This document shows, in pieces, positions 1-64,000 of a stretch of 64,000 bases of DNA. Below the pieces are notes generated by a model. It did not search any database, had not been told where the DNA came from, and saw only the letters and a program-made list of their open reading frames with translations. Made by a program: the position numbers and the translations under genes. This DNA is from Pseudodesulfovibrio nedwellii (GTDB taxonomy: Bacteria > Desulfobacterota > Desulfovibrionia > Desulfovibrionales > Desulfovibrionaceae): NCBI RefSeq assembly GCF_027923765.1, contig NZ_AP026709.1, forward strand, positions 2,351,501 through 2,415,500. Direction: 5' to 3'. Positions within the stretch are counted from its first letter, which is position 1. The number at the start of each line of letters is the position of its first letter.

Positions 1-93
1 GCAGGATAGCGTGTTTTCCATGGGTCCGGCAACCAAGTATTGAAAACTGCCCATATTCTTGTTTCATATGCCCAGATGTCATATGGTCCTATT

Positions 94-870
94 ATGAAAA
101 CAGTCTCGACGTTTTATGTAATGCTCTTCTGCCTACTGTTTGTCCCCTTTGCCAGGGCTGAAAAATTGTCGATCGTCACCATGCTCGCACCTCCTCTGGC
201 CTATGAACAAGACGGCAAAGTCGTTGGTGCAATGACAGATGTCGTTCGCGAAGGCCTCCGACGTATGGGACTCGAAGCAGACATCACCATCACTCCCTGG
301 AGACGAGCCTTGCACATGACGCAGGAAGGCGAGGCCGATGCCATTTTTCAGGCAGGAAAAAACGCCGACCGACAACAATGGTTTCACTATCCCGAAGAAC
401 CGCTATACGCGGTAAAAATCATAGCAGTAAAACGAACCAATGAATCCATCCTTTTTTTACCTGACCGATATGACTACACACAATATACTCTCGGTATGGT
501 CCGCAGTTATTATTTTGGCCCGCATCTCGAATCTTTTCTCAAAAAGGCTCGTTTCAAAAAAAAAGAACTGGTTTCCAGCCCTCGATTTAATTTCACCAAG
601 CTTGCTCAAGGCCGCATAGATATGCTCATCACCAATATAGACACTGCCCGACAAATCATCAGCGAACCAGACTTTCGACATTCACTTGAAATAATTACCG
701 GGCCAAAGGAAGTGCCCATAGCTCTGGACGAACCGAAGGCTTATCTTGCCTTTTCCAAAAAAAACATGACAAAAAAAATCGCCGATAAATTTTCCAACAC
801 ACTCAAAGCAATGAAAAGAGACGGAACGTATGACCGCATTCTCAGCACATATTATCCGTCACGAAAATGA
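94..870 (+). CDS. Periplasmic solute-binding protein, family 3 (amino-acid type)
   Basis: Predicted 258-residue extracellular solute-binding protein of the SBP_bac_3 family, which captures small solutes in the periplasm for ABC import or signalling. A Sec signal peptide (about residues 1-22, hydrophobic YVMLFCLLFV core, cleavage near ARA-E) supports the start at 94 rather than the upstream in-frame ATG at 40, which would add 18 residues ahead of the signal. The mature part has the usual features: early MLAPPLAYEQDGK segment, VVGAMTDVVREGLRRMG, and the ITPWRRALHMTQEGEADAIF region. No permease or ATPase gene is adjacent, so it may be an orphan binding protein or act in trans. The ligand cannot be told from sequence. 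Confidence 0.85.
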   Translation: MKTVSTFYVMLFCLLFVPFARAEKLSIVTMLAPPLAYEQDGKVVGAMTDVVREGLRRMGLEADITITPWRRALHMTQEGEADAIFQAGKNADRQQWFHYPEEPLYAVKIIAVKRTNESILFLPDRYDYTQYTLGMVRSYYFGPHLESFLKKARFKKKELVSSPRFNFTKLAQGRIDMLITNIDTARQIISEPDFRHSLEIITGPKEVPIALDEPKAYLAFSKKNMTKKIADKFSNTLKAMKRDGTYDRILSTYYPSRK

Positions 871-896
871 AAAATGAAAAAACCGTTCAGACACCC

Positions 897-923
897 TAAA
901 GATAACGCTCCGCTTGCCGATAA
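897..923 (+). promoter_or_regulatory. Sigma-28 (FliA) flagellar promoter
   Basis: TAAAGATA (897-904), an 11-nt spacer, then GCCGATAA (916-923). This matches the enterobacterial FliA consensus TAAAGTTT-N11-GCCGATAA with a perfect -10 and perfect spacing. It lies 47 nt upstream of the FlxA-like gene, whose E. coli namesake is a FliA-dependent gene. Confidence 0.8.
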
Positions 924-970
924 GGGCTTATGAGAAGGTCGAACCAGTTTTATAGAAGGAGCGTTTCGTC

Positions 971-1426
971 ATGGCTATCGAATCTTTGGCCCAACAAACT
1001 TCTACATTTGTGGATTCCTTAAGCATCAAGCCCGCACCCTCTGCCGAAAAGACAGCGGATGAAACCAGCATGGAGATAAAAACTCCTGTTCAAGGGGATA
1101 CCGTGACCATTTCCGAAGAAGCACGCGCTCTGATTGCTCCGGAAAACTCTGGCGAATCCGGCCAAAGCGAAGATTCTGCTATCGACCAGACAATCAAAAT
1201 GCTCAAACAACAGATTGAAAAGCTGGAACAAGAGGTTGAAGAGCTTGAAAACAGCGACCTACCTGAAAAAATGAAACGCACACAAGTACAGCAAAAACAG
1301 AACCAGATCATGGAACTACGTGACCAGTTAAACACGGCGCTGGAAACCAAAATGAAGGCCGCTGGAGTGGCTGTGGGCGGCGGAACTCGCGCCAATGGCT
1401 TCGGCAGCAGCGCTTCCGATTTCTAG
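971..1426 (+). CDS. FlxA-like coiled-coil protein
   Basis: A 151-residue acidic protein with no signal peptide. Residues about 1-75 are low in structure and Ser/Glu rich. Residues about 76-130 form a strong heptad coiled coil (QTIKMLKQQIEKLEQEVEEL followed by a second helix). The tail is Gly/Ser rich. This matches the FlxA-like family, whose biochemical role is unknown. A good Shine-Dalgarno (GAAGGAG) precedes ATG 971. The sigma-28 promoter just upstream ties expression to late flagellar genes, although no other flagellar gene is in the window. It ends in its own terminator, so it is monocistronic. Confidence 0.75.
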   Translation: MAIESLAQQTSTFVDSLSIKPAPSAEKTADETSMEIKTPVQGDTVTISEEARALIAPENSGESGQSEDSAIDQTIKMLKQQIEKLEQEVEELENSDLPEKMKRTQVQQKQNQIMELRDQLNTALETKMKAAGVAVGGGTRANGFGSSASDF

Positions 1427-1449
1427 ACGAAATTACACGATTTTTTAGA

Positions 1450-1480
1450 CGCGGCAGGATACTCCTGTCGCGTTTTTTTT
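1450..1480 (+). terminator. Rho-independent terminator of the FlxA-like gene
   Basis: GCGGCAGGA/TCCTGTCGC hairpin with a short loop, followed by eight Ts (1473-1480), starting 24 nt after the stop codon at 1426. Confidence 0.85.
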
Positions 1481-1530
1481 GGAAGAGGCCAACCGCACTC
1501 GTTCATTCACATGAGGAACGATTATACACC

Positions 1531-1558
1531 TTGACTGACATTTTAGCGTTCGTATATT
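1531..1558 (+). promoter_or_regulatory. Sigma-70-type promoter for the repeat protein
   Basis: TTGACT (1531-1536), a 16-nt spacer and TATATT (1553-1558). Five of six bases match consensus in each box. It lies about 75 nt upstream of the chosen start of the large repeat protein. Confidence 0.6.
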
Positions 1559-1634
1559 GTATATATGCCGAAATGCCCCGGTGTGGGCATCAATCAGACC
1601 ATGGAAGGTCTGCTCGCGGCGGGGAGAGACACCC

Positions 1635-3785
1635 ATGTCCATGTCGAGTGTAACCGACTTCATCGTAGCCGGACCAGCCGGACAGGTGACAGCCGGGCCA
1701 GCAGGCTCATTTCAAGCCGGACCAGCCGGTCAGATCGTTACAGGAGAACCGGGCCATGTGCCCATTGACACCACTCCTGCACGCGTGATGATCGACACAT
1801 CCATGGCCAGAATTCCCTATTCCAGCCCAACCGGGGGCAGCAATGCCAGTGCCTATGCAGGTGCCGGAGGCACATCGTTTGGCGGCGGCTCCCTCGCAGG
1901 AACAAGCAGCACTGGCGGCTCGTTTGGCGGCGGCACAGTCGGCGGCGGTTCAAGCGCATCACACATCGGCGGTGGTGGCGGAGGCGGCGGTGCAGTCAAC
2001 AACACTGGTGCCGCACATATTGGCACAGGCGGTGGTCCTGGCACAGTCCAGAACAACACCGGCGGCAATTCAGTCGGTCAATCAACCGGCGCAGGAAGCT
2101 CAGGCCAAACCGGCGGCTCCAACCCCATCAGTATGAACAATACAGGTTCCGGCGGCGTATCCGGTGGAGCCAATGTGCCCATCTCCACAGAGTCGGGCAA
2201 GCCTGCCATTTCCCCATCCACTGGCGGCGGCGGACTTTCAGGTGGAGGCGGAGGAGCACCTGCCCAACCAGCAGGCAGCCCCCCAACAAGCTCAACCGGC
2301 AACGTTGCCATCGCACCACAAATGGGTATTCAGCCCATCTCTCCTGCGGGATCTGTTCCCATGACACCCAAAGTGGGATTTTCCATGCCAAGCCTGTCTG
2401 GATTTGTCCCCATCTCACCAGCTGGCACCATCCCTGCTTCCAAGATGACACAACCGCATGGCATGTATTTCGGGCATACTCAGAATTGGCCCAGCGATGT
2501 CATCCATCACACCAAGCACTCAGCACCGTACTCTCCGCCCAAAACACCCATGGCCCCATGGATTCCCACGGCGGACGGCTATGCTGAACCATACGAATCT
2601 CCAAAGTTAAACTTTGCCGACACCAACGGTCCCGGCAGCAATATCGATATGCGGTCAGAGTATTCCATGAATATCGACCAGACGCAGGACATCCAGCAGT
2701 CGCACCTGACCACAAACAATGAATCCGTGGACCGTTCCCTGGATCAGTCCATGAACTCGTCCATCCACCGTAGCGACCAATATCTCACCGAAAACAACGT
2801 GGATAATTCCGTCTCGCGCAATCAGGATATGAGCACCGAAGAAAATCATCAATTGACCCAGCAGATCAGCCAGGTAACCAATCAGGAAAATATCACCGAC
2901 AATGAAACCAACATTGTCAGTCAGCAGGACAACTCCAAGACGATCAACAACTCCGAGAACCAACAAATCACCAACGAATCTGAAAACGTGAACGTCAAAA
3001 ACGTGGACGCCAGTCAGACCACCAATGAGGACAGATCAACAGACCGTACCGAAGTGGACAATTCATCCGTTAGTTTCGTCAACGATCAAGATCTGACACT
3101 GGAGAATGACAACTCAGTCACACGAAATGAGGACCATTCAACCACAGTACAAAACAATGCTGAGTACACCCAGCAACAGGTAGACAACTCACAGACGAAT
3201 TATAGCACCGACAATGATGTCAGCTTCACGGAAAATCGTAACTTCGAACAGAACATCAACGATACCCATATCAATGAGACTGACAATTCACGTCAGATAG
3301 AACAATCCACGGTGTTCAACTTCACGAAGCAGGACAATTCCGTGGAAAACCACATTAACAACAACGACACCATTCTCAACGAACACAATGAAATGTCGTT
3401 TTCCTACAACCTCAGCTCAGAAAACAATTTCGACCAGTCGCGAAACATCGATCAATCCACCAACTATACTTTCGTGGATCAAAACAATGCCAAGACCACA
3501 TATGTGGACGACAGCGACACCAATGTCGTGGAGAACCACAACCTGACCATGGCTTTTCCCGAAACACACGTTGTGGAAAACGACAACTCCACCTCTCTTT
3601 CGGTGAACAACAACTTCAATAGGGTAGTGGAAGACAACTCCGTCACCAACATCGTGGACGCCCGTGAAATGCATATCGTGACGAATGAAGCGCCCACATA
3701 CGTGTTTGACAACTCATCCCAGATCAACATGAATTTCGCAGCCCCTGAACGAATCGGCGGAGATATCGTAGCCGGTGCGGCATAG
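1635..3785 (+). CDS. Large Gly-rich / Asn-Ser-Thr-rich repeat protein, possibly a fibre or surface protein
   Basis: A 716-residue protein of unknown function starting at ATG 1635 behind GGGGAG. It has three zones. Residues about 1-60 hold AGPAGQ-like collagen-style repeats. Residues about 60-260 are Gly/Ser-rich with GGGS tracts. From about residue 330 to the end is an Asn/Asp/Gln/Ser/Thr-rich array with recurring DNS and ENNxD motifs and almost no hydrophobic core. There is no cysteine, no recognisable signal peptide and no transmembrane segment. The composition resembles phage fibres and extended beta-structured surface proteins. It converges on the terminase operon and shares its bidirectional terminator, so a virion-fibre role is possible but is inference only. 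Confidence 0.6.
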   Translation: MSMSSVTDFIVAGPAGQVTAGPAGSFQAGPAGQIVTGEPGHVPIDTTPARVMIDTSMARIPYSSPTGGSNASAYAGAGGTSFGGGSLAGTSSTGGSFGGGTVGGGSSASHIGGGGGGGGAVNNTGAAHIGTGGGPGTVQNNTGGNSVGQSTGAGSSGQTGGSNPISMNNTGSGGVSGGANVPISTESGKPAISPSTGGGGLSGGGGGAPAQPAGSPPTSSTGNVAIAPQMGIQPISPAGSVPMTPKVGFSMPSLSGFVPISPAGTIPASKMTQPHGMYFGHTQNWPSDVIHHTKHSAPYSPPKTPMAPWIPTADGYAEPYESPKLNFADTNGPGSNIDMRSEYSMNIDQTQDIQQSHLTTNNESVDRSLDQSMNSSIHRSDQYLTENNVDNSVSRNQDMSTEENHQLTQQISQVTNQENITDNETNIVSQQDNSKTINNSENQQITNESENVNVKNVDASQTTNEDRSTDRTEVDNSSVSFVNDQDLTLENDNSVTRNEDHSTTVQNNAEYTQQQVDNSQTNYSTDNDVSFTENRNFEQNINDTHINETDNSRQIEQSTVFNFTKQDNSVENHINNNDTILNEHNEMSFSYNLSSENNFDQSRNIDQSTNYTFVDQNNAKTTYVDDSDTNVVENHNLTMAFPETHVVENDNSTSLSVNNNFNRVVEDNSVTNIVDAREMHIVTNEAPTYVFDNSSQINMNFAAPERIGGDIVAGAA

Positions 3786-3806
3786 TTCCAAACAACATCA
3801 CAAACG

Positions 3807-3842
3807 AAGGAAGACGCACATTCATTAATGTTCGTCTTCCTT
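3807..3842. terminator. Bidirectional terminator between convergent genes
   Basis: Perfect 10-bp stem AAGGAAGACG (3807-3816) / CGTCTTCCTT (3833-3842). It lies between the repeat protein (ends 3785, plus) and the GNAT-like gene (ends 3865, minus). Confidence 0.75.
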
Positions 3843-3864
3843 GATTTTCTCGGCAACCAGAAGA

Positions 3865-4227
3865 TCAATCAACACGAAGCGTTGCCATTTGAATCGTGTG
3901 CATTTCAGTAAATCCAAACAACCCGGCAAACTTAAAAAGTCGAGGATCAAATTGCCCTCGGTCATCGGCACGAATACCCATGACCTGACTCTTTCCAAGC
4001 CGTCGGGCCTCTTCCTTCAACCATTCAACGTCCTCTTCAAGATTTTCCCTGACATCTCTTCCCCACCGAACAAGGGTCACATGCAACTCAAGCATATTAT
4101 CGTGTTCAGCAATTGCCGAATAGCCATAAACTTTTGTTGCGTTATGCAATTCCAACCACTGATACTTCCCCGTTTCCGGGAAATTAGATAATTCCTCCGG
4201 TCGATGTTCCAACTTACGAACGGCCAT
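3865..4227 (-). CDS. Phage-associated GNAT-like small protein
   Basis: A 120-residue protein whose ATG (4227) overlaps the end of the terminase gene by 14 nt, indicating translational coupling. The central part (LELHVTLVRWGRDVRENL, then an ARRLGKS helix and GLFGFTEMHTIQMA near the C-terminus) has the look of a reduced GNAT acetyltransferase fold of the kind found in phage structural clusters. I do not see a clean acetyl-CoA P-loop, so activity is doubtful. A longer in-frame extension upstream (to 4689) is antisense-like coding inside the terminase and is rejected. Function unknown; it is probably part of the phage-derived cassette. Confidence 0.6.
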   Translation of the reverse strand: MAVRKLEHRPEELSNFPETGKYQWLELHNATKVYGYSAIAEHDNMLELHVTLVRWGRDVRENLEEDVEWLKEEARRLGKSQVMGIRADDRGQFDPRLFKFAGLFGFTEMHTIQMATLRVD

Positions 4228-5500
4228 GGGACCTCCCGAATGGATTATAGTCGTTGGATGTTTTCGATGCTCTATGGCCCGACTCGGGTTGACGAAATCC
4301 CACGGCAAAATAACGGAATCCATCCACGGCGTGGCTGGTCCAATCATGCACTGGTCGGGTGGAAAAGTTCGCGGTTCTGTCGTTGAAGGATCGACGGTAA
4401 TGTCGAAGAGCCTCGATGCCCAACGCACATTTTTTTTCATCGAACCAACAACTCGGCAGGATGGTGCGTACGGCATTGATCCCGTCCTGCACTGGGATAT
4501 TCGGGGCGATATCAAACCGGATTCCAAGAGAACGAGACACTTCAAGCCGGGACTTACCTGTCCCCAATTCACGCACCCGGATATCATGAGGCGCAATGTG
4601 CATGCCGTATTTGTACCCTTTCTGGTCCAACACCTTGGCGTAATGATCCAGCCCTTCGCCATTAGCCTCGTAATAGTCGATGACAGCATACGTGCCGCCA
4701 GGTTTGGCCTGAATAAACCAGATGGATGTTGAATCGGACATGCCGAGGTCCCAGGCCGTATGCACGGGCATGGACGGATCTTGCAGCACAGAGGTCACAC
4801 GGCCATCTCTGTCCGCATCACTCATAAGCTGACCAAAGTACGCCCCACGAATGGCTGCCGTAAACGAACATTCAAATTCCTGCTCATATTCCTCGGGCGA
4901 CATTTCTCGCCCACTGGCGGACAATTCATCCGGGTGAATAATCCCGGTCTCGGAAGCACGATACATGGCCGTAAACCAATCCGGATCAAGCTTGGCTTTT
5001 TCCCATATCTCATACAGAGCATTTTTGCCGCGCGGAGTGCCTATGAACAAGGCCCAGCCCTTGCGGTCAGACAAAGCAGGCCGGATAACCTCGGTCCAAA
5101 CCCGATGGGGCATCTGCGCCACTTCGTCAAAAACCACACCGTCCAGATACATGCCGCGCAGACTATCGGGATTATTAGCGCCAAAAAGCCGAATACGTGA
5201 GCCGTTTTCAAAATCCGCACGCAATTCGGTTTCATTGAACTTCACGGTGCAATTATCCAACCCCAACCCGCAATATCGTTTGAGTTCATCCCAAACCACG
5301 GTTTTTGCCTGCCTATAAAGTGGGGCGATATAAGCTCCGCGCCAATCGGTCCGGTCAGTTTTTCTGGCAGCACGAATAAGCTGATTGACCGACAACACGG
5401 TCTTGCCGAACCTACGATGGCAGACCAGAACCGAAAACCGGGCCAATGAGGCCTCGATCTTTGCCTGATGCTCTCGTGGTGTATACATATCTTGTGTCAT
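4214..5500 (-). CDS. Phage-type terminase large subunit
   Basis: A complete 428-residue DNA-packaging ATPase/nuclease. The ATPase domain has a Walker A-like CHRRFGKT at residues 27-34, an adenine-binding PREHQ element at the N-terminus and a Walker B LDGVVFDE near residue 120 with the catalytic Glu. The RNase H-like nuclease domain starts at AWDLGMSDST (about residue 250) and ends with HDWTSHAVDGFRY. It would translocate DNA into proheads and cut it. No portal, capsid or small-terminase gene is adjacent. Instead a GNAT-like gene is coupled downstream and a TPR lipoprotein is divergent only 46 nt upstream. An intact terminase in otherwise chromosomal surroundings suggests a domesticated phage or gene-transfer-agent gene rather than a fresh prophage. 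Confidence 0.9.
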   Translation of the reverse strand: MTQDMYTPREHQAKIEASLARFSVLVCHRRFGKTVLSVNQLIRAARKTDRTDWRGAYIAPLYRQAKTVVWDELKRYCGLGLDNCTVKFNETELRADFENGSRIRLFGANNPDSLRGMYLDGVVFDEVAQMPHRVWTEVIRPALSDRKGWALFIGTPRGKNALYEIWEKAKLDPDWFTAMYRASETGIIHPDELSASGREMSPEEYEQEFECSFTAAIRGAYFGQLMSDADRDGRVTSVLQDPSMPVHTAWDLGMSDSTSIWFIQAKPGGTYAVIDYYEANGEGLDHYAKVLDQKGYKYGMHIAPHDIRVRELGTGKSRLEVSRSLGIRFDIAPNIPVQDGINAVRTILPSCWFDEKKCALGIEALRHYRRSFNDRTANFSTRPVHDWTSHAVDGFRYFAVGFRQPESGHRASKTSNDYNPFGRSHGRS

Positions 5501-5546
5501 TCTTCATTTTCCTTATGTTGACGGACGGTTCACCGAAAGGTATCTT

Positions 5547-6467
5547 ATGGTAATGCGTTGTCCCGTCCTGATATTCTTTTTTCTCGTCGCCATATTGGCC
5601 GGTTGTGCAAACAATCGACCGACTCCGCCCCCTTTGACCTCTCAGGAAATAAACCTTCAGGAACATCAGGCAGAAGCCGCCGACGCCCTGAGTCAGGCCA
5701 TGCAATTGATGCATGACGGCCAATTCTTGGATGCCAATGCGGCTCTCGATTCCCTGAACCGAGCCTTGGAGCTTGATCCATCCTTGGCGGGAGCACGGTA
5801 TTACAGATCGTCATTGCTTTTCGAAATACATCAGTACGACGAAGCGTTGGCAGATGCGAACATACTGCTGGAAGCCAAACCCAATCACACTAAAGGGCAT
5901 TACACCCGAGGCTTCATCCTCTTCCAACTCGGAGATCTCAGCAATGCCGCCAGAGATTTCACGCAAGTCATCAGCACAGACCCCACGATTGCCGAAGCAT
6001 ATGTCCGGCGTGGGTTTTGTTATGATGGATTGGGACGCACGGACGAAGCCATTGACGATTACACACACGCACTAGCACTGGACCCCGCTCATCTAGACGC
6101 CAACTACCGGCGGGGCATGGCCTACATGACTCTTGGACAGTACGAGCCAGCCCTCCGCGACCTGAGTCAGGCGTTCATTCTGGATTCTGAAAACAGCCAG
6201 ATCATCATGGCTCGCGCACAAGCGGCCATAAAACTTGGACAATTCGACACTGCAGCCACCGCTCTCAAACGAGCTGTTGCTCTTGACCCTCGCAGAAGCA
6301 CACTTCAAGCTCTGTTGGCCGAGGCGCTGGCCGGAAGCAACGATATTCCCGGAGCCATCAAATCCATACACCGAGCCATCAGCCTTGCTGACGCCACTGG
6401 CGACAAAGCCATGGCCCGACTGTACCGGCAGCAACTCGAAAGCTATCTGGGGAAACCCACTCCCTGA
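5547..6467 (+). CDS. TPR-repeat lipoprotein
   Basis: A 306-residue lipoprotein: the N-terminus has a hydrophobic stretch ending in lipobox LAGC (Cys about residue 20). The rest is a run of about six tetratricopeptide repeats (for example ALDSLNRALELDPSLAGARY and AIDDYTHALALDPAHLDANY). TPR lipoproteins act as protein-protein scaffolds at the inner or outer membrane; the partner here is unknown. The gene sits alone on the plus strand between phage-type minus-strand genes. Its start (GAAAGG then ATG 5547) is 46 nt from the divergent terminase start. Confidence 0.85.
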   Translation: MVMRCPVLIFFFLVAILAGCANNRPTPPPLTSQEINLQEHQAEAADALSQAMQLMHDGQFLDANAALDSLNRALELDPSLAGARYYRSSLLFEIHQYDEALADANILLEAKPNHTKGHYTRGFILFQLGDLSNAARDFTQVISTDPTIAEAYVRRGFCYDGLGRTDEAIDDYTHALALDPAHLDANYRRGMAYMTLGQYEPALRDLSQAFILDSENSQIIMARAQAAIKLGQFDTAATALKRAVALDPRRSTLQALLAEALAGSNDIPGAIKSIHRAISLADATGDKAMARLYRQQLESYLGKPTP

Positions 6468-6472
6468 CGATC

Positions 6473-6685
6473 TCATCGCACGACCTCAAGCAGCACTCTG
6501 GCTCCCAAAACTGCCACCGTCGCCATACAGCCCCAGACAACACGCTCCAAAGACCGTATTTTCACCTGATTGCCTGCACACCGACGCGACTCATTGATCT
6601 CACGAATATCTTCCTGAATCGTTTTAACCCGCTCATCAATACGAACGAGCAAATCTTGTAAATCCTGTCGTTCCAGTGCGGTCAT
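6473..6685 (-). CDS. XhlA-like small membrane protein, phage lysis associated
   Basis: A 70-residue protein with an N-terminal amphipathic coiled coil (LQDLLVRIDERVKTIQEDIR) and one C-terminal membrane helix (WGCMATVAVLGARVLLEVV). This is the architecture of XhlA-type proteins that accompany phage holins. The ATG at 6685 overlaps the TGA of the holin gene (ATGA) and has GGGGAGG at proper spacing, so this start is preferred over the in-frame start at 6700. Likely co-expressed with the holin for cell lysis or envelope permeabilisation. Confidence 0.6.
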   Translation of the reverse strand: MTALERQDLQDLLVRIDERVKTIQEDIREINESRRCAGNQVKIRSLERVVWGCMATVAVLGARVLLEVVR

Positions 6686-7089
6686 TTCACGCCTCCCCAA
6701 GCATCCTTGATACCGCGAACGGCACCGGGCAGAAAATCACCGATTTTCTTGACGCCAAGCACGGCAGCCACAATCCAGAACGTAACCTGCAAAAACCAAT
6801 CTGGCAGATTTTCCCAAGAGTGGATGACTTCCCCGGCTCCTTCAGGGTCAATCCCCGACCAGATGAAAAATCCTATCCAAGCGAAAAAAAGGACATCGTC
6901 CTTCCAACCTGCGTTCTCCAACTGTTTCATTTCCCATTCATGGTTAAATTCCCGATCACTCCGAGCCAGCCGCATGCGGTTTTCCATAACAGCTTTTTTC
7001 AAATCCTCTTTTCGTTTGAGGTGACCGGATACGCCGTCCACAACCATGGACAACAATCCTGCCACCGCACCAATGAGCGGTATCGCCAT
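6682..7089 (-). CDS. Three-TM holin, gene-transfer-release type
   Basis: A 135-residue protein with three membrane segments: about residues 2-20 (IPLIGAVAGLLSMVV), 68-86 (DVLFFAWIGFFIWSG) and 100-122 (FLQVTFWIVAAVLGV). A charged helix lies between TM1 and TM2. This matches the family described as holins of three TMs for gene-transfer release. The start at ATG 7089 follows TTGGAG; the apparent extension to 7104 begins at the TTG inside that ribosome-binding site. It would form membrane lesions for lysis. It is coupled to the XhlA-like gene; no endolysin is directly adjacent. Confidence 0.7.
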   Translation of the reverse strand: MAIPLIGAVAGLLSMVVDGVSGHLKRKEDLKKAVMENRMRLARSDREFNHEWEMKQLENAGWKDDVLFFAWIGFFIWSGIDPEGAGEVIHSWENLPDWFLQVTFWIVAAVLGVKKIGDFLPGAVRGIKDAWGGVK

Positions 7090-7405
7090 TTCGCAATTCT
7101 CCAATTTCTAGAGGGTGAAACTCATCGCCCCCGGATTCGAGAAACAGCATACCCCCGCTTTTAGGAAAACCATGAAAATGTGAATGATTGCATACTAAAA
7201 TCATTTGATAGGTATAAAAAATCAGCTTGACAGGATACGCACCTGACTGACGAAACCGCTTCACAGCAAAAGAACACACACGGCAACGAGCCGCCTTGCC
7301 ACTTCACGATGGGGCTAGCCAAAACCAGCCGTTGTCTGTATGGAATAGTTAAGGAATATCGAATGCAACCGGTTCACGCAGGCCGGAAATCAAGGAGGAA
7401 CCCAT
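7090..7405. other. Intergenic region between holin and CBS-ACT genes
   Basis: 316 nt with divergent genes on either side, so it must carry promoters for both. I see AT-rich stretches around 7180-7225 and a TTGACA-like box near 7228, but no convincing -10 partner. No RNA gene or repeat is recognisable. Confidence 0.4.
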
Positions 7406-8080
7406 ATGCTCGTAGCCAACTGGATGACCAAGGATGTCAAGACCATCTCCCCGGACCGTTCCATGATGAAGGCCTCCAAAGTCATGAAAGACAAATCCAT
7501 CAGCCGCGTGCCTGTGGTTGATGAAGAGGGTAAAATTGTCGGTATCATTTCTGACCGAGATATCAAGGATGCCTCGCCCTCCAAGGCCACGACTCTGGAC
7601 ATGCACGAACTGTATTACCTGCTCTCCGAGATCAAGATTCAAGATATCATGACCAAAAAGCCGATGACTATCAGATCCGACGAAACAGTTGAAAAAGCGG
7701 CTGTTCTCATGCTGGAAGGCAACTTCGGAGGTCTGCCCGTCATCGATGAAAACGACAAGGTCGTGGGTATTATCACTGATACCGATATCTTCAAGGTACT
7801 GGTGGAAATTTCCGGCGTCTACGAAGGCGGCTCACAAGTTTGTCTTCAGGTTTCCACCGAAGCAGGAAGTCTGGCTCCGGTTCTCGATTACCTCAAAGCA
7901 AACAACGCCCGGATCATGAACATCATGACACGCAATGTTTCAGAAAGCGAAAGTATCAAGGACGTCTATATCCGCATTCGCGAAATGGAAAAGCCCGAAT
8001 TCAAGCGACTCCAACAAGGTATGGCAGAAAAATTTCAGGTTCAGTACTGGGCTAAAGATCCGGTCCACACCGTCCTGTAA
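7406..8080 (+). CDS. CBS-domain pair plus ACT domain protein (AcuB-like)
   Basis: A 224-residue cytoplasmic protein: two CBS motifs (about residues 1-60, VANWMTKDV...GIISDRDI, and 75-135, IQDIMTKKP...GIITDTDI) forming a Bateman module that binds adenylate nucleotides, then a C-terminal ACT-like domain (about 145-215) beginning CLQVSTEAGSL. AcuB-type proteins are thought to sense energy or amino-acid status, but the target is unknown. An excellent ribosome-binding site (AAGGAGG) precedes the ATG. It is monocistronic with its own terminator. A paralogue of the same architecture lies at 24991-25668 on the other strand. Confidence 0.85.
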   Translation: MLVANWMTKDVKTISPDRSMMKASKVMKDKSISRVPVVDEEGKIVGIISDRDIKDASPSKATTLDMHELYYLLSEIKIQDIMTKKPMTIRSDETVEKAAVLMLEGNFGGLPVIDENDKVVGIITDTDIFKVLVEISGVYEGGSQVCLQVSTEAGSLAPVLDYLKANNARIMNIMTRNVSESESIKDVYIRIREMEKPEFKRLQQGMAEKFQVQYWAKDPVHTVL

Positions 8081-8102
8081 CCCCATCCACGTAATCACTC
8101 TG

Positions 8103-8129
8103 AGGCCGGACTTGTTCCGGCCTTTTTTT
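8103..8129 (+). terminator. Terminator of the CBS-ACT gene
   Basis: GGCCGGA/TCCGGCC stem with a four-base loop, followed by seven Ts. Confidence 0.9.
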
Positions 8130-8447
8130 ATGACATACTGCCCCTTGAAGTGACACGTACTAGACACTCTATGCCTGCATTTGTTCGTATTTAAAAAACT
8201 TTGACAAATATGGATTCACCCAAACAGACGCCCTTGCCTTTTGATACTTTACGATAAGTTAACTTTTTATAATATTTCGAAAATAATAAGAATTACGATG
8301 ACGATTACAAGATTAAATAATGATATCACAATCCGAAACATTCTCAACATATCCCCATGACGCACTCTTCTTAAGCAAAACAAACCCTAAAGCAAAACTT
8401 GAACTCTGCCGAAAAGAAGAGTGACTAAGAAGGAGAAAGGAGTGGTC
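8130..8447. other. AT-rich intergenic region before an unknown gene
   Basis: About 318 nt, clearly more AT-rich than its surroundings. It holds a perfect TATAAT near 8267 without a well-spaced -35 partner. If that box is used, the downstream gene has a 5' leader of roughly 170 nt. No known riboswitch fold was recognised. Confidence 0.35.
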
Positions 8448-8834
8448 ATGGGTAGCGTTGTTGCATTGGAAGAATTCCGTCAGACTCTCGACAAACGGGC
8501 GTCGCGTGTTCCTGTAAGAGAACACCCTGAAATTCGGGGCGGTGAAATATGGGGACGAGACTACACCGAAGTCGAAGCCATTGTTTTCGGGCTGCTTCTG
8601 ATTCGGGATATAGTGGCCTACCATCAAGGAGGCCTGAACACCGAATTCGATCACCTCTGTGTGAATGGGTTGGAAGCCGCGTATAAGGTCAATGACTTTG
8701 GACCGGCCAAACTCAAAAAAACCATTAAACCGATCAAGGAATGGGTTCTCGATGATATGACCGAGGATAACAAACGGGACATGTCGTGGGCTCTTGTGGT
8801 AGCCGACCTCATCGAGAAATCTCCAACCAAGTAG
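8448..8834 (+). CDS. Conserved hypothetical protein
   Basis: A 128-residue soluble protein starting at ATG 8448 behind AAAGGAG. The N-terminal residues resemble a small signalling or regulatory protein (GSVVALEEFRQTLDKR), followed by a helix-rich domain (EVEAIVFGLLLIRDIVAYHQ). There is no signal peptide, no transmembrane segment and no motif I recognise. It stands alone between two terminators behind an unusually AT-rich leader, which suggests independent regulation. Function unknown. Confidence 0.7.
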   Translation: MGSVVALEEFRQTLDKRASRVPVREHPEIRGGEIWGRDYTEVEAIVFGLLLIRDIVAYHQGGLNTEFDHLCVNGLEAAYKVNDFGPAKLKKTIKPIKEWVLDDMTEDNKRDMSWALVVADLIEKSPTK

Positions 8835-8899
8835 ATACCGATAAGTGATGATTCTTTTTTTATTTGAAATAATTCACTTTACAAATTACCGACACTCAT

Positions 8900-8937
8900 A
8901 TCCCGACCAAACTATATAGCCTGGTCGGGATTCTTTT
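8900..8937 (+). terminator. Terminator
   Basis: Perfect 10-bp stem ATCCCGACCA (8900-8909) / TGGTCGGGAT (8922-8931) followed by a T-rich tail. Confidence 0.85.
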
Positions 8938-9095
8938 CCCCCCAAATAGAACCCTTAATTCCAGCCCAAAAAAACACATTTGCTCCCTGCACCTTCCTTG
9001 AAACGTCCACTTTCTGTTTGCCGTTTACCCGATAGTTTCTGCCCTTCCCCGATTATTTGATTGCCTGAGGCCTTAATTCATCTATTGTCTATGAC

Positions 9096-9935
9096 ATGGA
9101 CGCAGAATTCACTGGTCGTACCGGCCCCCAAATCCTGCTGTCGGCAGGGTGTCTTTTCCATCTCCCGCTGAAGCTCATCGCGCGCATTGGCCGGGACGCT
9201 GGTTTTGTGGGCATGGAGTTAATCATGAATTCCCCCAAACTCACACCCGAGGCCGGACTGGAAAAAATTGATGAAATACTGCCCATACGAAGTTTGCACG
9301 CACCGTTCCGCGATTGGTCAGCCTGGGGCGGGCACCTCAATTCATGGAAAGCGACGACAGCCTTGGCCAACTCGCTTCCTCAAGCCGACCACATAACCAT
9401 GCACCCCCCTGGCTCCAAGCTCGCTAACATGATCCAGAACCGCTGGTTCGAAAAGGCGTATGATTTACCATTGTTGCTTGATGCCAAAGGGCGTATTCAA
9501 TTTTCACTAGAAAACATGCCGTGGGTCGAAGGATCTCCTTTCGCCAGAGACCCACTCGAAAAACTCATGGACCAATGCCGAGACAAAAATGTCGGCCTTA
9601 CCTTCGATGTGTGTCACATGGGTGTCTCTGGACGCGATGTACTCCATGCCATAGACAAAGTACCTGACGAACTGTTGTACAATGTGCATTACTCTGATGC
9701 AGTTGGGTACACCGAACACCTGACGCCCGGCGTAGGGAACCTGCCACTGGAAGACTTTCTCCACCGACTTGGCAAACGCGGCTATGACCGTTACATAACT
9801 CTTGAATTGGAGCCGGCTGCATTCCCGGATGATGTTGAGGGGACCATTAGAATTCTCTCCGACTTACGGGAAACCATACAAGCGCAATTGGAACAAGGAA
9901 AGAGAGACACCAAATATGCCGCACGCATACCTTGA
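9096..9935 (+). CDS. Sugar phosphate isomerase/epimerase family (AP endonuclease 2 TIM barrel)
   Basis: A 279-residue TIM-barrel protein of the xylose-isomerase-like superfamily. Visible barrel elements are GFVGMELIMNSPK, SLHAPFRDWSAW (first metal His), ADHITMHPPGS, ENMPWVEGSPF (metal Glu), VGLTFDVCHMG (Asp/His) and ITLELEPAAF (last Glu). The metal-ligand set looks intact, so it is probably active on a sugar or related substrate that cannot be named. The ribosome-binding site before ATG 9096 is weak. It overlaps the following thioesterase by 20 nt, so the two are co-translated. Confidence 0.8.
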   Translation: MDAEFTGRTGPQILLSAGCLFHLPLKLIARIGRDAGFVGMELIMNSPKLTPEAGLEKIDEILPIRSLHAPFRDWSAWGGHLNSWKATTALANSLPQADHITMHPPGSKLANMIQNRWFEKAYDLPLLLDAKGRIQFSLENMPWVEGSPFARDPLEKLMDQCRDKNVGLTFDVCHMGVSGRDVLHAIDKVPDELLYNVHYSDAVGYTEHLTPGVGNLPLEDFLHRLGKRGYDRYITLELEPAAFPDDVEGTIRILSDLRETIQAQLEQGKRDTKYAARIP

Positions 9936-10323
9936 ACAAGTTCGCCAAAAAGACCAAACCATCAATCCACTCCTTGCCTTTCTTGGCATTGAAGTTGATG
10001 AAATCAAACCGGACAACGCCGTTCTCAGACTGCCAGCCAAACCGGAACTCCTTCAAGGCGCGGGGGTTGTCGCCGGTGGCATACTGGCGACCCTGTTGGA
10101 TGAAACCATGGCCCATGCCGTACTGGGCGGGAATCCGCAAGGTAAACGCACCGCCACTGTAGACATGAATGTCAGCTACCTTCATCCGGTACAACCTAAT
10201 ACAGATCTCGTTTGCAAAGCCCGAGTGGTCAAACGAGGCAGCCGCATAATTTTCGCTGAAGCCAGCGTACTGGGCGAAGGACGTGAAGTTGCCCGAGCCA
10301 CCGCATCTTTCCTGCCAATATGA
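9916..10323 (+). CDS. PaaI-type hotdog thioesterase
   Basis: A 135-residue hotdog-fold acyl-CoA thioesterase. The family signature is clear: LLAFLGIEVDEIKPDNAVLR, the hot-dog helix region GAGVVAGGILATLLDETMAH (residues about 50-68, with the catalytic-type Asp/Glu) and TVDMNVSYLHPV. The start at 9916 lies inside the end of the isomerase-like gene; upstream in-frame codons are rejected because they run through that gene. Substrate unknown. Confidence 0.85.
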   Translation: MPHAYLEQVRQKDQTINPLLAFLGIEVDEIKPDNAVLRLPAKPELLQGAGVVAGGILATLLDETMAHAVLGGNPQGKRTATVDMNVSYLHPVQPNTDLVCKARVVKRGSRIIFAEASVLGEGREVARATASFLPI

Positions 10324-10380
10324 CACATTCCCTTGCCCTTGATTTTTCCATGATTACATCCTGAATTGGAGGACATACCC

Positions 10381-10818
10381 ATGACGACTGACACCAAACT
10401 CATTGTCTGCCCCGCCTGCCGCGCTCTCAACCGTGTTCACACAGGCCGTGAAGCCGAAGCTGTGTGCGGCAAATGCAAAACCAAGGTCTTCGAAGCAACA
10501 CCTCTGGAACTGGTCGGCCCCACTTTTGATCGCCATATCACCAAAAACGACGTCCCCGTGCTGGTGGATTTCTATTCTCCCACCTGCGGGCCATGTCTAA
10601 TGATGGGGCCACAGTTTGACGATGCGGCCAAACGGCTTCACCCCAAAGCGCGCCTAGCTAAACTGGATACGACGGCGGACCAAGCCATTGCAGCTCGCTT
10701 CAATGTCATGGCCGTTCCCACGTTGATCCTTTTCAAGGAAGGTCGTGAAATCGCACGCCAGCAAGGTGCCATGAATACGCAGGATATTGAGAACTGGGTC
10801 AACAGCTCCATAGGCTAA
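10381..10818 (+). CDS. trxC: Thioredoxin 2 (TrxC type) with zinc ribbon
   Basis: A 145-residue protein: an N-terminal zinc ribbon (CPACRALNRV and CGKCK, residues about 10-36) followed by a thioredoxin fold. This arrangement is diagnostic of TrxC, an oxidative-stress disulfide reductase. The active site reads SPTCGPC: both redox cysteines and the GP are kept, but the usual Trp before CGPC is Thr. The cis-Pro motif AVPTLILF is present. GGAGG precedes ATG 10381. Confidence 0.9.
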   Translation: MTTDTKLIVCPACRALNRVHTGREAEAVCGKCKTKVFEATPLELVGPTFDRHITKNDVPVLVDFYSPTCGPCLMMGPQFDDAAKRLHPKARLAKLDTTADQAIAARFNVMAVPTLILFKEGREIARQQGAMNTQDIENWVNSSIG

Positions 10819-10866
10819 TTCCCTAAACCCCCTTGACGTAAAGTGGTACAGAGGCGAGAACTATCT

Positions 10867-11922
10867 ATGCTCTCCCTCGACGTACCCTTTGTCCCGGATG
10901 GGGACTATCCTGATTTCCTGGCCCGACATGCAGCATCGCTGACCTCGGTTCATTTCTCTTTATATGATCAACGACTGGCAGATAGTCGGCACCGCATGGA
11001 AAGCCCGGGACTGGACAAAATCATCTCGGGCCTTTCTGCCCTTGTGGATGTGGATAAATATGTGCTCATGAACGCACGTCTTCATGCACCAGGACGGTAT
11101 TTCGGTAAAACCGGACTGGACGAGACTGCACGACGCCTTGAACACATTCTTGAAAAAACAGATATTTCAGGTGTCATCTTTGCCGATCCGTATTTTCTTC
11201 AGGCACTTTCCGACACCCATCCTGATCTGGCAGGATCGCTGGAAGCCATCCCAAGCGTCAATTGCATGCTGGATTCACCCGAACGACTTTTTGCCATGAT
11301 TGCCATGATTGACGGGACCATGTTCAAGCCACCGTCCCGCATCGTCCCCGACCGGGCGCTGAATAGAAATCCTTTACGGCTACAAGAAATAGTGAACGCA
11401 GTACGCAGTCTCTACCCGGCCATGAAGATTCACCTTCTGGCCAACGAAGGATGCCTGTATCAATGCCCATACAAGCCGGCCCATGATGCACATATATCGT
11501 TGGTCAACGAAGGACTGTGCCACGAACGAACCTTTGCCATGAACCGAGACCTCGGCTGTATTCGTAGGCTGCTACAGGACCCCGGTCTCATACTCGCCTC
11601 CCCCTTCATTCGGCCAGAAGACATCCATCGCTATGAAGGACAGGTGGACGGTATCAAATTGTGTGGACGCACAAAGGGAATCATTTTCCTCAAACGCGCC
11701 ATAACCGCCTATATTGACGGCTCTTACACAGGCAACCTGCTCAATCTCATGGATGCCATGGGCGACCTCGCAAACCGAATAAATATCCCCAACAAGGAAC
11801 TACCCGACCAAATATTCGCTCAGGTCTCGACTTGTGACAAGAACTGCGCCGACTGCGGGTGGTGCCACGGCGTCATGCAATCGATTTCCACACAGACCGA
11901 TCCGGCTCTTTCCAGACTGTAG
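10867..11922 (+). CDS. Peptidase U32-like protein
   Basis: A 351-residue cytoplasmic protein with U32-like features: the ANEGCLYQCPYKPAHDAHIS segment (about residues 196-215) resembles the N-E-x-C-L core of atypical U32 proteins, and the C-terminus carries a Cys cluster (CDKNCADCGWCHGV) that could bind metal or an Fe-S cluster. U32 proteins often act in tRNA or ubiquinone hydroxylation rather than proteolysis. The substrate here is unknown. ATG 10867 is chosen over an upstream in-frame GTG. Confidence 0.65.
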   Translation: MLSLDVPFVPDGDYPDFLARHAASLTSVHFSLYDQRLADSRHRMESPGLDKIISGLSALVDVDKYVLMNARLHAPGRYFGKTGLDETARRLEHILEKTDISGVIFADPYFLQALSDTHPDLAGSLEAIPSVNCMLDSPERLFAMIAMIDGTMFKPPSRIVPDRALNRNPLRLQEIVNAVRSLYPAMKIHLLANEGCLYQCPYKPAHDAHISLVNEGLCHERTFAMNRDLGCIRRLLQDPGLILASPFIRPEDIHRYEGQVDGIKLCGRTKGIIFLKRAITAYIDGSYTGNLLNLMDAMGDLANRINIPNKELPDQIFAQVSTCDKNCADCGWCHGVMQSISTQTDPALSRL

Positions 11923-11987
11923 CCGCCGGTTTCCATTCCATCTTTTTTAAAAATGACATAGACTTGTCTGCATACAAGGAGAGACTC

Positions 11988-12563
11988 ATGAAAAAATCAC
12001 TCGGCCCCAAGACACTGGCCCAACCCGCACCGGTATGGGCTGTTGGCGCATATGATGAAGACAACAAACCCAATGCCATGATCGCAGCTTGGGGTGGCAT
12101 ATGCAGCTCCGACCCTGCCAGCCTGACCGTGTCTTTGCGTCCGTCCCGCCACACCTATGCGGGCATCATGAAACACAAAGCGTTCACCGTCTCTGTCTGC
12201 CCTGAATATCTGGCCGCAGAGTCGGATTTCCTCGGCATGGTCTCAGGCAAAAAAGTAGACAAATTCGCTGCCACCGGCCTGACTCCGACAAAGAGTGACT
12301 GCGTCAATGCCCCTTACATCGAAGAATTTCCGATGGTCATCGAATGCGAACTGACCGGCACGTATGAACAGGGCATCCACACTCTGCTCATCGGCGAAAT
12401 CAAGGACGTAAAATGCGACGAAGACAAACTCGTTGATGGCAAACACCCTGATCCTGAAAAAATCCTTCCCCTGATTTTCAGCCCCGGCACTCGCGCCTAC
12501 CACACTGTTTCAAAATTCGTGGGGCAGGGTTTCAGTATCGGTAAAAAATACATAAAAAAATAG
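11988..12563 (+). CDS. Flavin reductase family protein, flavoredoxin-like
   Basis: A 191-residue FMN-binding split-barrel protein (flavin reductase-like domain). Motifs include AAWGGICSSDPASLTVSLRP (flavin-binding loop), FTVSVCPEYLAAESDFLGMV and the EECELTGTYEQG-like strand. Flavoredoxin of Desulfovibrio belongs to this family and has been linked to electron transfer, including thiosulfate reduction; that link is from knowledge of the family. AAGGAGAG precedes ATG 11988; upstream in-frame codons overlap the U32-like gene and are rejected. The stop codon lies 9 nt before the next start. Confidence 0.85.
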   Translation: MKKSLGPKTLAQPAPVWAVGAYDEDNKPNAMIAAWGGICSSDPASLTVSLRPSRHTYAGIMKHKAFTVSVCPEYLAAESDFLGMVSGKKVDKFAATGLTPTKSDCVNAPYIEEFPMVIECELTGTYEQGIHTLLIGEIKDVKCDEDKLVDGKHPDPEKILPLIFSPGTRAYHTVSKFVGQGFSIGKKYIKK

Positions 12564-12572
12564 ACGGTGAAT

Positions 12573-13886
12573 ATGACCCGGCATGCCATTGCGCTTGTTC
12601 TGACGCTTCTTCTATTCGCGGGTTGCGCTGCACAAGACCCAAACGCCCCCGTTCTTGATCTGATCGAACTGGAACAAAATGCGGGTGCGTATCATGGCCT
12701 GCCGGTCAATTCCCCACTCATTTCAGCCGAAGCCCAGCAGCAAGCCTTTGACGATTTTCTGAAGAAACACTTCGGTCCTTGGGAACAAATCGAACCCAAA
12801 CACCCGGCGGATGAGGCTTTCTGGGGATTGGCAGTGTACGGCCACAAAAATCTATACGGTGAAAACACGCTGCTTCGTGATCCTCGCTGGATACTCAATA
12901 TGACCGAGGCCTCACGAATTGAGGCCTATCCTTCCATGGGCCGACGCGCCATTGCCGTGACCAACACAAACATGCGGGTACTGCCCACCAATCAACCGGT
13001 ATTCTATAATTTCAAACGGGCCGGAGAAGGATTCCCTTTCGACTACATGCAAAACTCGCTGATCCTTGCCGGAACGCCGCTATATGCGGCCCATGTCAGC
13101 GCAGATGGAGCATGGATTCTCGTGGAATCACGCTTTGCCTTCGGGTGGGTACCGGCTCGAGAAATAGCATGGGTGGATGACACTTTTGCCACGGCATACC
13201 AAACCGGAACATACAAAACACTTACTGCAGACAGTGTTCCAGTAACCGATAAAGATGGAAACCATTGTTTCATCGCGCACATCGGGACATTAATCCCCGT
13301 CATTCCGGCAACACAAGGCCAACCGGAATCCTTCATAGTCCCGACCCGTGACCGCCATGGAAATGCTATCGCCGTCCATGCGACACTTCCGCAAGGGACA
13401 ACAAAAACAGCACCGATCTCGACCACTCCCGCCAATTTCACCAAGCTGGCAAACGCCATGCTTGGCATGCAATATGGCTGGGGTGGATTATATGAAAACC
13501 GAGATTGTTCAGCCACAACCATGGATCTGATGGCCGCATTCGGCATATTCCTGCCGCGAAACTCCAGCCAGCAAATCAAATTTGGCACTCAGACTCCACT
13601 TGAAGGGCTGGACCCAGACGAAAAAAAGGAACTGATTCTGAAAACAGCCGTTCCATTTATGACACTTGTCCGCAAGCCTGGCCATATCATGCTCTACATC
13701 GGCAGTCACGATGACGAACCGATCGTCCTGCACTCGGTATGGGGCGTAAAAACCAAGGTCGGCGACGGCTATGGCCGAAAAATCATCGGAACCACAGCCA
13801 TCACCACACTGGAACCGGGACTTGAACTGGACAATCTGGCCACAACTCTACTCGATTCAGTCTCTCGCATTTCAACTTTGCCATAA
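12573..13886 (+). CDS. SH3-domain NlpC/P60 (C40) lipoprotein peptidase
   Basis: A 437-residue cell-wall hydrolase. The signal peptide ends in lipobox FAGC (Cys about residue 18). An N-terminal stabilising domain and two bacterial SH3-like domains (about residues 125-280) precede a C-terminal NlpC/P60 domain. The catalytic Cys is in ENRDCSATTMDL (about residue 311) and the His in KPGHIMLYIG (about 370). These enzymes cut peptidoglycan stem peptides, here probably from the membrane or outer-membrane anchor. It follows the flavin reductase by 9 nt, possibly in the same transcript. Confidence 0.9.
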   Translation: MTRHAIALVLTLLLFAGCAAQDPNAPVLDLIELEQNAGAYHGLPVNSPLISAEAQQQAFDDFLKKHFGPWEQIEPKHPADEAFWGLAVYGHKNLYGENTLLRDPRWILNMTEASRIEAYPSMGRRAIAVTNTNMRVLPTNQPVFYNFKRAGEGFPFDYMQNSLILAGTPLYAAHVSADGAWILVESRFAFGWVPAREIAWVDDTFATAYQTGTYKTLTADSVPVTDKDGNHCFIAHIGTLIPVIPATQGQPESFIVPTRDRHGNAIAVHATLPQGTTKTAPISTTPANFTKLANAMLGMQYGWGGLYENRDCSATTMDLMAAFGIFLPRNSSQQIKFGTQTPLEGLDPDEKKELILKTAVPFMTLVRKPGHIMLYIGSHDDEPIVLHSVWGVKTKVGDGYGRKIIGTTAITTLEPGLELDNLATTLLDSVSRISTLP

Positions 13887-13903
13887 AGCGACGGGACTCC
13901 AAC

Positions 13904-14149
13904 TCACTCATCGCCTTCAAGATCGTCCCACCGCTCACGGAACACGTAATTACTTATGTTCCGATCTCGCTGTTCGCGTATCCAACGGTGTAAATCTTCA
14001 GGAAGAGCACGCCACGCCCCCTTGTCTTCCCGCTTCCAGGCGGGCAACCCCTTGTCTCGAACCAGTTCTATAATGTTTCGCGAATTTTCCCCGACCGCAT
14101 CACAAATTTCACGCGCACCTTTCAAACATATGTCCTGAGATTTCAGCAT
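13904..14149 (-). CDS. Small HTH DNA-binding protein, excisionase/small-terminase-like
   Basis: An 81-residue protein whose central part (GAREICDAVGENSRNIIELV, then a GLPAWKRED wing and a LPEDLHRWI helix) reads as a MerR/excisionase-type helix-turn-helix. Such small proteins serve as excisionases or as DNA-binding small terminase subunits in phages. The ATG at 14149 overlaps the end of the DUF5675 gene by 7 nt, so the two are coupled. Confidence 0.6.
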   Translation of the reverse strand: MLKSQDICLKGAREICDAVGENSRNIIELVRDKGLPAWKREDKGAWRALPEDLHRWIREQRDRNISNYVFRERWDDLEGDE

Positions 14150-14544
14150 CGCTCTTCCACCCTCACCACAAAAAACCGTTGACCACCCAACCGATCCAAA
14201 AATTCACGAAAAGCGGATCGCGACTGCATGACCCCTCGAGAACCTTCAAGAAAACCAAAATTCCTGCCGAGCAAAACACACCCATGGGTATCACCCACTA
14301 CATTGCCGGGATGAAACAGAATATGAGACCTCCCCGGCACATCAGATACTTCATACGTCCGTCCGAAAGAATGCGAATCCACTCGGCTGCATAAGTATTC
14401 ACCCGCGGGAATACACGACTTGTCTGGCTGATTACCACGATCCGGTGGTTCCAAGGTCACGCACAGAACCTGTCCATTAAAACGTAAAACTCCAAAGGTT
14501 CCTTCTTTCCCCTTTTCCAATCGCACAATTTCCACTTTTTCCAT
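14143..14544 (-). CDS. DUF5675 family protein, phage-associated
   Basis: A 133-residue protein with the DUF5675 pattern: an N-terminal beta sheet (VEIVRLEKGKEGTFGVLRF), CVTLEPPDRGN, SCIPAGEY and the conserved PGRSHILFHPGNVVGDTHGC block. The family is common next to phage lysis or tail modules and is suspected, not proven, to act on the cell wall. AGGAGC precedes ATG 14544. It is transcribed divergently from the S24 repressor and shares its control region. Confidence 0.7.
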   Translation of the reverse strand: MEKVEIVRLEKGKEGTFGVLRFNGQVLCVTLEPPDRGNQPDKSCIPAGEYLCSRVDSHSFGRTYEVSDVPGRSHILFHPGNVVGDTHGCVLLGRNFGFLEGSRGVMQSRSAFREFLDRLGGQRFFVVRVEERC

Positions 14545-14569
14545 GATTCACCGCTCCTGTTTTTGCCAA

Positions 14570-14592
14570 ATCACAAATTGCTTTTTTGTGAT
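14570..14592. promoter_or_regulatory. Candidate operator: inverted repeat in divergent control region
   Basis: ATCACAAA (14570-14577) and TTTGTGAT (14585-14592) form a perfect 8-bp inverted repeat with a 7-nt spacer. Further on, an AGAC core recurs: inverted at 14603-14606 and direct at 14627-14630, 14641-14644 and about 14668. These sites lie between the DUF5675/HTH operon and the S24 repressor gene and are good candidates for repressor binding. Confidence 0.5.
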
Positions 14593-14700
14593 ATAGTCAA
14601 TGGTCTATTTGAAAGTCAACAAAATTAGACACAATCATTTAGACATTTACCAATTTTTATGTATAAACAGACCAACCATTAACCCAAATAAGAGGATCTC

Positions 14701-15447
14701 ATGGGATTCACCGACGATGTGCGGCAAGCACTTATTAACCGCATCGGCCCAGGTAGACGATACTCCAACAACAAACGGATGGCAGACGAACTCGGGGTCG
14801 ACCCATCCCAACTCAATCGCTTTCTAAAAAAGGAACGCGGTCTCAATTCGGAATCTCTCGGACACATTCTCGACAAAGTGGGAATCTCCGTTGTCTTCGG
14901 TGATGAACCGGCAGATGCCTCACGAGAGGTCTGCTTCACCCTGCCGGACGCAAACAAATCCAAAACAACAAGGTCAGAGCCACAATCAGACGATTACATG
15001 GCAGTTCCGCTGGTCAGCCCAGCCCTAGCTGTGTCCCCTGGTATGATCCCTGAAGCAAATGTCGAAGGATGGATACTGGTATGGCGGCATCAGGAATCTA
15101 TTCGCTTCCGCTCGAATCTGGTGGCCGTGGAAATCGGTGCCGGAGAACACTCCATGGAACCGACACTTCACTCTGGCGACATTGTCATCGTTGATCGAAG
15201 CGACCGAGACCCCAGTCCCGCCGGAAAAATCATGCTTGTCCGCGAACCGGGGTCTACCGGCGCAATCAACATCAAACGCGTCAATACCAGACGCTTTGAT
15301 GACGACGTGGAATTGATCTTTTACTCGGAAGACAATCGTGCCCATCCTCCAATGACGTACCGACTAAAACGAGACTTCCAAGGGGATATTGCTCACGCCA
15401 TCGGTGGCAATGTGGTTTGGGCCTGGAACGATATGTCCAGGAAATAG
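14701..15447 (+). CDS. S24-family phage-type repressor (HTH plus LexA-like peptidase)
   Basis: A 248-residue transcriptional repressor. Residues about 1-65 form a Cro/CI-like HTH (NNKRMADELGVDPSQLNRFL). After a linker, residues about 95-245 form an S24 self-cleaving domain, with catalytic Ser in GEHSMEPTLHSGD (about 151) and Lys in INIKRVN (about 192). Self-cleavage after DNA damage would inactivate it. The likely target is its own control region and the divergent DUF5675/HTH operon; other phage-type genes in the window might also be targets. Confidence 0.85.
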   Translation: MGFTDDVRQALINRIGPGRRYSNNKRMADELGVDPSQLNRFLKKERGLNSESLGHILDKVGISVVFGDEPADASREVCFTLPDANKSKTTRSEPQSDDYMAVPLVSPALAVSPGMIPEANVEGWILVWRHQESIRFRSNLVAVEIGAGEHSMEPTLHSGDIVIVDRSDRDPSPAGKIMLVREPGSTGAINIKRVNTRRFDDDVELIFYSEDNRAHPPMTYRLKRDFQGDIAHAIGGNVVWAWNDMSRK

Positions 15448-15472
15448 ATATCCAACATCACAAAGGACACAC

Positions 15473-16459
15473 ATGTTAGACTATCGACAATTTCTGACAA
15501 AAAATATGTACGGAACATTCGTCATACTCCTTATCGGGCTACTGGCATTTCCTGTTCAAGCCGCTGACACGACAAACACCGCTCTTGCCTCTGAAATTGC
15601 ATCCATGCTGCTCAGTCAGGACCAAATAAAACGCGCCGCTGGGGTCAAAGCTTTGTCTGAAAACGGGCAGGGATGTATGGAGTGTTTCCTGAAAATAACC
15701 GACAATGGGACAACAGACCAACGCCGCGGTGCTGTTCTCGCGCTGGCTCTCCTGCCCGTACCGGAACTGGCGACAAACGGGCTACTCAAGGCTTTGAACG
15801 ATAAAGACGCCACCGTCCGCAGTCTGGCTGCACACGCACTGGCAAAAATAGGACAAGCCGCAGCCAAACCGACCGCCCGACTCCTGCTTCATCCAGATGA
15901 ACGGGTCCGCAACGGCGCAGCACTGGCTCTCAGCAAAATGGGCGAATCAGCAATTCCCGCCTTGACGACCATGCTAAAAATGGATGATCCCTTTGCCAAA
16001 GCAAAAGCGGCTTGGCTGCTCGGGAGAATGGGTCACGAAGCCTTACCCGCCGTACCGGCTCTGATCCACGCACTGAATGACAAAGATATACGTGTAGTCC
16101 ATGTCATCTGTGAAAGTCTTGACCTGATCGGCCCGAATCCGGCAGTCGTCTACCACGAATTGACACTGATCGGCATTTCCGGCAGCCAATGTCCGGTCAC
16201 ACGCATAGGGACAAATGCAGCCCCTAGTCTTGTCAGACTTCTGACCAGACCGGGTACACCCATGGGCAACATTGCCCTTTATACGCTTGCTCGCATGGGC
16301 AGAGTTGCCGAACCTGCCCTCAAGGCGGCCCTTGCAACCGGCACTGATAGCCAAAAAATCGCCGCAGCCCTGCTGTTGACGGGGATAGACCCGGAACTAG
16401 CAAGCACGCTGCCCGAAGAACTGCGCCGGTCCATGACCGGAGCCATGCATACCCAATAA
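15473..16459 (+). CDS. Secreted HEAT-repeat protein
   Basis: A 328-residue protein with a signal peptide (residues about 10-30, FVILLIGLLAFPVQAA) followed by tandem HEAT/PBS-lyase repeats, for example DATVRSLAAHALAKIGQAA and DERVRNGAALALSKMGESA. HEAT solenoids mediate protein-protein contacts. Partner unknown. AAAGGAC precedes ATG 15473; longer in-frame extensions run back into the repressor gene. The DUF6941-like gene follows 13 nt downstream. Confidence 0.8.
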   Translation: MLDYRQFLTKNMYGTFVILLIGLLAFPVQAADTTNTALASEIASMLLSQDQIKRAAGVKALSENGQGCMECFLKITDNGTTDQRRGAVLALALLPVPELATNGLLKALNDKDATVRSLAAHALAKIGQAAAKPTARLLLHPDERVRNGAALALSKMGESAIPALTTMLKMDDPFAKAKAAWLLGRMGHEALPAVPALIHALNDKDIRVVHVICESLDLIGPNPAVVYHELTLIGISGSQCPVTRIGTNAAPSLVRLLTRPGTPMGNIALYTLARMGRVAEPALKAALATGTDSQKIAAALLLTGIDPELASTLPEELRRSMTGAMHTQ

Positions 16460-16472
16460 CATCGGAGTCATC

Positions 16473-16874
16473 ATGACAGAACTTATTTACGCGCTTATCT
16501 GCTCAGACCTCATCATTGATAAGGATTCAAATTCCACGTCGTTTATTCGCACCATCGAACATGCCGTGGTTCCCGAACTCCCGGCTACCCTGCCATCAAT
16601 CTTCTTTGCCAGTCTGTGGGACTTGGAAAAGAGTGGAGAAAAGCCCTTTACCGTTTCCTTGAACCTCATACCGCCTACAGGAGACCCCATCACTCTGGGT
16701 ATGCAGGAAATTACTCCCGGAGGCACCATGCTGCACAAGATGAATTTCCAACTTCCAGGCTTGCGGGTAGAAAATGAAGGCAAGCATATTATCGAGGTTG
16801 CAATGAAAGCAGAAGGGGACTGGAAAACACTGGCTCAGCTCCCGATATTCGTCTTTGAAAGCGACAACAAATAG
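16473..16874 (+). CDS. DUF6941-like protein
   Basis: A 133-residue soluble beta-rich protein (LIYALICSDLIIDKDSNSTS, then FFASLWDLEK and a C-terminal LAQLPIFVFESD). The pattern fits the small DUF6941-like family of unknown role. ATCGGAG precedes the ATG. It probably shares a transcript with the HEAT-repeat gene. Confidence 0.6.
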   Translation: MTELIYALICSDLIIDKDSNSTSFIRTIEHAVVPELPATLPSIFFASLWDLEKSGEKPFTVSLNLIPPTGDPITLGMQEITPGGTMLHKMNFQLPGLRVENEGKHIIEVAMKAEGDWKTLAQLPIFVFESDNK

Positions 16875-16903
16875 TCCCACCCAAATATTCAGCTACTCGC
16901 GTT

Positions 16904-16962
16904 CAACGTAAAAGGCCATGTAGTGCATCATTGTTTGATGCACTACATGGCCTTTTACGTTG
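16904..16962. repeat. Perfect 27-bp inverted repeat (long hairpin)
   Basis: Left arm 16904-16930 is the exact reverse complement of right arm 16936-16962, with a 5-nt loop TTGTT. No T-run follows on either side. It may act as a terminator without U tail or as a processed RNA structure after the DUF6941-like gene. Confidence 0.95.
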
Positions 16963-17207
16963 TAGAAAGAATGTAACAAGACAGAAGAGATTTAAACTTA
17001 CTTATTCCATGCCTGTATTAAGCTAAATTTTTTAGAATATTTTACAATTTTTTCAAAGTAAAATAGGCTATTACGTATTAAAATTGTCAGTTTTAACTGG
17101 ACATTCAAACACGCCTGACTTAGCCATCTATCATCGATTCGATATTTATAGAAAACCACATCGTATATGCAGTATTACTGTACGACTCAAGTTGAAAAGG
17201 ATCACAG
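16963..17207. other. AT-rich intergenic region
   Basis: Strongly AT-rich sequence between the long hairpin and a small possible gene at 17208. There are several poly-T/A tracts around 17020-17080. No gene, RNA or clear promoter pair could be identified. Confidence 0.4.
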
Positions 17208-17417
17208 ATGCGCCAAGTCATGCTCATGATTTCAAAGGGGACACAGCGACTCCCTACAGTCAGGGAACTCGAATCCAGAGGTATTCAGGTCTCCTCTGCC
17301 GTAAAAAGAGAAAGACCTATAAAAATCGAAATTAACAACCACGCGGACGGCATGGCAGCAACGCATTGCGCAGTTAAATATTTGCAAGAAGGGGAAACAG
17401 ACGAATCCAGAATCTAA
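17208..17417 (+). CDS. Possible small hypothetical protein
   Basis: A 69-residue open frame with ATG 17208 preceded by AAAAGGAT at good spacing and followed 24 nt later by a strong terminator. The product is basic with no recognisable domain (starts MRQVMLMISKG). Support comes only from the ribosome-binding site and the terminator; it may not be translated. Confidence 0.4.
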   Translation: MRQVMLMISKGTQRLPTVRELESRGIQVSSAVKRERPIKIEINNHADGMAATHCAVKYLQEGETDESRI

Positions 17418-17440
17418 AAAAACTTCAAACCGGAACAAAT

Positions 17441-17476
17441 AAAAGGCCCTGATACAGAACTATATCAAGGCCTTTT
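17441..17476. terminator. Bidirectional terminator
   Basis: AAAAGGCC-C-TGATA paired with TATCA-A-GGCCTTTT, between convergent genes (the small ORF ending 17417 and ADH synthase ending 17500). Confidence 0.8.
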
Positions 17477-17499
17477 ATTCTATCAGACAAAGACAGATT

Positions 17500-18303
17500 T
17501 TATAAAATATCCTCGTACCCTTCCACGGCTTCATCCACAGGAGCGCCTTCATGGACAATACGATTGAGGACTTCCACCAACCGTGTGGGGTTTGAATGCT
17601 GAAAAACATTCCGGCCAACAGACAATCCGGCACCACCAGCATCAATTGATGTTCTGACGATATCCAGAAAATCACGGGTGGACTTCATCTTGGCACCGCC
17701 AGCGATAACCACGGGCACGCAAGCACATTCCACGACACGGGCAAAACTCTCGGCATCTCCAGGGTAATTAACCTTGACCACATCCGCGCCCAATTCCGCG
17801 CCCACACGAGCACAATGAGCTACAGCCTGCGGATCATATTCGTCAGCCACCTTCGGACCACGGGCATAGACCATCGCAAGAAGAGGCATACCCCATTCGG
17901 AAGCCGAGGCCGCGACCCTTCCAAGATCGGTCAACATTTGTCCTTCAGTTTCGTCGCCCAAATTAACATGGACACTGACTCCGTCCGCACCGAGGCGAAT
18001 TGCTTCTTCCACGGTCGTCACCAACCGCTTCATATTGGGAAACGGCGACAAACAAGTTCCGGCAGACAAATGAACAATACATCCGAAATCGCGGCCTTGC
18101 ATCCGATGCCCAAGCTTGACCTGTCCTTTGTGCACAAGGCCTGCATTGGCTCCGCCTGCCACCAAATTTGTCACGGCATCCCGCATTTTCTCAAGTCCGG
18201 CAATGGGTCCAACTGTGACCCCATGATCCATGGGGACAATGATGGTCCGTTTGGTGTCCCGATTGAATATACGCTCCAAACGGATGGCTTTTCCGATATG
18301 CAT
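17500..18303 (-). CDS. 2-amino-3,7-dideoxy-D-threo-hept-6-ulosonate (ADH) synthase, class I aldolase family
   Basis: A 267-residue TIM-barrel aldolase of the DhnA/FbaB class I family. Motifs: [16 protein letters not shown] near the N-terminus, [28 protein letters not shown] with the Schiff-base-type Lys, and PVVIAGGAK. Desulfovibrio species use this archaeal-type route (aspartate semialdehyde plus a sugar-derived donor) to reach 3-dehydroquinate, so ADH synthase is the best call; a plain fructose-bisphosphate aldolase is the alternative. The partner dehydroquinate synthase II is not adjacent. The start is preceded by GAGGTG. Confidence 0.75.
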
Positions 18304-18525
18304 CCTGCACCTCGCTCATGGCTGTTTCTGTCATGTTAAAGAATCCACGTTCACATAATACACTCGGTCCAAAGATGGAAGGACAAACCCACCGCCATGA
18401 ACAGCATCACATTTCTTTACAACCGGAGTTGTTGACGAAACATACAAGACACGACTATTCTTTCATAGAGCGGCGGTATGTACAGGATCAATTGATGAAG
18501 AAGCGACAGCCCAAAGGGGATGACA

Positions 18526-19776
18526 ATGAGTGACGAAAGGACCTACGAATCCGTCTTTGTAGCCCGCCAGCCCGTCTTCGACGCCAATAATGAAACCTGG
18601 GGCTACATGATGCTCTTCAGGGACAGCAAAGACGCTGATCGGGCCATTTTTGCCGACAATTCAGAAGCCACCATGAACCTTGTGGCCAATCTCCCCCTGT
18701 GCGGCGGTGCCTGCGGCAATCAGGCCAGACTCTTGATTCATTTCACCCCTGAGGCCATAATCCGTGGCGTCCCCTATGCTGTCCCTTGGGACAACACCGT
18801 TATCATCCTTGAAGAAATGGCCGACCCGGACGATACGCTTATTGTGGCTCTCGGCGATCTACTTATCGACGGCTACGAGTTCGCCATCAACAATTTTGAA
18901 GGCAAACCCGGTTGCGAACGACTGGCAGAATTGGCTGACACACTGATTATTGATCTTGAAGGTAAAGATGAAGCCGACCTGAAAGCCATTATCTCGCAAG
19001 GAAAGAAATTTGGCCCGGCTAGAATGATAGCCAAACGGGTAGAAACAAACGACGACCTGACAATAGCGAAAGATGCCGGCTTTCCCTTATTCCACGGTTT
19101 CTATTTCAAGAAACCGTTAATCAAAACAGGCAGAAAAATTAATTCATCCGAAACGACCCGTCTCAAACTTTTCGAAATCATCGAAAAAGACGAACCGGAT
19201 TTTGACACACTGGCGCTCGCCATCGAAGCAGATGTGGCGATCAGTTACCGGTTGCTCAACTTTCTCAACTCTGCAAATTTCAGTTTTGCCACCACGGTCA
19301 CATCCATTAAGCAAGCCGTTGTCCTGACAGGATGGAAACCTATCCGCAATTGGCTCAGACTTATCATTCTCACTGACCTGGCCCCGTCTGAAAAAACACA
19401 GGAACTCGCCTACTTGTCCGCACATCGAGCCAAACTCTTTGAAACGGCAGCCCTAGGAAGCGGTTATGAAAATGATTCGGATAAACTCTTCATGGTCGGA
19501 CTTTTTTCCCTGCTTGATGCCATGCTCAACACGCCCATGAAAGAGATCACCACCCATTTACCGGTGGATAAAGAAATCAAAGCGACCCTGTGTAACAAAA
19601 AAACCAAATATTCCCCATGGCTCGACTTGGCCAAAGCTATCGAAGCATCGGACTGGGAAGCGGTCGGAGATCGTGCCAAGGCATTAAACCTGCTCCCCGG
19701 TACAGTAGCCGTCAGTTATCAGCACGCCTTTACTTGGGCCGACGCTTTTTTTGCATCCTCAACCAGCGGGAAATAA
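18526..19776 (+). CDS. Degenerate EAL-HDOD signalling protein (YuxH-like)
   Basis: A 416-residue protein with an N-terminal EAL-like domain (residues about 8-200, starting VFVARQPVFDANNETWGY) and a C-terminal HDOD domain (about 205-395, including ISYRLLNFLNSANF and IKQAVVLTGWKPIRNWL). The EAL signature is replaced (MLFRDS in its place) and the metal-binding residues are missing, so it should not hydrolyse c-di-GMP. This architecture is typically regulatory. ATG 18526 is preferred to ATG 18520 because AAGGGG abuts the latter. Confidence 0.85.
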   Translation: MSDERTYESVFVARQPVFDANNETWGYMMLFRDSKDADRAIFADNSEATMNLVANLPLCGGACGNQARLLIHFTPEAIIRGVPYAVPWDNTVIILEEMADPDDTLIVALGDLLIDGYEFAINNFEGKPGCERLAELADTLIIDLEGKDEADLKAIISQGKKFGPARMIAKRVETNDDLTIAKDAGFPLFHGFYFKKPLIKTGRKINSSETTRLKLFEIIEKDEPDFDTLALAIEADVAISYRLLNFLNSANFSFATTVTSIKQAVVLTGWKPIRNWLRLIILTDLAPSEKTQELAYLSAHRAKLFETAALGSGYENDSDKLFMVGLFSLLDAMLNTPMKEITTHLPVDKEIKATLCNKKTKYSPWLDLAKAIEASDWEAVGDRAKALNLLPGTVAVSYQHAFTWADAFFASSTSGK

Positions 19777-19798
19777 AGACAGGAACGCCCGCAACACC

Positions 19799-21001
19799 AT
19801 GCTCCTCACCAGACGCGATTTCCTCACTTCGCTGATTGGCCTCGGCGCACTGCCTGCCCCCCTTAGCTTCGCAAAAAACCTGCCGACAAAGACTTTTGCC
19901 CTTGTCGGACGAATTGTCATCGGGGATGGCTCTCTCCCACTCGACGACCATGCCATCCTCATACACAACGGTTTTATTGAAGCCATCGTACCTGCCAAAA
20001 AAGTCACTGACCGTCCCGTGCTGCCCTTGCCGTATGCGACCATACTTCCTGGTGTGATCAATGCCCACTGTCATCGAATTCACACTTCAACAGGCCGCCG
20101 AAAACGGTGGTTGGTGCAGGGCGTCACGTCTATCGGAGATGTCGGCTCGCCGCTGGATGCCATGCCCCTGTTGGCCAATTCACCTCCGAACGTCACTGCC
20201 ACGGCCAGTTTTTCCGGCCCCATGCTCACCCCTCCCGGGGGGTACCCGCTCCCTGTTCACGACTCAAAATACGCCTTGGTCGTAAAGTCCCCCGACGATG
20301 CACGCACAGCCGTTTCCATGTTGGCCGATCAGGGCGCGACCATGATCAAATTAGCCTTTGAACCAGGTGTACTCCCTAAGACATGGCCTCAGTTCGACGC
20401 CACGACAGCCGGGACCCTCTGCAACACAGCCCGAAGACTTGGGCTGACAATTCGTTGTCATGTAGAAGATTTCTCTGGCCTGGAAAAGGCCTTGAATGCC
20501 GGTGTACACACTGTGGAACACGTCCCGCATCGTTGGCGAAAAAATGGCCATATCCGTCCGATTCTGACTTCGGACAACAAACTGATAGATCAATATACGG
20601 ATTTGCTGGAGCGCATGAAACGGGAAGACATCATTCTTACGCCCACACTAGATGTATTGTGCCGTTCACCATGGCAGGGGGCTTCACTTTTCGAACCAGT
20701 CCGGGTCTTCCATACTATGGGTGGACGTATTGCCGTCGGCAATGACTATCCCTATAAACGGACAGACGCGGGCATGCCTTCACGCGAAATGAACCTGCTT
20801 GCCAAAACAGGCATGTCACCTCTTGCTATCATTCAGGCGGCGACCCAAGTCTCTGCCGCAGCGTGTGGGTTTACAAATCGTGGAATATTATTTTCGGGTA
20901 TGGTCGCAGACATGATTGTAGTGCGGGGCAATCCCGCCCTCGGGCTGGAGAAGATGGACACTCCCTTGCATGTCATCAAAGATGGTGAATTCATTCGCTG
21001 A
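19799..21001 (+). CDS. Tat-exported amidohydrolase
   Basis: A 400-residue metal-dependent hydrolase. The N-terminus is a Tat signal (TRRDFLTSLIGLG), so it is exported folded. The amidohydrolase core shows the metal HxH motif in GVINAHCHRIHTS, the later metal His in TIRCHVEDFSG and TVEHVPHRW, and an Asp in AVGNDYPYKRTDAG. Likely substrates are cyclic amides, imides or dipeptides, but none can be assigned. It begins 22 nt after the HDOD gene, so they may be co-transcribed. Confidence 0.8.
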   Translation: MLLTRRDFLTSLIGLGALPAPLSFAKNLPTKTFALVGRIVIGDGSLPLDDHAILIHNGFIEAIVPAKKVTDRPVLPLPYATILPGVINAHCHRIHTSTGRRKRWLVQGVTSIGDVGSPLDAMPLLANSPPNVTATASFSGPMLTPPGGYPLPVHDSKYALVVKSPDDARTAVSMLADQGATMIKLAFEPGVLPKTWPQFDATTAGTLCNTARRLGLTIRCHVEDFSGLEKALNAGVHTVEHVPHRWRKNGHIRPILTSDNKLIDQYTDLLERMKREDIILTPTLDVLCRSPWQGASLFEPVRVFHTMGGRIAVGNDYPYKRTDAGMPSREMNLLAKTGMSPLAIIQAATQVSAAACGFTNRGILFSGMVADMIVVRGNPALGLEKMDTPLHVIKDGEFIR

Positions 21002-21006
21002 AAAAA

Positions 21007-21876
21007 TCAAAGTCGACGAGCGGATTCAGGCGTCAAAACGGCCTTACCGGACAGAGCTTGGTCTATACGATCCAAAGCCGCCTGTTTGCCTGAGGGCAAT
21101 CGCACCTTGAGCGGAAGATAATTGGAGGCGTGGTTGGCAAGAAACAACCCACGACTCAATGTCAAACCAAACAATATTTCCCGTATCTCGGTCAACATGC
21201 CAACGCCGTCCGGCACCTCAAATTCACCACGCTCCCACTGATCGTGCAAAGGAGTGCCCGGCACAAGCATCAAGCTGAGCGCACCCACTTGGTCCGGGTC
21301 CATCTCACTCAAGGCACGGGCTGTTTCACGGGCATGCGCGGCAGACCTTTCCACTCCTCCCAAACCATTGATAATTGTCACATTAAGTTTAAGCCCAGCC
21401 TCTCGCACGCGCCGCCCCTGAGCCACGATAAAAGCGGAGTCTCCGTTTTTGTTCATGGCCTTGAGTATCTGATCGTCACCGGATTCCAACCCCATATAAA
21501 CGATGCCTAATCCCAGATCCCGAAGTTCCTGTAGTTCGGCATCAGACTTGCGTTTAAGACTCTTTGCATTAGCATACACCCCAACCCGGGTAACCCACGG
21601 AAGGTGCATACGAATAAGCGATAGAATTTCTGTCAGTCGTTCGTGCGGGAGAATCATGGCATCCCCGTCACAGAGAAAGACCCGCCGCTGTCGTTGGCAT
21701 TCACGAGCGGCGAATTCGATATCACGGAGAACTATCTCCCGATCCTTGATACCGAACCGTTTATTCAAATAAGCACCACAAAATGCACATTTCCCATGCG
21801 AACAGCCAAGGGTAACTTGCAACAAGATACTCCCGGCTTCGCTGGGAGGGCGTATAATCATTCCCTGATAGTCCAT
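21007..21876 (-). CDS. Radical SAM protein
   Basis: A 289-residue radical SAM enzyme with cluster motif CSHGKCAFC near residue 25, then a SAM-binding barrel (FLCDGDAMILP, VYANAKSLKRKS, GLGIVYMGLESGDD). The C-terminal region is short and lacks a second Fe-S motif, so the chemistry cannot be assigned. AGGAGG precedes ATG 21876; the in-frame upstream extension to 21939 lacks a ribosome-binding site. It converges with the amidohydrolase with only 5 nt between stop codons. Confidence 0.85.
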   Translation of the reverse strand: MDYQGMIIRPPSEAGSILLQVTLGCSHGKCAFCGAYLNKRFGIKDREIVLRDIEFAARECQRQRRVFLCDGDAMILPHERLTEILSLIRMHLPWVTRVGVYANAKSLKRKSDAELQELRDLGLGIVYMGLESGDDQILKAMNKNGDSAFIVAQGRRVREAGLKLNVTIINGLGGVERSAAHARETARALSEMDPDQVGALSLMLVPGTPLHDQWERGEFEVPDGVGMLTEIREILFGLTLSRGLFLANHASNYLPLKVRLPSGKQAALDRIDQALSGKAVLTPESARRL

Positions 21877-22091
21877 AAAATCCTCCTGATCGAAGTCACG
21901 ATACGGAAACGCCAAAAAATGGCAATAGTGTCTAAACAAAATGGTGCAAAACCACGAGGCAAGGTTTTATCATTGACCAATATACGATGTTTTTTTATGA
22001 TTTTTAGGATTGGAAATCTTTCACACACCGACAGGCATAGGCGCGGACAAATGACCCCACCGCCACACTCAGAAAAGACTTCAGGCACACC

Positions 22092-24512
22092 ATGACGATC
22101 AAAAAAAAACCGGCGAGACCAACGTCCTACGTCGCTTTAGACGAGACATCGCGAGCCTTGATGGATTCCTCCGTGGAATCCGCATTCGTCATGGATGTGA
22201 GCGGCTATGTGCTGGCGGCCAACGGAGCAGCGGAAAAACTCTTTGACCTAAAACCGGGGCAGACGCTCCAACAATCCAATATTTACGATCTCCTGCCCAA
22301 AGGAGCCGCCGATTCACGCAAAACCAAAATCGAAGAAGCTATTCGTGAAGTCCGTTCTGTTCGTTTTGAAGAAGAAATCGATGGTCGATCTCTGGTCCAT
22401 TCCATTGTCCCGGTAGCTAATCCCTGGGGCGAAGTGGCCCGACTGGCGGTTCACACTCTTGATCTGACCAAACTAAGGCGAACCGATGAAGACCTACGAC
22501 GCGAACAACAGAGACAAATTTTCTTCATGGAATCCCTTCCGGGCATTGTTTATCACCTCTACCCGGACCAGACCATTCGGTACGCAAACCGCTATTTCAG
22601 ACGATATTTCGGCAGCCCTAAGGACAAAACATGCAGAGAGGCTCTAAACTGTTCTTCCGACTCCTGTGCATCTTGCCCCCCTATGGAAGCGATGAACACT
22701 GACCGAGCCGAGGAATGGGACTGGACCGATTCCCAGGGCCGGACGTTCCACCTCCAATGCAGTCCCATGACTGACTCCGCCGGAGAACGGATGATCATGG
22801 TCCTCGGCATTGACATCACGGCCAGACAACAAGCCGAAGATGCCTTAAAACGAGCACACGCTAAACTGGAAGACCGGGTTAAAAAACGTACGGAAGAATT
22901 GGAAGAAGCCAATATCAAATTGACCAACAAGTCGACAAGGCTGATCTCCGCCATGAAAAAGGCAGATGCCGCAACACGGGCAAAATCATCCTTTCTGGCA
23001 AACATGAGTCACGAGATACGCACTCCTCTCAATGCAGTGCTCGGCATGTCTGAACTGGCCCTGACAATGAGTGACCCGGAACGGAAAGACTCATACCTCA
23101 AACGAGTCATGGAAGCAGGTAATTCCCTGCTCTCCATCATCAACGACATACTCGATTTTTCCAAGATCGAAGCCCGCAAACTGGCCCTTGAAGCCATTGA
23201 TTTCGATATAAACAGGACCGTGGACGCCACCGTTGACCTCCATATGCTTCTGGCGACAGACAAAGGGCTTAACTTAACGTCCACTGTGGACACCTCAGTT
23301 CCTTCTGTACTGGAAGGCGACTCGTCACGGCTACGCCAGATTCTTATCAACCTCGTTTCCAACGCCATCAAATTCACAGAATCCGGTGATGTACATATAG
23401 CCGTAACAGTTGACACCCCGCCTACAGACATAAAGCCGGGGACCCCGGTTACCGTGACATTTAAGGTACGAGACACGGGCATAGGTATCCACAAAGACAA
23501 ACAAAAAACCATTTTCGGTTCATTTCTTCAAGCTGACGATTCCATCACCCGCAAGCACGGAGGCACAGGCCTTGGCCTCGCCATTTGCACATTACTGGTG
23601 AAACTCATGGGGGGAAAACTCACACTCGAAAGTGAGGAGGGTAAAGGAAGCGCATTTTCCTTCACCGCCAACCTCCGCGTCGGTAACCCCGAAACCCTGC
23701 ATGCACAGGAACAAGACTTGATCAGTACTTCCATCCCGGAACTTCCCGAAATCAAAGTCCTGCTGGCCGATGACAACCCACTCAACCGAGAATTGGCGAC
23801 AACACTGCTGACAGAACAGGGCCACACCGTCATAGCCGTAGAAAACGGAATTCAGGCTCTAGAAGCACTCAAAGAAGAACGTTTCGATCTCGTCCTCATG
23901 GATGTCCAAATGCCCATCATGGACGGCGTTTCGGCCACACGGGCCATCCGCGCTCCGCAATCCGGTGTCATAGATCCTTCCGTCCCCATCCTGGCTCTGA
24001 CCGCCCACGCCCTCAAAGGGGATCGCGAACGTTTTCTGGAAGCAGGAATGGATGACTACATTGCAAAACCCATTACCATGAACAATTTTTACAATGCCAT
24101 TGCCCGAAACGTGGGCAAGGGGCAAAAAAGACACCAACCGATACAAACGCCTCAGCCAAGACCGGACAACGGCCAGCCCTACGACCGGATAACGGCTTTG
24201 GACATGCTCGGAGGCAAAAAAGGATTGCTGGCTCGTATGGATGCAATTTTCCTTCGAGATGTTCCCGGAGAAATGACGGAGCTGACAGCGGCCTTTGACG
24301 GCCAAAACTGGGACACAGCCATGAGATTAGCCCACTCCATCAAGGGGTCGTCAAGAACCGTTGGGGCACTCAAAGCCGGTGCGGTCGCCGAGCAAGTCGA
24401 ATACTTGTGCAGACACCAAGACGCCTCTTCTGCCAAGAAAGAACTTAAAAGCCTTGAATCCGAAGTGAAATCTGCGTTACAGTATATCAATCTGACGCAA
24501 GGCTCGCCGTAG
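22092..24512 (+). CDS. Hybrid sensor histidine kinase (PAS-PAS-HK-REC-Hpt)
   Basis: An 806-residue cytoplasmic hybrid kinase. PAS domains lie at about 20-130 and 140-255; the second carries a Cys-rich insert (CREALNCSSDSCASC) that might sense redox or metal. A coiled coil leads to HisKA with phospho-His in [15 protein letters not shown] (about 307), then a HATPase domain with DTGIGI and GTGLGL boxes. The receiver (about 553-675) has Asp in [13 protein letters not shown], and the C-terminal Hpt has His in LAHSIKGSS (about 747). No membrane segment is seen. The stand-alone receiver 28 nt downstream is its likely partner. Confidence 0.9.
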   Translation: MTIKKKPARPTSYVALDETSRALMDSSVESAFVMDVSGYVLAANGAAEKLFDLKPGQTLQQSNIYDLLPKGAADSRKTKIEEAIREVRSVRFEEEIDGRSLVHSIVPVANPWGEVARLAVHTLDLTKLRRTDEDLRREQQRQIFFMESLPGIVYHLYPDQTIRYANRYFRRYFGSPKDKTCREALNCSSDSCASCPPMEAMNTDRAEEWDWTDSQGRTFHLQCSPMTDSAGERMIMVLGIDITARQQAEDALKRAHAKLEDRVKKRTEELEEANIKLTNKSTRLISAMKKADAATRAKSSFLANMSHEIRTPLNAVLGMSELALTMSDPERKDSYLKRVMEAGNSLLSIINDILDFSKIEARKLALEAIDFDINRTVDATVDLHMLLATDKGLNLTSTVDTSVPSVLEGDSSRLRQILINLVSNAIKFTESGDVHIAVTVDTPPTDIKPGTPVTVTFKVRDTGIGIHKDKQKTIFGSFLQADDSITRKHGGTGLGLAICTLLVKLMGGKLTLESEEGKGSAFSFTANLRVGNPETLHAQEQDLISTSIPELPEIKVLLADDNPLNRELATTLLTEQGHTVIAVENGIQALEALKEERFDLVLMDVQMPIMDGVSATRAIRAPQSGVIDPSVPILALTAHALKGDRERFLEAGMDDYIAKPITMNNFYNAIARNVGKGQKRHQPIQTPQPRPDNGQPYDRITALDMLGGKKGLLARMDAIFLRDVPGEMTELTAAFDGQNWDTAMRLAHSIKGSSRTVGALKAGAVAEQVEYLCRHQDASSAKKELKSLESEVKSALQYINLTQGSP

Positions 24513-24540
24513 AAGAGCCACTCAGCCCAAGGAGCATAAG

Positions 24541-24909
24541 ATGAAAACCATACTTGTTGTAGACGACGCACCCATGATTCGCGAATTACTCAAATCTGTA
24601 CTCGAAGCGGAAGGATATGAAGTAGTTGAAGCCGCTGATGGCGAAGAGGCCATTCATATATGCCAGGAAACCAAGATAGACCTCTCCATCATTGATATTT
24701 TCTTGCCCAAAAAGGGCGGCCTTCAAGTCATGGGCGAATTGATCAAAGCTGACAGTTCCCACAAGTTCATCGCCATATCCGGCGGGGAAGCCTTCAACCC
24801 GGAAGCCATTGTCGAACTGGCCAAAGTATACGACGTGGTCGACACCTTTACCAAGCCCATTGATACCCGCAAACTGTTGAATGTCGTTAACAAGGCACTG
24901 GCTGACTAA
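24541..24909 (+). CDS. Stand-alone response regulator (CheY-like receiver)
   Basis: A 122-residue receiver domain without output domain. It has the acidic pocket (VVDDAP), phospho-acceptor Asp in LSIIDIFLPKKGG, the Thr/Ser position in FIAISGG and Lys in FTKPID. AAGGAGC precedes the ATG. Directly downstream of the hybrid kinase, it probably receives phosphate from that kinase's Hpt domain. Confidence 0.9.
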   Translation: MKTILVVDDAPMIRELLKSVLEAEGYEVVEAADGEEAIHICQETKIDLSIIDIFLPKKGGLQVMGELIKADSSHKFIAISGGEAFNPEAIVELAKVYDVVDTFTKPIDTRKLLNVVNKALAD

Positions 24910-24914
24910 CAAAG

Positions 24915-24970
24915 TACACGCAACAAAGCCCTGCCCGATTCTTTGATCAGGCAGGGCTTTGTTGCGTGTA
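24915..24970. terminator. Bidirectional terminator: perfect 21-bp hairpin
   Basis: Arms 24915-24935 and 24950-24970 are exact reverse complements with a 14-nt loop. It lies between convergent genes (receiver ending 24909 and CBS-ACT ending 24991). There is no classical T-run; the stem carries AACAAAGCCCT, as does the hairpin at 61383. Confidence 0.8.
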
Positions 24971-24990
24971 TGGTAACGCCGAAAACTAAT

Positions 24991-25668
24991 TTATTCCATA
25001 TCGACGGTCACACCCTCGACCACATAGAAAAGAAGTTCATATTTATCCTGAAGGATACCCACAACCTCTTCTACGGACATGTCACCCATGTCAGCCACGG
25101 TGACATAGGCATTGGTAAACCCGGATTGAACCGGATCATGCGCCGTAAACACGCTTGTAAAAACAATCCCCACTGTCCTGATTTCGCACAGCAATTCTGC
25201 CAAAAGCTCTGGCCGACCATCCATACGGATGGCAAACTGTGCGCCACCCCGCAGGGACCCGGACGCCGTACACAGAAAACGCAGTACGTCAGCCTGGGTA
25301 ATAATACCCTTCAGTTGGCCACCATCCACCACAGGCAAACCACCAACCTTGTTCTTCACCAATATTTCGGCAACTTCGGTCATGGCTGCATCCGAATGAA
25401 CGCTAATGGGGTCCGAAGTCATGATATCACTGGCGGTCAATGTATACAAACCACCACTTTTCCCGCTCGCAAGATCACTGGGAATAAACTTGGAAGGCAT
25501 GGCATCACGGATATCCCGATCAGACACAATGCCGACTAAAGCACCCTGACTGTCGATAACCGGAAATTGTCGGATATTCTTCTCTCGCAAAAACTCAGCA
25601 GCGTCCAGAACGGACGAGTTAACCCCCAAAGAAATGACATTGATCGTCATCCAATCTCTGACCAGCAT
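24991..25668 (-). CDS. CBS-domain pair plus ACT domain protein, second copy
   Basis: A 225-residue paralogue of the protein at 7406-8080. CBS motifs: VRDWMTINV...VGIVSDRDIRD and ASDIMTSDP...LKGIITQADVLRF. The C-terminal ACT-like domain starts GGAQFAIRMDGRPELLAE. AGGAGGTGG precedes ATG 25668. It lies between two hybrid kinase genes, so a nucleotide-sensing role in that circuit is possible but unproven. Confidence 0.85.
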   Translation of the reverse strand: MLVRDWMTINVISLGVNSSVLDAAEFLREKNIRQFPVIDSQGALVGIVSDRDIRDAMPSKFIPSDLASGKSGGLYTLTASDIMTSDPISVHSDAAMTEVAEILVKNKVGGLPVVDGGQLKGIITQADVLRFLCTASGSLRGGAQFAIRMDGRPELLAELLCEIRTVGIVFTSVFTAHDPVQSGFTNAYVTVADMGDMSVEEVVGILQDKYELLFYVVEGVTVDME

Positions 25669-25749
25669 TCTCCACCTCCTGCATGAGCTTTTCCAGAATG
25701 AAAATGATCGGCAGAGCCTACGTGTTCAAGAAACGAATTGCAACGGAAG

Positions 25750-28614
25750 TTACAGTTTCACCGCTTCCGCACTCACAACCTTAACCAACTCCTTAAAACT
25801 AGACTTTAGCGGTCCGAGTTCCTCTATAACCGAATCCAACCGCCCAAGATAGCACCATTTTTCCAACTCCCTTGACTTCTTAACCAACTCCATCGCCAAC
25901 ACATGGCTGGCAATATTGGTAATAGAATGCAAAGAAGCGCCCATCATCTTGGCATCACGAATCTCGGTGGCTTTATCGAGATTGACAATTTTTTCTTCTG
26001 CCTCCACCACAAACAAATCAAGAATATCCTTAAGCAAAGCCATGTTGCCCTCAAACCTGTCAATCAAAGCCTGCATATCGAGTTTGACCGAAATGACTCC
26101 TTCAACATTTTTCCCAGAGGCCTGCACTGAGGACGCCCCCGCTCTTCCCTGCGGGCACCGATCCCCCATGCTACGAATGATTGCATCCGAAAGTTCGTGC
26201 ATATCAACAGGCTTGCTGACGTAATCGTTCATGCCGGAATCCAACATCCGTTCCTTGTCACCCTTCATGGCATACGCTGTCAGGGCAATAATCGGGATGG
26301 ATCGATCATACAATTTCCCATCTGATTCCCGTATGGCCTGAGTAGCCTCAATACCACTCATTTCGGGCATCTGAACATCCATAAGAACAAGATCAATGGA
26401 TTTACCTTGTGTCTCAAGAATATTCAGCGCTTCGATACCATTCTCAGCGGTGGTAATAGTATGACCAAACATGGAAAGGAAATGGGTCAAATATTTCCGG
26501 TTCAACGGATTGTCTTCGGCCAACAAAATATTCAAATGCAAAGTCTTGGGTGTCAAAGGAGCCCGTACCTCTTCCACTTCCTGTTCTTTCGCGACACCGA
26601 ACCAGGCTGTAAAATGAAACGTTGAGCCAAAGCCCTGTTCGCTCTCAACACCGATTTCCCCCCCCATCATATTCACCAGCTGTCGGGAAATGGTCAGTCC
26701 CAATCCAGTCCCCTGATGCTTCTTCCGAAGCGAACTGTCCGCTTGGGTAAAACTGTCAAAAATGCTTTCAAGTTTATCTTCCGAAATACCAGTGCCAGTG
26801 TCTCGAACTTTGAACAGCAGACAAATACGGCCCGATTCCTGTCGGGTTACGCTGACCGTCAATTCGACCAACCCTCGTTCAGTAAATTTGAGAGCATTGC
26901 CCAAAAGGTTCCATAATATCTGCCCCAACCGATCAGAATCACCATTGAGCACGGTCGGAACGTCTTTGCTCACTGAATACCGAAAGGCAATATTACTCAC
27001 GTCAGCCTGCGGTCCAAAGGACCGGACGCTTGTCTCAAGTGCAGCCCGGAAATCGAAATCCACAGGCTTGAGTTCCATCTTGCCCGCTTCAATTTTTGAA
27101 ATATCAAGAATATCATTAACAATATGCAACAACGACCCAGCTGCATCACGGATCATATCCATATGTTCCCGCTGTTCATCCGTCAGCCCTGTAGTGACAA
27201 CCATTTCAGCCATGCCAAGAATTCCACTGATAGGAGTCCTGATCTCATGGCTCATGTTGGCCAGAAACATGGACTTGGCCAGATTCGCTTCAAGCGCAAC
27301 CGCGGAAGCTTCCTCTGCAGAGCGGTTCGCGGAGACCAATTTTTCTCCCATACGGCCATAGTGAATGGCTGAGCCGAAAAGATTGGCCGCAAGTGTCAAA
27401 GATTCTATCTCCACAGGTAACCAATCTCGTTCCATGCGGTGTTCGGAAAACCCCAGGAACCCCCACCATGTATTCCCGGCAAATACCGGAACAATCATAA
27501 CGGACTTCACCCCGGTCGCCTCGAAGAAGCCACGCTCCCCTTTGCGGAAATCCTTGACGTGACCACAAATAATCTTGCGCCTGAGCAATGGAATGCGCCA
27601 CGAATCATATTGGGGAGAAAAACTCTGATTGATGAATTCCGGCTTTCCCACAAGACTCGGAAAACCATCAGCCACCCATTCATAATTCAACGACAGGGTT
27701 TCCTCCGAAGAACCTTCTTCACTCTTACTAAAAAGAAAAACTCTCGTAATATCAGCGGCTTTTCCTAATTCATCAAGAGCACTGCCAATACCTTCTTCCC
27801 AATCCGCTTTGCGCAAAAAACGACCGGCAAAAGAGGTCAAAACCTGTAGAATAGCATCCCTGCGAAAAAGCATCTCCTCCAATTCCTTTTGCAAGGAAAC
27901 ATCTCGCACCATACCATACGCCCGACGAAGATTCCCGGCATCATCAAGTTCGACTTCTCGATTAACGTGTAGATAGTTAACCGTGTTGTTCTTGCCCTGA
28001 ATTCTGTATTCAAAATCAAGCGGCCAACCTTGTTCGAAAGTCGCTTCATTGGCGCGATCAAAAACCTCAACGTCTTCGGGGTGGACACAGGCCCGAATCG
28101 AATCAAAATCCTCAGTAAGAGAATGACAACCACGCTCCATAATCCGACGGAACCCTTTTGACCATTTCACCCGACTCTGACTATCCATTTCCCAACGGCC
28201 AAAACGATCAGTCTCTTCCATCCACTCATGCATGAAGCGTTCTTTGTCCAACTGCCTTTCCAGCATCAGACGGCTCTCAAGATGCCGAAGGCTTCGGGTC
28301 ATATTCTCCGGTAATGCTTGCGCTTGAGAAAAGAAATCAAAAAGCCCCAAGGCACGGGCTTTATCCTCATGCCCACCATTCGTCACGACGATGACATGAA
28401 CACCATATTCATTACGAATACGCTGAACAGCCCGTAACCATGTGGTATCACCTTCGTCTGGGACAAGAAGAACGCAATCAGCATCATGTTTGTCCAAACG
28501 ACGCACACCACGAGAGACTGATGCCAGATGAACCAATGAATACTCATATCCTTGCACCATAAGAACAATGGATGCCGATTCCACGTTTTTCCCGGCCAAA
28601 ACCAACAGTTTCAA
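25750..28614 (-). CDS. Hybrid sensor histidine kinase with N-terminal receiver-like domain
   Basis: A 954-residue hybrid kinase. The N-terminus looks like a degenerate receiver fold ([20 protein letters not shown], then [14 protein letters not shown] in place of the phospho-Asp loop). Next come a PAS domain (about 140-260), a GAF-like domain (about 270-430), HisKA with [15 protein letters not shown], HATPase with DTGTGIS and GTGLGL, a receiver with [13 protein letters not shown], and a C-terminal Hpt-like domain whose key His lies in [13 protein letters not shown]. The best start is TTG 28614 with a GCGGAGG site six bases upstream; an upstream in-frame GTG (28641) lacks one. Confidence 0.85.
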
Positions 28615-28768
28615 ATTCGCCTCCGCTTCTCCATCACACACAGGTTTCTTCTCAAATATTTACCCATGAGTCATACGCCCAACATATCTTCTGGACAAGT
28701 TTTTTCAAATAAATATCATTGCTTCACACATTACAAGGGACTGAAAACATGCGCTGAAAGCAGTTTGC

Positions 28769-28788
28769 AACTGTCTGAAAAGACAGTT
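28769..28788 (+). promoter_or_regulatory. Leader hairpin upstream of tolQ
   Basis: AACTGTCT-GAAA-AGACAGTT, a perfect 8-bp stem closed by a GAAA tetraloop, about 100 nt upstream of tolQ in a 277-nt region between divergent genes. It could be a 5'-UTR structure; no T-run follows. Confidence 0.45.
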
Positions 28789-28891
28789 CTTACCGCCGAA
28801 CTACCCCTTGCTTTCTCTAGTCACGAGGTTTACACACACCCCAAGGTTCATAAAAAGTAAACATCGACCATTAATCTCCATAGGTGCTACC

Positions 28892-29596
28892 ATGAATTTT
28901 TTACCTGAAAGCGACATGCTGACCCTCCTGACAGGGGCCACTCTGGCCGTAAAACTTGTCATGATCTTTCTCGCTCTGATGTCAGTGTGGAGTTGGACCA
29001 TCATATTCTTCAAATTCTTCACCATTGGCTCAGCTCGGAAAAAAGTCATGCAGGGATATGATGCCTTCATGGAATCTCAGGATTTAACCAGCGGCCTCAA
29101 TAAGCTGGGAGACAAGGAACATTCACCTCTGGCCCGCGTCTCTACTTTGGCAGTGCAGGAATTCCGACTGTTAGAAAAAGCGGAAGTAAACAGAGAACGC
29201 AAACGGCTGCTCGTCAAAGACACCCTGCGCCGCGTCCTCAAACAGGGCATCACCAAAGAAATGCGTGTGTTAACGCGTAACCTCCCCTTCCTCGCCACCT
29301 GCGCCAATGCGGCTCCATTCATTGGCCTGTTCGGCACGGTATGGGGCATCATGCACTCTTTTCACTCCATCGGGCTGGCTCAATCCGCAGCTCTAGCGAC
29401 CGTGGCTCCTGGTATTTCCGAAGCTCTTATCGCCACGGCCATCGGTCTTCTGGTCGCCATTCCGGCCACCATTTTTTATAACTACTTCCTTGGCAAACTC
29501 GGTGAAATCGAAACCGGCATGATCGATTTTGCTGGAGCCTTTCTGAATCGGGCTGAACGCGAAATAACGTGGGCCTCCAAGATGGAAAAAAGATAG
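28892..29596 (+). CDS. tolQ: TolQ/ExbB proton-channel protein
   Basis: A 234-residue inner-membrane protein with three TM segments: about residues 14-38 (TLAVKLVMIFLALMSVWSW), 134-155 (FLATCANAAPFIGLFGTVWG) and 170-195 (PGISEALIATAIGLLVAIPA). It pairs with TolR to convert proton-motive force into movement of a TolA/TonB-type protein. Start at ATG 28892. It is the first gene of a three-gene cluster with 10- and 5-nt gaps. Confidence 0.9.
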   Translation: MNFLPESDMLTLLTGATLAVKLVMIFLALMSVWSWTIIFFKFFTIGSARKKVMQGYDAFMESQDLTSGLNKLGDKEHSPLARVSTLAVQEFRLLEKAEVNRERKRLLVKDTLRRVLKQGITKEMRVLTRNLPFLATCANAAPFIGLFGTVWGIMHSFHSIGLAQSAALATVAPGISEALIATAIGLLVAIPATIFYNYFLGKLGEIETGMIDFAGAFLNRAEREITWASKMEKR

Positions 29597-29606
29597 GAGC
29601 AAGCCC

Positions 29607-30029
29607 ATGGCAATCAAGACTGGCGGCGGCTTCCTTAACGAAATCAATGTCACACCCTTTGTGGATGTGATGCTGGTATTACTGATCATTTTCATGGTCA
29701 CAGCCCCGCTCATGACTCAAGGAGTCGAAGTGGACCTCCCTGTGACCAAAACGGTCAAGAACCTGCCTCAGGACTCCGAACATCTTATCTTATCGGTAAA
29801 AAAAGACGGCACCATCTTTCTCGACGAATATCAAGTGACGCTGGATGAATTACAGGATCACCTGAAACGACTGGTCGCCAAACAGAAAAAGCAACTTTTC
29901 CTTCGCGCCGACAAAGACGTTGCTTATGGCACCGTGGTCATGATCATGGGCGAAATCAAAGGGGCTGGTATTGACCGACTAGGCATTGTGGCAGAAAAAT
30001 CCATTGATCTGAAAAAAGAGAAAAAGTAA
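29607..30029 (+). CDS. tolR: TolR/ExbD family protein
   Basis: A 140-residue protein with one TM helix near the N-terminus (FVDVMLVLLIIFMVTAPLM) carrying the essential Asp (FVDVML), and a periplasmic domain. This is the standard TolR/ExbD layout and completes the proton channel with TolQ. AGGAGC precedes ATG 29607. Confidence 0.9.
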   Translation: MAIKTGGGFLNEINVTPFVDVMLVLLIIFMVTAPLMTQGVEVDLPVTKTVKNLPQDSEHLILSVKKDGTIFLDEYQVTLDELQDHLKRLVAKQKKQLFLRADKDVAYGTVVMIMGEIKGAGIDRLGIVAEKSIDLKKEKK

Positions 30030-30034
30030 ATTTC

Positions 30035-31486
30035 ATGCGACACGCCCTGAGTTGGTTCCTCTCTATCCTCTTTCACGCCATTCTGGTGGTAGCACTGCTG
30101 CAGTCGGTGGATCTTGAACCGTTGCTGCCCGAGGATATCATGCAAGTGGATCTGACTGAGGTGGAAGAACCGCAACCGATCACTCCCATGCCGGAGCCAC
30201 AAAAAATCCCCGCTCCAGACCCCATGGCGGAAATAGCTGCCCCCGAAGAACCACCTATGGCAGCCCCTCTGCCCATGAACAAAACCGTGGTTCTTGCAAA
30301 CGAGCTCCCACCACCGCCAGAACCGGAACTCGCTCCCGAGCCGGAACCAGAACCGGATGTAATCGAAATCAGCCCTAACAAAACGCTACCGCCGGAAGAG
30401 GAGCTGGAAGAAGACGGCAAACCAAGAAAGATTGTCACTCGTAAAGAATTTACTGTTCATCGCGGACATGAAGCGCGTTTTGGTCGCGCCATGATGGGAG
30501 ACTACTTTTCCTACTCAACCAAAGAATTTTCAGGCCAATTCCGCACCAAGGATAACCGGGTCGTTTCCATTATCGATGCCCGAAACACCAAATACGGACG
30601 ATTCCTGATCTACGATTCAAAAAACAAGACTCTACGTCGCCTTAAACAGGCCTTTGGCAAATACGTATATACCATCGGACCATCAGTCTATGCGGACGAA
30701 CCGGTCACAGGGTCGGTCACATTTCTGGCAAAGAACGACCGTATCGAACGGTTCATCCTCATGACAGACGATGACCGCATCGCCCATTACCCTCGCAAGG
30801 TCCATGTCCGGGAAGAGGAAGTCACATTCTCCGGTCCCGCCAAAAACATTGAAGCCGGGATATCCAGACCACCCTATGGCGAAGGCCATGAAGGTGTCGT
30901 CGTCATCCATGGTCCAGATTGTGTCAATCCGGGCTTGGTGCAAGGCTTTACCCGCACCTTGTCCATGCATGACCTTGCCACTCTGCATTTTATTCCACGC
31001 GGTTGCATGAACGAAGAGCCAACTCCCGGCACAACGGAAGAACTCGTTCAGGATACGACTGCCGCACTGGGCTACTTTGCCGGACGCAAAGAAATAGATG
31101 CAAACCATGTTGGTATATGGGGCAATGGTCCGGGAGCACCCGCTGCAATAAAGACCGCAAGTCGAACCAATCCAGCCTTTTTGGTCTGCGTTCTCACGGA
31201 TACTGTCAAGACTGACGACATCCCTGATCGAAAAACTCTCTCCCAACTAAAAACCCCTGTCCTGTGGTTGATCACAGGCCGAGATACCGCCAAATGGACC
31301 CCACTAATTCGCACGCTTGAAGCCTTCCGCGACAAAGACAAACGTCCATTTTCAATCATTGTGGCCCCACTCAAGGCAAGCCAGGACGTACTTGATGCCA
31401 AAGGCGAACAATCCGCTTGGGTGGAACAAGTCGCCGACGATCATGCCTCTCTCGCCGCATCCTGGATCCACAACCTAAAAAAATAG
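30035..31486 (+). CDS. TolA/TonB-like N-terminus fused to a pseudo alpha/beta-hydrolase domain
   Basis: A 483-residue protein in the position where tolA or tonB is expected. It has a single N-terminal TM helix (about residues 3-22, SWFLSILFHAILVVALLQSV), a Pro/Glu-rich periplasmic linker (about 30-125), a beta-rich middle domain (about 134-275), and a C-terminal alpha/beta-hydrolase-like domain (about 280-483). In the latter the nucleophile elbow reads WGNGPGA: the Ser of G-x-S-x-G is Gly. The Asp loop (ITGRDTAKW) and a late His (ADDHASL) remain. There is no TolA or TonB C-terminal domain. I infer an energised periplasmic protein whose hydrolase fold binds rather than cleaves. Confidence 0.75.
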   Translation: MRHALSWFLSILFHAILVVALLQSVDLEPLLPEDIMQVDLTEVEEPQPITPMPEPQKIPAPDPMAEIAAPEEPPMAAPLPMNKTVVLANELPPPPEPELAPEPEPEPDVIEISPNKTLPPEEELEEDGKPRKIVTRKEFTVHRGHEARFGRAMMGDYFSYSTKEFSGQFRTKDNRVVSIIDARNTKYGRFLIYDSKNKTLRRLKQAFGKYVYTIGPSVYADEPVTGSVTFLAKNDRIERFILMTDDDRIAHYPRKVHVREEEVTFSGPAKNIEAGISRPPYGEGHEGVVVIHGPDCVNPGLVQGFTRTLSMHDLATLHFIPRGCMNEEPTPGTTEELVQDTTAALGYFAGRKEIDANHVGIWGNGPGAPAAIKTASRTNPAFLVCVLTDTVKTDDIPDRKTLSQLKTPVLWLITGRDTAKWTPLIRTLEAFRDKDKRPFSIIVAPLKASQDVLDAKGEQSAWVEQVADDHASLAASWIHNLKK

Positions 31487-31616
31487 ATTTTACCCATATC
31501 GGGATACTTCCTGCCTTCCATTTGTCATGCGAATACGCTATGGCTGATAGAATGACGATTTCTTGCGAATCGTCTCTATCAAACCAGATATACAGCAACA
31601 AAAAAATACGCCAGAC

Positions 31617-34076
31617 ATGAATCGGAATCACGCATCCCTTAAGCCAAGCCCCCAACTATTTGAGCACGTTCTCGATGCCTCAGGTGTTGCTATGGCCATA
31701 CGGACCGTTGACCTGAAACCTATCTTTGTGAATAAGGCTTTTGCTGATTTTTTTGGATATTCGGTTGCCAAAATGTTTTCTCTGCCCCAAGAAAAAGCCC
31801 TCCCAGAAGAAACCATGGCCCTGTACGCAACACACATTCGTCCAGCACTGCATACTGGACAAAGTTGGGAAGGCGAATACTTCATTCGCAAAAAGGACAA
31901 TGAGGTTATTCTGGTCTGGGGTCGATTCGATCCTGTGCTCGACGCATCCGGCAATCTGGCCAATGTCATTTCCATCATGCAGGACAACCTGACATGCACC
32001 AAAACCGCCAAAGCCCTCAAAGTCAGTGAAGACAAATTCCGTCTTCTCGCCGAGAATATCACCGACGTCATCTGGACAATGGATGACGCATACAATTTCA
32101 CGTATGCTACCCCATCTGTTGAAGATGTCTGGGGCTACGCTCTCGAAAAACTCAAAGAGTTGTCCCTGCTCAAAATCACGTTGCCCGAGTCACATAAAAT
32201 TCTCAAGAAAGCCGAAAAAGCCCGCTCCAGAGCCGAAGCGCAGGGTGACTTCGATCACATTAACCGACTGGAAATGGAACATTATCACGGCAAGGGCGGA
32301 ACCATCTGGGTCGAAACAGCCGTTAGGCGACTCTTTACCGAGGACGGCAAACCCGGAGGATACCAAGGTGTTTCCCGCGATATAACCCTCCGCAAACAGA
32401 CCGAAGCCGCATTATTCGAACGTGAATCCAGATATCGCACACTGTTTGAGGATTCTCCCATATCACTCTGGGAAGAAGATCTGTCCCGCCTCAAAATATA
32501 TTTCGACGCCCTCAAAGAAAACGGCGTCACCGACTTCAGACAATATTTCTATGACAACCCGGACGCTCTGGCCAAATGTGCCACGCTGGTGACCGTCGTG
32601 GACGTAAACAAAGCCACACTGGACCTGTTATCCGCGAAATCCAAAGAAGACTTGTTCGGCAATCTGGAAAAAGTTCTGACAGAAAGCTCCATGGCCGCTT
32701 TCACCGAAGAGATGATCCTGCTCGCTTCCGGCGGATGCGAATATTGCGGAGAAATCACCAATCGTACACTGGAAGGTGAAACAATCTGGGTCGTGGTCCA
32801 CTTCTTTGTCCCCCCGGAGTACAAAGACTCCCTGGCTCGCGTCATAGTTTCATTACTGGATGTCACACCGAGAAAACGGGCTGAACAGGCTCTCATGGAT
32901 TCTGAAGAACGGTACCGGGTACTCGCGGAAAATTCCCAGGAAGGTGTCATCGTTATTCAGGATCGGGAAATTAAATATATAAATGAAAGCATGACTGAAA
33001 TATTTGGCCTTTCAACGGAAGAACTTGAACAGGTTCATCCTCTTGAAATGGTTCATCCCGAAGACAAGCCTTTCATTCACGAACAATTCAAAAAAATGTA
33101 CGAGGGCAAGGAAAAGGAAGGGTTTGCCACATTCAGAGTCATAACCACACACGACGAAATCAAATGGTTGACCATCTCAGTCAAACCTATCATGTGGGAA
33201 GGCCAGGAAGCACAGTTGGAAATTTTCACTGATATCACGCACCATAAAACACTGGAACGTGAGCTTTTATCCACCCATGCCCAAATGGAAGACCGCATCT
33301 CAAAAAGGACCGCAGAGCTCTCCGAAGCCAATGTCCAGCTCAAGGCTTTGGCCGAAGAACGAGGAAAAGCCCAGCAACGCATCCTTGCCCTGACCCAAGA
33401 ATTAATCCGTATACAGGAAGACGAACGGCAACGAATTGCCCGGGATCTTCACGACAACGTCGCCCAAAATATTTCCTCCATCATGCTGAAGATGGAAACG
33501 TTGTTTGACGACCACTCATGTGTCGACGAAAGACTCCGTAAACGGAGCGAATCCGTAACTGACATTCTCAAGGAAGTCGTCGCTTCGGTACGAGACATTG
33601 CATATGGACTTCGACCTCCCGCACTGGACCAGTTGGGTCTGGTAAAATCCTTGCAGCACCTCTGCCTCGAAGCAGGCAACAAGCATGGTTTTGCAGTGGA
33701 TTTCGTAGCCACGGGTGTCGAAGATATCAGCCTGGATTTTGACAGCGAAATTAACATCTATCGGATGATTCAAGAAGCCGTCAGAAATATTGTACGCCAC
33801 GCCCACGCGAACAAGGCGACAATCCGTCTGGTGAAGAGTCATCCCGACATCTTCATTCGCATTGAAGATAATGGGCAGGGATTCAACGTTCTGGAACGCC
33901 AGGCAAAAACCCTGACTGAAAAGCGCATGGGATTGCGCAGCATGGAGGAACGAGCACGCCTAGTCGGCGGCTCCATGGAGATCCAATCACTGGTCGGAAC
34001 CGGAACCCGCATAATTTTCCGACTGCCTACACATCATTCCAGGAGACATACAGACTATGAATATCATGATCGTTGA
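31617..34076 (+). CDS. Multi-PAS sensor histidine kinase, NarX/DegS type
   Basis: An 819-residue soluble kinase with four PAS domains (about residues 10-125, 140-265, 280-425 and 430-555). A coiled coil leads to a HisKA_3 dimerisation domain with the phospho-His in ARDLHDNVAQN (about 611) and a C-terminal HATPase (ends GTGTRIIFRLP). There is no membrane segment, so the signal is cytoplasmic. The third PAS has a longer insert. It overlaps the NarL-type regulator by 20 nt, marking a cognate two-component pair. Confidence 0.9.
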   Translation: MNRNHASLKPSPQLFEHVLDASGVAMAIRTVDLKPIFVNKAFADFFGYSVAKMFSLPQEKALPEETMALYATHIRPALHTGQSWEGEYFIRKKDNEVILVWGRFDPVLDASGNLANVISIMQDNLTCTKTAKALKVSEDKFRLLAENITDVIWTMDDAYNFTYATPSVEDVWGYALEKLKELSLLKITLPESHKILKKAEKARSRAEAQGDFDHINRLEMEHYHGKGGTIWVETAVRRLFTEDGKPGGYQGVSRDITLRKQTEAALFERESRYRTLFEDSPISLWEEDLSRLKIYFDALKENGVTDFRQYFYDNPDALAKCATLVTVVDVNKATLDLLSAKSKEDLFGNLEKVLTESSMAAFTEEMILLASGGCEYCGEITNRTLEGETIWVVVHFFVPPEYKDSLARVIVSLLDVTPRKRAEQALMDSEERYRVLAENSQEGVIVIQDREIKYINESMTEIFGLSTEELEQVHPLEMVHPEDKPFIHEQFKKMYEGKEKEGFATFRVITTHDEIKWLTISVKPIMWEGQEAQLEIFTDITHHKTLERELLSTHAQMEDRISKRTAELSEANVQLKALAEERGKAQQRILALTQELIRIQEDERQRIARDLHDNVAQNISSIMLKMETLFDDHSCVDERLRKRSESVTDILKEVVASVRDIAYGLRPPALDQLGLVKSLQHLCLEAGNKHGFAVDFVATGVEDISLDFDSEINIYRMIQEAVRNIVRHAHANKATIRLVKSHPDIFIRIEDNGQGFNVLERQAKTLTEKRMGLRSMEERARLVGGSMEIQSLVGTGTRIIFRLPTHHSRRHTDYEYHDR

Positions 34077-34722
34077 TGACCACCCTCTATTCAGGGAAGG
34101 TCTCAAAGCCATCGTCAACCGGGACAATCGCTACACAGTGTGTGCTGAAGCCGGGAATGGCAAAGAAGGCATTGCCATAGCCAAAGAAAGTCATCCAGAC
34201 ATCATGCTGGTGGATATTTCCATGCCTGAAAAAAATGGCGTTCAGATGATCCGTGAACTCAAGTCTTCATTACCGAAAACACAGTTCATCATCATTTCCA
34301 TGCACTCTGAAGCCGACTACATCGTGGAAGCCTTCCGAGCCGGAGCCACAGGATACATGATCAAGGAATCTGCTTCATCCCAACTCATTAAGGGGCTTGA
34401 TACCGTCGCAGCAGGTGAACTTTTCCTGGACAACGCACTCTCTCAGGAAGTGGTATTCAAACTCCTGCAATCAAAACCAGACACTCCCGACGGCAGCAGT
34501 GACCCTTACTCTACTCTGACCCCCCGAGAGCAGGAGGTCATGCGCATGCTGGCGGAAGGGCTGACAGCCAAAGAAGTGGCAGAAAAGCTCTTCATCAGCC
34601 CCAAAACCGTGGAAAATCACCGCACCAATCTCATGAAAAAACTAGGCCTCAAAAGTACGGTAGAACTTGTCCGTTACGCGGCCCGACTCGGCCTCATCGA
34701 CATAGAGACCTGGGCCATCTGA
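34057..34722 (+). CDS. NarL/FixJ-type response regulator
   Basis: A 221-residue regulator: a receiver domain (residues 1-120; Asp in IMLVDISMPEKNG, Lys in MIKESASS) and a C-terminal LuxR-type HTH (about 155-215; LTPREQEVMRMLAEG and VENHRTNLMKKL). It overlaps the multi-PAS kinase gene and is its partner. It ends in a bidirectional terminator. Confidence 0.95.
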   Translation: MNIMIVDDHPLFREGLKAIVNRDNRYTVCAEAGNGKEGIAIAKESHPDIMLVDISMPEKNGVQMIRELKSSLPKTQFIIISMHSEADYIVEAFRAGATGYMIKESASSQLIKGLDTVAAGELFLDNALSQEVVFKLLQSKPDTPDGSSDPYSTLTPREQEVMRMLAEGLTAKEVAEKLFISPKTVENHRTNLMKKLGLKSTVELVRYAARLGLIDIETWAI

Positions 34723-34737
34723 CACAGTGCCCTACGA

Positions 34738-34772
34738 AAACACCCCCGGCGACAATGTCACCGAGGGTGTTT
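34738..34772. terminator. Bidirectional terminator
   Basis: AAACACCC (34738-34745) pairs with GGGTGTTT (34765-34772), with an inner GAC/GTC helix. It lies between the NarL-type regulator and the convergent Hsp20 operon. Confidence 0.8.
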
Positions 34773-34797
34773 GTGTGGACAATGGTATCAAGAAAAA

Positions 34798-35163
34798 TCA
34801 CCCTTGGGAGATGGAAATCCTCTTGGGCTTGACCTTCTCGACCTTGGGCAGATGCAACTCAAGCACGCCGCCGTCAAGGTTGGCTTTGATCCGTTCTCGA
34901 TCAACAATATCGGTAATGGAAACGGAACGAACGTATTCACAATCGCCGAATTGCATCTCCACATACTGCTCACTGGGATGCCGGACCAAACTCGTCCTAC
35001 CCGTGACTGTCAACTCGCCTTCTTGCAAATCAATAGTCATGTCCTCGCGTCGAACACCGGGCATATCCATATAAATATAAAATCCATCCTCGCATTCCAG
35101 AATATCCGTGGCCGGACGATAGCGAGCCATGCTTTTGTCTTCTTTCTTCATAATATTGCTCAT
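34798..35163 (-). CDS. Hsp20/alpha-crystallin small heat-shock protein
   Basis: A 121-residue sHsp with an alpha-crystallin core: ILECEDGFYIYMDMPGVRRED, GELTVTGRTSL and a C-terminal GGVLELHLPKVEK. It ends in the IxI-like motif ISISQ. Small heat-shock proteins hold unfolded proteins without ATP. ATG 35163 is chosen because GGGAGG is about 8 nt away; the ATG at 35169 is too close. Second gene after the other Hsp20, 14 nt apart. Confidence 0.9.
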   Translation of the reverse strand: MSNIMKKEDKSMARYRPATDILECEDGFYIYMDMPGVRREDMTIDLQEGELTVTGRTSLVRHPSEQYVEMQFGDCEYVRSVSITDIVDRERIKANLDGGVLELHLPKVEKVKPKRISISQG

Positions 35164-35177
35164 AGCCATGCCCTCCC

Positions 35178-35591
35178 TTACTCCACGCTGATGCTGATGT
35201 TTTTTGGTTTTACTTCCTCGGACTTGGGCAAAGACACGGTCAAAACGCCATCCTTCATGGACGCTGTGACAGCATCTCTATCCACTGGAACTGAAATGTT
35301 GACAACTCTGTGGAAAACACCACTTGGGCGTTCCTGTCGAAAATATTTTCCTTGTGGAGCTTTGCGCTCGCCCTTGATAACCAAAGTTTTGTCAGTCAAT
35401 GTCAATTCAACATCGTCGATGGACACGCCAGGGACTTCGGCCCGCACATAAATATTTTCCTGATCATTGCTCAGATTGAGCGGAGGGTAAGCCAAACGCC
35501 GATCATCGCCCATGGGAGATCGCAGAAACTCTTCGAAAACCCGATCAAACCGGGACGGGAAATTATAGAGAGTATTAAAATCAATAACCAT
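35178..35591 (-). CDS. Hsp20/alpha-crystallin small heat-shock protein
   Basis: A 137-residue sHsp: an N-terminal arm (FNTLYNFPSRFDRVFEEFL), an alpha-crystallin domain (IYVRAEVPGVSIDDVELTLT, then KDGVLTVSLPKSEE) and a C-terminal ISISVE. AAGGAGG precedes ATG 35591. The pair forms an operon, perhaps making mixed oligomers. A TTGACG-like -35 box lies upstream on the minus strand about 55 nt from the start; no CIRCE element was seen. Confidence 0.9.
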   Translation of the reverse strand: MVIDFNTLYNFPSRFDRVFEEFLRSPMGDDRRLAYPPLNLSNDQENIYVRAEVPGVSIDDVELTLTDKTLVIKGERKAPQGKYFRQERPSGVFHRVVNISVPVDRDAVTASMKDGVLTVSLPKSEEVKPKNISISVE

Positions 35592-35670
35592 GAAAGGTAC
35601 CTCCTTTTCTTGCGTTCCACAAAAAAGTAGGCACGTTTTTTTTGTCGTCAAGTCCACTTGTGGGGAAAAA

Positions 35671-35702
35671 TTGCTCCGCACCCTTTTCCGGGGGCGGAGC
35701 AA
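35671..35702 (-). terminator. Terminator of the Trm112-like gene
   Basis: TTGCTCCGC/GCGGAGCAA stem. On the minus strand it is followed by five Ts (35666-35670 read as A on plus). Confidence 0.85.
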
Positions 35703-35728
35703 CACATGACAACGATGATCAAAAGTTC

Positions 35729-35917
35729 TTATTTGGAGCTGGTCCAATCCTTTTCAGGGATGGCTTCGTCCACCAACATGATCGGAATCTCATCCTGCAC
35801 GGGATACACGATCTTGCACTTGGCGCAGGCCAATCCGTCTTCACCGGGCTTTAACTCAAGTTCACCCTTGCATTGAGGGCAGGCCAGTATATCCAATAGT
35901 TCCTTATTCAGAGACAT
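35729..35917 (-). CDS. Trm112/YcaR family zinc-ribbon protein
   Basis: A 62-residue protein with two CxxC pairs (LACPQCKGELEL and ACAKCKIVYPV), then DEIPIML. This is the Trm112/YcaR pattern: a small protein that in other organisms activates methyltransferases; the bacterial role is poorly known. AGGAGG precedes ATG 35917. Confidence 0.9.
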   Translation of the reverse strand: MSLNKELLDILACPQCKGELELKPGEDGLACAKCKIVYPVQDEIPIMLVDEAIPEKDWTSSK

Positions 35918-36064
35918 AGGTTCCTCCTTGTACTCGCCTGACTCTACCCGCCGTGCCGCTCACTGGCAACTGCCATTGTGCACTTTACCAGACACCATGG
36001 AAACGCTACTCTACAGCGTTCAGTTACAGACTGTCCCTTAAATTATAACCCATACCCGAAAATC

Positions 36065-36925
36065 ATGAGCATAGATTTACACTCCCATTCCACGGCTTCT
36101 GACGGTACTCTGTCCCCCACCGAATTGATCAAGTTGGCTAAGGAGTCAGGTCTCGACGCCATTGCCATCACTGATCATGACACATTTCAGGGCGTTCCGG
36201 AGGCTTTGGCCGCAGGCGAAAAATACGGCATTGAAGTCATCCCGGGCGCCGAATTAAGTCTTGAATCCCCGGAGGGCACAGGTTGGATTCATGTCGTCGC
36301 TCTGTGGCTGCCTGAAAATGCCATAGAACTCCAGGAAGCCTTTGACTGGGTGCAGGAAGGTCGCAAAACCCGCAATCAGGAAATCGTCGAAAAGCTGCGC
36401 ACTCTAGGTATTAATATCACCTATGAAGGTGTTGCCGCCCGCGCCAAGGGAACTATCGGACGCCCGCATTTTGCTCAAGAACTCATGGCGCTTGGCGTGG
36501 TTTCATCCATCGACGAAGCATTTAAGGTATGGATCGGTGACAACGGACGCGCATACATCCCCAAACGCAAACTCACCCCGGAACAGGCATTTCCTATTCT
36601 CAACAAAATCGGGGCCACCTCCATTCTCGCCCATCCCTTTGCCCTTGGTCTAAATCTCAAGGACACGGAAAAAGTCGTTAAAGATCTCATGGAATTCGGC
36701 CTGGACGGTATTGAAGTCTATTATACCGAACACAGCGACGCAGAAGTAAAAGCATACAAGGAAATGGCCGAACGCCTCGGTCTGCTCCTCAGCGGAGGCT
36801 CGGATTTCCACGGTTCTGTTAAGCCGAAGATTCGACTCGGCAAAGGCAAAGGCGGCCTCCACGTCCCCACCGAACTGCTCGAAAAAATGAAAAAGAATCG
36901 CCGCTCAAAAGGACTTCCCATATAA
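36065..36925 (+). CDS. PHP-domain phosphoesterase (RNase AM / YciV-like)
   Basis: A 286-residue PHP metallo-phosphoesterase. The metal motifs are DLHSHSTASDG at the N-terminus, ITDHDTFQG, IPGAELSLES, ILAHPFALG and GGSDFHGS. YciV homologues act on 3',5'-nucleotide bisphosphates and trim rRNA 5' ends, which is the most likely activity. ATG 36065 is chosen because the motif must be near the N-terminus; the ribosome-binding site is weak. Confidence 0.85.
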   Translation: MSIDLHSHSTASDGTLSPTELIKLAKESGLDAIAITDHDTFQGVPEALAAGEKYGIEVIPGAELSLESPEGTGWIHVVALWLPENAIELQEAFDWVQEGRKTRNQEIVEKLRTLGINITYEGVAARAKGTIGRPHFAQELMALGVVSSIDEAFKVWIGDNGRAYIPKRKLTPEQAFPILNKIGATSILAHPFALGLNLKDTEKVVKDLMEFGLDGIEVYYTEHSDAEVKAYKEMAERLGLLLSGGSDFHGSVKPKIRLGKGKGGLHVPTELLEKMKKNRRSKGLPI

Positions 36926-36954
36926 TCTTGCCAACTGACTTCAAAAACACTTTC

Positions 36955-36991
36955 AATGAGACCAAAACACAGTTCTGGTCTCATTTTTTTT
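36955..36991 (+). terminator. Terminator of the PHP gene
   Basis: AATGAGACCA/TGGTCTCATT perfect stem with about eight Ts. Confidence 0.9.
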
Positions 36992-37054
36992 ATTTCAACA
37001 GATTTCACACCTCGCGAAGCGACACATAAAAATTAGGAAAAGGAAGAAATGGGG

Positions 37055-37128
37055 TCTGGAAAAAGGGGAGGAAAAAGACCTTTCCAAAGGGTTTTCCCTT
37101 CCCTTCCCCCAGCCGCCCGGAGGCCTCA
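37055..37128. repeat. Candidate dispersed intergenic repeat, copy A
   Basis: The sequence around CCTTTCCAAAGGGTTTTC followed by a C-rich stretch and GCCCGGAGG resembles the element at 38634-38680 on the other side of the U32 gene. The shared core is AAAGGGTT followed by CCCCC and CGGAGG. It may be a Desulfovibrio-type intergenic repeat; copy number in the genome is unknown. Confidence 0.4.
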
Positions 37129-37173
37129 AATTCCACCTAGCGCACCTGTGCAGTTTAATGTAGCGTGGCGACC

Positions 37174-38574
37174 ATGCCTGAGACTCGTACATATATACCT
37201 GAATTGCTGGCGCCTGCGGGCGACATGGAGAAGTTGGAAACCGCCATTTTATATGGTGCGGACGCTGTCTATCTTGGCGGCGACGGCCTAAACCTGCGTG
37301 CAGGGGCTGGCGGTTTCGACAAGGAAAGCCTTGCGCTGGGATTGGCAAAAGCCAAAAAAGCGGGCGTAAAAGCCTATTATACGTTGAACGTATACCCACG
37401 TGAATCGATGATGATGCAAGTCCATGAACAAATAGAGACTTTGGGTGAACTCCAGCCAGATGGCGTGATTGCAGCCGACCCCGGCGTGATTCGCTTATTG
37501 CGGCGTGAATTGCCCGAGATTCCGGTCCATGTTTCCACACAGGCCAACACATCCAATTCTGAATCTGTCCGTTTCTGGCGAGAAAACGGTGCCAGACGAG
37601 TCAATGTTGCTCGTGAACTCCGCTCTGGAGAATTAACGGAAATGCTCGATGCGGTTCGAAAAAAGATGCCGAACATGGAACTTGAAGTCTTTGTCCACGG
37701 TTCCATGTGCATGGCCATATCAGGCCGATGCTACATGTCCGCCCTGCTCAATGACCGTCCCGGCAACCTCGGTGAATGTTCGCACCCATGCCGCTATGAA
37801 TACCGCCCCACTTCCGTCACCTTTGAAGAACGTACCCGCCCCGGTGAAAATCTCTGGGAGATCCGCGAAGAGGGCGAAGCTCCACCGAATGATTTCACCT
37901 TTGAAACACCCTCGGAAGACTTTACTTTCGCCCCTCTTGGCGACGACGATATAAAACCCGCACCTCCGGCCGACCCGGCTTTATCCATAGCCTTGGACGC
38001 TGAACGGTGGACCAAATTTTTCGCGGCGGAAGACTTGTGTCTCCTGCATTATCTGGAATGGTTTGCACGCATGAAAGTCGCGTCCGTAAAACTGGAAGGC
38101 CGCACCAAAAGTTCTGCCTATCTCGCGCAGGTCGTGGACGCATACCGAACCGGCCTAAACGATGTCGCTGCCAACCAATTCCAAGCTGAAAAATACCTGG
38201 CCGAATTGGTCAATGCAGCGACACGCCCTTTGACCACCGGTTTCTTCGACCCACAGAATCGAGGCGCCATTGCCGAACCACCGGCCCCCGGCGAAAAACG
38301 TTCGGTTCTTGGCCGCGTTCTCGAACCGGCTGGCGATGGCAGATGGCTCATCCAGACAAAGTCACGCTGGACCACATCCGAAGATATGGAACTTCTCATC
38401 CCCGGCATGATCCGCCCCCGCCTTTCTCGCGAAGACTACGGTGTAGAAAACGATCAGGGCATTGGTCTTGACGTCTCCCACCCCGGCCAAAAAGGGCTGC
38501 TCATCTGCGACCACCCGGACATCAAACCCGGCATGTTCATCCGCAAACCTTGGGACCTCGATACAATCGAATAA
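37174..38574 (+). CDS. Peptidase U32 family protein (TrhP/YegQ-like)
   Basis: A 466-residue U32 protein. It starts with LLAPAGDMEKLETAILYGAD, typical of the family, and contains the signature LEVFVHGSMCMAISGRCYMS with further Cys (GECSHPCRYEY) for an Fe-S or metal site. YegQ/TrhP homologues hydroxylate tRNA uridine-34. It carries an acidic insert at about 220-275 (GDDDIKPAPPADP) between the Cys cluster and the C-terminal part. ATG 37174 gives the canonical N-terminus. Confidence 0.85.
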   Translation: MPETRTYIPELLAPAGDMEKLETAILYGADAVYLGGDGLNLRAGAGGFDKESLALGLAKAKKAGVKAYYTLNVYPRESMMMQVHEQIETLGELQPDGVIAADPGVIRLLRRELPEIPVHVSTQANTSNSESVRFWRENGARRVNVARELRSGELTEMLDAVRKKMPNMELEVFVHGSMCMAISGRCYMSALLNDRPGNLGECSHPCRYEYRPTSVTFEERTRPGENLWEIREEGEAPPNDFTFETPSEDFTFAPLGDDDIKPAPPADPALSIALDAERWTKFFAAEDLCLLHYLEWFARMKVASVKLEGRTKSSAYLAQVVDAYRTGLNDVAANQFQAEKYLAELVNAATRPLTTGFFDPQNRGAIAEPPAPGEKRSVLGRVLEPAGDGRWLIQTKSRWTTSEDMELLIPGMIRPRLSREDYGVENDQGIGLDVSHPGQKGLLICDHPDIKPGMFIRKPWDLDTIE

Positions 38575-38633
38575 CACCCGATCCCCCCAAACAATTCACT
38601 TCGCCGAAGGCGCACCAAAAAGTTTAGGAAATT

Positions 38634-38680
38634 CTTAAGAACCCTTTTCAAAGGGTTCTTAAGCCCCCGGAGGGACCGCC
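38634..38680. repeat. Intergenic hairpin repeat, copy B
   Basis: Perfect 13-bp stem CTTAAGAACCCTT (38634-38646) / AAGGGTTCTTAAG (38651-38663) with loop TTCA, followed by CCCCCGGAGGGACCGCCGG. It lies between convergent genes and may terminate both. The hairpin and C-rich flank resemble copy A. Confidence 0.6.
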
Positions 38681-38689
38681 GGTAGGCTT

Positions 38690-41600
38690 TTATTCTTTCC
38701 CGACATATAGTGCGTAGTAACCGCTTGGTACGACAACCAGCGTAAACAGCGTTGATGCCACCAAACCAAATATCAACGCCCATGCCAATCCCGAGAAAAT
38801 CGGGTCCAAGGTAATGGGCCACGCACCAAGCGCAGTGGTCAATGCCGTGAGCACGATGGGTCGCATACGCACCGCGCCGGACAGAATAATGGCATCTTTG
38901 AGCGGCTTGCCGTTCTTGACCTCGGTCTGAATGAAATCGATGAGTACCAATGAATTTCGGATAACAATACCACCGAGCGCAATCATTCCGATCATTGACG
39001 TTGCAGTGAAGAAGACCGGATCTCCGAATTCGCCGATCTCCCCACCCGCTATTATGTTAAGCAACCAGAATCCCGGCAAAATACCGAGCAGGGTTAACGG
39101 GATGGCCGACATGATAAGCAACGGCATGATGAATGACCCCGTCTCGGCAACAAGCAGAATGAAAATACCGAGCAATGCAGCTGCATTAGCCAACCCAAGA
39201 TCACGGAACACATCAAGAGTAATCTTCCACTCGCCTTCACCCGCCCATTCAGCACGGGTACCTAGCGGCATGGGGTTTTCCTTCAGTTGCGACTGAAGAT
39301 CAAGCACGGCCTCCCCCGGCGGGATACCTGCCGTGTCACCAAAGACATACGCTAATCGCTTCAAATTCTTATGATAAATAGGCTGCTCCGAAGAAACCTC
39401 GCGAAACCTCCCCAACTCAGCTAACGGGACCATGGCCCCGGACGCACTTTTCATGCGTAATTCGCCGAGCGTGTCAGGACCGGTCCTCAACCCGACCGGC
39501 AAAACCATGCGCACAGGCAACGGCTGCCGTTCGCGCTCCATGTGAACAGAGGCCGGGGTTGCACCGGACAGGGCCAGGCGGAGCGTATCCACCACATCAG
39601 CAGCTGTTACGCCATGCAAAGCGGCCTTTTCCTTGTCGAGAACAAAATCAACCATCATCCGATCAGTCTCGGCAGAATTATCCAAATCGACCAAACCGGG
39701 CTGGGCCGCCATAAGCGACTCCACATGCTTTGCCCCGTCGATGAGTACGGAATAATCCAGTCCTGGCCGACCATATATTTCAGCGGTCAAAGTGGAGATA
39801 ACCGGCGGACCGGGTGGCGTTTCGATAAGCTTGAGCCGCGCACCATGGCGGACAGCGATTTCATGCAAATCGTTTCGCAGTCGCAAACCAATACCGTGCG
39901 ACTGCATATCCCGCTCGGACTTGTCCGCCAAATTCACTCGAATGTCGGCTAGGTTCGAATGCTCGCGCCAGTAATAATGACGCACCATACCGTTAAAATC
40001 CATGGGGGACGGCGACCCGGTGTACGTGACGAAATTGGTCACCTCCGGTACGGATCGAAGATACGCCTCAAAATCACGTACAGTCCGATCAGACCGCTCC
40101 AGTGTCGTGCCTTCGGGCATGTCCACAAGCAGTTGAAATTCGTTTTTATTGTCAAACGGCAGCATTTTGAGTGGCACCAACCGCATAAGCACCAAACCGG
40201 CACACAAACCAAGCCCTACGAGAATGCCGCCCAGCAACAAACGGCGATTCCGGGACGATTCAAGAAACGGAATAATAACCTTGGAATACACCACGAGAAG
40301 TCGGGCGTTCACCCCCTGCTCCGAGGTTTTCCCTTCCTTGGCTTTTGCCGGGGCACGATTCCTGAGCAATAGATACGCCATCCACGGAACCACTGTCAGA
40401 GCGGCGACAGTAGAAAAGGTTACGGTCAGCGGCACATTGGCGGCCATGGGAGCCATGTATGGTCCCATCATGCCGGTGATGAAGAAAAGCGGGGTAAAAG
40501 ACACGATAATTGCCAAGGTGGACATGATGACGGGCGGCAAAACCTCTTTGACCGCATTCAACGTGGCTTCAAGCGGCGACCGAATACCCATACGAATATG
40601 CCGCTGAATATTATCTACATTGGTAATGGGATCATCCACGACAAGCCCTAATGACAAAATCAAAGCAAACAGTGTCACCCTATTGATGGTGTAGCCAAAC
40701 AAGTAATTAACAAAAAGGGCCAAGGAAAAACTCATGGGCACGGCCAGAGCCACAACAAGAGCTTCTCGCCACCCCAGCGCGAAAGCAAGCAGGGCCACAA
40801 CCGTAATGATGGCGAACAAGAGCGAAGACAACAACTCGTTGACCTTGGACTGAGCGGTTTCGCCGTAATTACGGGTGACTGTAACGGTTACACCCTCGGG
40901 CAAGATCGTCCGCTCAAGCTCCCGCACCTTTTTGATAACTGCATCCGCCACGCCTACCGCGTTGACGCCTTTTTTCTTGGCCAACCCGATGGTTACAGCT
41001 GAACGCGAAGTGCTTTCGGCTTGCTGGTCGATCTTAGCCAGATACACGTCGGAAAAACCAATCCGCGAATAACTGGTCGGTTCCTGTGGCCCGTCGATAA
41101 CATCCGCTACGTCTCGAAGGTAGACCGGCTTGTTGTTGAACACGCCCACCACAAGGGAGGCCGCATCTTCCGCATGGAGAAGAAAGGACTGACTGACCAA
41201 CTGCGTCTCAACATCACGCCTAACAAACCGCCCCGCAGAAAGTGAACGGTCTGCCCCCTTGAGTGCTGTGTAGACTTCCAACGGCGATACATTAAACCCG
41301 GCCAAACGGTCAGGGTGTACCTCCACCCGCACCTCACGACTCCGCCCGGAATGCAGGGAAACGCGGGACACATCCTCGACCTCGGCCAGTCGATGAAAAA
41401 GTTCTTCGGCCATGCGCCTCAAATCAAAATCCGAATACCGCTCTTCAAATCCAAAATCTGCATGCAGCGTCAAAGCCACAATAGGAACGTCATCGATTTC
41501 AACGGGTTTTACAACCCATCCGGCCACGATATCAGGCGCTAAATCACGGTTCTTGAGGATAGTATTATGCAACTTGATGAGCGAATCCTCACGATCCTCA

Positions 41601-41926
41601 CCGACAAAGAAACGAACCGTGACCGCTGTCATGTCCTTGGTGGAAGTTGAATAAACATACTCCACCCCATCGATCTGCCAGAGCAGCCGTTCAAGCGGAG
41701 TGGTCACAAGCTTTTCCACTTCCTCGGCACTGGCTCCCGGCACCTGCACCATGACATCTGCCATGGGAACCACAATCTGTGGTTCCTCTTCACGCGGGGT
41801 AATGAGAATGGCAGCCACTCCAAGCAGAATCGCCGCCAAAGCAACAATGATGGACATCTGTGATGTCAAAAAATATCGGACAATAGACGGCAACAAGCCT
41901 TTTACCGGAGGAGTCTCCATGCTCAT
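38690..41926 (-). CDS. RND efflux transporter permease (HAE/AcrB-like)
   Basis: A 1078-residue RND pump with the expected two-fold layout: TM1 near the N-terminus, a large periplasmic loop, and TM2-TM6 with the proton-relay motif SLGLVVDDPITNVDN in TM4, then the repeat in the second half. It exports drugs or other compounds using proton-motive force. The ATG at 41926 overlaps the stop of the fusion-protein gene (TGATG) and has GGAGG in the preceding gene; the GTG at 41929 is rejected. An outer-membrane TolC partner is not encoded nearby. Confidence 0.95.
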   Translation of the reverse strand: MSMETPPVKGLLPSIVRYFLTSQMSIIVALAAILLGVAAILITPREEEPQIVVPMADVMVQVPGASAEEVEKLVTTPLERLLWQIDGVEYVYSTSTKDMTAVTVRFFVGEDREDSLIKLHNTILKNRDLAPDIVAGWVVKPVEIDDVPIVALTLHADFGFEERYSDFDLRRMAEELFHRLAEVEDVSRVSLHSGRSREVRVEVHPDRLAGFNVSPLEVYTALKGADRSLSAGRFVRRDVETQLVSQSFLLHAEDAASLVVGVFNNKPVYLRDVADVIDGPQEPTSYSRIGFSDVYLAKIDQQAESTSRSAVTIGLAKKKGVNAVGVADAVIKKVRELERTILPEGVTVTVTRNYGETAQSKVNELLSSLLFAIITVVALLAFALGWREALVVALAVPMSFSLALFVNYLFGYTINRVTLFALILSLGLVVDDPITNVDNIQRHIRMGIRSPLEATLNAVKEVLPPVIMSTLAIIVSFTPLFFITGMMGPYMAPMAANVPLTVTFSTVAALTVVPWMAYLLLRNRAPAKAKEGKTSEQGVNARLLVVYSKVIIPFLESSRNRRLLLGGILVGLGLCAGLVLMRLVPLKMLPFDNKNEFQLLVDMPEGTTLERSDRTVRDFEAYLRSVPEVTNFVTYTGSPSPMDFNGMVRHYYWREHSNLADIRVNLADKSERDMQSHGIGLRLRNDLHEIAVRHGARLKLIETPPGPPVISTLTAEIYGRPGLDYSVLIDGAKHVESLMAAQPGLVDLDNSAETDRMMVDFVLDKEKAALHGVTAADVVDTLRLALSGATPASVHMERERQPLPVRMVLPVGLRTGPDTLGELRMKSASGAMVPLAELGRFREVSSEQPIYHKNLKRLAYVFGDTAGIPPGEAVLDLQSQLKENPMPLGTRAEWAGEGEWKITLDVFRDLGLANAAALLGIFILLVAETGSFIMPLLIMSAIPLTLLGILPGFWLLNIIAGGEIGEFGDPVFFTATSMIGMIALGGIVIRNSLVLIDFIQTEVKNGKPLKDAIILSGAVRMRPIVLTALTTALGAWPITLDPIFSGLAWALIFGLVASTLFTLVVVPSGYYALYVGKE

Positions 41927-43056
41927 CACTGGCCTCCGCCAACCGCAAGACCGACGGTTTCTCCGCCGGACAGGCCAGACAATATTTCTACCCGCTGATC
42001 GTGAACTTCACCGGTACGAACATACACCGATTGCCAGCCGGCTTCAGTCTTGACCATGACTGTTTCAAGCTGCCCGACGCGCACAACTGCGGATTCTGGT
42101 ACAAGTATGATCTCTTCTTCACCCAACGGCACCATCAACCGACCAAACATACCGGGGTACAAACCAGGGACAACAGGCAATCGAACCTGAACCAAAAAGG
42201 AACGGGTCACAGGGTCGGCCAACGGCTCAATCTCATCCACCGTTCCGACAAGCGGTTCGGTTCCGTCCAAAGCCGAAACGATCACGGATAAAGAATCACC
42301 AAGCCGCACCTGACTAATGAGAGATTCACGCACCATGGCTTCCAATTGCAGAGACCCACCGGTCTGCAAACTCAATAATTCCTTGCCCGGAAAAGCCAAA
42401 TCACCGGGTTCAGCCAACCGTTTGGCGACCTCGCCCGATTCCTGCGCTTTGATAGTGGTATATCCAAGACCGATCTCAGCCTCCTGCACCACTTTACCCG
42501 CCTCACGAGCACGTGCCTGCGCAGCAGCCACGCCCTGTTCAGCCTGTCCCAACCCTGCCTTGGCCTGAAGATAGGCAGACTCGGCTTTCTCCACTTCCTC
42601 GGCTGTGACCACCTTCTGATCGTGCAATGTACTCATACGCTTATAGGTGGACTCAGCTTTGGCAAACGCAGCCTTGGCAGCAGCCAAAACATCACGGGAC
42701 TGACTGACCATACTGGAGGCTGAAGACTCGGCCTGTCGCGAACGTTCCAGACGGGCCTGGGAAGCTCGACTATCCAATACGACCAGATCATCCCCGGCCT
42801 TGACGGTATCACCGGGGCGCACCAACACCTTAAGGACACGGCCTGTCACCTGAGCCTCGACGCGAGTGTCAGTCTTGGCCTTAACCGTCCCCACGGCCTC
42901 ATGCAGCCGAGGCAATGAAATGCGCTCGACCACGACAAAAGAGGCGGGATCATTGGCTTGACCATGCTTTACGGAAGGGGCCTCATCAGCACCGCAAGCC
43001 GACAAGCACAAGACAAGTAAAATAAATAATGAAAGACGGGATATCGTATTCTTCAT
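41926..43056 (-). CDS. RND efflux periplasmic adaptor (HlyD/AcrA-like lipoprotein)
   Basis: A 376-residue membrane-fusion protein. The signal peptide ends in lipobox LSAC (Cys about residue 21). It has a biotinyl-lipoyl half (GTVKAKTDTRVEAQVTGRVL), a long alpha-hairpin (about 100-190), a second lipoyl half and beta-barrel domains. It bridges the inner-membrane pump and an outer-membrane channel. The start at 43056 puts the signal peptide first; an in-frame ATG at 43068 adds four residues and cannot be excluded. Translationally coupled to the pump gene. Confidence 0.9.
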   Translation of the reverse strand: MKNTISRLSLFILLVLCLSACGADEAPSVKHGQANDPASFVVVERISLPRLHEAVGTVKAKTDTRVEAQVTGRVLKVLVRPGDTVKAGDDLVVLDSRASQARLERSRQAESSASSMVSQSRDVLAAAKAAFAKAESTYKRMSTLHDQKVVTAEEVEKAESAYLQAKAGLGQAEQGVAAAQARAREAGKVVQEAEIGLGYTTIKAQESGEVAKRLAEPGDLAFPGKELLSLQTGGSLQLEAMVRESLISQVRLGDSLSVIVSALDGTEPLVGTVDEIEPLADPVTRSFLVQVRLPVVPGLYPGMFGRLMVPLGEEEIILVPESAVVRVGQLETVMVKTEAGWQSVYVRTGEVHDQRVEILSGLSGGETVGLAVGGGQ

Positions 43057-43151
43057 GTGAACACGCATATCATAAGAGGGAACCTAAAGACTACAATTAA
43101 TAATGATTCCTATGGATTTCTACAGCATAGACTATGATTAAACAAAAGACG

Positions 43152-43330
43152 CAAAAAAAGTGCGCCTTGCCTATCCAGGCCATCCCCATCCGGGGCTTCA
43201 CGCGCACACTATTCTTTGCATGGTCGCGACTCGTTTCGCTGTTTTATGGTGTGAAATGGTTTAACGGACATCACCCTCCGTTGCGGTAATCCGACTATGT
43301 CATGGACCCGTCCATCTTGGGTCCTTCCGC
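43152..43330 (-). ncRNA. Candidate structured GGA-rich RNA (CsrA-titrating sRNA or 5' leader)
   Basis: On the minus strand this stretch folds into short hairpins: GGACCC/GGGTCC (43304-43324), AACGGA/TCCGTT (43263-43282), GCGA/TCGC (43226-43239), CCCC-GGAT-GGGG (43184-43195), GCCT-GGAT-AGGC (43169-43180), closed by GTGCGC/GCGCAC (43160-43207) and a run of seven Ts (43153-43159). I count eight GGA triplets in about 180 nt, two in GGAT tetraloops and one in a 9-nt loop. GGA in loops is the CsrA/RsmA site. Either a free sRNA, or a leader/attenuator ahead of the efflux operon that starts about 100 nt downstream. Confidence 0.5.
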
Positions 43331-43388
43331 TATTTTATAAATAAGCATTAATCACCTGATGTCCAGAGGTACCCAGACTTGAAAAAAG

Positions 43389-44042
43389 TTATTTAACCTG
43401 TTTGATGATGGCACCGCGTTCACGGTCAGGGACAAGCTCAAAAATACGCTGAGCTGAACCGGCAAATAAATCAAGCGGATGGTGCGAAATTACAAGGAGT
43501 TGTAACTCAAGGCGATCAGCAATTTCCCCGATAAGTTTCATGAATTTCGGAATAAGCGCGGGCTTGAGCCAACAATCCTGTTCATCAAGAACAAGGAAAG
43601 GCCGGTGCTGTTCTTCAGGCAACTGCGACAAAGCGATAAGCCGCAATCCCACAGAGAGGATATTACACACCGAGCCACCCTGACCGGTCATGATATCCTC
43701 TATCTCATCTTCCTTACCCTGATTGCGAATCTGGAATTGAATCTGGAGACGATTGTTTTTGACCTCGCGCAAAGTGGTCACGACACGATCCTGCCCCAGA
43801 ATCTCACGAATGGCGTGGGTCAAATTGGCTTCAACCTCGTCAAGAATCTTGCCAAACAAGGCCGTGGACAACTCTTCAAGCGTATCCCGAGCCTTTGGGG
43901 CGAGCGTCAAAAAATCCCGCACTCCACCAAGAGATTCACGCACGCGACCATGTTCGCCGTGCAAGGTTTCGGCCAAAGCCGATAGCCTGTCCAGACGACG
44001 CTCAGCCTCACGCAATTCGCCCCTAGCTTGCTCAAAAGGCAC
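43389..44042 (-). CDS. C-terminal half of a split Rad50/SbcC ATPase
   Basis: A 217-residue protein equal to the C-lobe of a Rad50/SbcC-type ABC ATPase. About residues 1-60 are coiled coil, followed by the ABC signature region TGQGGSVCNILSVGLR (about 116-131), Walker B FLVLDEQD (about 147, with catalytic Glu) and H-loop VISHHP (about 184). It has no Walker A, so it cannot work alone. Its GTG start shares one base with the TAG stop of the coiled-coil gene. It should pair with the Walker A half encoded at 45307-46650. Confidence 0.8.
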   Translation of the reverse strand: MPFEQARGELREAERRLDRLSALAETLHGEHGRVRESLGGVRDFLTLAPKARDTLEELSTALFGKILDEVEANLTHAIREILGQDRVVTTLREVKNNRLQIQFQIRNQGKEDEIEDIMTGQGGSVCNILSVGLRLIALSQLPEEQHRPFLVLDEQDCWLKPALIPKFMKLIGEIADRLELQLLVISHHPLDLFAGSAQRIFELVPDRERGAIIKQVK

Positions 44043-44365
44043 TACTTGCCGCCTTCCACTGCGTTTTCAACGTCCGCAAGATCGGCTTGTATTTGTTGTA
44101 TATGCAAACGATATTTTGTGACAACATCTTCATTTTGCAGTCTTTTTTCTTCCAATAACGATTGGAGTTCCTTGATGTCGCTGGTGCCGTATTCTGCCAT
44201 GGCCTGCTGTTTCAAAGTCTCCAACTGGCTCGTTAAGTTGGCCACATCCTGCTCGGTGCGCACCTTGCGGTCACGCAGTTGTTCATAGTGACGTCGCAGT
44301 TCGTTAAGCTCCTGTTCTACAGCGGAATCCCTGCTTGTCCCAGTTTGGTTGGGGTTGTTAATCAC
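44042..44365 (-). CDS. Free coiled-coil subunit of the split Rad50 operon
   Basis: A 107-residue protein, almost entirely coiled coil (for example LNELRRHYEQLRDRKVRTEQ and KYRLHIQQIQADLADVENAV). It overlaps the nuclease gene by 8 nt upstream and the C-lobe gene by one base downstream, with AGGAGG before its GTG. The best reading is part of the descending Rad50 arm made as a separate chain. No domain hit is expected beyond coiled coil. Confidence 0.7.
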   Translation of the reverse strand: MINNPNQTGTSRDSAVEQELNELRRHYEQLRDRKVRTEQDVANLTSQLETLKQQAMAEYGTSDIKELQSLLEEKRLQNEDVVTKYRLHIQQIQADLADVENAVEGGK

Positions 44366-45317
44366 TGTGTATGACCTCCTCGTAAAGTTCCCAGATGAGC
44401 TTGCCCTCCGGGGTCTGTGTACTCAGGTTTTCTTCAAGAAATTGTTTCAGGCCAGTGCCTTCATGCGTCCGTTGCCACGCAAGCCGCTCCAATCCATTGA
44501 TAAAATTGGATTCACCCTCGTCCTCATGTTCTTCGGTAGGCAGTTCCTGATCCGGGAACACCTTGTCGAACGTCTCGAATGGCACCACCCATTTCTCCAG
44601 ATCATCGCAACCGGGCGTCCAGATGGCAGCGGCAGGCTCCCGTTCCATGGAACGGCGGGTGAAAGTCAACCGCGTAATATTGCCGGGGTTGGCCCATGTG
44701 GTCTGCCCCTTGGTGATGGTCGTCTGTGGGCGGTGAATATGCCCGTTCACCAACCAGTCAATGCCGGGAAGTTCCTTGATCGTATAGGCTCGGTCAATAA
44801 ACTCCGGGAATTGAATATTATGATGCGTGAGCCAGATGACCGTATCAGGGTCATCTGGTTGACGATCATATTTCTTAGGAAGCGGGGTGCCGTCCGGGCT
44901 AGCACAGACCAAAACCTGTTCATCGTCGGTCTCAAGAATGAATTGCGGACTGCTTTCTTTCATCAGCCGGACCACTCCGGCGGCCTCCAAAACCGCAAGA
45001 GTGACATCTTCAGTAAAACGGGACTGATATTTGTCATGGTTCCCGACCAATGCCCAGACCGCTGAATCACCGGTTCTTGCCCCAAAAATCCGTATCAACT
45101 CCACAAGCATCTTGTTGGAGTTGTCACGAGGCCAGTGGAAGAGGTCTCCCAAAAGGACCGGAACCATGCCGAGAGCCTCAGCCTGGTCGAGACAGGCCTC
45201 AACCTTGTTCATGATCTGATCGAGATAACCATCAAGCCTCTGACCCGGCGGATGGTCCGCCAAATGGGGATCTGCGATGAAGAACAGACCATTGCCGTGG
45301 ATATGGTCAACCGTCAT
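44358..45317 (-). CDS. Mre11/SbcD-like metallophosphoesterase nuclease
   Basis: A 319-residue calcineurin-like phosphoesterase with the complete Mre11/SbcD motif set: ADPHLAD (Asp16, His18), GDLFHW, GNHDK, LTHHN and NGHIHRP. Family members form two-metal DNA exo/endonucleases with Rad50. The region after about residue 215 would contact the ATPase. ATG 45317 is chosen for motif position; it overlaps the ATPase N-half gene by 11 nt. Intact, so catalysis is expected. Confidence 0.85.
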   Translation of the reverse strand: MTVDHIHGNGLFFIADPHLADHPPGQRLDGYLDQIMNKVEACLDQAEALGMVPVLLGDLFHWPRDNSNKMLVELIRIFGARTGDSAVWALVGNHDKYQSRFTEDVTLAVLEAAGVVRLMKESSPQFILETDDEQVLVCASPDGTPLPKKYDRQPDDPDTVIWLTHHNIQFPEFIDRAYTIKELPGIDWLVNGHIHRPQTTITKGQTTWANPGNITRLTFTRRSMEREPAAAIWTPGCDDLEKWVVPFETFDKVFPDQELPTEEHEDEGESNFINGLERLAWQRTHEGTGLKQFLEENLSTQTPEGKLIWELYEEVIHSD

Positions 45318-46650
45318 GACGACACCCTTGATCAATGAATGTTGCAGTTGTCATATCACCACCACAGGTTGGACAGCAGCCAAGCTGTTTTATACGTTCT
45401 TCCACGGTCTCTTCAAGCTTCTTCAAGCTGTTCTCCAACTTGGATAGCCCCACATTGGCCGATTCGAGTCTTGCTGACAGATCATCCATGGCGGACAAGG
45501 TACCATCCAATCCTTCTGTTGACTCGACAGAAGGCGGCTCCACAACCTTCCGCAAGATGTTTTCCCAGCGCGATAAACGAGAACGTCGATATTGAACAGA
45601 TATAAATTCATCAATAAAAGCAGTCATATCATCTGTCGATTCAGGAGAGGGAAAGATTTCAAGATTTGCAAAAACCGTTGTCTGAACTTCAGCCTTCCGC
45701 AAACTTCGGTCCGCCGAATCCAGTTTTTGCATCAGCACAGCGAGTGCGCCCGTATTTTCAAGAGGATCAGGCTGTTGCAGTCCGTTCAAAGCCTCAGTGT
45801 TGCCTGACGCGTATGAAAGTCGACTTTTAACAGTCTTCATTGATGAGATCAATGCGTCCAACACTCTGACATCATGAGCTTTCGGAGGATCAAGAACACC
45901 ATCCAAGGTCGTCTTGCATTCTGTTTTTTTCAGGAGTGTATCAGACAGTTTTTCCTGTCTCTCAAGTATTGATTCCAGTGCCGGAATAATTTTGTCGAAG
46001 TCGATTGCGGTTTTTTCCAATTCACGAGCTGCCAAAACTTGCAAATCAATATCAGGCAAGGGGGCCAAACGATCTATAACACCTTCAATTCTTTCGGTTT
46101 GCCCCTCCAAATCACGAACCTGCCGCTTGGCGTCTGTTGTCTGACGCTTCAACAAGTTCTGCATGGCCAAAAGATGGGCGCTTTCCGTGGATGCGGCAAA
46201 AAAAGCGGCGGCGTTACTTGCAGGTTTATTCAACAAAAACACCGGTTCTCGCTGATTACCCACATGAATATCAACCGGATCGCCGGATTCAAGCTCCACC
46301 AGGTCCAATCTCAAGGCAGCCCGGATATCTTCCGGTGGAATTCTCCCGAATTTCCAATACTCTTCAGGCTCTTCGGCGCCGGGCTTCCAGAGCTCATACC
46401 CGGAGGACCGTTTCTTACGTACCCAGACAACTCTGGTTCCATCGTCAAGCTCAACACTGACCCGGGCTTCTTTGGCACCATGCCGAATGTTGTGGCTCGG
46501 CACGGGATTAGTTGCCAGACAGCGCAACGCCTCCACCACAGCGGATTTTCCGGTATTATTTCGGCCGGTCAGGATGGTCAGACCACTCCCGAGTTCCAAC
46601 TCGGTATGCTCATGAGCCATAAAGTTATCGATTATGATTTTTTTAATCAT
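45307..46650 (-). CDS. N-terminal half of a split Rad50/SbcC ATPase with CxxC hook
   Basis: A 447-residue protein: the N-lobe of a Rad50/SbcC ATPase (IDNFMAHEHTELELGSGLTI, Walker A GRNNTGKS at about 29-36), then a Q-loop region, then a long coiled coil (about 160-420), ending at a zinc-hook-like CCPTCGGD (about 427) only some 15 residues before the stop. There is no signature motif, Walker B or H-loop. The break therefore falls just after the hook, and the remaining half comes from downstream genes. It begins 3 nt after the stop of the upstream Cys-rich gene. Confidence 0.85.
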   Translation of the reverse strand: MIKKIIIDNFMAHEHTELELGSGLTILTGRNNTGKSAVVEALRCLATNPVPSHNIRHGAKEARVSVELDDGTRVVWVRKKRSSGYELWKPGAEEPEEYWKFGRIPPEDIRAALRLDLVELESGDPVDIHVGNQREPVFLLNKPASNAAAFFAASTESAHLLAMQNLLKRQTTDAKRQVRDLEGQTERIEGVIDRLAPLPDIDLQVLAARELEKTAIDFDKIIPALESILERQEKLSDTLLKKTECKTTLDGVLDPPKAHDVRVLDALISSMKTVKSRLSYASGNTEALNGLQQPDPLENTGALAVLMQKLDSADRSLRKAEVQTTVFANLEIFPSPESTDDMTAFIDEFISVQYRRSRLSRWENILRKVVEPPSVESTEGLDGTLSAMDDLSARLESANVGLSKLENSLKKLEETVEERIKQLGCCPTCGGDMTTATFIDQGCRHDG

Positions 46651-46653
46651 TAT

Positions 46654-47556
46654 TTATGGATATCTCGGCTTATCGTTACCAATCCTAAAATATTCTTCAA
46701 CACCATATTTTCGCATCCGCTCATTATTCATACGCCATATTTGCGCTAGCCTATCAGGCATTCCGTGCTCTTCACACGGGAATTTTTTACACTCAAAACA
46801 ATATGTAACGTTATGCTCTCGTGCACACGCAGGGACAGCGCACGCCTTGAATAAACAGCCTGATTCACGGCAACCTGAACAATGCCCGGAAGCAAAATAG
46901 TCCAGCAATTCAGTAAATGGCTGACATTGCCGAAAAACAGCATCGGTCGATTCAAAACGTTTGGCGTATTCTCCAAAGTTGACACCAAGATGCTCTTTCA
47001 ATGCGGCACTCACCTCTTGAACAGGACCACCTGCATACGCTACGCATTTGCCGCACATCAATCCGCATGAGGCCAACCGTGATGCCATGAAATCTTCCGA
47101 TCCGACAAGATAGCCATGTTCCCGCAGGATGAAAAGAGAGGTCTTGATCGCAAAGACAACCATTTCAACACATTTTGAATGCAGGTCCAGACGCTTGTAT
47201 CGCTTCTGTCCTTCCTGAGTGGAAAAATCACATTCAATCAAGTCAAAACAGTTGATACTGTTATATTTATCAACGAAGATTTCTCTAAATTCCTGAACCA
47301 TGACATACACGGGGTCCAAGTCCGCCCCCGATTCCTGGCGACCTGCATACAAACCGAATCCCATTACAGCGCCGGTCACAGCACCACACGGCCCGCAAGT
47401 ACGCCCCATGCCGCTACAAAAACCCGTAGCCATTGCTACGGCCTCTTTCGAATCCCTGCCACCAGCTTCGGCAATAAGCTTCAACACAGTCTCGGCACAC
47501 AGGAATTGATCGCCCGAGAACAATTTTTCCACGCGTTTCTCAAGAATATCAGCCAT
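46654..47556 (-). CDS. C_GCAxxG_C_C protein fused to a DUF3795-type Cys-rich domain
   Basis: A 300-residue Cys-rich protein. Residues about 1-150 match the C_GCAxxG_C_C family (LCAETVLKLIAEAGG, GFCSGMGRTCGPCGAVTGAV), putative redox proteins. Residues about 160-290 match DUF3795 (CGLMCGKCVAYAG, GHCSGCRESGCLF, CAREHNVTYCFECKKFPC), a probable zinc or Fe-S domain. The start overlaps the methyltransferase gene by 8 nt. Function unknown. Confidence 0.8.
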   Translation of the reverse strand: MADILEKRVEKLFSGDQFLCAETVLKLIAEAGGRDSKEAVAMATGFCSGMGRTCGPCGAVTGAVMGFGLYAGRQESGADLDPVYVMVQEFREIFVDKYNSINCFDLIECDFSTQEGQKRYKRLDLHSKCVEMVVFAIKTSLFILREHGYLVGSEDFMASRLASCGLMCGKCVAYAGGPVQEVSAALKEHLGVNFGEYAKRFESTDAVFRQCQPFTELLDYFASGHCSGCRESGCLFKACAVPACAREHNVTYCFECKKFPCEEHGMPDRLAQIWRMNNERMRKYGVEEYFRIGNDKPRYP

Positions 47557-48316
47557 GAGGCATCATTCCGGTATTGCAGGCCAGATACGGACAAAATTCC
47601 ACAGCTTCAGGTGTCATACGAGTCTCACGACCTTTTCCCTCATGAAGAATCAATGGAGGCTCGACCGTAAGCCCATGTCCGCCAGCCTTCATTGTCTCCA
47701 TAAGGACCATTTTGGCGTTATCACCCTCACGGCTATGAACCAATCGCATTCGCTTAGGGACAAGGCCTACTTCGGCCAGATCAACCATCAGTTCCGGCAG
47801 TCGTTCCGGCAGATGAACAAAGAAAAATTTACCTCGCGTCTTGAGTGCCACGGCAGCACATCGGGCAAAAGCCTTGAAGGTTCCTTGTGCCTCGAAACGA
47901 GCAGTTTCACGCCCAGCCCCTTGGCTCGTTTTTCCCTTTCCTAATTCTCGATACGGCGGATTAGCTACGACAAAATCCACTACTGAATCAGGTCGCCATT
48001 CAGCCACGTCACCCTGCTGCAGCGTAAACTTATCGATAAGGTGAAGGTCGATACGATTTTCCTCGGCAACACCTATGCTTTCTGGATTTAACTCAACACC
48101 AACAATTGTCATTCCGGGGTGACGAAGGAGCATTCCAATACCAATAACCCCACACCCGCAGCCGAGATCAACACCTGTATGCCGGCGACCTGCGTGGGCA
48201 AAACAACTCAAGAGCAGAGAGTCCAATGAAAAACGGTAACCACCTTCCGGCTGCACGAGTCCACGCGGAAACAATTCGCGTCTTTTGAGTATGGCTTCCG
48301 TGTCGATGCCAGCCAT
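47549..48316 (-). CDS. tRNA1(Val)-type adenine-N6 methyltransferase (TrmN6 family)
   Basis: A 255-residue class I SAM methyltransferase: GVDLGCGCGVIGIGM (SAM-binding motif I), VGVELNPES and catalytic VDFVVANPPYRELG (NPPY, adenine-N6 or glutamine methylation). The N-terminus (LVQPEGGYRFSLDSLLLSCFA) matches TrmN6/YfiC, which methylates A37 of tRNA-Val. Its ATG touches the MurJ stop codon. Confidence 0.85.
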   Translation of the reverse strand: MAGIDTEAILKRRELFPRGLVQPEGGYRFSLDSLLLSCFAHAGRRHTGVDLGCGCGVIGIGMLLRHPGMTIVGVELNPESIGVAEENRIDLHLIDKFTLQQGDVAEWRPDSVVDFVVANPPYRELGKGKTSQGAGRETARFEAQGTFKAFARCAAVALKTRGKFFFVHLPERLPELMVDLAEVGLVPKRMRLVHSREGDNAKMVLMETMKAGGHGLTVEPPLILHEGKGRETRMTPEAVEFCPYLACNTGMMPHG

Positions 48317-49863
48317 TATGCCCCCTTCGATGTTTTGCCGCGCCGGATTCGCGCCTTGATCATATCCGCGAAAAGTTTAGCCTCGTTCTGACGCAGAAGA
48401 AAGGCCATCCCAATATACACAACGACCCAAACGGGAATGAGGAACAGACACCACGGGGTCCATGCTCCGGTCATGTATGCCCCCCAACCAATCAAGATGG
48501 ACAGAACTGCAGTTTTAACAGCTGAAACGGCAGGCAAAAGGCGTGTCCTCCGCTTGCGGGTCAAAAACAGATGCAACAGGACAAAATTCAGGAGTGAAGA
48601 CAGACTTACAGCCAACGCCAATCCAACGTGGGCCATGGACTGCATAAGCCAGACGCCTAGGCCGACATTGGCTATCAAACAGGCAACGGCAATCTTTACC
48701 GGTGTCTTCGTGTCCTCCAAGGCATAGAACCCGGCAACCAACGGGCGGGACAGGGCAATAAACGGCAAACCGACGGAATAGGCGACAAGAGCCTGCGAGG
48801 TCGCTGCAACTGCCTCTGAAGTAAAGGCCCCGCGCTCAAAAAGCAGGGCGATAACCGGCTCCGCCAACCCGATAAGGCCTGCGGCAGCGGGCAAAGCAAT
48901 AAAAAGTGTCAACCCGAGCGAGACGGACAAGGCCTTGTCATATTCTTCCAGCTCATTGCGCGCAGCCAACTTCGCAAGGCTTGGCAAGGCCGCAGTACTG
49001 ACAGCTATCCCAAACACCCCTAGGGGGAACTGAACCAACCTATCGGCATAGTACAAATAGGACACAGACCCCACTGGCAAAAATGAAGCAAGGAGTGTCC
49101 CGAGCAAAATATTCAACTGATAAACAGCGGCTCCGAACACCGTCGGAAGCATGAGTAATCCCATACGCGCCACGCCCTTGTTGCGCCACGCCCATGGACC
49201 ACGCCATGAAAAACCGGCCTTCTTCAAAAAGGGTTGTTGCAAAAACCACTGAGCCGCTCCGCCGATCAACACGCCGTAAGCCATGCAATAGGCCACGTTG
49301 TACCCCATGAAATACCCAAACAACGCAGAGCCTATCAATGCCACGTTCAGGGCCACGGGGGCCAGTGCCGGAGCAAGGAAATGACCTCGCGAGTTAAGAA
49401 TTCCCATGCACAACGCCACGCCGCAAATAAAAATGACATACGGGAAGCAAATACGAACAAGATCTATGGTCACCTGAAACTGCTCGGCATTATCAATAAA
49501 GCCGGGAGCAATGGCCATGGTCAAAGGCCGAGCCAGTATTTCCACAAGCACGGTGATGGCGACAAGAATTCCGACCAGCCAAATCATGGCGGACCGGGCC
49601 ATGGCTTGAGCTGCTTCCTCGCCCTCTTCCTCAATGGTCCGCGAATAAACAGGAATAAAGGCCATGGTCAGCGACCCTTCGCCAAAAAGCCGCCGCAAAA
49701 GATTCGGAATACGGAAAGCCACGAAGAAGGCATCGGCAAAAAGCCCGGCACCCAACGCAAAGGCGACGATGATATCCCGGACAAATCCCAAAATACGAGA
49801 AATCAGCGTGGCTCCAGCCACGACAGCCGCATTTTTCGCTATTATTTTTGCGTGTTTATTCAC
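48316..49863 (-). CDS. murJ: Lipid II flippase MurJ (MviN)
   Basis: A 515-residue polytopic membrane protein with about 14 TM helices and the MviN pattern ATLISRILGFVRDIIVAFALG and PNLLRRLFGEGSLTMAFIPV near the N-terminus. MurJ flips the peptidoglycan precursor lipid II across the inner membrane. It uses a GTG start (49863) with GAGG 5-6 nt upstream. First gene of a seven-gene run with overlaps or gaps of 3 nt or less that ends with the split Rad50 genes. Confidence 0.95.
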   Translation of the reverse strand: MNKHAKIIAKNAAVVAGATLISRILGFVRDIIVAFALGAGLFADAFFVAFRIPNLLRRLFGEGSLTMAFIPVYSRTIEEEGEEAAQAMARSAMIWLVGILVAITVLVEILARPLTMAIAPGFIDNAEQFQVTIDLVRICFPYVIFICGVALCMGILNSRGHFLAPALAPVALNVALIGSALFGYFMGYNVAYCMAYGVLIGGAAQWFLQQPFLKKAGFSWRGPWAWRNKGVARMGLLMLPTVFGAAVYQLNILLGTLLASFLPVGSVSYLYYADRLVQFPLGVFGIAVSTAALPSLAKLAARNELEEYDKALSVSLGLTLFIALPAAAGLIGLAEPVIALLFERGAFTSEAVAATSQALVAYSVGLPFIALSRPLVAGFYALEDTKTPVKIAVACLIANVGLGVWLMQSMAHVGLALAVSLSSLLNFVLLHLFLTRKRRTRLLPAVSAVKTAVLSILIGWGAYMTGAWTPWCLFLIPVWVVVYIGMAFLLRQNEAKLFADMIKARIRRGKTSKGA

Positions 49864-49981
49864 TGTATCCTCTGCGCAATGCCTTCAATTTTTCGCCGGC
49901 ATGGCACACAGTTGTAAACATTATTGAACAAGACAATCCTTTCCTTGCACTCTTTATCTCTTCCAGCGTTAAACCGCTAGT

Positions 49982-50800
49982 TTATCGCTTTGGCTGACAA
50001 TGCGGACAAAAAGTAGACGTCCGCCCCGCGACCTTCACGGCTTGCAAAAGGGTGTCACATCGAGCACATTTCTGCCCTTTCTTGCCGTACACATTAAAGC
50101 TGTTTTGAAAAGCCCCGGCATCACCGTGGGCATTGACATAATCCGAAATGGAGCTGCCGTTTTCGCGAATCGCCAGTTTGAGAACCGCCTGCAATTCTGA
50201 AAACAACTTCAACGCCTTGACATGACTGACTTGATGGCCTTTTGTTTCAGGATGAATTCCCGCTCGAAACAGGGACTCATCTGCATAGATGTTCCCCACC
50301 CCGGCTACCACCGATTGATTAAGCAGCAGCCCTTTTATCGCGATCTTCCTTTCAGCGATTCGTTCAGCCAATTCAGCGGGAGCAACCTCAAGTGGCTCAG
50401 GTCCGACTTTTCGTAAAAACTCCCAATTTTCAAGCTGTTGGGCTGTGAATAACTTAACGTAACCGAACTTGCGCATGTCAGAAAAAATCAACCATGACCC
50501 GTCATCAAGGATAAAAACAATCCGGTCATGCTTATGAATATCACGATGATCACCATGGACCACCCGACCCGTCATTTTGAGATGAAATACAAGCGTGGTG
50601 TCATTCGCCAGTTCAACGAGTAAAACCTTGGCTCGACGATATGCCCGACGAACACCCTGTCCCAGAACACCGGGCACAATGATTTCCGCAGCATCACTCA
50701 AACGGGTGAGACCCGGAATTTCCACGGATACAATAGTGCGCCCCGTCAGGGTGTCATTCAACCCACGGGCGATGACTTCAACTTCAGGCAGTTCAGGCAT
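49982..50800 (-). CDS. mutM: Formamidopyrimidine-DNA glycosylase
   Basis: A 272-residue base-excision-repair enzyme. It has the N-terminal catalytic MPELPEVEVIARGL (Pro2, Glu3), Lys in HLKMTGRVV, the H2TH region (GVGNIYADESLF) and the C-terminal zinc finger CARCDTLL...CPHC. It removes oxidised purines such as 8-oxoguanine. It lies 118 nt upstream of murJ. Confidence 0.97.
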   Translation of the reverse strand: MPELPEVEVIARGLNDTLTGRTIVSVEIPGLTRLSDAAEIIVPGVLGQGVRRAYRRAKVLLVELANDTTLVFHLKMTGRVVHGDHRDIHKHDRIVFILDDGSWLIFSDMRKFGYVKLFTAQQLENWEFLRKVGPEPLEVAPAELAERIAERKIAIKGLLLNQSVVAGVGNIYADESLFRAGIHPETKGHQVSHVKALKLFSELQAVLKLAIRENGSSISDYVNAHGDAGAFQNSFNVYGKKGQKCARCDTLLQAVKVAGRTSTFCPHCQPKR

Positions 50801-50863
50801 GGTTAGGTAGGTACCTGAAAACGGTTATGGTGAAAAGCTCGACCAATGAAAGCGAAAGTCCGA

Positions 50864-51403
50864 CTAAAACCTATAGCCAAGACGAAGACCTACATTGTCC
50901 ATCCCTTCATTTTCGTTGGCGATATAGGCATTTGACATGTGTTCATACTGCACGGAGACATTGACCTTTTCCGTTAAATCATAGCCTAGGGCTGCACCAA
51001 GACGGAACAAGACAGGAGAACCAAGGGACTTGCGATCCGAATCGTCGGTACTACGCTTGCCATTGTTGACAGACAATCCGAGGTTGGCGTCCATGAAAAA
51101 ATCATCAAAAAGCCCCCACTCCCAAGTCAATCCGCCATAGGCGTGCGAAGTATTTCCAGACATATTGACCGTTGCCCCAAGATGGGGACGAGGGGACCAG
51201 ATCGCTTCCAAACATGACGGGGAAATAAAAAGGACTTCTCCATTGAGATCAACGCCACTTTCCCTATTAAAACTCCAAAAAGAGATGTCATGTGCATAAA
51301 CCCCGCCTCGGACTTCAGACAGGATGGACTCCTCCGCCTGCGCAGGGAAGCTCACAAAGACGACTATCAAAACCACTATAAAGGCAAATACAAAACGGCC
51401 CAT
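50864..51403 (-). CDS. PagL-like lipid A deacylase, outer-membrane beta barrel
   Basis: A 179-residue protein with a signal peptide (cleavage near AQA-E) and alternating beta strands ending in an aromatic C-terminal Phe (LRLGYRF), typical of outer-membrane barrels. The motif YEHMSNAYIANENEGMDNVG holds the His-x-Ser and a downstream Glu, the PagL catalytic triad pattern. PagL removes the 3-O acyl chain of lipid A. Confidence 0.8.
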   Translation of the reverse strand: MGRFVFAFIVVLIVVFVSFPAQAEESILSEVRGGVYAHDISFWSFNRESGVDLNGEVLFISPSCLEAIWSPRPHLGATVNMSGNTSHAYGGLTWEWGLFDDFFMDANLGLSVNNGKRSTDDSDRKSLGSPVLFRLGAALGYDLTEKVNVSVQYEHMSNAYIANENEGMDNVGLRLGYRF

Positions 51404-51477
51404 ATTCCCTCCACGGATTCAAAAACATAGAGCATATGGAACGTGACGGGAATATTTTCTGTCAAATCAATCGACTA

Positions 51478-51969
51478 TCAACGACAAAAGACATCAAGCA
51501 GAACCTGTTCATCCGAGGGCTGTGCGCTGATCCAATAAGCCAGATCGCCTACATACCAAAGAAGGTGCACCTGCCCCATCCCGGTAAATCGATAGACTGA
51601 CGCACCATTTTTCTCCAATTTTTTTGGATTTTTGAATGGTGATTTCGGATTGTCATACATTTTGTGAACCATGACGCCGATCTGTCGACGCGCTTCATTT
51701 TCAGAAGACACACGAGAAAGCCACACTTCGGCCGGACGGACCTTACCGGCATCCTCTGGACGGGCATACCGGGCAATGGCACTGGCCTCAGCTGACAGGG
51801 TCTTACCATGCAACTGGTCCACTTCCGCTTGTGCTTGCTGACCAACAACAAGCTGCACTCGATCCAAAGTACCAACTTTTGTCGGAAAAAACTCAGACAA
51901 GTCATTGCCAAAAGCCACCAATGGCGTCCATAAAACGACCAACAGAACAAGAACAGCACGACGTATCAT
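51478..51969 (-). CDS. Secreted DUF6599-like protein
   Basis: A 163-residue protein with a signal peptide (VLVLLVVLWTPLVAFG) and a small domain containing FFPTKVGTLDRVQLV and YRFTGMGQVHLLWYVGD. It fits DUF6599-like secreted proteins of unknown role. Its ATG overlaps the TAA of the ChaN-like gene (TAATG), so it is translationally coupled to it. Confidence 0.65.
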   Translation of the reverse strand: MIRRAVLVLLVVLWTPLVAFGNDLSEFFPTKVGTLDRVQLVVGQQAQAEVDQLHGKTLSAEASAIARYARPEDAGKVRPAEVWLSRVSSENEARRQIGVMVHKMYDNPKSPFKNPKKLEKNGASVYRFTGMGQVHLLWYVGDLAYWISAQPSDEQVLLDVFCR

Positions 51970-53207
51970 TATTTATCTCCACTTTCATCTGATTCGATTT
52001 TCATCTTTTTCTTCATAGACTTGGGAGAACCAAGCTTCCCCACATTAGCGGTAAACTCTTCATCACCGCGCCGAACAGTAAACACAAGCTCTTCTCCTGC
52101 TTCGTGCACCTTGAATCCCGCAATATGCAAACTGAACAAATGTTCCAAAGGAACTCCTGAAGCCTCGACAAGCAAATCTCCAGGGCGCAGACCGGCCTTG
52201 GCCGCACGAGACTTTCTCTGGACCGACTCGACAAGAAGGCCGCCCGTTCCAACGGCCGTTAGTAATGCCCCCATCTTCGACTGGTAACTGTCTGGAGAAT
52301 AAAAGAAAACATCGCCCGCATCGGCATAAAATTCGTCACCACGCCACGGCATAATGGACAAAACCCGCGCGCCCGGATCAAACCGCCTGATGCGCATGGC
52401 AATGCCCCACGCCTGCTCAACATGTCCGGCCCCAGCAACAATCAGTACCGGCCAATCATACTGATGGCGCACCCTGACGGCCTCTTCGGCCATCTTGGAA
52501 TCCCAAATGGACTGGATCAAATGAAATCGTTCCCGTTGCACTTCGTCCTCAGCATCCTTGGATTCATGCTGCCTAAAAATTTCATCAAGCACAGCCCGTT
52601 GGTCACTGGTCGGCGGCACGATGACCTTGGGCAAAAAGGCCTGTTCTTCGTCGGAAAGCGCTTCAAGGCCCTCTTTGGATATTTTTTTGGTCACAAAAGT
52701 GGGAACATTCAACCCCGCCACAGGCACACTGTTGCGCTGAGCAAGTTCAAAGTGCCCACGGAATAAAGAAAATGGGTATCCCCATTTTGTTGACCATTGC
52801 AGTTCTTCGGCCAGGTCCTCCAATTCAACCTGCCCTTTTCCAAAATCATCGAGCACTTGCTGCATGTCCACGGCCACCATTTCCAACCCAAGTGAAAGGC
52901 CTTCACCAGACTCGGAAAGTCCCGCCAAAATACGTTGTTGAACCTTGTGGTCCCATATGTTTCGATGCCCCTCCCCAACAAGGACATAATCATAACTATC
53001 TGCCATTGCTATGATCTCTTCAAAAGGCACCTGATCACCATATTTGGAGATAAATTCTCCTTTCTGCGGGAGAAAAGTCACCCGAAGAGGCTCCACAGGC
53101 AAAGGTTCAATAGCTTTTTTCACACACGCCCCCATGGACAAAAGCAGACTCAGCAACACAAATAACGTCACGTTGCATTTTCGTGCTCCATTCAAAATAT
53201 ATTGCAT
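51969..53207 (-). CDS. ChaN-like heme-binding lipoprotein with C-terminal PDZ domain
   Basis: A 412-residue lipoprotein: signal peptide with lipobox SMGAC (Cys about residue 28), then a ChaN/DUF399 domain (about 55-290; VLVGEGHRNIWDHKVQQRIL, LGLEMVAVDMQQVLDDF, VLIVAGAGHVEQAWGIA). ChaN homologues bind heme and are tied to iron uptake. Residues about 320-400 form a PDZ domain (AKAGLRPGDLLVEASGVPL). The C-terminus is Lys/Glu rich. The PDZ fusion suggests a scaffold role. Confidence 0.85.
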   Translation of the reverse strand: MQYILNGARKCNVTLFVLLSLLLSMGACVKKAIEPLPVEPLRVTFLPQKGEFISKYGDQVPFEEIIAMADSYDYVLVGEGHRNIWDHKVQQRILAGLSESGEGLSLGLEMVAVDMQQVLDDFGKGQVELEDLAEELQWSTKWGYPFSLFRGHFELAQRNSVPVAGLNVPTFVTKKISKEGLEALSDEEQAFLPKVIVPPTSDQRAVLDEIFRQHESKDAEDEVQRERFHLIQSIWDSKMAEEAVRVRHQYDWPVLIVAGAGHVEQAWGIAMRIRRFDPGARVLSIMPWRGDEFYADAGDVFFYSPDSYQSKMGALLTAVGTGGLLVESVQRKSRAAKAGLRPGDLLVEASGVPLEHLFSLHIAGFKVHEAGEELVFTVRRGDEEFTANVGKLGSPKSMKKKMKIESDESGDK

Positions 53208-53222
53208 CCTTTCCCCTCAAAT

Positions 53223-53935
53223 TCAGTCTTGAAAATCACCATGCCAAATTGCCATTGGCAGCCCGGTTGCATCAATTTCAGGAGAATCAGGTATCGACCG
53301 CAGCCGTCCGCCCCCTTTCCACGCCGTAACAGCCAGCACGCAGGCGTCAAGAATATCATCACCAGCGACTCGACTTGCTCTATATTTCAACCGGATGGCT
53401 TCAACAAGCGAACGAAGATCACACACCTTTTTTTCCAAAAGGACAAACCGATCCACCATCCCCAAAACATCTCTCTTCGGGAAAGGCATCGGCCCCCCAA
53501 ACAATTGTGAAAAACACAATTCAGGGTGTGATTCATAAACTCTGTGGCGGGCTTCGACATTTCCTTGCAGAAACCCATCTACTTCATATATCTTTTTCAC
53601 AATACACAAGGATTGTTCGGATAACGACTTACCGGAAAGTTTCTGACTTATCAATTTAGCTTCACGCTTTGATCCGGCATAAACAGCCTTGCGAACCGGA
53701 GTATTAAAGACACTGCTCTTACGTTTTCCCAACCTCTCTCGAGTCAAAACATCGGCCTTTCTCGTTCCTGTTTCAGGAAGTCCAATAGGGATTCCACCAA
53801 CACGGCTTCAGCGTCCTTATGCTTGTCCCACAGCGCAACAAATTCATCATACAGAGCAAAAGACCACACCCCGTTGATGACCCAAACAGCAAGCCCCCCG
53901 CCCTTGCACCCGTCTACGCCTACGTATTTCATCAT
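53223..53935 (-). pseudogene. DUF429 family gene broken by a frameshift
   Basis: The 5' part (MKYVGVDGCKGGGLAVWVI, start about 53935) and the 3' part (GKRKSSVFNTPVRKAVYAGS to 53223) are in different frames. Near 53793 the sequence reads GTG-GAATCC where DUF429 proteins have Val-Asp-Ile-Pro. Adding one base restores IPIGLPETGTRKADVLTRER joining the two parts. So a one-base deletion (or sequencing error) disrupts it. DUF429 proteins are predicted RNase H-like nucleases. Confidence 0.8.
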
Positions 53936-54042
53936 GCATATATACTCTTCCACCAACATCCCCGCAACCAGATGCACAATTCAGCACAGCCCCCGCAAAA
54001 CGACACCAAAGAATTTCGGGAATGAAGATTTGAGAAAAAGAC

Positions 54043-54075
54043 AAAAAAACCCGCACCGACTGTTGCCGGTGCGGG
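54043..54075 (-). terminator. Terminator of the PaaK-like gene
   Basis: CCCGCACCG/CGGTGCGGG perfect 9-bp stem (54050-54075), with seven Ts on the minus strand (54043-54049). Confidence 0.9.
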
Positions 54076-54098
54076 GTGTAATTTTCAACAACTCGCGC

Positions 54099-55364
54099 CT
54101 AGTCCCAGGTGCGCTTGTCTTCAATGGGTCGGATCTGCGGAGGCAGGGTCCCGGGTGCAAGCACCTTGAGGATCGGACGAAGCTTGATCTTTTCACGGAA
54201 CAAATGAAGCAATTCATCTTCCTGATTGAACTGTCCGGCTTCGATGGAAAGAACCATCTCATCAATACCACCCGGGTTGGTGACTTCGATCTGCCAACGC
54301 TTGACCTCTTCGAAGCGGGCCATGACCTGCTCGACCTGATGCGGATAGACAAACATACCCTTGATGCGGGCGGTGGTGTCAACGCGACCGACGATGCCGC
54401 CGAGACGGGGGCTGGTGCGGCCACAGGCGCACGGTGAGCGATCCAGATAGCCGAGATCGCCGGTGGCGAGTCGGATGAGCGGATAGGTGCGGTTAAACGC
54501 GGTAACAACGATTTCGCCAACCTCGCCGTCCTTAAGCGGGATACCCGTGTCAGGATGGCAGATTTCAACGAATGCACGGTTGGAAAGGTGCAGACCGTTC
54601 TTGTGGAAGCATTCGTAACCGATACAACCAACGTCTGCGGTGCCGTAGCCCTGACGCATGATGCAGTCGAATTTCTTCTCAAGAGTGGAACGCATCTTTT
54701 CGGAAAACTTTTCGCCAGTGACAAAAGCGACTTCGAGGAACAGATCCTTACGCAAAGACAGGCCCATTTCCTCGGCCTTCTGTGCCAGGTGCATGAGATA
54801 GCTGGGGGTACCGACGTAGCCGGTGACGCGCAACTTCTGCATGATCTCAATCTGGGAGTTGGTGTTACCGGGACCGGCAGGCACCACGGCGCAGGCCAGG
54901 TTACGAAGAGGTTCTTCGAACATCAGACCGGCGGGAGCCAGATGGTAGTTGAAAGTAATCTGAGACAGATCACCGGAACGGAAACCGGCGGCATAAAAAC
55001 CTTCGGTCCAACCCCAGTAGTCTTCGGAACGATCTTCGGGATCAAAGATCGGGCCGGGAGACAGGAAAACACGCTGCAATTCGCCCAGGTCCTTGGTCAA
55101 CAGTCCGCCGAGACGGGGACCCATGGACTGAAGAAAGATCAGCTCTTTTTTCTTGATGATGGGGATATGCTTGATGTCGTTGAGCACGCGGAACTTGTCC
55201 ACATTGAACTGTGCGCGGTCAAAACGCTTCTTGACGTCTTCGGAGTAACGGTAGGCATATGAGAGCAACTCCTTAAGCTGAAGCTGATAATATTGCCTAC
55301 GTTCCGATTCGTCGAGTACCTCACGGCGGGAATAAATACCCTCGGTGCGATCCTTTCTGGTCAT
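54099..55364 (-). CDS. Phenylacetate-CoA ligase-like adenylate-forming enzyme
   Basis: A 421-residue AMP-binding enzyme of the PaaK family. Visible signatures are a short P-loop-like region near LSPGPIFDPEDRS, RQGYGTADVGCIGYE (substrate/adenine site), LIRLATGDLGYL (ATP-binding Asp) and GGIVGRVDTTARIKGMFVYP. A Cys cluster (CACGR) lies just before the last block, as usual in this family. It would activate an aryl or acyl acid to its CoA thioester. AAGGAG precedes ATG 55364. Confidence 0.85.
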   Translation of the reverse strand: MTRKDRTEGIYSRREVLDESERRQYYQLQLKELLSYAYRYSEDVKKRFDRAQFNVDKFRVLNDIKHIPIIKKKELIFLQSMGPRLGGLLTKDLGELQRVFLSPGPIFDPEDRSEDYWGWTEGFYAAGFRSGDLSQITFNYHLAPAGLMFEEPLRNLACAVVPAGPGNTNSQIEIMQKLRVTGYVGTPSYLMHLAQKAEEMGLSLRKDLFLEVAFVTGEKFSEKMRSTLEKKFDCIMRQGYGTADVGCIGYECFHKNGLHLSNRAFVEICHPDTGIPLKDGEVGEIVVTAFNRTYPLIRLATGDLGYLDRSPCACGRTSPRLGGIVGRVDTTARIKGMFVYPHQVEQVMARFEEVKRWQIEVTNPGGIDEMVLSIEAGQFNQEDELLHLFREKIKLRPILKVLAPGTLPPQIRPIEDKRTWD

Positions 55365-55519
55365 ATGTATACTCCTTAGACTGGATGGTGTGCCATTTTT
55401 GACAGGGAGCGGGACTATACCATGTCAAAATTAATTTGCAAGGAATATTTTTTTTTGGTCGATATCTCAGCTAGTTAGAAAAAAAACCTTCTAAAAAGCA
55501 ACTCTTTTTTAAAATAAAC

Positions 55520-55548
55520 TTGACACTTGATAACCAACTGGATAGTGA
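55520..55548 (+). promoter_or_regulatory. Sigma-70 promoter of the tRNA pair
   Basis: TTGACA (55520-55525), a 17-nt spacer and TAGTGA (55543-55548), about 18 nt before the first tRNA. Confidence 0.7.
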
Positions 55549-55565
55549 TACGTTCCTCGGAACAC

Positions 55566-55641
55566 GGGTCGTTAACTCAGTTGGTAGAGTATCTGCCTTT
55601 TAAGCAGAGAGTCACTGGTTCGAGCCCAGTACGACCCACCA
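55566..55641 (+). tRNA. tRNA-Lys (anticodon UUU)
   Basis: 76 nt. Acceptor GGGTCGT pairs with ACGACCC; the anticodon stem TCTGC/GCAGA encloses loop CTTTTAA (TTT). The T-loop TTCGAGC and an encoded CCA end at 55641. Confidence 0.97.
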
Positions 55642-55646
55642 TTTCC

Positions 55647-55722
55647 GTCCCCATCGTCTAGTGGCCTAGGACTCCGGCCTCTCACGCCGGCAACAGGGGT
55701 TCAAACCCCCTTGGGGACGCCA
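55647..55722 (+). tRNA. tRNA-Glu (anticodon CUC)
   Basis: 76 nt. Acceptor GTCCCCA pairs with TGGGGAC; anticodon stem CCGGC/GCCGG with loop CTCTCAC (CTC). Encoded CCA ends at 55722. Its 3' end abuts the island that follows, as is usual for an integration target. Confidence 0.97.
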
Positions 55723-55732
55723 TAAGAATTTC

Positions 55733-55766
55733 AAGCGGTTACAGTGAATGCTGTAGCCGCTTTTTT
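55733..55766 (+). terminator. Terminator of the tRNA operon
   Basis: AAGCGGTTACAG/CTGTAGCCGCTT stem with one wobble pair, followed by six Ts. Two CGTGTAAAA direct repeats follow (55772-55780 and 55784-55792). Confidence 0.85.
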
Positions 55767-55799
55767 CGTTGCGTGTAAAATTTCGTGTAAAACGATGCT

Positions 55800-55836
55800 A
55801 AAAGCCCCGGAGATTGTTGTCTCCGGGGCTTTTTTC
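55800..55836. terminator. Island terminator hairpin, copy 1
   Basis: AAAAGCCCCGGAGA/TCTCCGGGGCTTTT with a six-base loop and a T-run. The same stem recurs at 57851-57887, so the module between carries it at both ends. Confidence 0.85.
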
Positions 55837-55936
55837 GTATTTTCATTATAAATATGCAACCACCCTCTTGGCAAATGGTATAAAATATAGAACTATGCAG
55901 CAAAAGTTTGATTTCAAAATATAGCTAGGAGTTCCA

Positions 55937-57475
55937 ATGGACAGCGCGATGAAGCTCGGTCAGACCACAAAAAGAAAAAGCCAAAAGCCATATGACAAGA
56001 TCATAGACAGAGAAACTAATGAGTTGGTTATTGCCTTTTGCGGAGCTGCGGGGAGTGGAACTACAAAGATTGCTGAAAGATTAAGGAAAGAACTGGAAGA
56101 GCGAGAATACACCGTCCGACCTATTCAATTAAGTGCCCTTATTAAGCGACACTCCAAAAAGGGTATTGATGAAAAAGATCATGCAAAACGCATCCAGATG
56201 CTGCAGCAAGAAGGAACTGAACTCAGGACACAATATGGCGAAGATGTCTTAGCAATGCTCTCTATCAAAGACATAAAATACCACCGAGAAGAAACCCATC
56301 CATCTACCGGAATCTTACAAGATCCAACAGAAAGAAGATATGCAACAATAATTGATAGCCTTAAACACCCACACGAAGAGCGCCTTCTTAGAAAGGTGTA
56401 TGGAGACATGTTTTATTTATTCGGGGTTCTTTGTCCTGAAGATATTCGCATCCAACGGCTACAGCATGAAAAAGAAATGAGTCCGGCAACAGCTCATACG
56501 ATCGTTGAAACAGATAAGTCAGAAGAAGAAAAAAAAGGGCAGCAGTTACTCGACACAATTCATTTATCGGATTTTTTCTTTCGGAATACAGATGTAGACA
56601 GCAAAGAAATTAAAGCAAGCCTTGTGAGATTTGTAGACCTCATATTGGGCGCAAATACCATTACACCCACTGTTGAAGAATACGGAATGGCTCTAGCATA
56701 TTCTTCATCGTTGCGTTCTGGATGTATTTCGCGACAGGTCGGTGCTGCAATTGTCAAAGATGGAGATGTAATCGCAACGGGTAGAAACGATGTCCCTCGT
56801 TATGATGGAGGCTTGTATACAGCTACCGATTCTCCTGATGGACGTTGTTTTAAATGGGGGACTGAAACCTGTAGGAACGACGTGAAAAAACAAGTCATGA
56901 AAAGAAAGATGCTTGGATTGATTAATGATGAATTGCCAGAGACAAGCAGCTTGGATGAAGAAAAGTTCAACAAAATATGTAAGGCTGTGGGTATTAATAA
57001 CATTATAGAATATTCAAGGGCTATTCATGCTGAAATGGACGCGCTAACGACCTTGGCTCGAACGGGAAGCTCTGGAGCTAAAGGCAGTACTTTACTATGC
57101 ACGACATACCCCTGTCATAACTGTGCCCGCCACATCGTTGCTGCGGGCGTACGCCGCGTTTTTTACATTGAACCATATGAAAAAAGTCTAGCAACCGAAC
57201 TGCATAATGATTCCATCAGCACGACAGATAAACCATCTGAAAAACCCAAAAAACTGGAAATCGTTGCCTTCGAGGGGGTAGGACCTACGAAGTACTCTCG
57301 ACTTTTCCGACAAATGGATCGCAAGGACAAGCGAACTTGTGGCGTAGAGGAAATTAACACCAGAAAATCAAAGCCGTTTTTAGGTCACGCTCTCGACCGT
57401 TTTACCGATTACGAAGCGAAAGTTGTCGATTATCTTTCCGAGATCAAACTTGACCAAAAAAGATTGCCCGAATAG
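55937..57475 (+). CDS. AvcD-like antiphage deoxycytidylate deaminase with P-loop kinase-like domain
   Basis: A 512-residue two-domain protein. Residues about 28-230 have a P-loop (AFCGAAGSGTTKIAERL) and kinase-like fold. Residues about 240-440 form a cytidine/deoxycytidylate deaminase domain with catalytic HAEMDAL (about 363) and zinc motif TTYPCHNCARH (about 391). This layout matches AvcD/dCTP-deaminase antiphage proteins, which deplete dC nucleotides during infection. In Vibrio these are held silent by an sRNA (AvcI) from the 5' region. Here only about 100 nt separate the terminator and ATG 55937 (AGGAG at 5 nt). Confidence 0.85.
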   Translation: MDSAMKLGQTTKRKSQKPYDKIIDRETNELVIAFCGAAGSGTTKIAERLRKELEEREYTVRPIQLSALIKRHSKKGIDEKDHAKRIQMLQQEGTELRTQYGEDVLAMLSIKDIKYHREETHPSTGILQDPTERRYATIIDSLKHPHEERLLRKVYGDMFYLFGVLCPEDIRIQRLQHEKEMSPATAHTIVETDKSEEEKKGQQLLDTIHLSDFFFRNTDVDSKEIKASLVRFVDLILGANTITPTVEEYGMALAYSSSLRSGCISRQVGAAIVKDGDVIATGRNDVPRYDGGLYTATDSPDGRCFKWGTETCRNDVKKQVMKRKMLGLINDELPETSSLDEEKFNKICKAVGINNIIEYSRAIHAEMDALTTLARTGSSGAKGSTLLCTTYPCHNCARHIVAAGVRRVFYIEPYEKSLATELHNDSISTTDKPSEKPKKLEIVAFEGVGPTKYSRLFRQMDRKDKRTCGVEEINTRKSKPFLGHALDRFTDYEAKVVDYLSEIKLDQKRLPE

Positions 57476-57565
57476 ACAGACACTCTTTACAGCGTATTAA
57501 AAAGTAGACTTGTTTTTTTTATATTCATCACATAGATTGTGAGAGAATGAACAAGGGAGAGAGTC

Positions 57566-57790
57566 ATGGGTAAGCCGAGCAAGCGAGATGACCAGTACAA
57601 ACTCCCACTCGACCCGCCACCTAGTGGATCAAGTGATCAGGTTTGTTTGTCAAATTCACAGAAATCTCAAGACGAAGGGAATTATTGTAAGGTTTTCAAT
57701 TTTGCTTCTGCGGTCCAAAAACGTGAGTCTAAACGAGAGGATGAAGTACTCCAAAGAATTTTAGCTCATTCAGAAGCACTTGAATGGTAA
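57566..57790 (+). CDS. Small hypothetical island protein
   Basis: A 74-residue protein starting at ATG 57566 behind GGGAGAG. The C-terminal third (KREDEVLQRILAHSEALEW) is an amphipathic helix and the N-terminal half is Pro/Ser rich. No domain is recognised. It lies 90 nt downstream of the AvcD-like gene and before a terminator, perhaps in the same cargo module. Confidence 0.55.
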   Translation: MGKPSKRDDQYKLPLDPPPSGSSDQVCLSNSQKSQDEGNYCKVFNFASAVQKRESKREDEVLQRILAHSEALEW

Positions 57791-57850
57791 ATCCTTCTAC
57801 AATCACATAATTCGCCTTTTTCTACATAGTATAGGGCTTAATAAGACACT

Positions 57851-57887
57851 GAAAAGCCCCGGAGAACCCACTCTCCGGGGCTTTCTT
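57851..57887. terminator. Island terminator hairpin, copy 2
   Basis: GAAAAGCCCCGGAGA/TCTCCGGGGCTTTC stem, the same stem as at 55800-55836 with a different loop. Confidence 0.85.
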
Positions 57888-57892
57888 TAATA

Positions 57893-57995
57893 TTAACCGA
57901 ACACGTCCTCCAAGACGTTCTTTGTGATGCCCAGCCGGGTATGTATCGGGTCGTGGTCATCGGATTCTTGTGCCGCAGTATGGCCTGATTGGTGG
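57893..57995 (-). pseudogene. Relic of a tyrosine integrase 3' end, copy 1
   Basis: On the minus strand the sequence encodes QAILRHKNPMTTTRYI, then after a frameshift HRLGITKNVLEDVFG and a stop. This is the tyrosine-recombinase C-terminus with the H-x-N-P-M-T-T-T-R-Y region. The rest of the integrase is missing and the relic abuts an Rhs fragment. Confidence 0.8.
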
Positions 57996-57997
57996 GG

Positions 57998-58783
57998 ATG
58001 TCCACACCCAAGGACAAAACACAACCTTGTGGCGGCACAAGTAAAAGATATAGAGGCCGAAGCTCAGGCTTCCGAATCCCCATCGGCTTTGCGGGTGGCC
58101 TGCACGACCATGACCTCGGCTTAGTTCGCTTTGGCTGGCGAGACTATGACACCTTCACCGGCAGATGGACTGCGCCTGATCCCATCGGCGACAAGGGCGG
58201 CGACCCGGATTGGTATGGGTACTGCTTGGATGATCCGGTCAACGCCAATGATCCGACTGGGCTTTTGGCCTTCCTGCTGCCCTTTGCCGCAGGCATGGCC
58301 GGGGCTACCGCCATCGGCAGTACTGGAGCGTATGCGGCAGCGAAAGTTGCTGATTGGTTCGGCTCGAAAACCGATAAGGATTATGGGAAAAACAAGCCCA
58401 CGGCCACCGAAGGCGTCCACAATGCCATGGATAAGGTCATAGGAATCAACGCCGGCATCGTTGGTACGGCTGGAACGGCTGGAGCGGCTGGAGCGGCTGG
58501 AGCGGCAAAGGCGGCTCCGGCAGTAGCCGCAACAGGAAAATCGCTTATTAATCAAGGAAATAAGGCTGTTAAAGCTATCGGCGACAAAGCAAAACAAGTC
58601 GCACGAAACCCAAAGGTGAGCAAGCTGGGCAATGCTGCTGGAGATTCTATAAACTCAGCACTGCCCACCGGAACACCTGCCCCTAGTAAAGCTGGATATG
58701 CAGGCGGCATATATGGACACTTGTTCGATGTCGAAGATCAGGTAAATGAAGGAATCGGATGGATAAAAAAACAACGAAAATAA
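57998..58783 (+). CDS. Orphan Rhs C-terminal fragment with variable toxin tip
   Basis: A 261-residue frame. From about residue 23 it carries the end of an Rhs repeat core (IPIGFAGGLHDHDLGLVRFG, then RWTAPDPIGDKGGDPDWYGY, CLDDPVNANDPTGL), the boundary after which Rhs toxin tips vary. The tip (about 88-261) has a hydrophobic Gly/Ala stretch, a GAAGAAG repeat and a charged tail, with no nuclease motif I recognise. The upstream repeats are absent, so it is a displaced tip; the first 20 residues are probably not native. The stop overlaps the next gene by 25 nt. Confidence 0.7.
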   Translation: MSTPKDKTQPCGGTSKRYRGRSSGFRIPIGFAGGLHDHDLGLVRFGWRDYDTFTGRWTAPDPIGDKGGDPDWYGYCLDDPVNANDPTGLLAFLLPFAAGMAGATAIGSTGAYAAAKVADWFGSKTDKDYGKNKPTATEGVHNAMDKVIGINAGIVGTAGTAGAAGAAGAAKAAPAVAATGKSLINQGNKAVKAIGDKAKQVARNPKVSKLGNAAGDSINSALPTGTPAPSKAGYAGGIYGHLFDVEDQVNEGIGWIKKQRK

Positions 58784-59094
58784 AATGGCTCCCCTTGCTT
58801 GGAGGGGGAGGTCTTTTTGTCTACAGCTTCTTTATGTCTCCAAAAACAATGCGAGCATACGGAGATATCCCCGTGCCCGAATATGCAAATTGGGTATGGG
58901 GGGGACTCGGCCTGTTACTTGTTTGGTATGGAGCCATAGGGCATAGGCTTCGCTACAATACGAAAAAGGGCCTCAAAATATGTCCATCATGTCAAAACCT
59001 TTGGCCCAACGACAAACAAAACTGCTCCTCATGCAATGTCCCTCTTGAGCCTCTGGAAGGCTTTTATGAACGACACCCGAAACTAAAAGAATAG
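58759..59094 (+). CDS. Small membrane protein with zinc ribbon, candidate immunity to the Rhs tip
   Basis: A 111-residue protein with two TM helices (about 10-26 LPLLGGGGLFVYSFFM and 44-64 WVWGGLGLLLVWYGAIG), then a zinc-ribbon motif CPSCQNLWPNDKQNCSSC and a short tail. Its ATG lies inside the Rhs tip gene (25-nt overlap, AAGGA upstream). Genes right after Rhs tips usually encode cognate immunity proteins, so that is the inferred role; a membrane location fits a membrane-active tip. Confidence 0.65.
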   Translation: MDKKTTKIKWLPLLGGGGLFVYSFFMSPKTMRAYGDIPVPEYANWVWGGLGLLLVWYGAIGHRLRYNTKKGLKICPSCQNLWPNDKQNCSSCNVPLEPLEGFYERHPKLKE

Positions 59095-59096
59095 CA

Positions 59097-59133
59097 AGAG
59101 GAGGGCCCGGTTCTTTCCCCGGAGCCCTCCTCT
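59097..59133. terminator. Terminator after the candidate immunity gene
   Basis: AGAGGAGGGCCCGG/CCGGAGCCCTCCTCT stem with one bulge. It lies between the plus-strand gene and the minus-strand integrase relic. Confidence 0.75.
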
Positions 59134-59134
59134 G

Positions 59135-59236
59135 TTATTCCCCAAAAACATCCTCAAGCACGTTCTCGGTGACACCGAATCGCAGATACCGAGTTGTGAT
59201 CATCGGATTTTTGTGCCGCAGTATGGCCTGAATCGT
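59135..59236 (-). pseudogene. Relic of a tyrosine integrase 3' end, copy 2
   Basis: About 33 codons on the minus strand: IQAILRHKNPMITTRYL, then RFGVTENVLEDVFGE and a stop. It is related to copy 1 but without a frameshift. It is cut off upstream at about 59236, where the homology ends. Together with copy 1 it shows two integrase genes once ended here. Confidence 0.85.
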
Positions 59237-59268
59237 GCCCCCCCTCTTTGGGATACTAAAAGAAAAAT

Positions 59269-59306
59269 CAACGGGTTACACCGAAAGATGCAACCCGTTT
59301 TCTTAT
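59269..59306. terminator. Terminator
   Basis: AACGGGTT/AACCCGTT stem (59270-59299) with a T-rich tail, between the island end and the EFR1-like gene. Confidence 0.75.
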
Positions 59307-59367
59307 TTTATCGATGAACCCCGCTGGCTCGCCTCTGTTTCCGGCTTTCAGCGGTAAGTCAAAAGCC

Positions 59368-60168
59368 CTACAGGAATATTTCCGGCTCTTTCGGCTCGGA
59401 ACACTTTTCGTGTAAAACCGTGTTTATCTCACGTATTTTTGGAGCATCCCAGAAGCGGGCCTGAGTAGGGCAGGCCTTGATGCATGCCCCACACCAAATA
59501 CAGCCTGTCACATCGGTTTCCACACCCGTTTCGGTCACGCTCACGACCTGTGAGGGACACATCTGAGCGCACTCGCCACACAAAGTACACGTGTCCTTAT
59601 CAGTAACCGGGCTGAACGTGGATGGCGGCATGCCATCGCGGTGGGGGGTATTACCGGGGACTTCCAAAGTATCAAGCTGCCCCAGCGTTGCAAGAGCTTG
59701 TATTTTATCGCGAACCTGAGAACCGAAAAGGTGAGCCTTGTCGATGTCCTTGTCGTTTGGACGTCCGGGGGCAACCGGAAGTTCGGAAGAGGAATAGGAA
59801 TGCTGTGCGATAAATGCACCTGCAGCGCAGGGAACAAATCCCAGTTCATCAGTCAGATTACGAAGCTCCAGCAGTGCGTCTTCATAGGCTCGATTGCCGT
59901 ACACGGCCACGAGAACGACGGGACGGCCTTCGCCCTGAATATACTGACGAAGACGCTCCACCGCCAAATTGGGAACCCTCCCGGCATACACCGGCACACC
60001 AACGATTACGACCTCTCCGAGGGCTTTTACAGATTCGCTTTCCACAGGGAATGTTAGGTCGGTACGGGTGACAGAGTCAAAACCCATGCCCTCGGCAACA
60101 GCCTCGACAACCTTCAAAGTCGATTTGGTAGGAGAAAAGAATATTATTTGTCCGGTGTTGTATTTCAT
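59368..60168 (-). CDS. EFR1-like flavodoxin plus 2[4Fe-4S] ferredoxin protein
   Basis: A 266-residue protein with a flavodoxin-like N-terminal domain (FFSPTKSTLKVVEAVAEGM, VVIVGVPVYAGRVP) and a C-terminal bis-[4Fe-4S] ferredoxin with CTLCGECAQMCP and CIWCGACIKACP. EFR1-type proteins couple flavin and Fe-S electron transfer. ATG 60168 follows AAGGAG; upstream in-frame extension lacks a ribosome-binding site. Confidence 0.9.
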   Translation of the reverse strand: MKYNTGQIIFFSPTKSTLKVVEAVAEGMGFDSVTRTDLTFPVESESVKALGEVVIVGVPVYAGRVPNLAVERLRQYIQGEGRPVVLVAVYGNRAYEDALLELRNLTDELGFVPCAAGAFIAQHSYSSSELPVAPGRPNDKDIDKAHLFGSQVRDKIQALATLGQLDTLEVPGNTPHRDGMPPSTFSPVTDKDTCTLCGECAQMCPSQVVSVTETGVETDVTGCIWCGACIKACPTQARFWDAPKIREINTVLHEKCSEPKEPEIFL

Positions 60169-60363
60169 GTTTAGCTCCTTATTTTTTTTGGGATACTTAT
60201 GCCTTTCGATGCATGAATGCAAACAACGTCCATTCACATGTTCCTGAGAAAAGGTTCTCTATGCCTTTTCATATTCATGCAACGTTCAGCATCGCGTTCC
60301 TCAAAAATGCCAAGAGCTAACCGTAGAACCGGCCTTGGCTATCAAGACCTCGCCTCTAGTACG

Positions 60364-61167
60364 TCACTCTCTATCAACAGACCTCAACGCCTCATAGGGG
60401 GCATCAAGCTCAATGCCGAAGTACGTCTTCAGGGCATCCATATATTCCTGCCCTTCGGGGAGTTGTATTTCGTTTTCCTGTCCATCCCGAAACAGGGTGA
60501 GCCTGTTGTTGAACAATGTGACCATGCCGTCCTCAAGAGGTTTCATGGCGACACGAGAGGTGGTGAAAAATGAATTGGAATTGGTTGACGTGTAGTGGGC
60601 GCCGTAGTTGATGTCTCCCTGGCAGACGTGCTCCATGTCAAAACTGTAGAGGTTCTGCCATCCCTCTTCAGAACGCGCCTGAAGCATATTCCCGAAAACA
60701 CCGCCGTCGACCAGACGGATATACTTCCCGCTAATATCCTGAATTGTATCTCGTTCAAGCAGATAGGGACCACGTGGATTATTCTTTCCAAACCCCACAT
60801 CCACCAACCATTGACGGCCTTCCACATTCACAAGGGAAAGCTGGTGGCCTCGCCCGGAGGGTTGCCCCGACAAATGAACCCGAGCCAAAAGCGGACGGGC
60901 GTCGAATCCGAAAGCACGAAGTGCCATAAGCAACAAACCGTTCAGCTCAAGGCAATAGCCACCACGGGGGCGGCGTACGAGTTTATCAAAGAGATTTGCC
61001 GGATCGAGGTCGACGCCTCGGCCTAGTTGGATGTCAAAATTCTCGAATGGGATGTTGTGAAATTGCGCCCGTTGCAAGGTGTGCAGCCCCTCCGTCGTCG
61101 GCAATACTTTTTCTGAAAAATGCAATCGCTGAAGGTACGCTGTCGAATCGAATTCGAAGACTTTCAT
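60364..61167 (-). CDS. Arylamine N-acetyltransferase
   Basis: A 267-residue NAT enzyme with the Cys-His-Asp triad: RGGYCLELN (Cys about 70), GRGHQLSLV (His) and WLVDVGFG (Asp). The N-terminal helical part shows HNIPFENFDIQLG. It acetylates aromatic amines or hydrazines from acetyl-CoA. The operon context is solitary; AGGGG precedes ATG 61167. Confidence 0.92.
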   Translation of the reverse strand: MKVFEFDSTAYLQRLHFSEKVLPTTEGLHTLQRAQFHNIPFENFDIQLGRGVDLDPANLFDKLVRRPRGGYCLELNGLLLMALRAFGFDARPLLARVHLSGQPSGRGHQLSLVNVEGRQWLVDVGFGKNNPRGPYLLERDTIQDISGKYIRLVDGGVFGNMLQARSEEGWQNLYSFDMEHVCQGDINYGAHYTSTNSNSFFTTSRVAMKPLEDGMVTLFNNRLTLFRDGQENEIQLPEGQEYMDALKTYFGIELDAPYEALRSVDRE

Positions 61168-61382
61168 TTGTTGCCCCTGTTCTACGAAAAAAATTTTCTC
61201 CAGACACTACATACTCATCCCGGTGGATTCAAGACGAAAGGATTAGCAGGCCTCTTCGTATGATTAAAGCCGTTCCAAATGTATTTACTCTGTCTCCTAT
61301 GTTGAAACACATCGTCTGAAGCAACAACATCATTTGTTACAGAACCTCTCACGCTAGCAACAAGGACGCCCTCTATGCACAT

Positions 61383-61418
61383 AACAAAGCCCTTGGGAAA
61401 ATATCCAAGGGCTTTGTT
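61383..61418. terminator. Strong hairpin terminator
   Basis: AACAAAGCCCTTGG (61383-61396) / CCAAGGGCTTTGTT (61405-61418), a perfect 14-bp stem. It shares AACAAAGCCCT with the hairpin at 24915-24970. Confidence 0.8.
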
Positions 61419-61428
61419 CATAGTCTCA

Positions 61429-61460
61429 GGCCGACGAGATTCAAACTCACGACCTCGAAA
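61429..61460 (-). other. tRNA 3'-end-like fragment
   Basis: The minus strand reads GTGAG-TTTGAAT-CTCGT flanked by TCGAGGTC and CGGCC, which resembles the T-arm and part of the acceptor of a tRNA. No anticodon arm or CCA end is present. It may be an attachment-site remnant. The rest of the 61168-61522 gap shows nothing but the terminator. Confidence 0.3.
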
Positions 61461-61522
61461 TCAGAAACTGCCATTCGGAAAAAACAATCCCGAACGCAAT
61501 CCGATAACAGCTCTAGCAACAA

Positions 61523-62599
61523 CTAGGGCTTGTACGTTTGTTTGGCCTTCATCAACTTCAACTCCTTGTTAGTAAACGGTTCGGAATAAACGCCGAGTTG
61601 TACCAGTGGAGGATCTTCAGGAGTGAAAACTACCCATTTGCCATTTTTCTTTTCCAAAAACGGCCAATCCAAAAGAGTCGGAGCCAAAGGTACTACGCCC
61701 TTCTTAAAAGTAAGCTTGCCATTTTCAAACACCGCAGGAGCATACCGTTTACCTTGAGCCAAACTCGTCACCGCCTCGGTGCCATGGCATTGCTCGCACT
61801 TACGACCTTCGGGCAACACTGAATGGGTAAAATACGGCACATAGGTCACAAACGCATAATTATCCGGTCCGACCAAAGTTTGCATTGTGCCGCTAGTGAC
61901 TTTGCCGTTGTACTTGACCAACAACAGGAAATCCTTGGTTTTGGCTGCAAAACTCTCGGACTTCTTCCCGGTTTCCTTGAGCACACCAAAATGACAGTTG
62001 TAGCACGACATGGAGTTCGACACGTGACATGCAGTGCAATCGAGCTTGGCCTTATGTACCATATGAGACTTCGTGTCTGGGATCTCGGGCCCTTCGCTCT
62101 CTGTTTTAGCGTGGCAATTGGTACATTTGGTATCCATGGCTCCCGGCGCACGCAAACTTTCGTAGCAAGTGCCGTCACCGTGTACCTCACGCTGAGAATG
62201 ACAATCCGCACACTTCATATCTTTCATATGGACACTTTCAACGCCTCGCGCCTTGTCCATGCCGAACGTCGCTTTTTCCCGAGAATGACATCTCAGGCAG
62301 GTGTCAATATTTCGGGCCTGTTCAATGGAGTAGACGTATCCACAATCCGTTTTCTTCAAATGGCAATCGTTACAAGAGGACACATGGCAACTCTTACACC
62401 CCAAATCTTTGTAAGGGACCCCCGTGACAGCACTGAAACCGTCCTCGGCATCATACCAACGAGCCATGCCTCGAGTGGTATGATGCAGGCTTGAGGCAAA
62501 ACACTCTTCTTTGCACTTCGAATCCTCGGCAAAGGGTGTTCCTGTCACCAACGCACAAACCCCTGCAATCAATAAAAAACAGAACAGCACTGCCCGCAT
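61523..62599 (-). CDS. Exported octaheme c-type cytochrome
   Basis: A 358-residue protein with a Sec signal peptide (AVLFCFLLIAGVCALVTG) and eight CxxCH heme motifs (CKSCH, CNDCH, CLRCH, CADCH, CTNCH, CTACH, CYNCH, CEQCH). It resides in the periplasm and should carry electrons between periplasmic carriers and a partner. No catalytic CxxCK was seen, so a nitrite-reductase-like role is unlikely. AGGAGG precedes ATG 62599. It is preceded by a -24/-12 promoter and lies divergent from a sigma-54 activator. Confidence 0.9.
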   Translation of the reverse strand: MRAVLFCFLLIAGVCALVTGTPFAEDSKCKEECFASSLHHTTRGMARWYDAEDGFSAVTGVPYKDLGCKSCHVSSCNDCHLKKTDCGYVYSIEQARNIDTCLRCHSREKATFGMDKARGVESVHMKDMKCADCHSQREVHGDGTCYESLRAPGAMDTKCTNCHAKTESEGPEIPDTKSHMVHKAKLDCTACHVSNSMSCYNCHFGVLKETGKKSESFAAKTKDFLLLVKYNGKVTSGTMQTLVGPDNYAFVTYVPYFTHSVLPEGRKCEQCHGTEAVTSLAQGKRYAPAVFENGKLTFKKGVVPLAPTLLDWPFLEKKNGKWVVFTPEDPPLVQLGVYSEPFTNKELKLMKAKQTYKP

Positions 62600-62715
62600 T
62601 ACTCCCTCCTTGTTCCAGATAGAAAGATTCCATTTCCCAGAGTGCTCCAGCCAAAATGACACGGCGTCCCAACTGACTTTTGCACTGCGTATGGCCCATC
62701 AGGATACCAAGGAAA

Positions 62716-62731
62716 AGCAACAGTCATGCCA
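62716..62731 (-). promoter_or_regulatory. Sigma-54 (-24/-12) promoter for the octaheme cytochrome
   Basis: Minus strand TGGCATG-ACTG-TTGCT: GG (-24) and GC (-12) are separated by the canonical 10 nt. It lies 117 nt upstream of the cytochrome start. Confidence 0.8.
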
Positions 62732-62804
62732 TGATGTATTTTTATAACACTCTAATTTTTATGACTTTTTGTCGCGATGAGAATACGAAGACCGAACGGA
62801 TTCA

Positions 62805-62850
62805 TGCAAAATGCACGATGGCAAAGCTCACAACTTGCAATATGCACTAT
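62805..62850. promoter_or_regulatory. Paired direct repeats, candidate activator-binding sites
   Basis: TGCAAAATGCACGAT (62805-62819) and TGCAATATGCACTAT (62836-62850) match at 13 of 15 bases and are 31 nt apart, about three helical turns. Each has TGCA-N3-TGCA symmetry. They lie upstream of the sigma-54 promoter on the side of the activator gene, as enhancer sites usually do. Confidence 0.6.
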
Positions 62851-62868
62851 TAGCGGATAATAACAAAA

Positions 62869-64000
62869 ATGGGAAAAATCTTAACAGAGAGCATTCCTGT
62901 GAAAAAAGCATCTCGCAATCGTTTCCATGACACTATTCTCGATTCCATCAACGAGGGGGTCTTTACCGTGGACCTGGAACGACGAATACTGTCTTTCAAC
63001 GCTGCAGCCGAACGCATCACCGGCATCTCGCGCCACGAAGCCAAAGGGCGCAAGTGCAGCGAGATCATCAGGGCAGACCTCTGCAAAAGGTCGTGTGCCA
63101 TGGAGCAGACGCTGCGTTCGGGCACTCCGGTGGTCAACGCCACCACGCACCTCTCCACGGCCCGGGGCGAACGCGTGCCAGTTCGCATCGCCACGGCCCT
63201 TTTGAAAGACGAGAAGGGAACGGCTATCGGCGGAGTTGAGACCTTTCAGGATCTTTCCCAAGTGGAACAGCTACGTAAGGAACTCAAGGCCCGATACACG
63301 TTCGAAGACATTATCGGACACAGCTCGGCCATGACCAAGATATTTTCCATTCTCCCTTTGGTATCCGAAAGCGAAAGCACAGTGCTCATCGAAGGAGCCA
63401 CAGGAACCGGCAAGGAACTTTTCGCCCGCACCATTCACAACATCTCTCCCCGCAGAAACGGTCGTTTTGTAGCCGTCAATTGCGCGGCTCTGCCAGACAC
63501 GTTGCTGGAATCCGAACTGTTCGGCTACAAAGCCGGGGCTTTTACCGACGCCAAGCAGGACAAGCCGGGCCGATTCACCCTCGCCGAGGGCGGGACCATC
63601 TTTCTGGACGAGATCTGCGACCTCAGCCCGGTGGTCCAAGTCCGGCTGCTGCGGGTCTTGCAGGAACGATATATCGAACCCTTGGGTGGAGTAGACCCGG
63701 TCAAAGTGAATGTACGCATCATTGTAGCCGCCAAGCGGGATCTGACCCAACTGGTTGAGCAGGGCACATTTCGGGACGATCTGTATTATCGCATTCGAGT
63801 TATACACATGGTCTTACCACCTCTTGTGGAACGTCGTGGCGACATCCCCCTTCTGGCCGACCACCTAATAAACAAATTCAATCAGTTACAAAACAAAGCG
63901 ATAACAGGTCTTTCGCAACGCGCAATGACCAGGCTCCTTGAATACAACTATCCGGGAAATGTACGTGAATTGGAAAATGTCATTGAACAGGCGTTCGTGC
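62869..64000 (+). CDS. Sigma-54-dependent activator with PAS domain (cut by window end)
   Basis: At least 377 residues, truncated at the end of the window. Residues about 18-135 form a PAS domain (TILDSINEGVFTVDLERRIL) with a Cys-rich CKRSCAMEQ. The AAA+ domain begins IIGHSSAMTKIF, with Walker A IEGATGTGKELF, the loop GYKAGAFTDAKQD (variant of GAFTGA), Walker B GGTIFLDEICDLSP and YPGNVRELENV. The C-terminal HTH lies outside the window. The divergent cytochrome promoter and repeats make it the likely local activator. No strong ribosome-binding site precedes ATG 62869; a GTG at 62899 is an alternative. Confidence 0.9.
   Translation, partial: MGKILTESIPVKKASRNRFHDTILDSINEGVFTVDLERRILSFNAAAERITGISRHEAKGRKCSEIIRADLCKRSCAMEQTLRSGTPVVNATTHLSTARGERVPVRIATALLKDEKGTAIGGVETFQDLSQVEQLRKELKARYTFEDIIGHSSAMTKIFSILPLVSESESTVLIEGATGTGKELFARTIHNISPRRNGRFVAVNCAALPDTLLESELFGYKAGAFTDAKQDKPGRFTLAEGGTIFLDEICDLSPVVQVRLLRVLQERYIEPLGGVDPVKVNVRIIVAAKRDLTQLVEQGTFRDDLYYRIRVIHMVLPPLVERRGDIPLLADHLINKFNQLQNKAITGLSQRAMTRLLEYNYPGNVRELENVIEQAFV

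Follow-up and report, generated by a model that had tools for sequence, protein, structure and literature searches.

A 64,000-nucleotide stretch of Pseudodesulfovibrio nedwellii contig NZ_AP026709.1 (the window, in whose positions all coordinates are given) holds four intact, overlapping frames on the minus strand at 43389..46650. The first, here called the N-half gene (45307..46650), encodes 447 aa combining a Rad50-type N-lobe, a helical-repeat arm, and a C-terminal zinc-hook motif. It is followed by a gene for an Mre11/SbcD-like nuclease (44358..45317; 319 aa from an ATG, with an alternative TTG start possible at 45335), a gene for a small fourth protein (44042..44365; 107 aa), and the C-half gene (43389..44042), whose 217-aa product is a Rad50-type C-lobe bearing a long helix at its N terminus. 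The initial annotation correctly gave the overlaps as 11, 8, and 1 nt and all four frames as intact. The good ribosome-binding sites it described are clear for the small protein (GAGGAGG) and plausible for the nuclease and the C-half, but no clear site precedes the N-half. Its placement of the genes in an operon starting with murJ would follow from gene spacing. The Walker A, CPTCGG, Walker B, and H-loop motifs it listed were all located; motif positions were read from the sequence, and the labels are those we take to apply to the four proteins.

The N-half has a Walker A motif in an N-lobe with an SMC/Rad50 fold, as a Rad50 or SbcC protein does. This motif, GRNNTGKS (residues 29-36; 46543..46566), contains G29, N31, N32, G34, K35, and S36, which are invariant in alignments of relatives. 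The arm (residues 157-423; 45382..46182) is modeled as helices at residues 157-195, 198-250, 262-288, 301-327, 340-368, and 379-423 with loops between them, and the alignment resolves it into PP-containing repeats of ~37 aa whose copy number differs among species. Model and alignment depict what had been called a long coiled coil as a variable array of proline-punctuated helices and not one continuous coil. Near the C terminus lies the hook motif CPTC (residues 426-429; 45364..45375). C426 and C429 are invariant in 57 sequences, and a CxxC falls within the last 60 aa in 66 of 67 N frames. The hook segment matches the 140-aa Rad50 chain 6zff_A in a profile comparison (8.3e-7), an entry that we take to be a hook-domain structure. 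The motif sits at the arm tip, as in Rad50/SbcC, where it may bind zinc. With the N-half as a single sequence, a PDB search returned Smc6 as its sole, weak match; other comparisons matched LmuB (1.8e-14) and many further defense ATPases in PADLOC, and phrog_16465 (5.4e-22).

The C-half supplies the other lobe, with a Rad50 fold, a Walker B motif (FLVLDE, residues 149-154; 43581..43598) followed by an invariant QDCW, and an H-loop recognized in alignments (SH, residues 186-187, within SHH; 43482..43487). The signature region assigned to this gene is present according to alignments and profile comparison, but as the variant GQGGS (residues 120-124; 43671..43685), which lacks the canonical serine of LSGGE; an HMM alignment pairs Q121 with that serine. 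The eight best matches of the C-half profile in the PDB are all Rad50, whereas the single sequence found at best an ABC transporter, weakly (0.0073). PADLOC matches were also weak (best, 0.0025), and phrog_15167 was matched at 7.2e-6. In structure comparisons, SMC heads and likewise RecF heads fit the two lobes as well as Rad50 does. The assignment of the N-half and C-half as complementary lobes of one Rad50/SMC-type head is supported.

The full Mre11/SbcD motif set claimed for the nuclease was confirmed: all five phosphoesterase motifs are present (D16xH18, G57-D58, GNHD92-95, H165, and GHIH192-195), the metal-ligand positions are invariant in 24 sequences, and N93 and H193 are nearly so. The protein matches Pfam Metallophos (2.1e-7), and SbcD and Mre11 are its best PDB matches by profile; its single-sequence search gave a weak best match to Mre11 (0.056). 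It falls below the TIGR00619 (SbcD) cut-off, and a search of its own genome with that model at E <= 0.01 gave one match, also below the cut-off and elsewhere in the genome. C-terminal to the core, bacterial members share a conserved segment, SxFIxGLxxLxxRRT...FLExNL, a candidate counterpart of the Rad50-binding segment of Mre11/SbcD. The small protein had been described as a free coiled coil, a description that a conserved central YGTSD turn (residues 59-63; 44177..44191) speaks against: in alignments inspected by eye, one of which left out L043 and the window's own copy, the protein resembles a helical hairpin.

A single chain is the norm for Rad50/SbcC, and textbook accounts of Rad50/SMC proteins have the arm of that chain fold back so that its two lobes meet. 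The locus resembles SbcCD/Mre11-Rad50 in its N-lobe Walker A, C-lobe Walker B and H-loop, CxxC motif, and adjoining SbcD/Mre11-type nuclease gene. It differs in that the ATPase is divided between two genes and accompanied by a fourth protein, the arm consists of repeated helices and not a long antiparallel coiled coil, and GQGGS replaces LSGGE; no part of the locus passes the NCBIfam cut-offs shown for SbcC, SbcD, or Rad50. The Pyrococcus Rad50 head (PDB 1f2t/1f2u) likewise presents the N- and C-lobes of one ABC head as two chains, but these are fragments of a single-chain protein, presumably two polypeptides by design, while at our locus the lobes are naturally encoded apart. Other genomes of the order carry pairs of a nuclease and a Rad50-like ATPase, which we take to be YhaO-YhaN-like. 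There the ATPase is a single chain of 1171-1418 aa beside an SbcD-like nuclease (four split-negative genomes), and no CxxC was seen in the three of these ATPases inspected for motifs (those of L127, L131, and L132).

Conservation of the arrangement is extensive. Gene order is retained in 67 of 80 relatives' loci, with the nuclease directly after the N-half in all 67, and none of the 80 bacterial loci fuses two modules in one frame. Ten of the 13 loci without an N-half were searched for an unlinked one, the other three lying at contig edges. Of 150 genomes in the order, 42 encode the small protein, and exactly these 42 also encode the C-lobe; the N-lobe accompanies them in 40, sometimes unlinked, so that the three co-occur almost perfectly. 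The split is present in all sampled genomes listed under the genus of the window (14, including the window's own). Across the phylum it is sparse, occurring in 11 of 247 genomes; a Planctomycetota sample has it in 7 of 149. An SbcD-like nuclease was found in 2 of the 42 split-positive genomes, which all belong to one family, versus 95 of the 108 split-negative ones. The one-contig genome of the window yielded no intact sbcC or sbcD elsewhere over the cut-offs of TIGR00618 and TIGR00619, models that in control genomes matched 14 of 14 (1 over the cut-off) and 13 of 14 (8 over the cut-off), respectively. The only weak hits, identified by eye from their translations, were the ATPase of an amino-acid-type ABC transporter and a phosphohydrolase-like protein of 826 aa.

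Relatives also occur in viruses. IMG/VR searches with the bacterial C-half or with single Mvi-JY20 proteins returned no viral relatives, but the N-half alignment as query gave 26 viral loci, from which five apparent copies of others and two weak matches, L168 and L169, were left out. The frames of the latter two are 656 and 640 aa, and that of L168 aligns with the arm of the N profile as well as with that of the C profile. Of 21 viral records, seven fragments under 30 kb were put aside (one has a C-half). The 13 records over 30 kb found via the N-lobe all carry the nuclease, and 12 have a separate C-lobe gene; overall, the nuclease is present in 14 of 14 viral records searched. The lobes lie ~147 kb apart in one phage record. 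The phage halves match phrog_16465 ("exonuclease," 491 positions) and phrog_15167 ("ATPase," 211 positions), as the bacterial halves do. Both halves are therefore already listed as separate families in a phage protein library, although the entries shown do not link them as halves of one head. The small protein is weakly supported in phages. In a tree of 33 split and 5 single-chain rows, the split rows stand apart (SH-aLRT, 96) and Mvi-JY20 falls outside the other viral rows; with so few single-chain rows, long branches, and a root set by choice, this is compatible with a single origin of the split.

Our results probably describe a split Mre11-Rad50 in which two head lobes from separate genes, a nuclease, and a hairpin-like protein assemble in trans; it would take over DNA end processing from single-chain SbcCD or a related complex. 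The split is stable, and assembly in trans is its simplest reading: the complementary lobes co-occur almost perfectly with the small protein, remain two proteins also where their genes are unlinked, and are fused in none of the 80 bacterial loci. An SMC-like or RecF/RecN-like clamp, with the phosphoesterase a mere operon partner, would suit the equal structural fit of SMC and RecF heads and the noncanonical signature and arm; we consider it improbable given the Rad50 matches of the C-lobe and hook motif, the Mre11/SbcD character of the nuclease, the position of that gene directly after the N-half in 67 of 80 loci, and its presence in every viral record searched. An antiphage ATPase-nuclease akin to Lamassu or Gabija, the defense role the initial annotation had raised, draws on the PADLOC matches of the N-half and the sparse distribution across the phylum. 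It, too, seems improbable: PADLOC gave nothing for the nuclease at E <= 1 and weak matches for the C-half, the locus lacks a matching nuclease or effector partner of those systems, the split is present throughout the sampled genus and nearly excludes SbcD-like nucleases, and the two phage neighborhoods read with Pfam contain RecA alongside further genes of replication or recombination. A broken sbcC gene or assembly artifact can be dismissed, since, despite the normally single-chain Rad50/SbcC and the broken frames of a few members (L043 and L154), frames are intact in many assemblies, the nuclease and small genes lie between halves that are both retained when unlinked, and the conserved order without fusions bears out the annotated stable split and refutes decay or frameshift.

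In the split Mre11-Rad50 that we favor, each ATPase head would consist of one N-half and one C-half, and a pair of such heads would close around ATP and act as a gate for a nuclease dimer. The long N-terminal helix of the C-half may form a short coiled base together with the first part of the N-half arm, and the conserved C-terminal segment of the nuclease could dock there. At its far end the N-half arm would bear the zinc hook, connecting two arms, and the hairpin protein might brace the arm where the descending coil runs in single-chain Rad50. The arm may then be heterotrimeric, as the initial annotation proposed. The contacts between chains, the ATPase and nuclease activities, zinc binding, and the end-processing role are inferences.

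SbcC and SbcD are described as end-processing proteins that practically all jumbo phages have, in an account that also reports subunits of DNA polymerase III and of RNA polymerase as split (PMC7824862); the available part of that account contains no split SbcC. No description of a split Rad50/SbcC was found in the literature searched, a body outside which most subscription papers and all preprints fall and which includes the accessible portions of PMC1193525, PMC7824862, PMC8824468, and PMC7260605. It is possible, if doubtful, the more so given the weak support for the hairpin protein in phages, that phages and bacteria share a multichain Mre11-Rad50 class with two-polypeptide heads, a hairpin subunit for the descending coil, subunit exchange, and arm length set by a variable tandem repeat. 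Head and arm could then open, exchange, or reload on DNA by subunit exchange, which is impossible for single-chain Rad50. A conserved natural split, kept when the genes are unlinked, would show that covalent continuity of the arm is dispensable, and the purpose of the long arm and hook would become directly testable with parts that can be deleted, swapped, or re-fused. The split could also explain the near-absence of SbcD-like nucleases from the sampled split-positive genomes. The small protein would be a so far unrecognized partner; in four loci, inserts separate its gene from the C-half.

On the minus strand of the window, four genes run head to tail from 46650 to 43389. They encode a 447-aa N-half (a Rad50-type N-lobe with a helical-repeat arm and a C-terminal zinc-hook motif), an Mre11/SbcD-like nuclease of 319 aa counted from the ATG at 45317, a small protein of 107 aa (a helical hairpin by its alignment), and a 217-aa C-half carrying the Rad50-type C-lobe. 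Successive genes overlap by 11, 8, and 1 nt. The initial annotation credited the quartet with good ribosome-binding sites; for the nuclease, small protein, and C-half these range from plausible to clear, whereas the N-half has no clear one. The locus is most simply explained as a split form of Mre11-Rad50 with bacterial and phage branches. Likeness to Mre11-Rad50 is clear for the lobes, the hook motif, and the nuclease, and we infer that the separate chains would assemble physically in trans, bind zinc, give the hairpin protein a role, and, as an assembled complex, catalyze the processing of DNA ends.

SbcCD proper has a single-chain ATPase and a signature serine. The split system, tested for both, has neither and is therefore a variant rather than SbcCD proper, one that likely works like SbcCD. 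Its signature reads GQGGS, and the HMM alignment places Q121 opposite the signature serine, which in Pyrococcus (S793) is described as sitting across from the partner's Walker A (PMC8824468). The D-loop aspartate is likewise substituted in bacterial members; K35, D153, E154, and H187 are invariant across the alignments. The N-half arm (residues 157 to 423) had been read as a long coiled coil, and the predicted model shows instead successive helices with PP-containing loops between them, forming repeats of ~37 aa whose number varies among species in the alignment.

The split is a stable arrangement with a wide distribution. A protein search with the C-half gave 1,046 matches at an E value of ≤1e-3 from 2,025 candidates, with 120 of the matches listed. 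On GTDB contigs, a relative was encoded in 124 of 145 pattern-matching stretches, and 80 of these loci were retained. By record title, the relatives include Pseudodesulfovibrio, Solidesulfovibrio, other Desulfovibrionaceae, Syntrophobacteraceae, Desulfacinum, Desulfobacca, and Desulfobacterales, as well as Pirellulaceae and other Planctomycetes, one Sumerlaeia, and one Clostridiales MAG. All four modules lie in order on a single strand in 67/80 loci (one, L043, with broken frames), and 66 of the 67 N frames have a CxxC within their final 60 residues. More than 150 nt separates the small gene from the C-half in 4 of the 67; L017, L031, L101, and L120 carry ~1 to 2 kb of additional DNA there. 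Five of the 80 loci have the nuclease, small protein, and C-half (four at a contig edge), and eight have the C-half alone (three at a contig edge). No two modules shared a frame across the 80 loci. The grouping of two Desulfobacteraceae loci (L047 and L050) within a mostly planctomycete tree branch suggests interphylum transfer.

Among sampled genomes, the C-half occurs in 42/150 of the order Desulfovibrionales (11 of 36 genera), 11/247 of the phylum, and 7/149 from the phylum of a Pirellulaceae genome. Genome G086 has, ~36 kb away from its intact C-half, a second and partial C-half-like stretch (C3:305730-305975) that contains two in-frame TGA codons. Co-occurrence of the parts, which the initial annotation had proposed checking, was borne out in the order: the small protein is present in exactly the 42 C-half genomes, and the N-half (E ≤ 1e-20) is in 40 of them and absent from the other 108, the two lacking a match (G102 and G124) being draft assemblies. 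The parts travel together, and adjacency is not required. In G116, a one-contig genome, the plus strand carries the N-half and small protein (2135735-2138338), and the C-half is encoded on the opposite, minus strand (2143879-2144490); G089 is arranged similarly. For 10 of the 13 loci whose C-half had no N-half nearby, we searched elsewhere in the genome and found an N-half in 7 (in G159 by a short match only) and no match in 3. The C-half genes of L052, L069, and L016 lie in draft genomes without an N-half match, reflecting either missing contigs or C-halves with a different partner.

The split complex apparently takes the place of its single-chain counterparts. The SbcD model TIGR00619 (E ≤ 1e-6) matched 97/150 genomes of the order, only 18 of which exceeded the family cut-off. 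Matches fell in 2/42 genomes with the C-half versus 95/108 without it (Fisher P ~ 1e-22, the 42 positives being nonindependent because all belong to one family). The two exceptions are G115, with a full SbcD, and G125, with a 94-aa frame carrying a stop. In five of eight inspected split-negative loci (L126, L127, L130, L131, and L132), the nuclease adjoins a single-chain ATPase of 957 to 1,418 aa; in the other three, ORF picking gave no clear partner. The window's own genome (one contig, 3.76 Mb, 99.99% complete) was checked for an intact SbcC or SbcD elsewhere, and neither TIGR00618 nor TIGR00619 passed its cut-off. G115 (L134), a genome of the same genus that has the split system, also has an intact single-chain SbcCD pair (444 and 901 aa), near which lies an ORF that by eye is transposase-like.

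The quartet recurs in identical order in Microcystis phage Mvi-JY20 (332, 319, 94, and 205 aa), beside RecA and a DnaG-like Toprim gene. Against the bacterial profiles, its N-half has an E value of 5e-16, its nuclease 2.5e-9, and its C-half 9e-7; the small protein, at 0.0023, is assigned mainly by position. An IMG/VR search with the N-half alignment found 26 contigs, the largest 436 kb. In the 13 N-half-picked viral records of >30 kb (12 from IMG/VR plus Mvi-JY20), the nuclease is present in all 13 and a separate C-half frame in 12, the exception being the 61-kb G309; Microbacterium phage Magritte, picked by its C-half, also has the N-half and nuclease. Matches to the C-halves of G325, Mvi-JY20, and Magritte and to the Mvi-JY20 nuclease are self-matches by construction, as these are in the query alignments. 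The genes can be far apart: N-half, nuclease, and C-half lie at ~131, ~210, and ~278 kb in G313 and at ~45, ~107, and ~369 kb in G311. A single stretch, L165, encodes a RecD2-like helicase, RecA, N-half, nuclease, PD-(D/E)XK nuclease, and C-half, with a start that is RuvC-like by its motif; a 105-aa frame in it, a weak match, is possibly the small protein. Compared with predicted viral proteins, the C-half model matched best to a 215-aa stand-alone phage protein (8.5e-13). In a joined-segment tree with few single-chain rows, long branches, Mvi-JY20 falling outside the other viral rows, and a root set by choice, 33 split rows and five single-chain rows were separated with an SH-aLRT of 96, and the bacterial rows grouped together (support 99). 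On other viral contigs, a nuclease is spread over two frames (L154:7448-8515), and 656- and 640-aa frames (L168 and L169) show weak N-half likeness; that of L168 also touches the C profile and is possibly a single-chain relative.

In the literature searched, no Rad50/SbcC that is split in nature was described. A jumbo-phage overview (PMC7824862) calls SbcC/SbcD near universal and, in the portion available to us, does not describe SbcC as split. PHROGs places the phage halves in two separate families with no link between them, and the bacterial proteins, among the matches listed, are named "AAA family ATPase," "hypothetical protein," "exonuclease SbcC," "predicted ATPase," and similar.

Upstream of the N-half, a gene with C_GCAxxG and DUF3795 domains (46654-47556) stops 3 nt ahead of it, a spacing that points to a probable operon. 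In a eukaryote collection, one transcript has a 750-aa ORF (P0132), probably bacterial contamination, that fuses this gene with the N-half and hints that they are cotranscribed. Directly downstream on the same strand (38690-43068) are an RND-type efflux transporter, recognized by eye, and its HlyD-type membrane-fusion protein.
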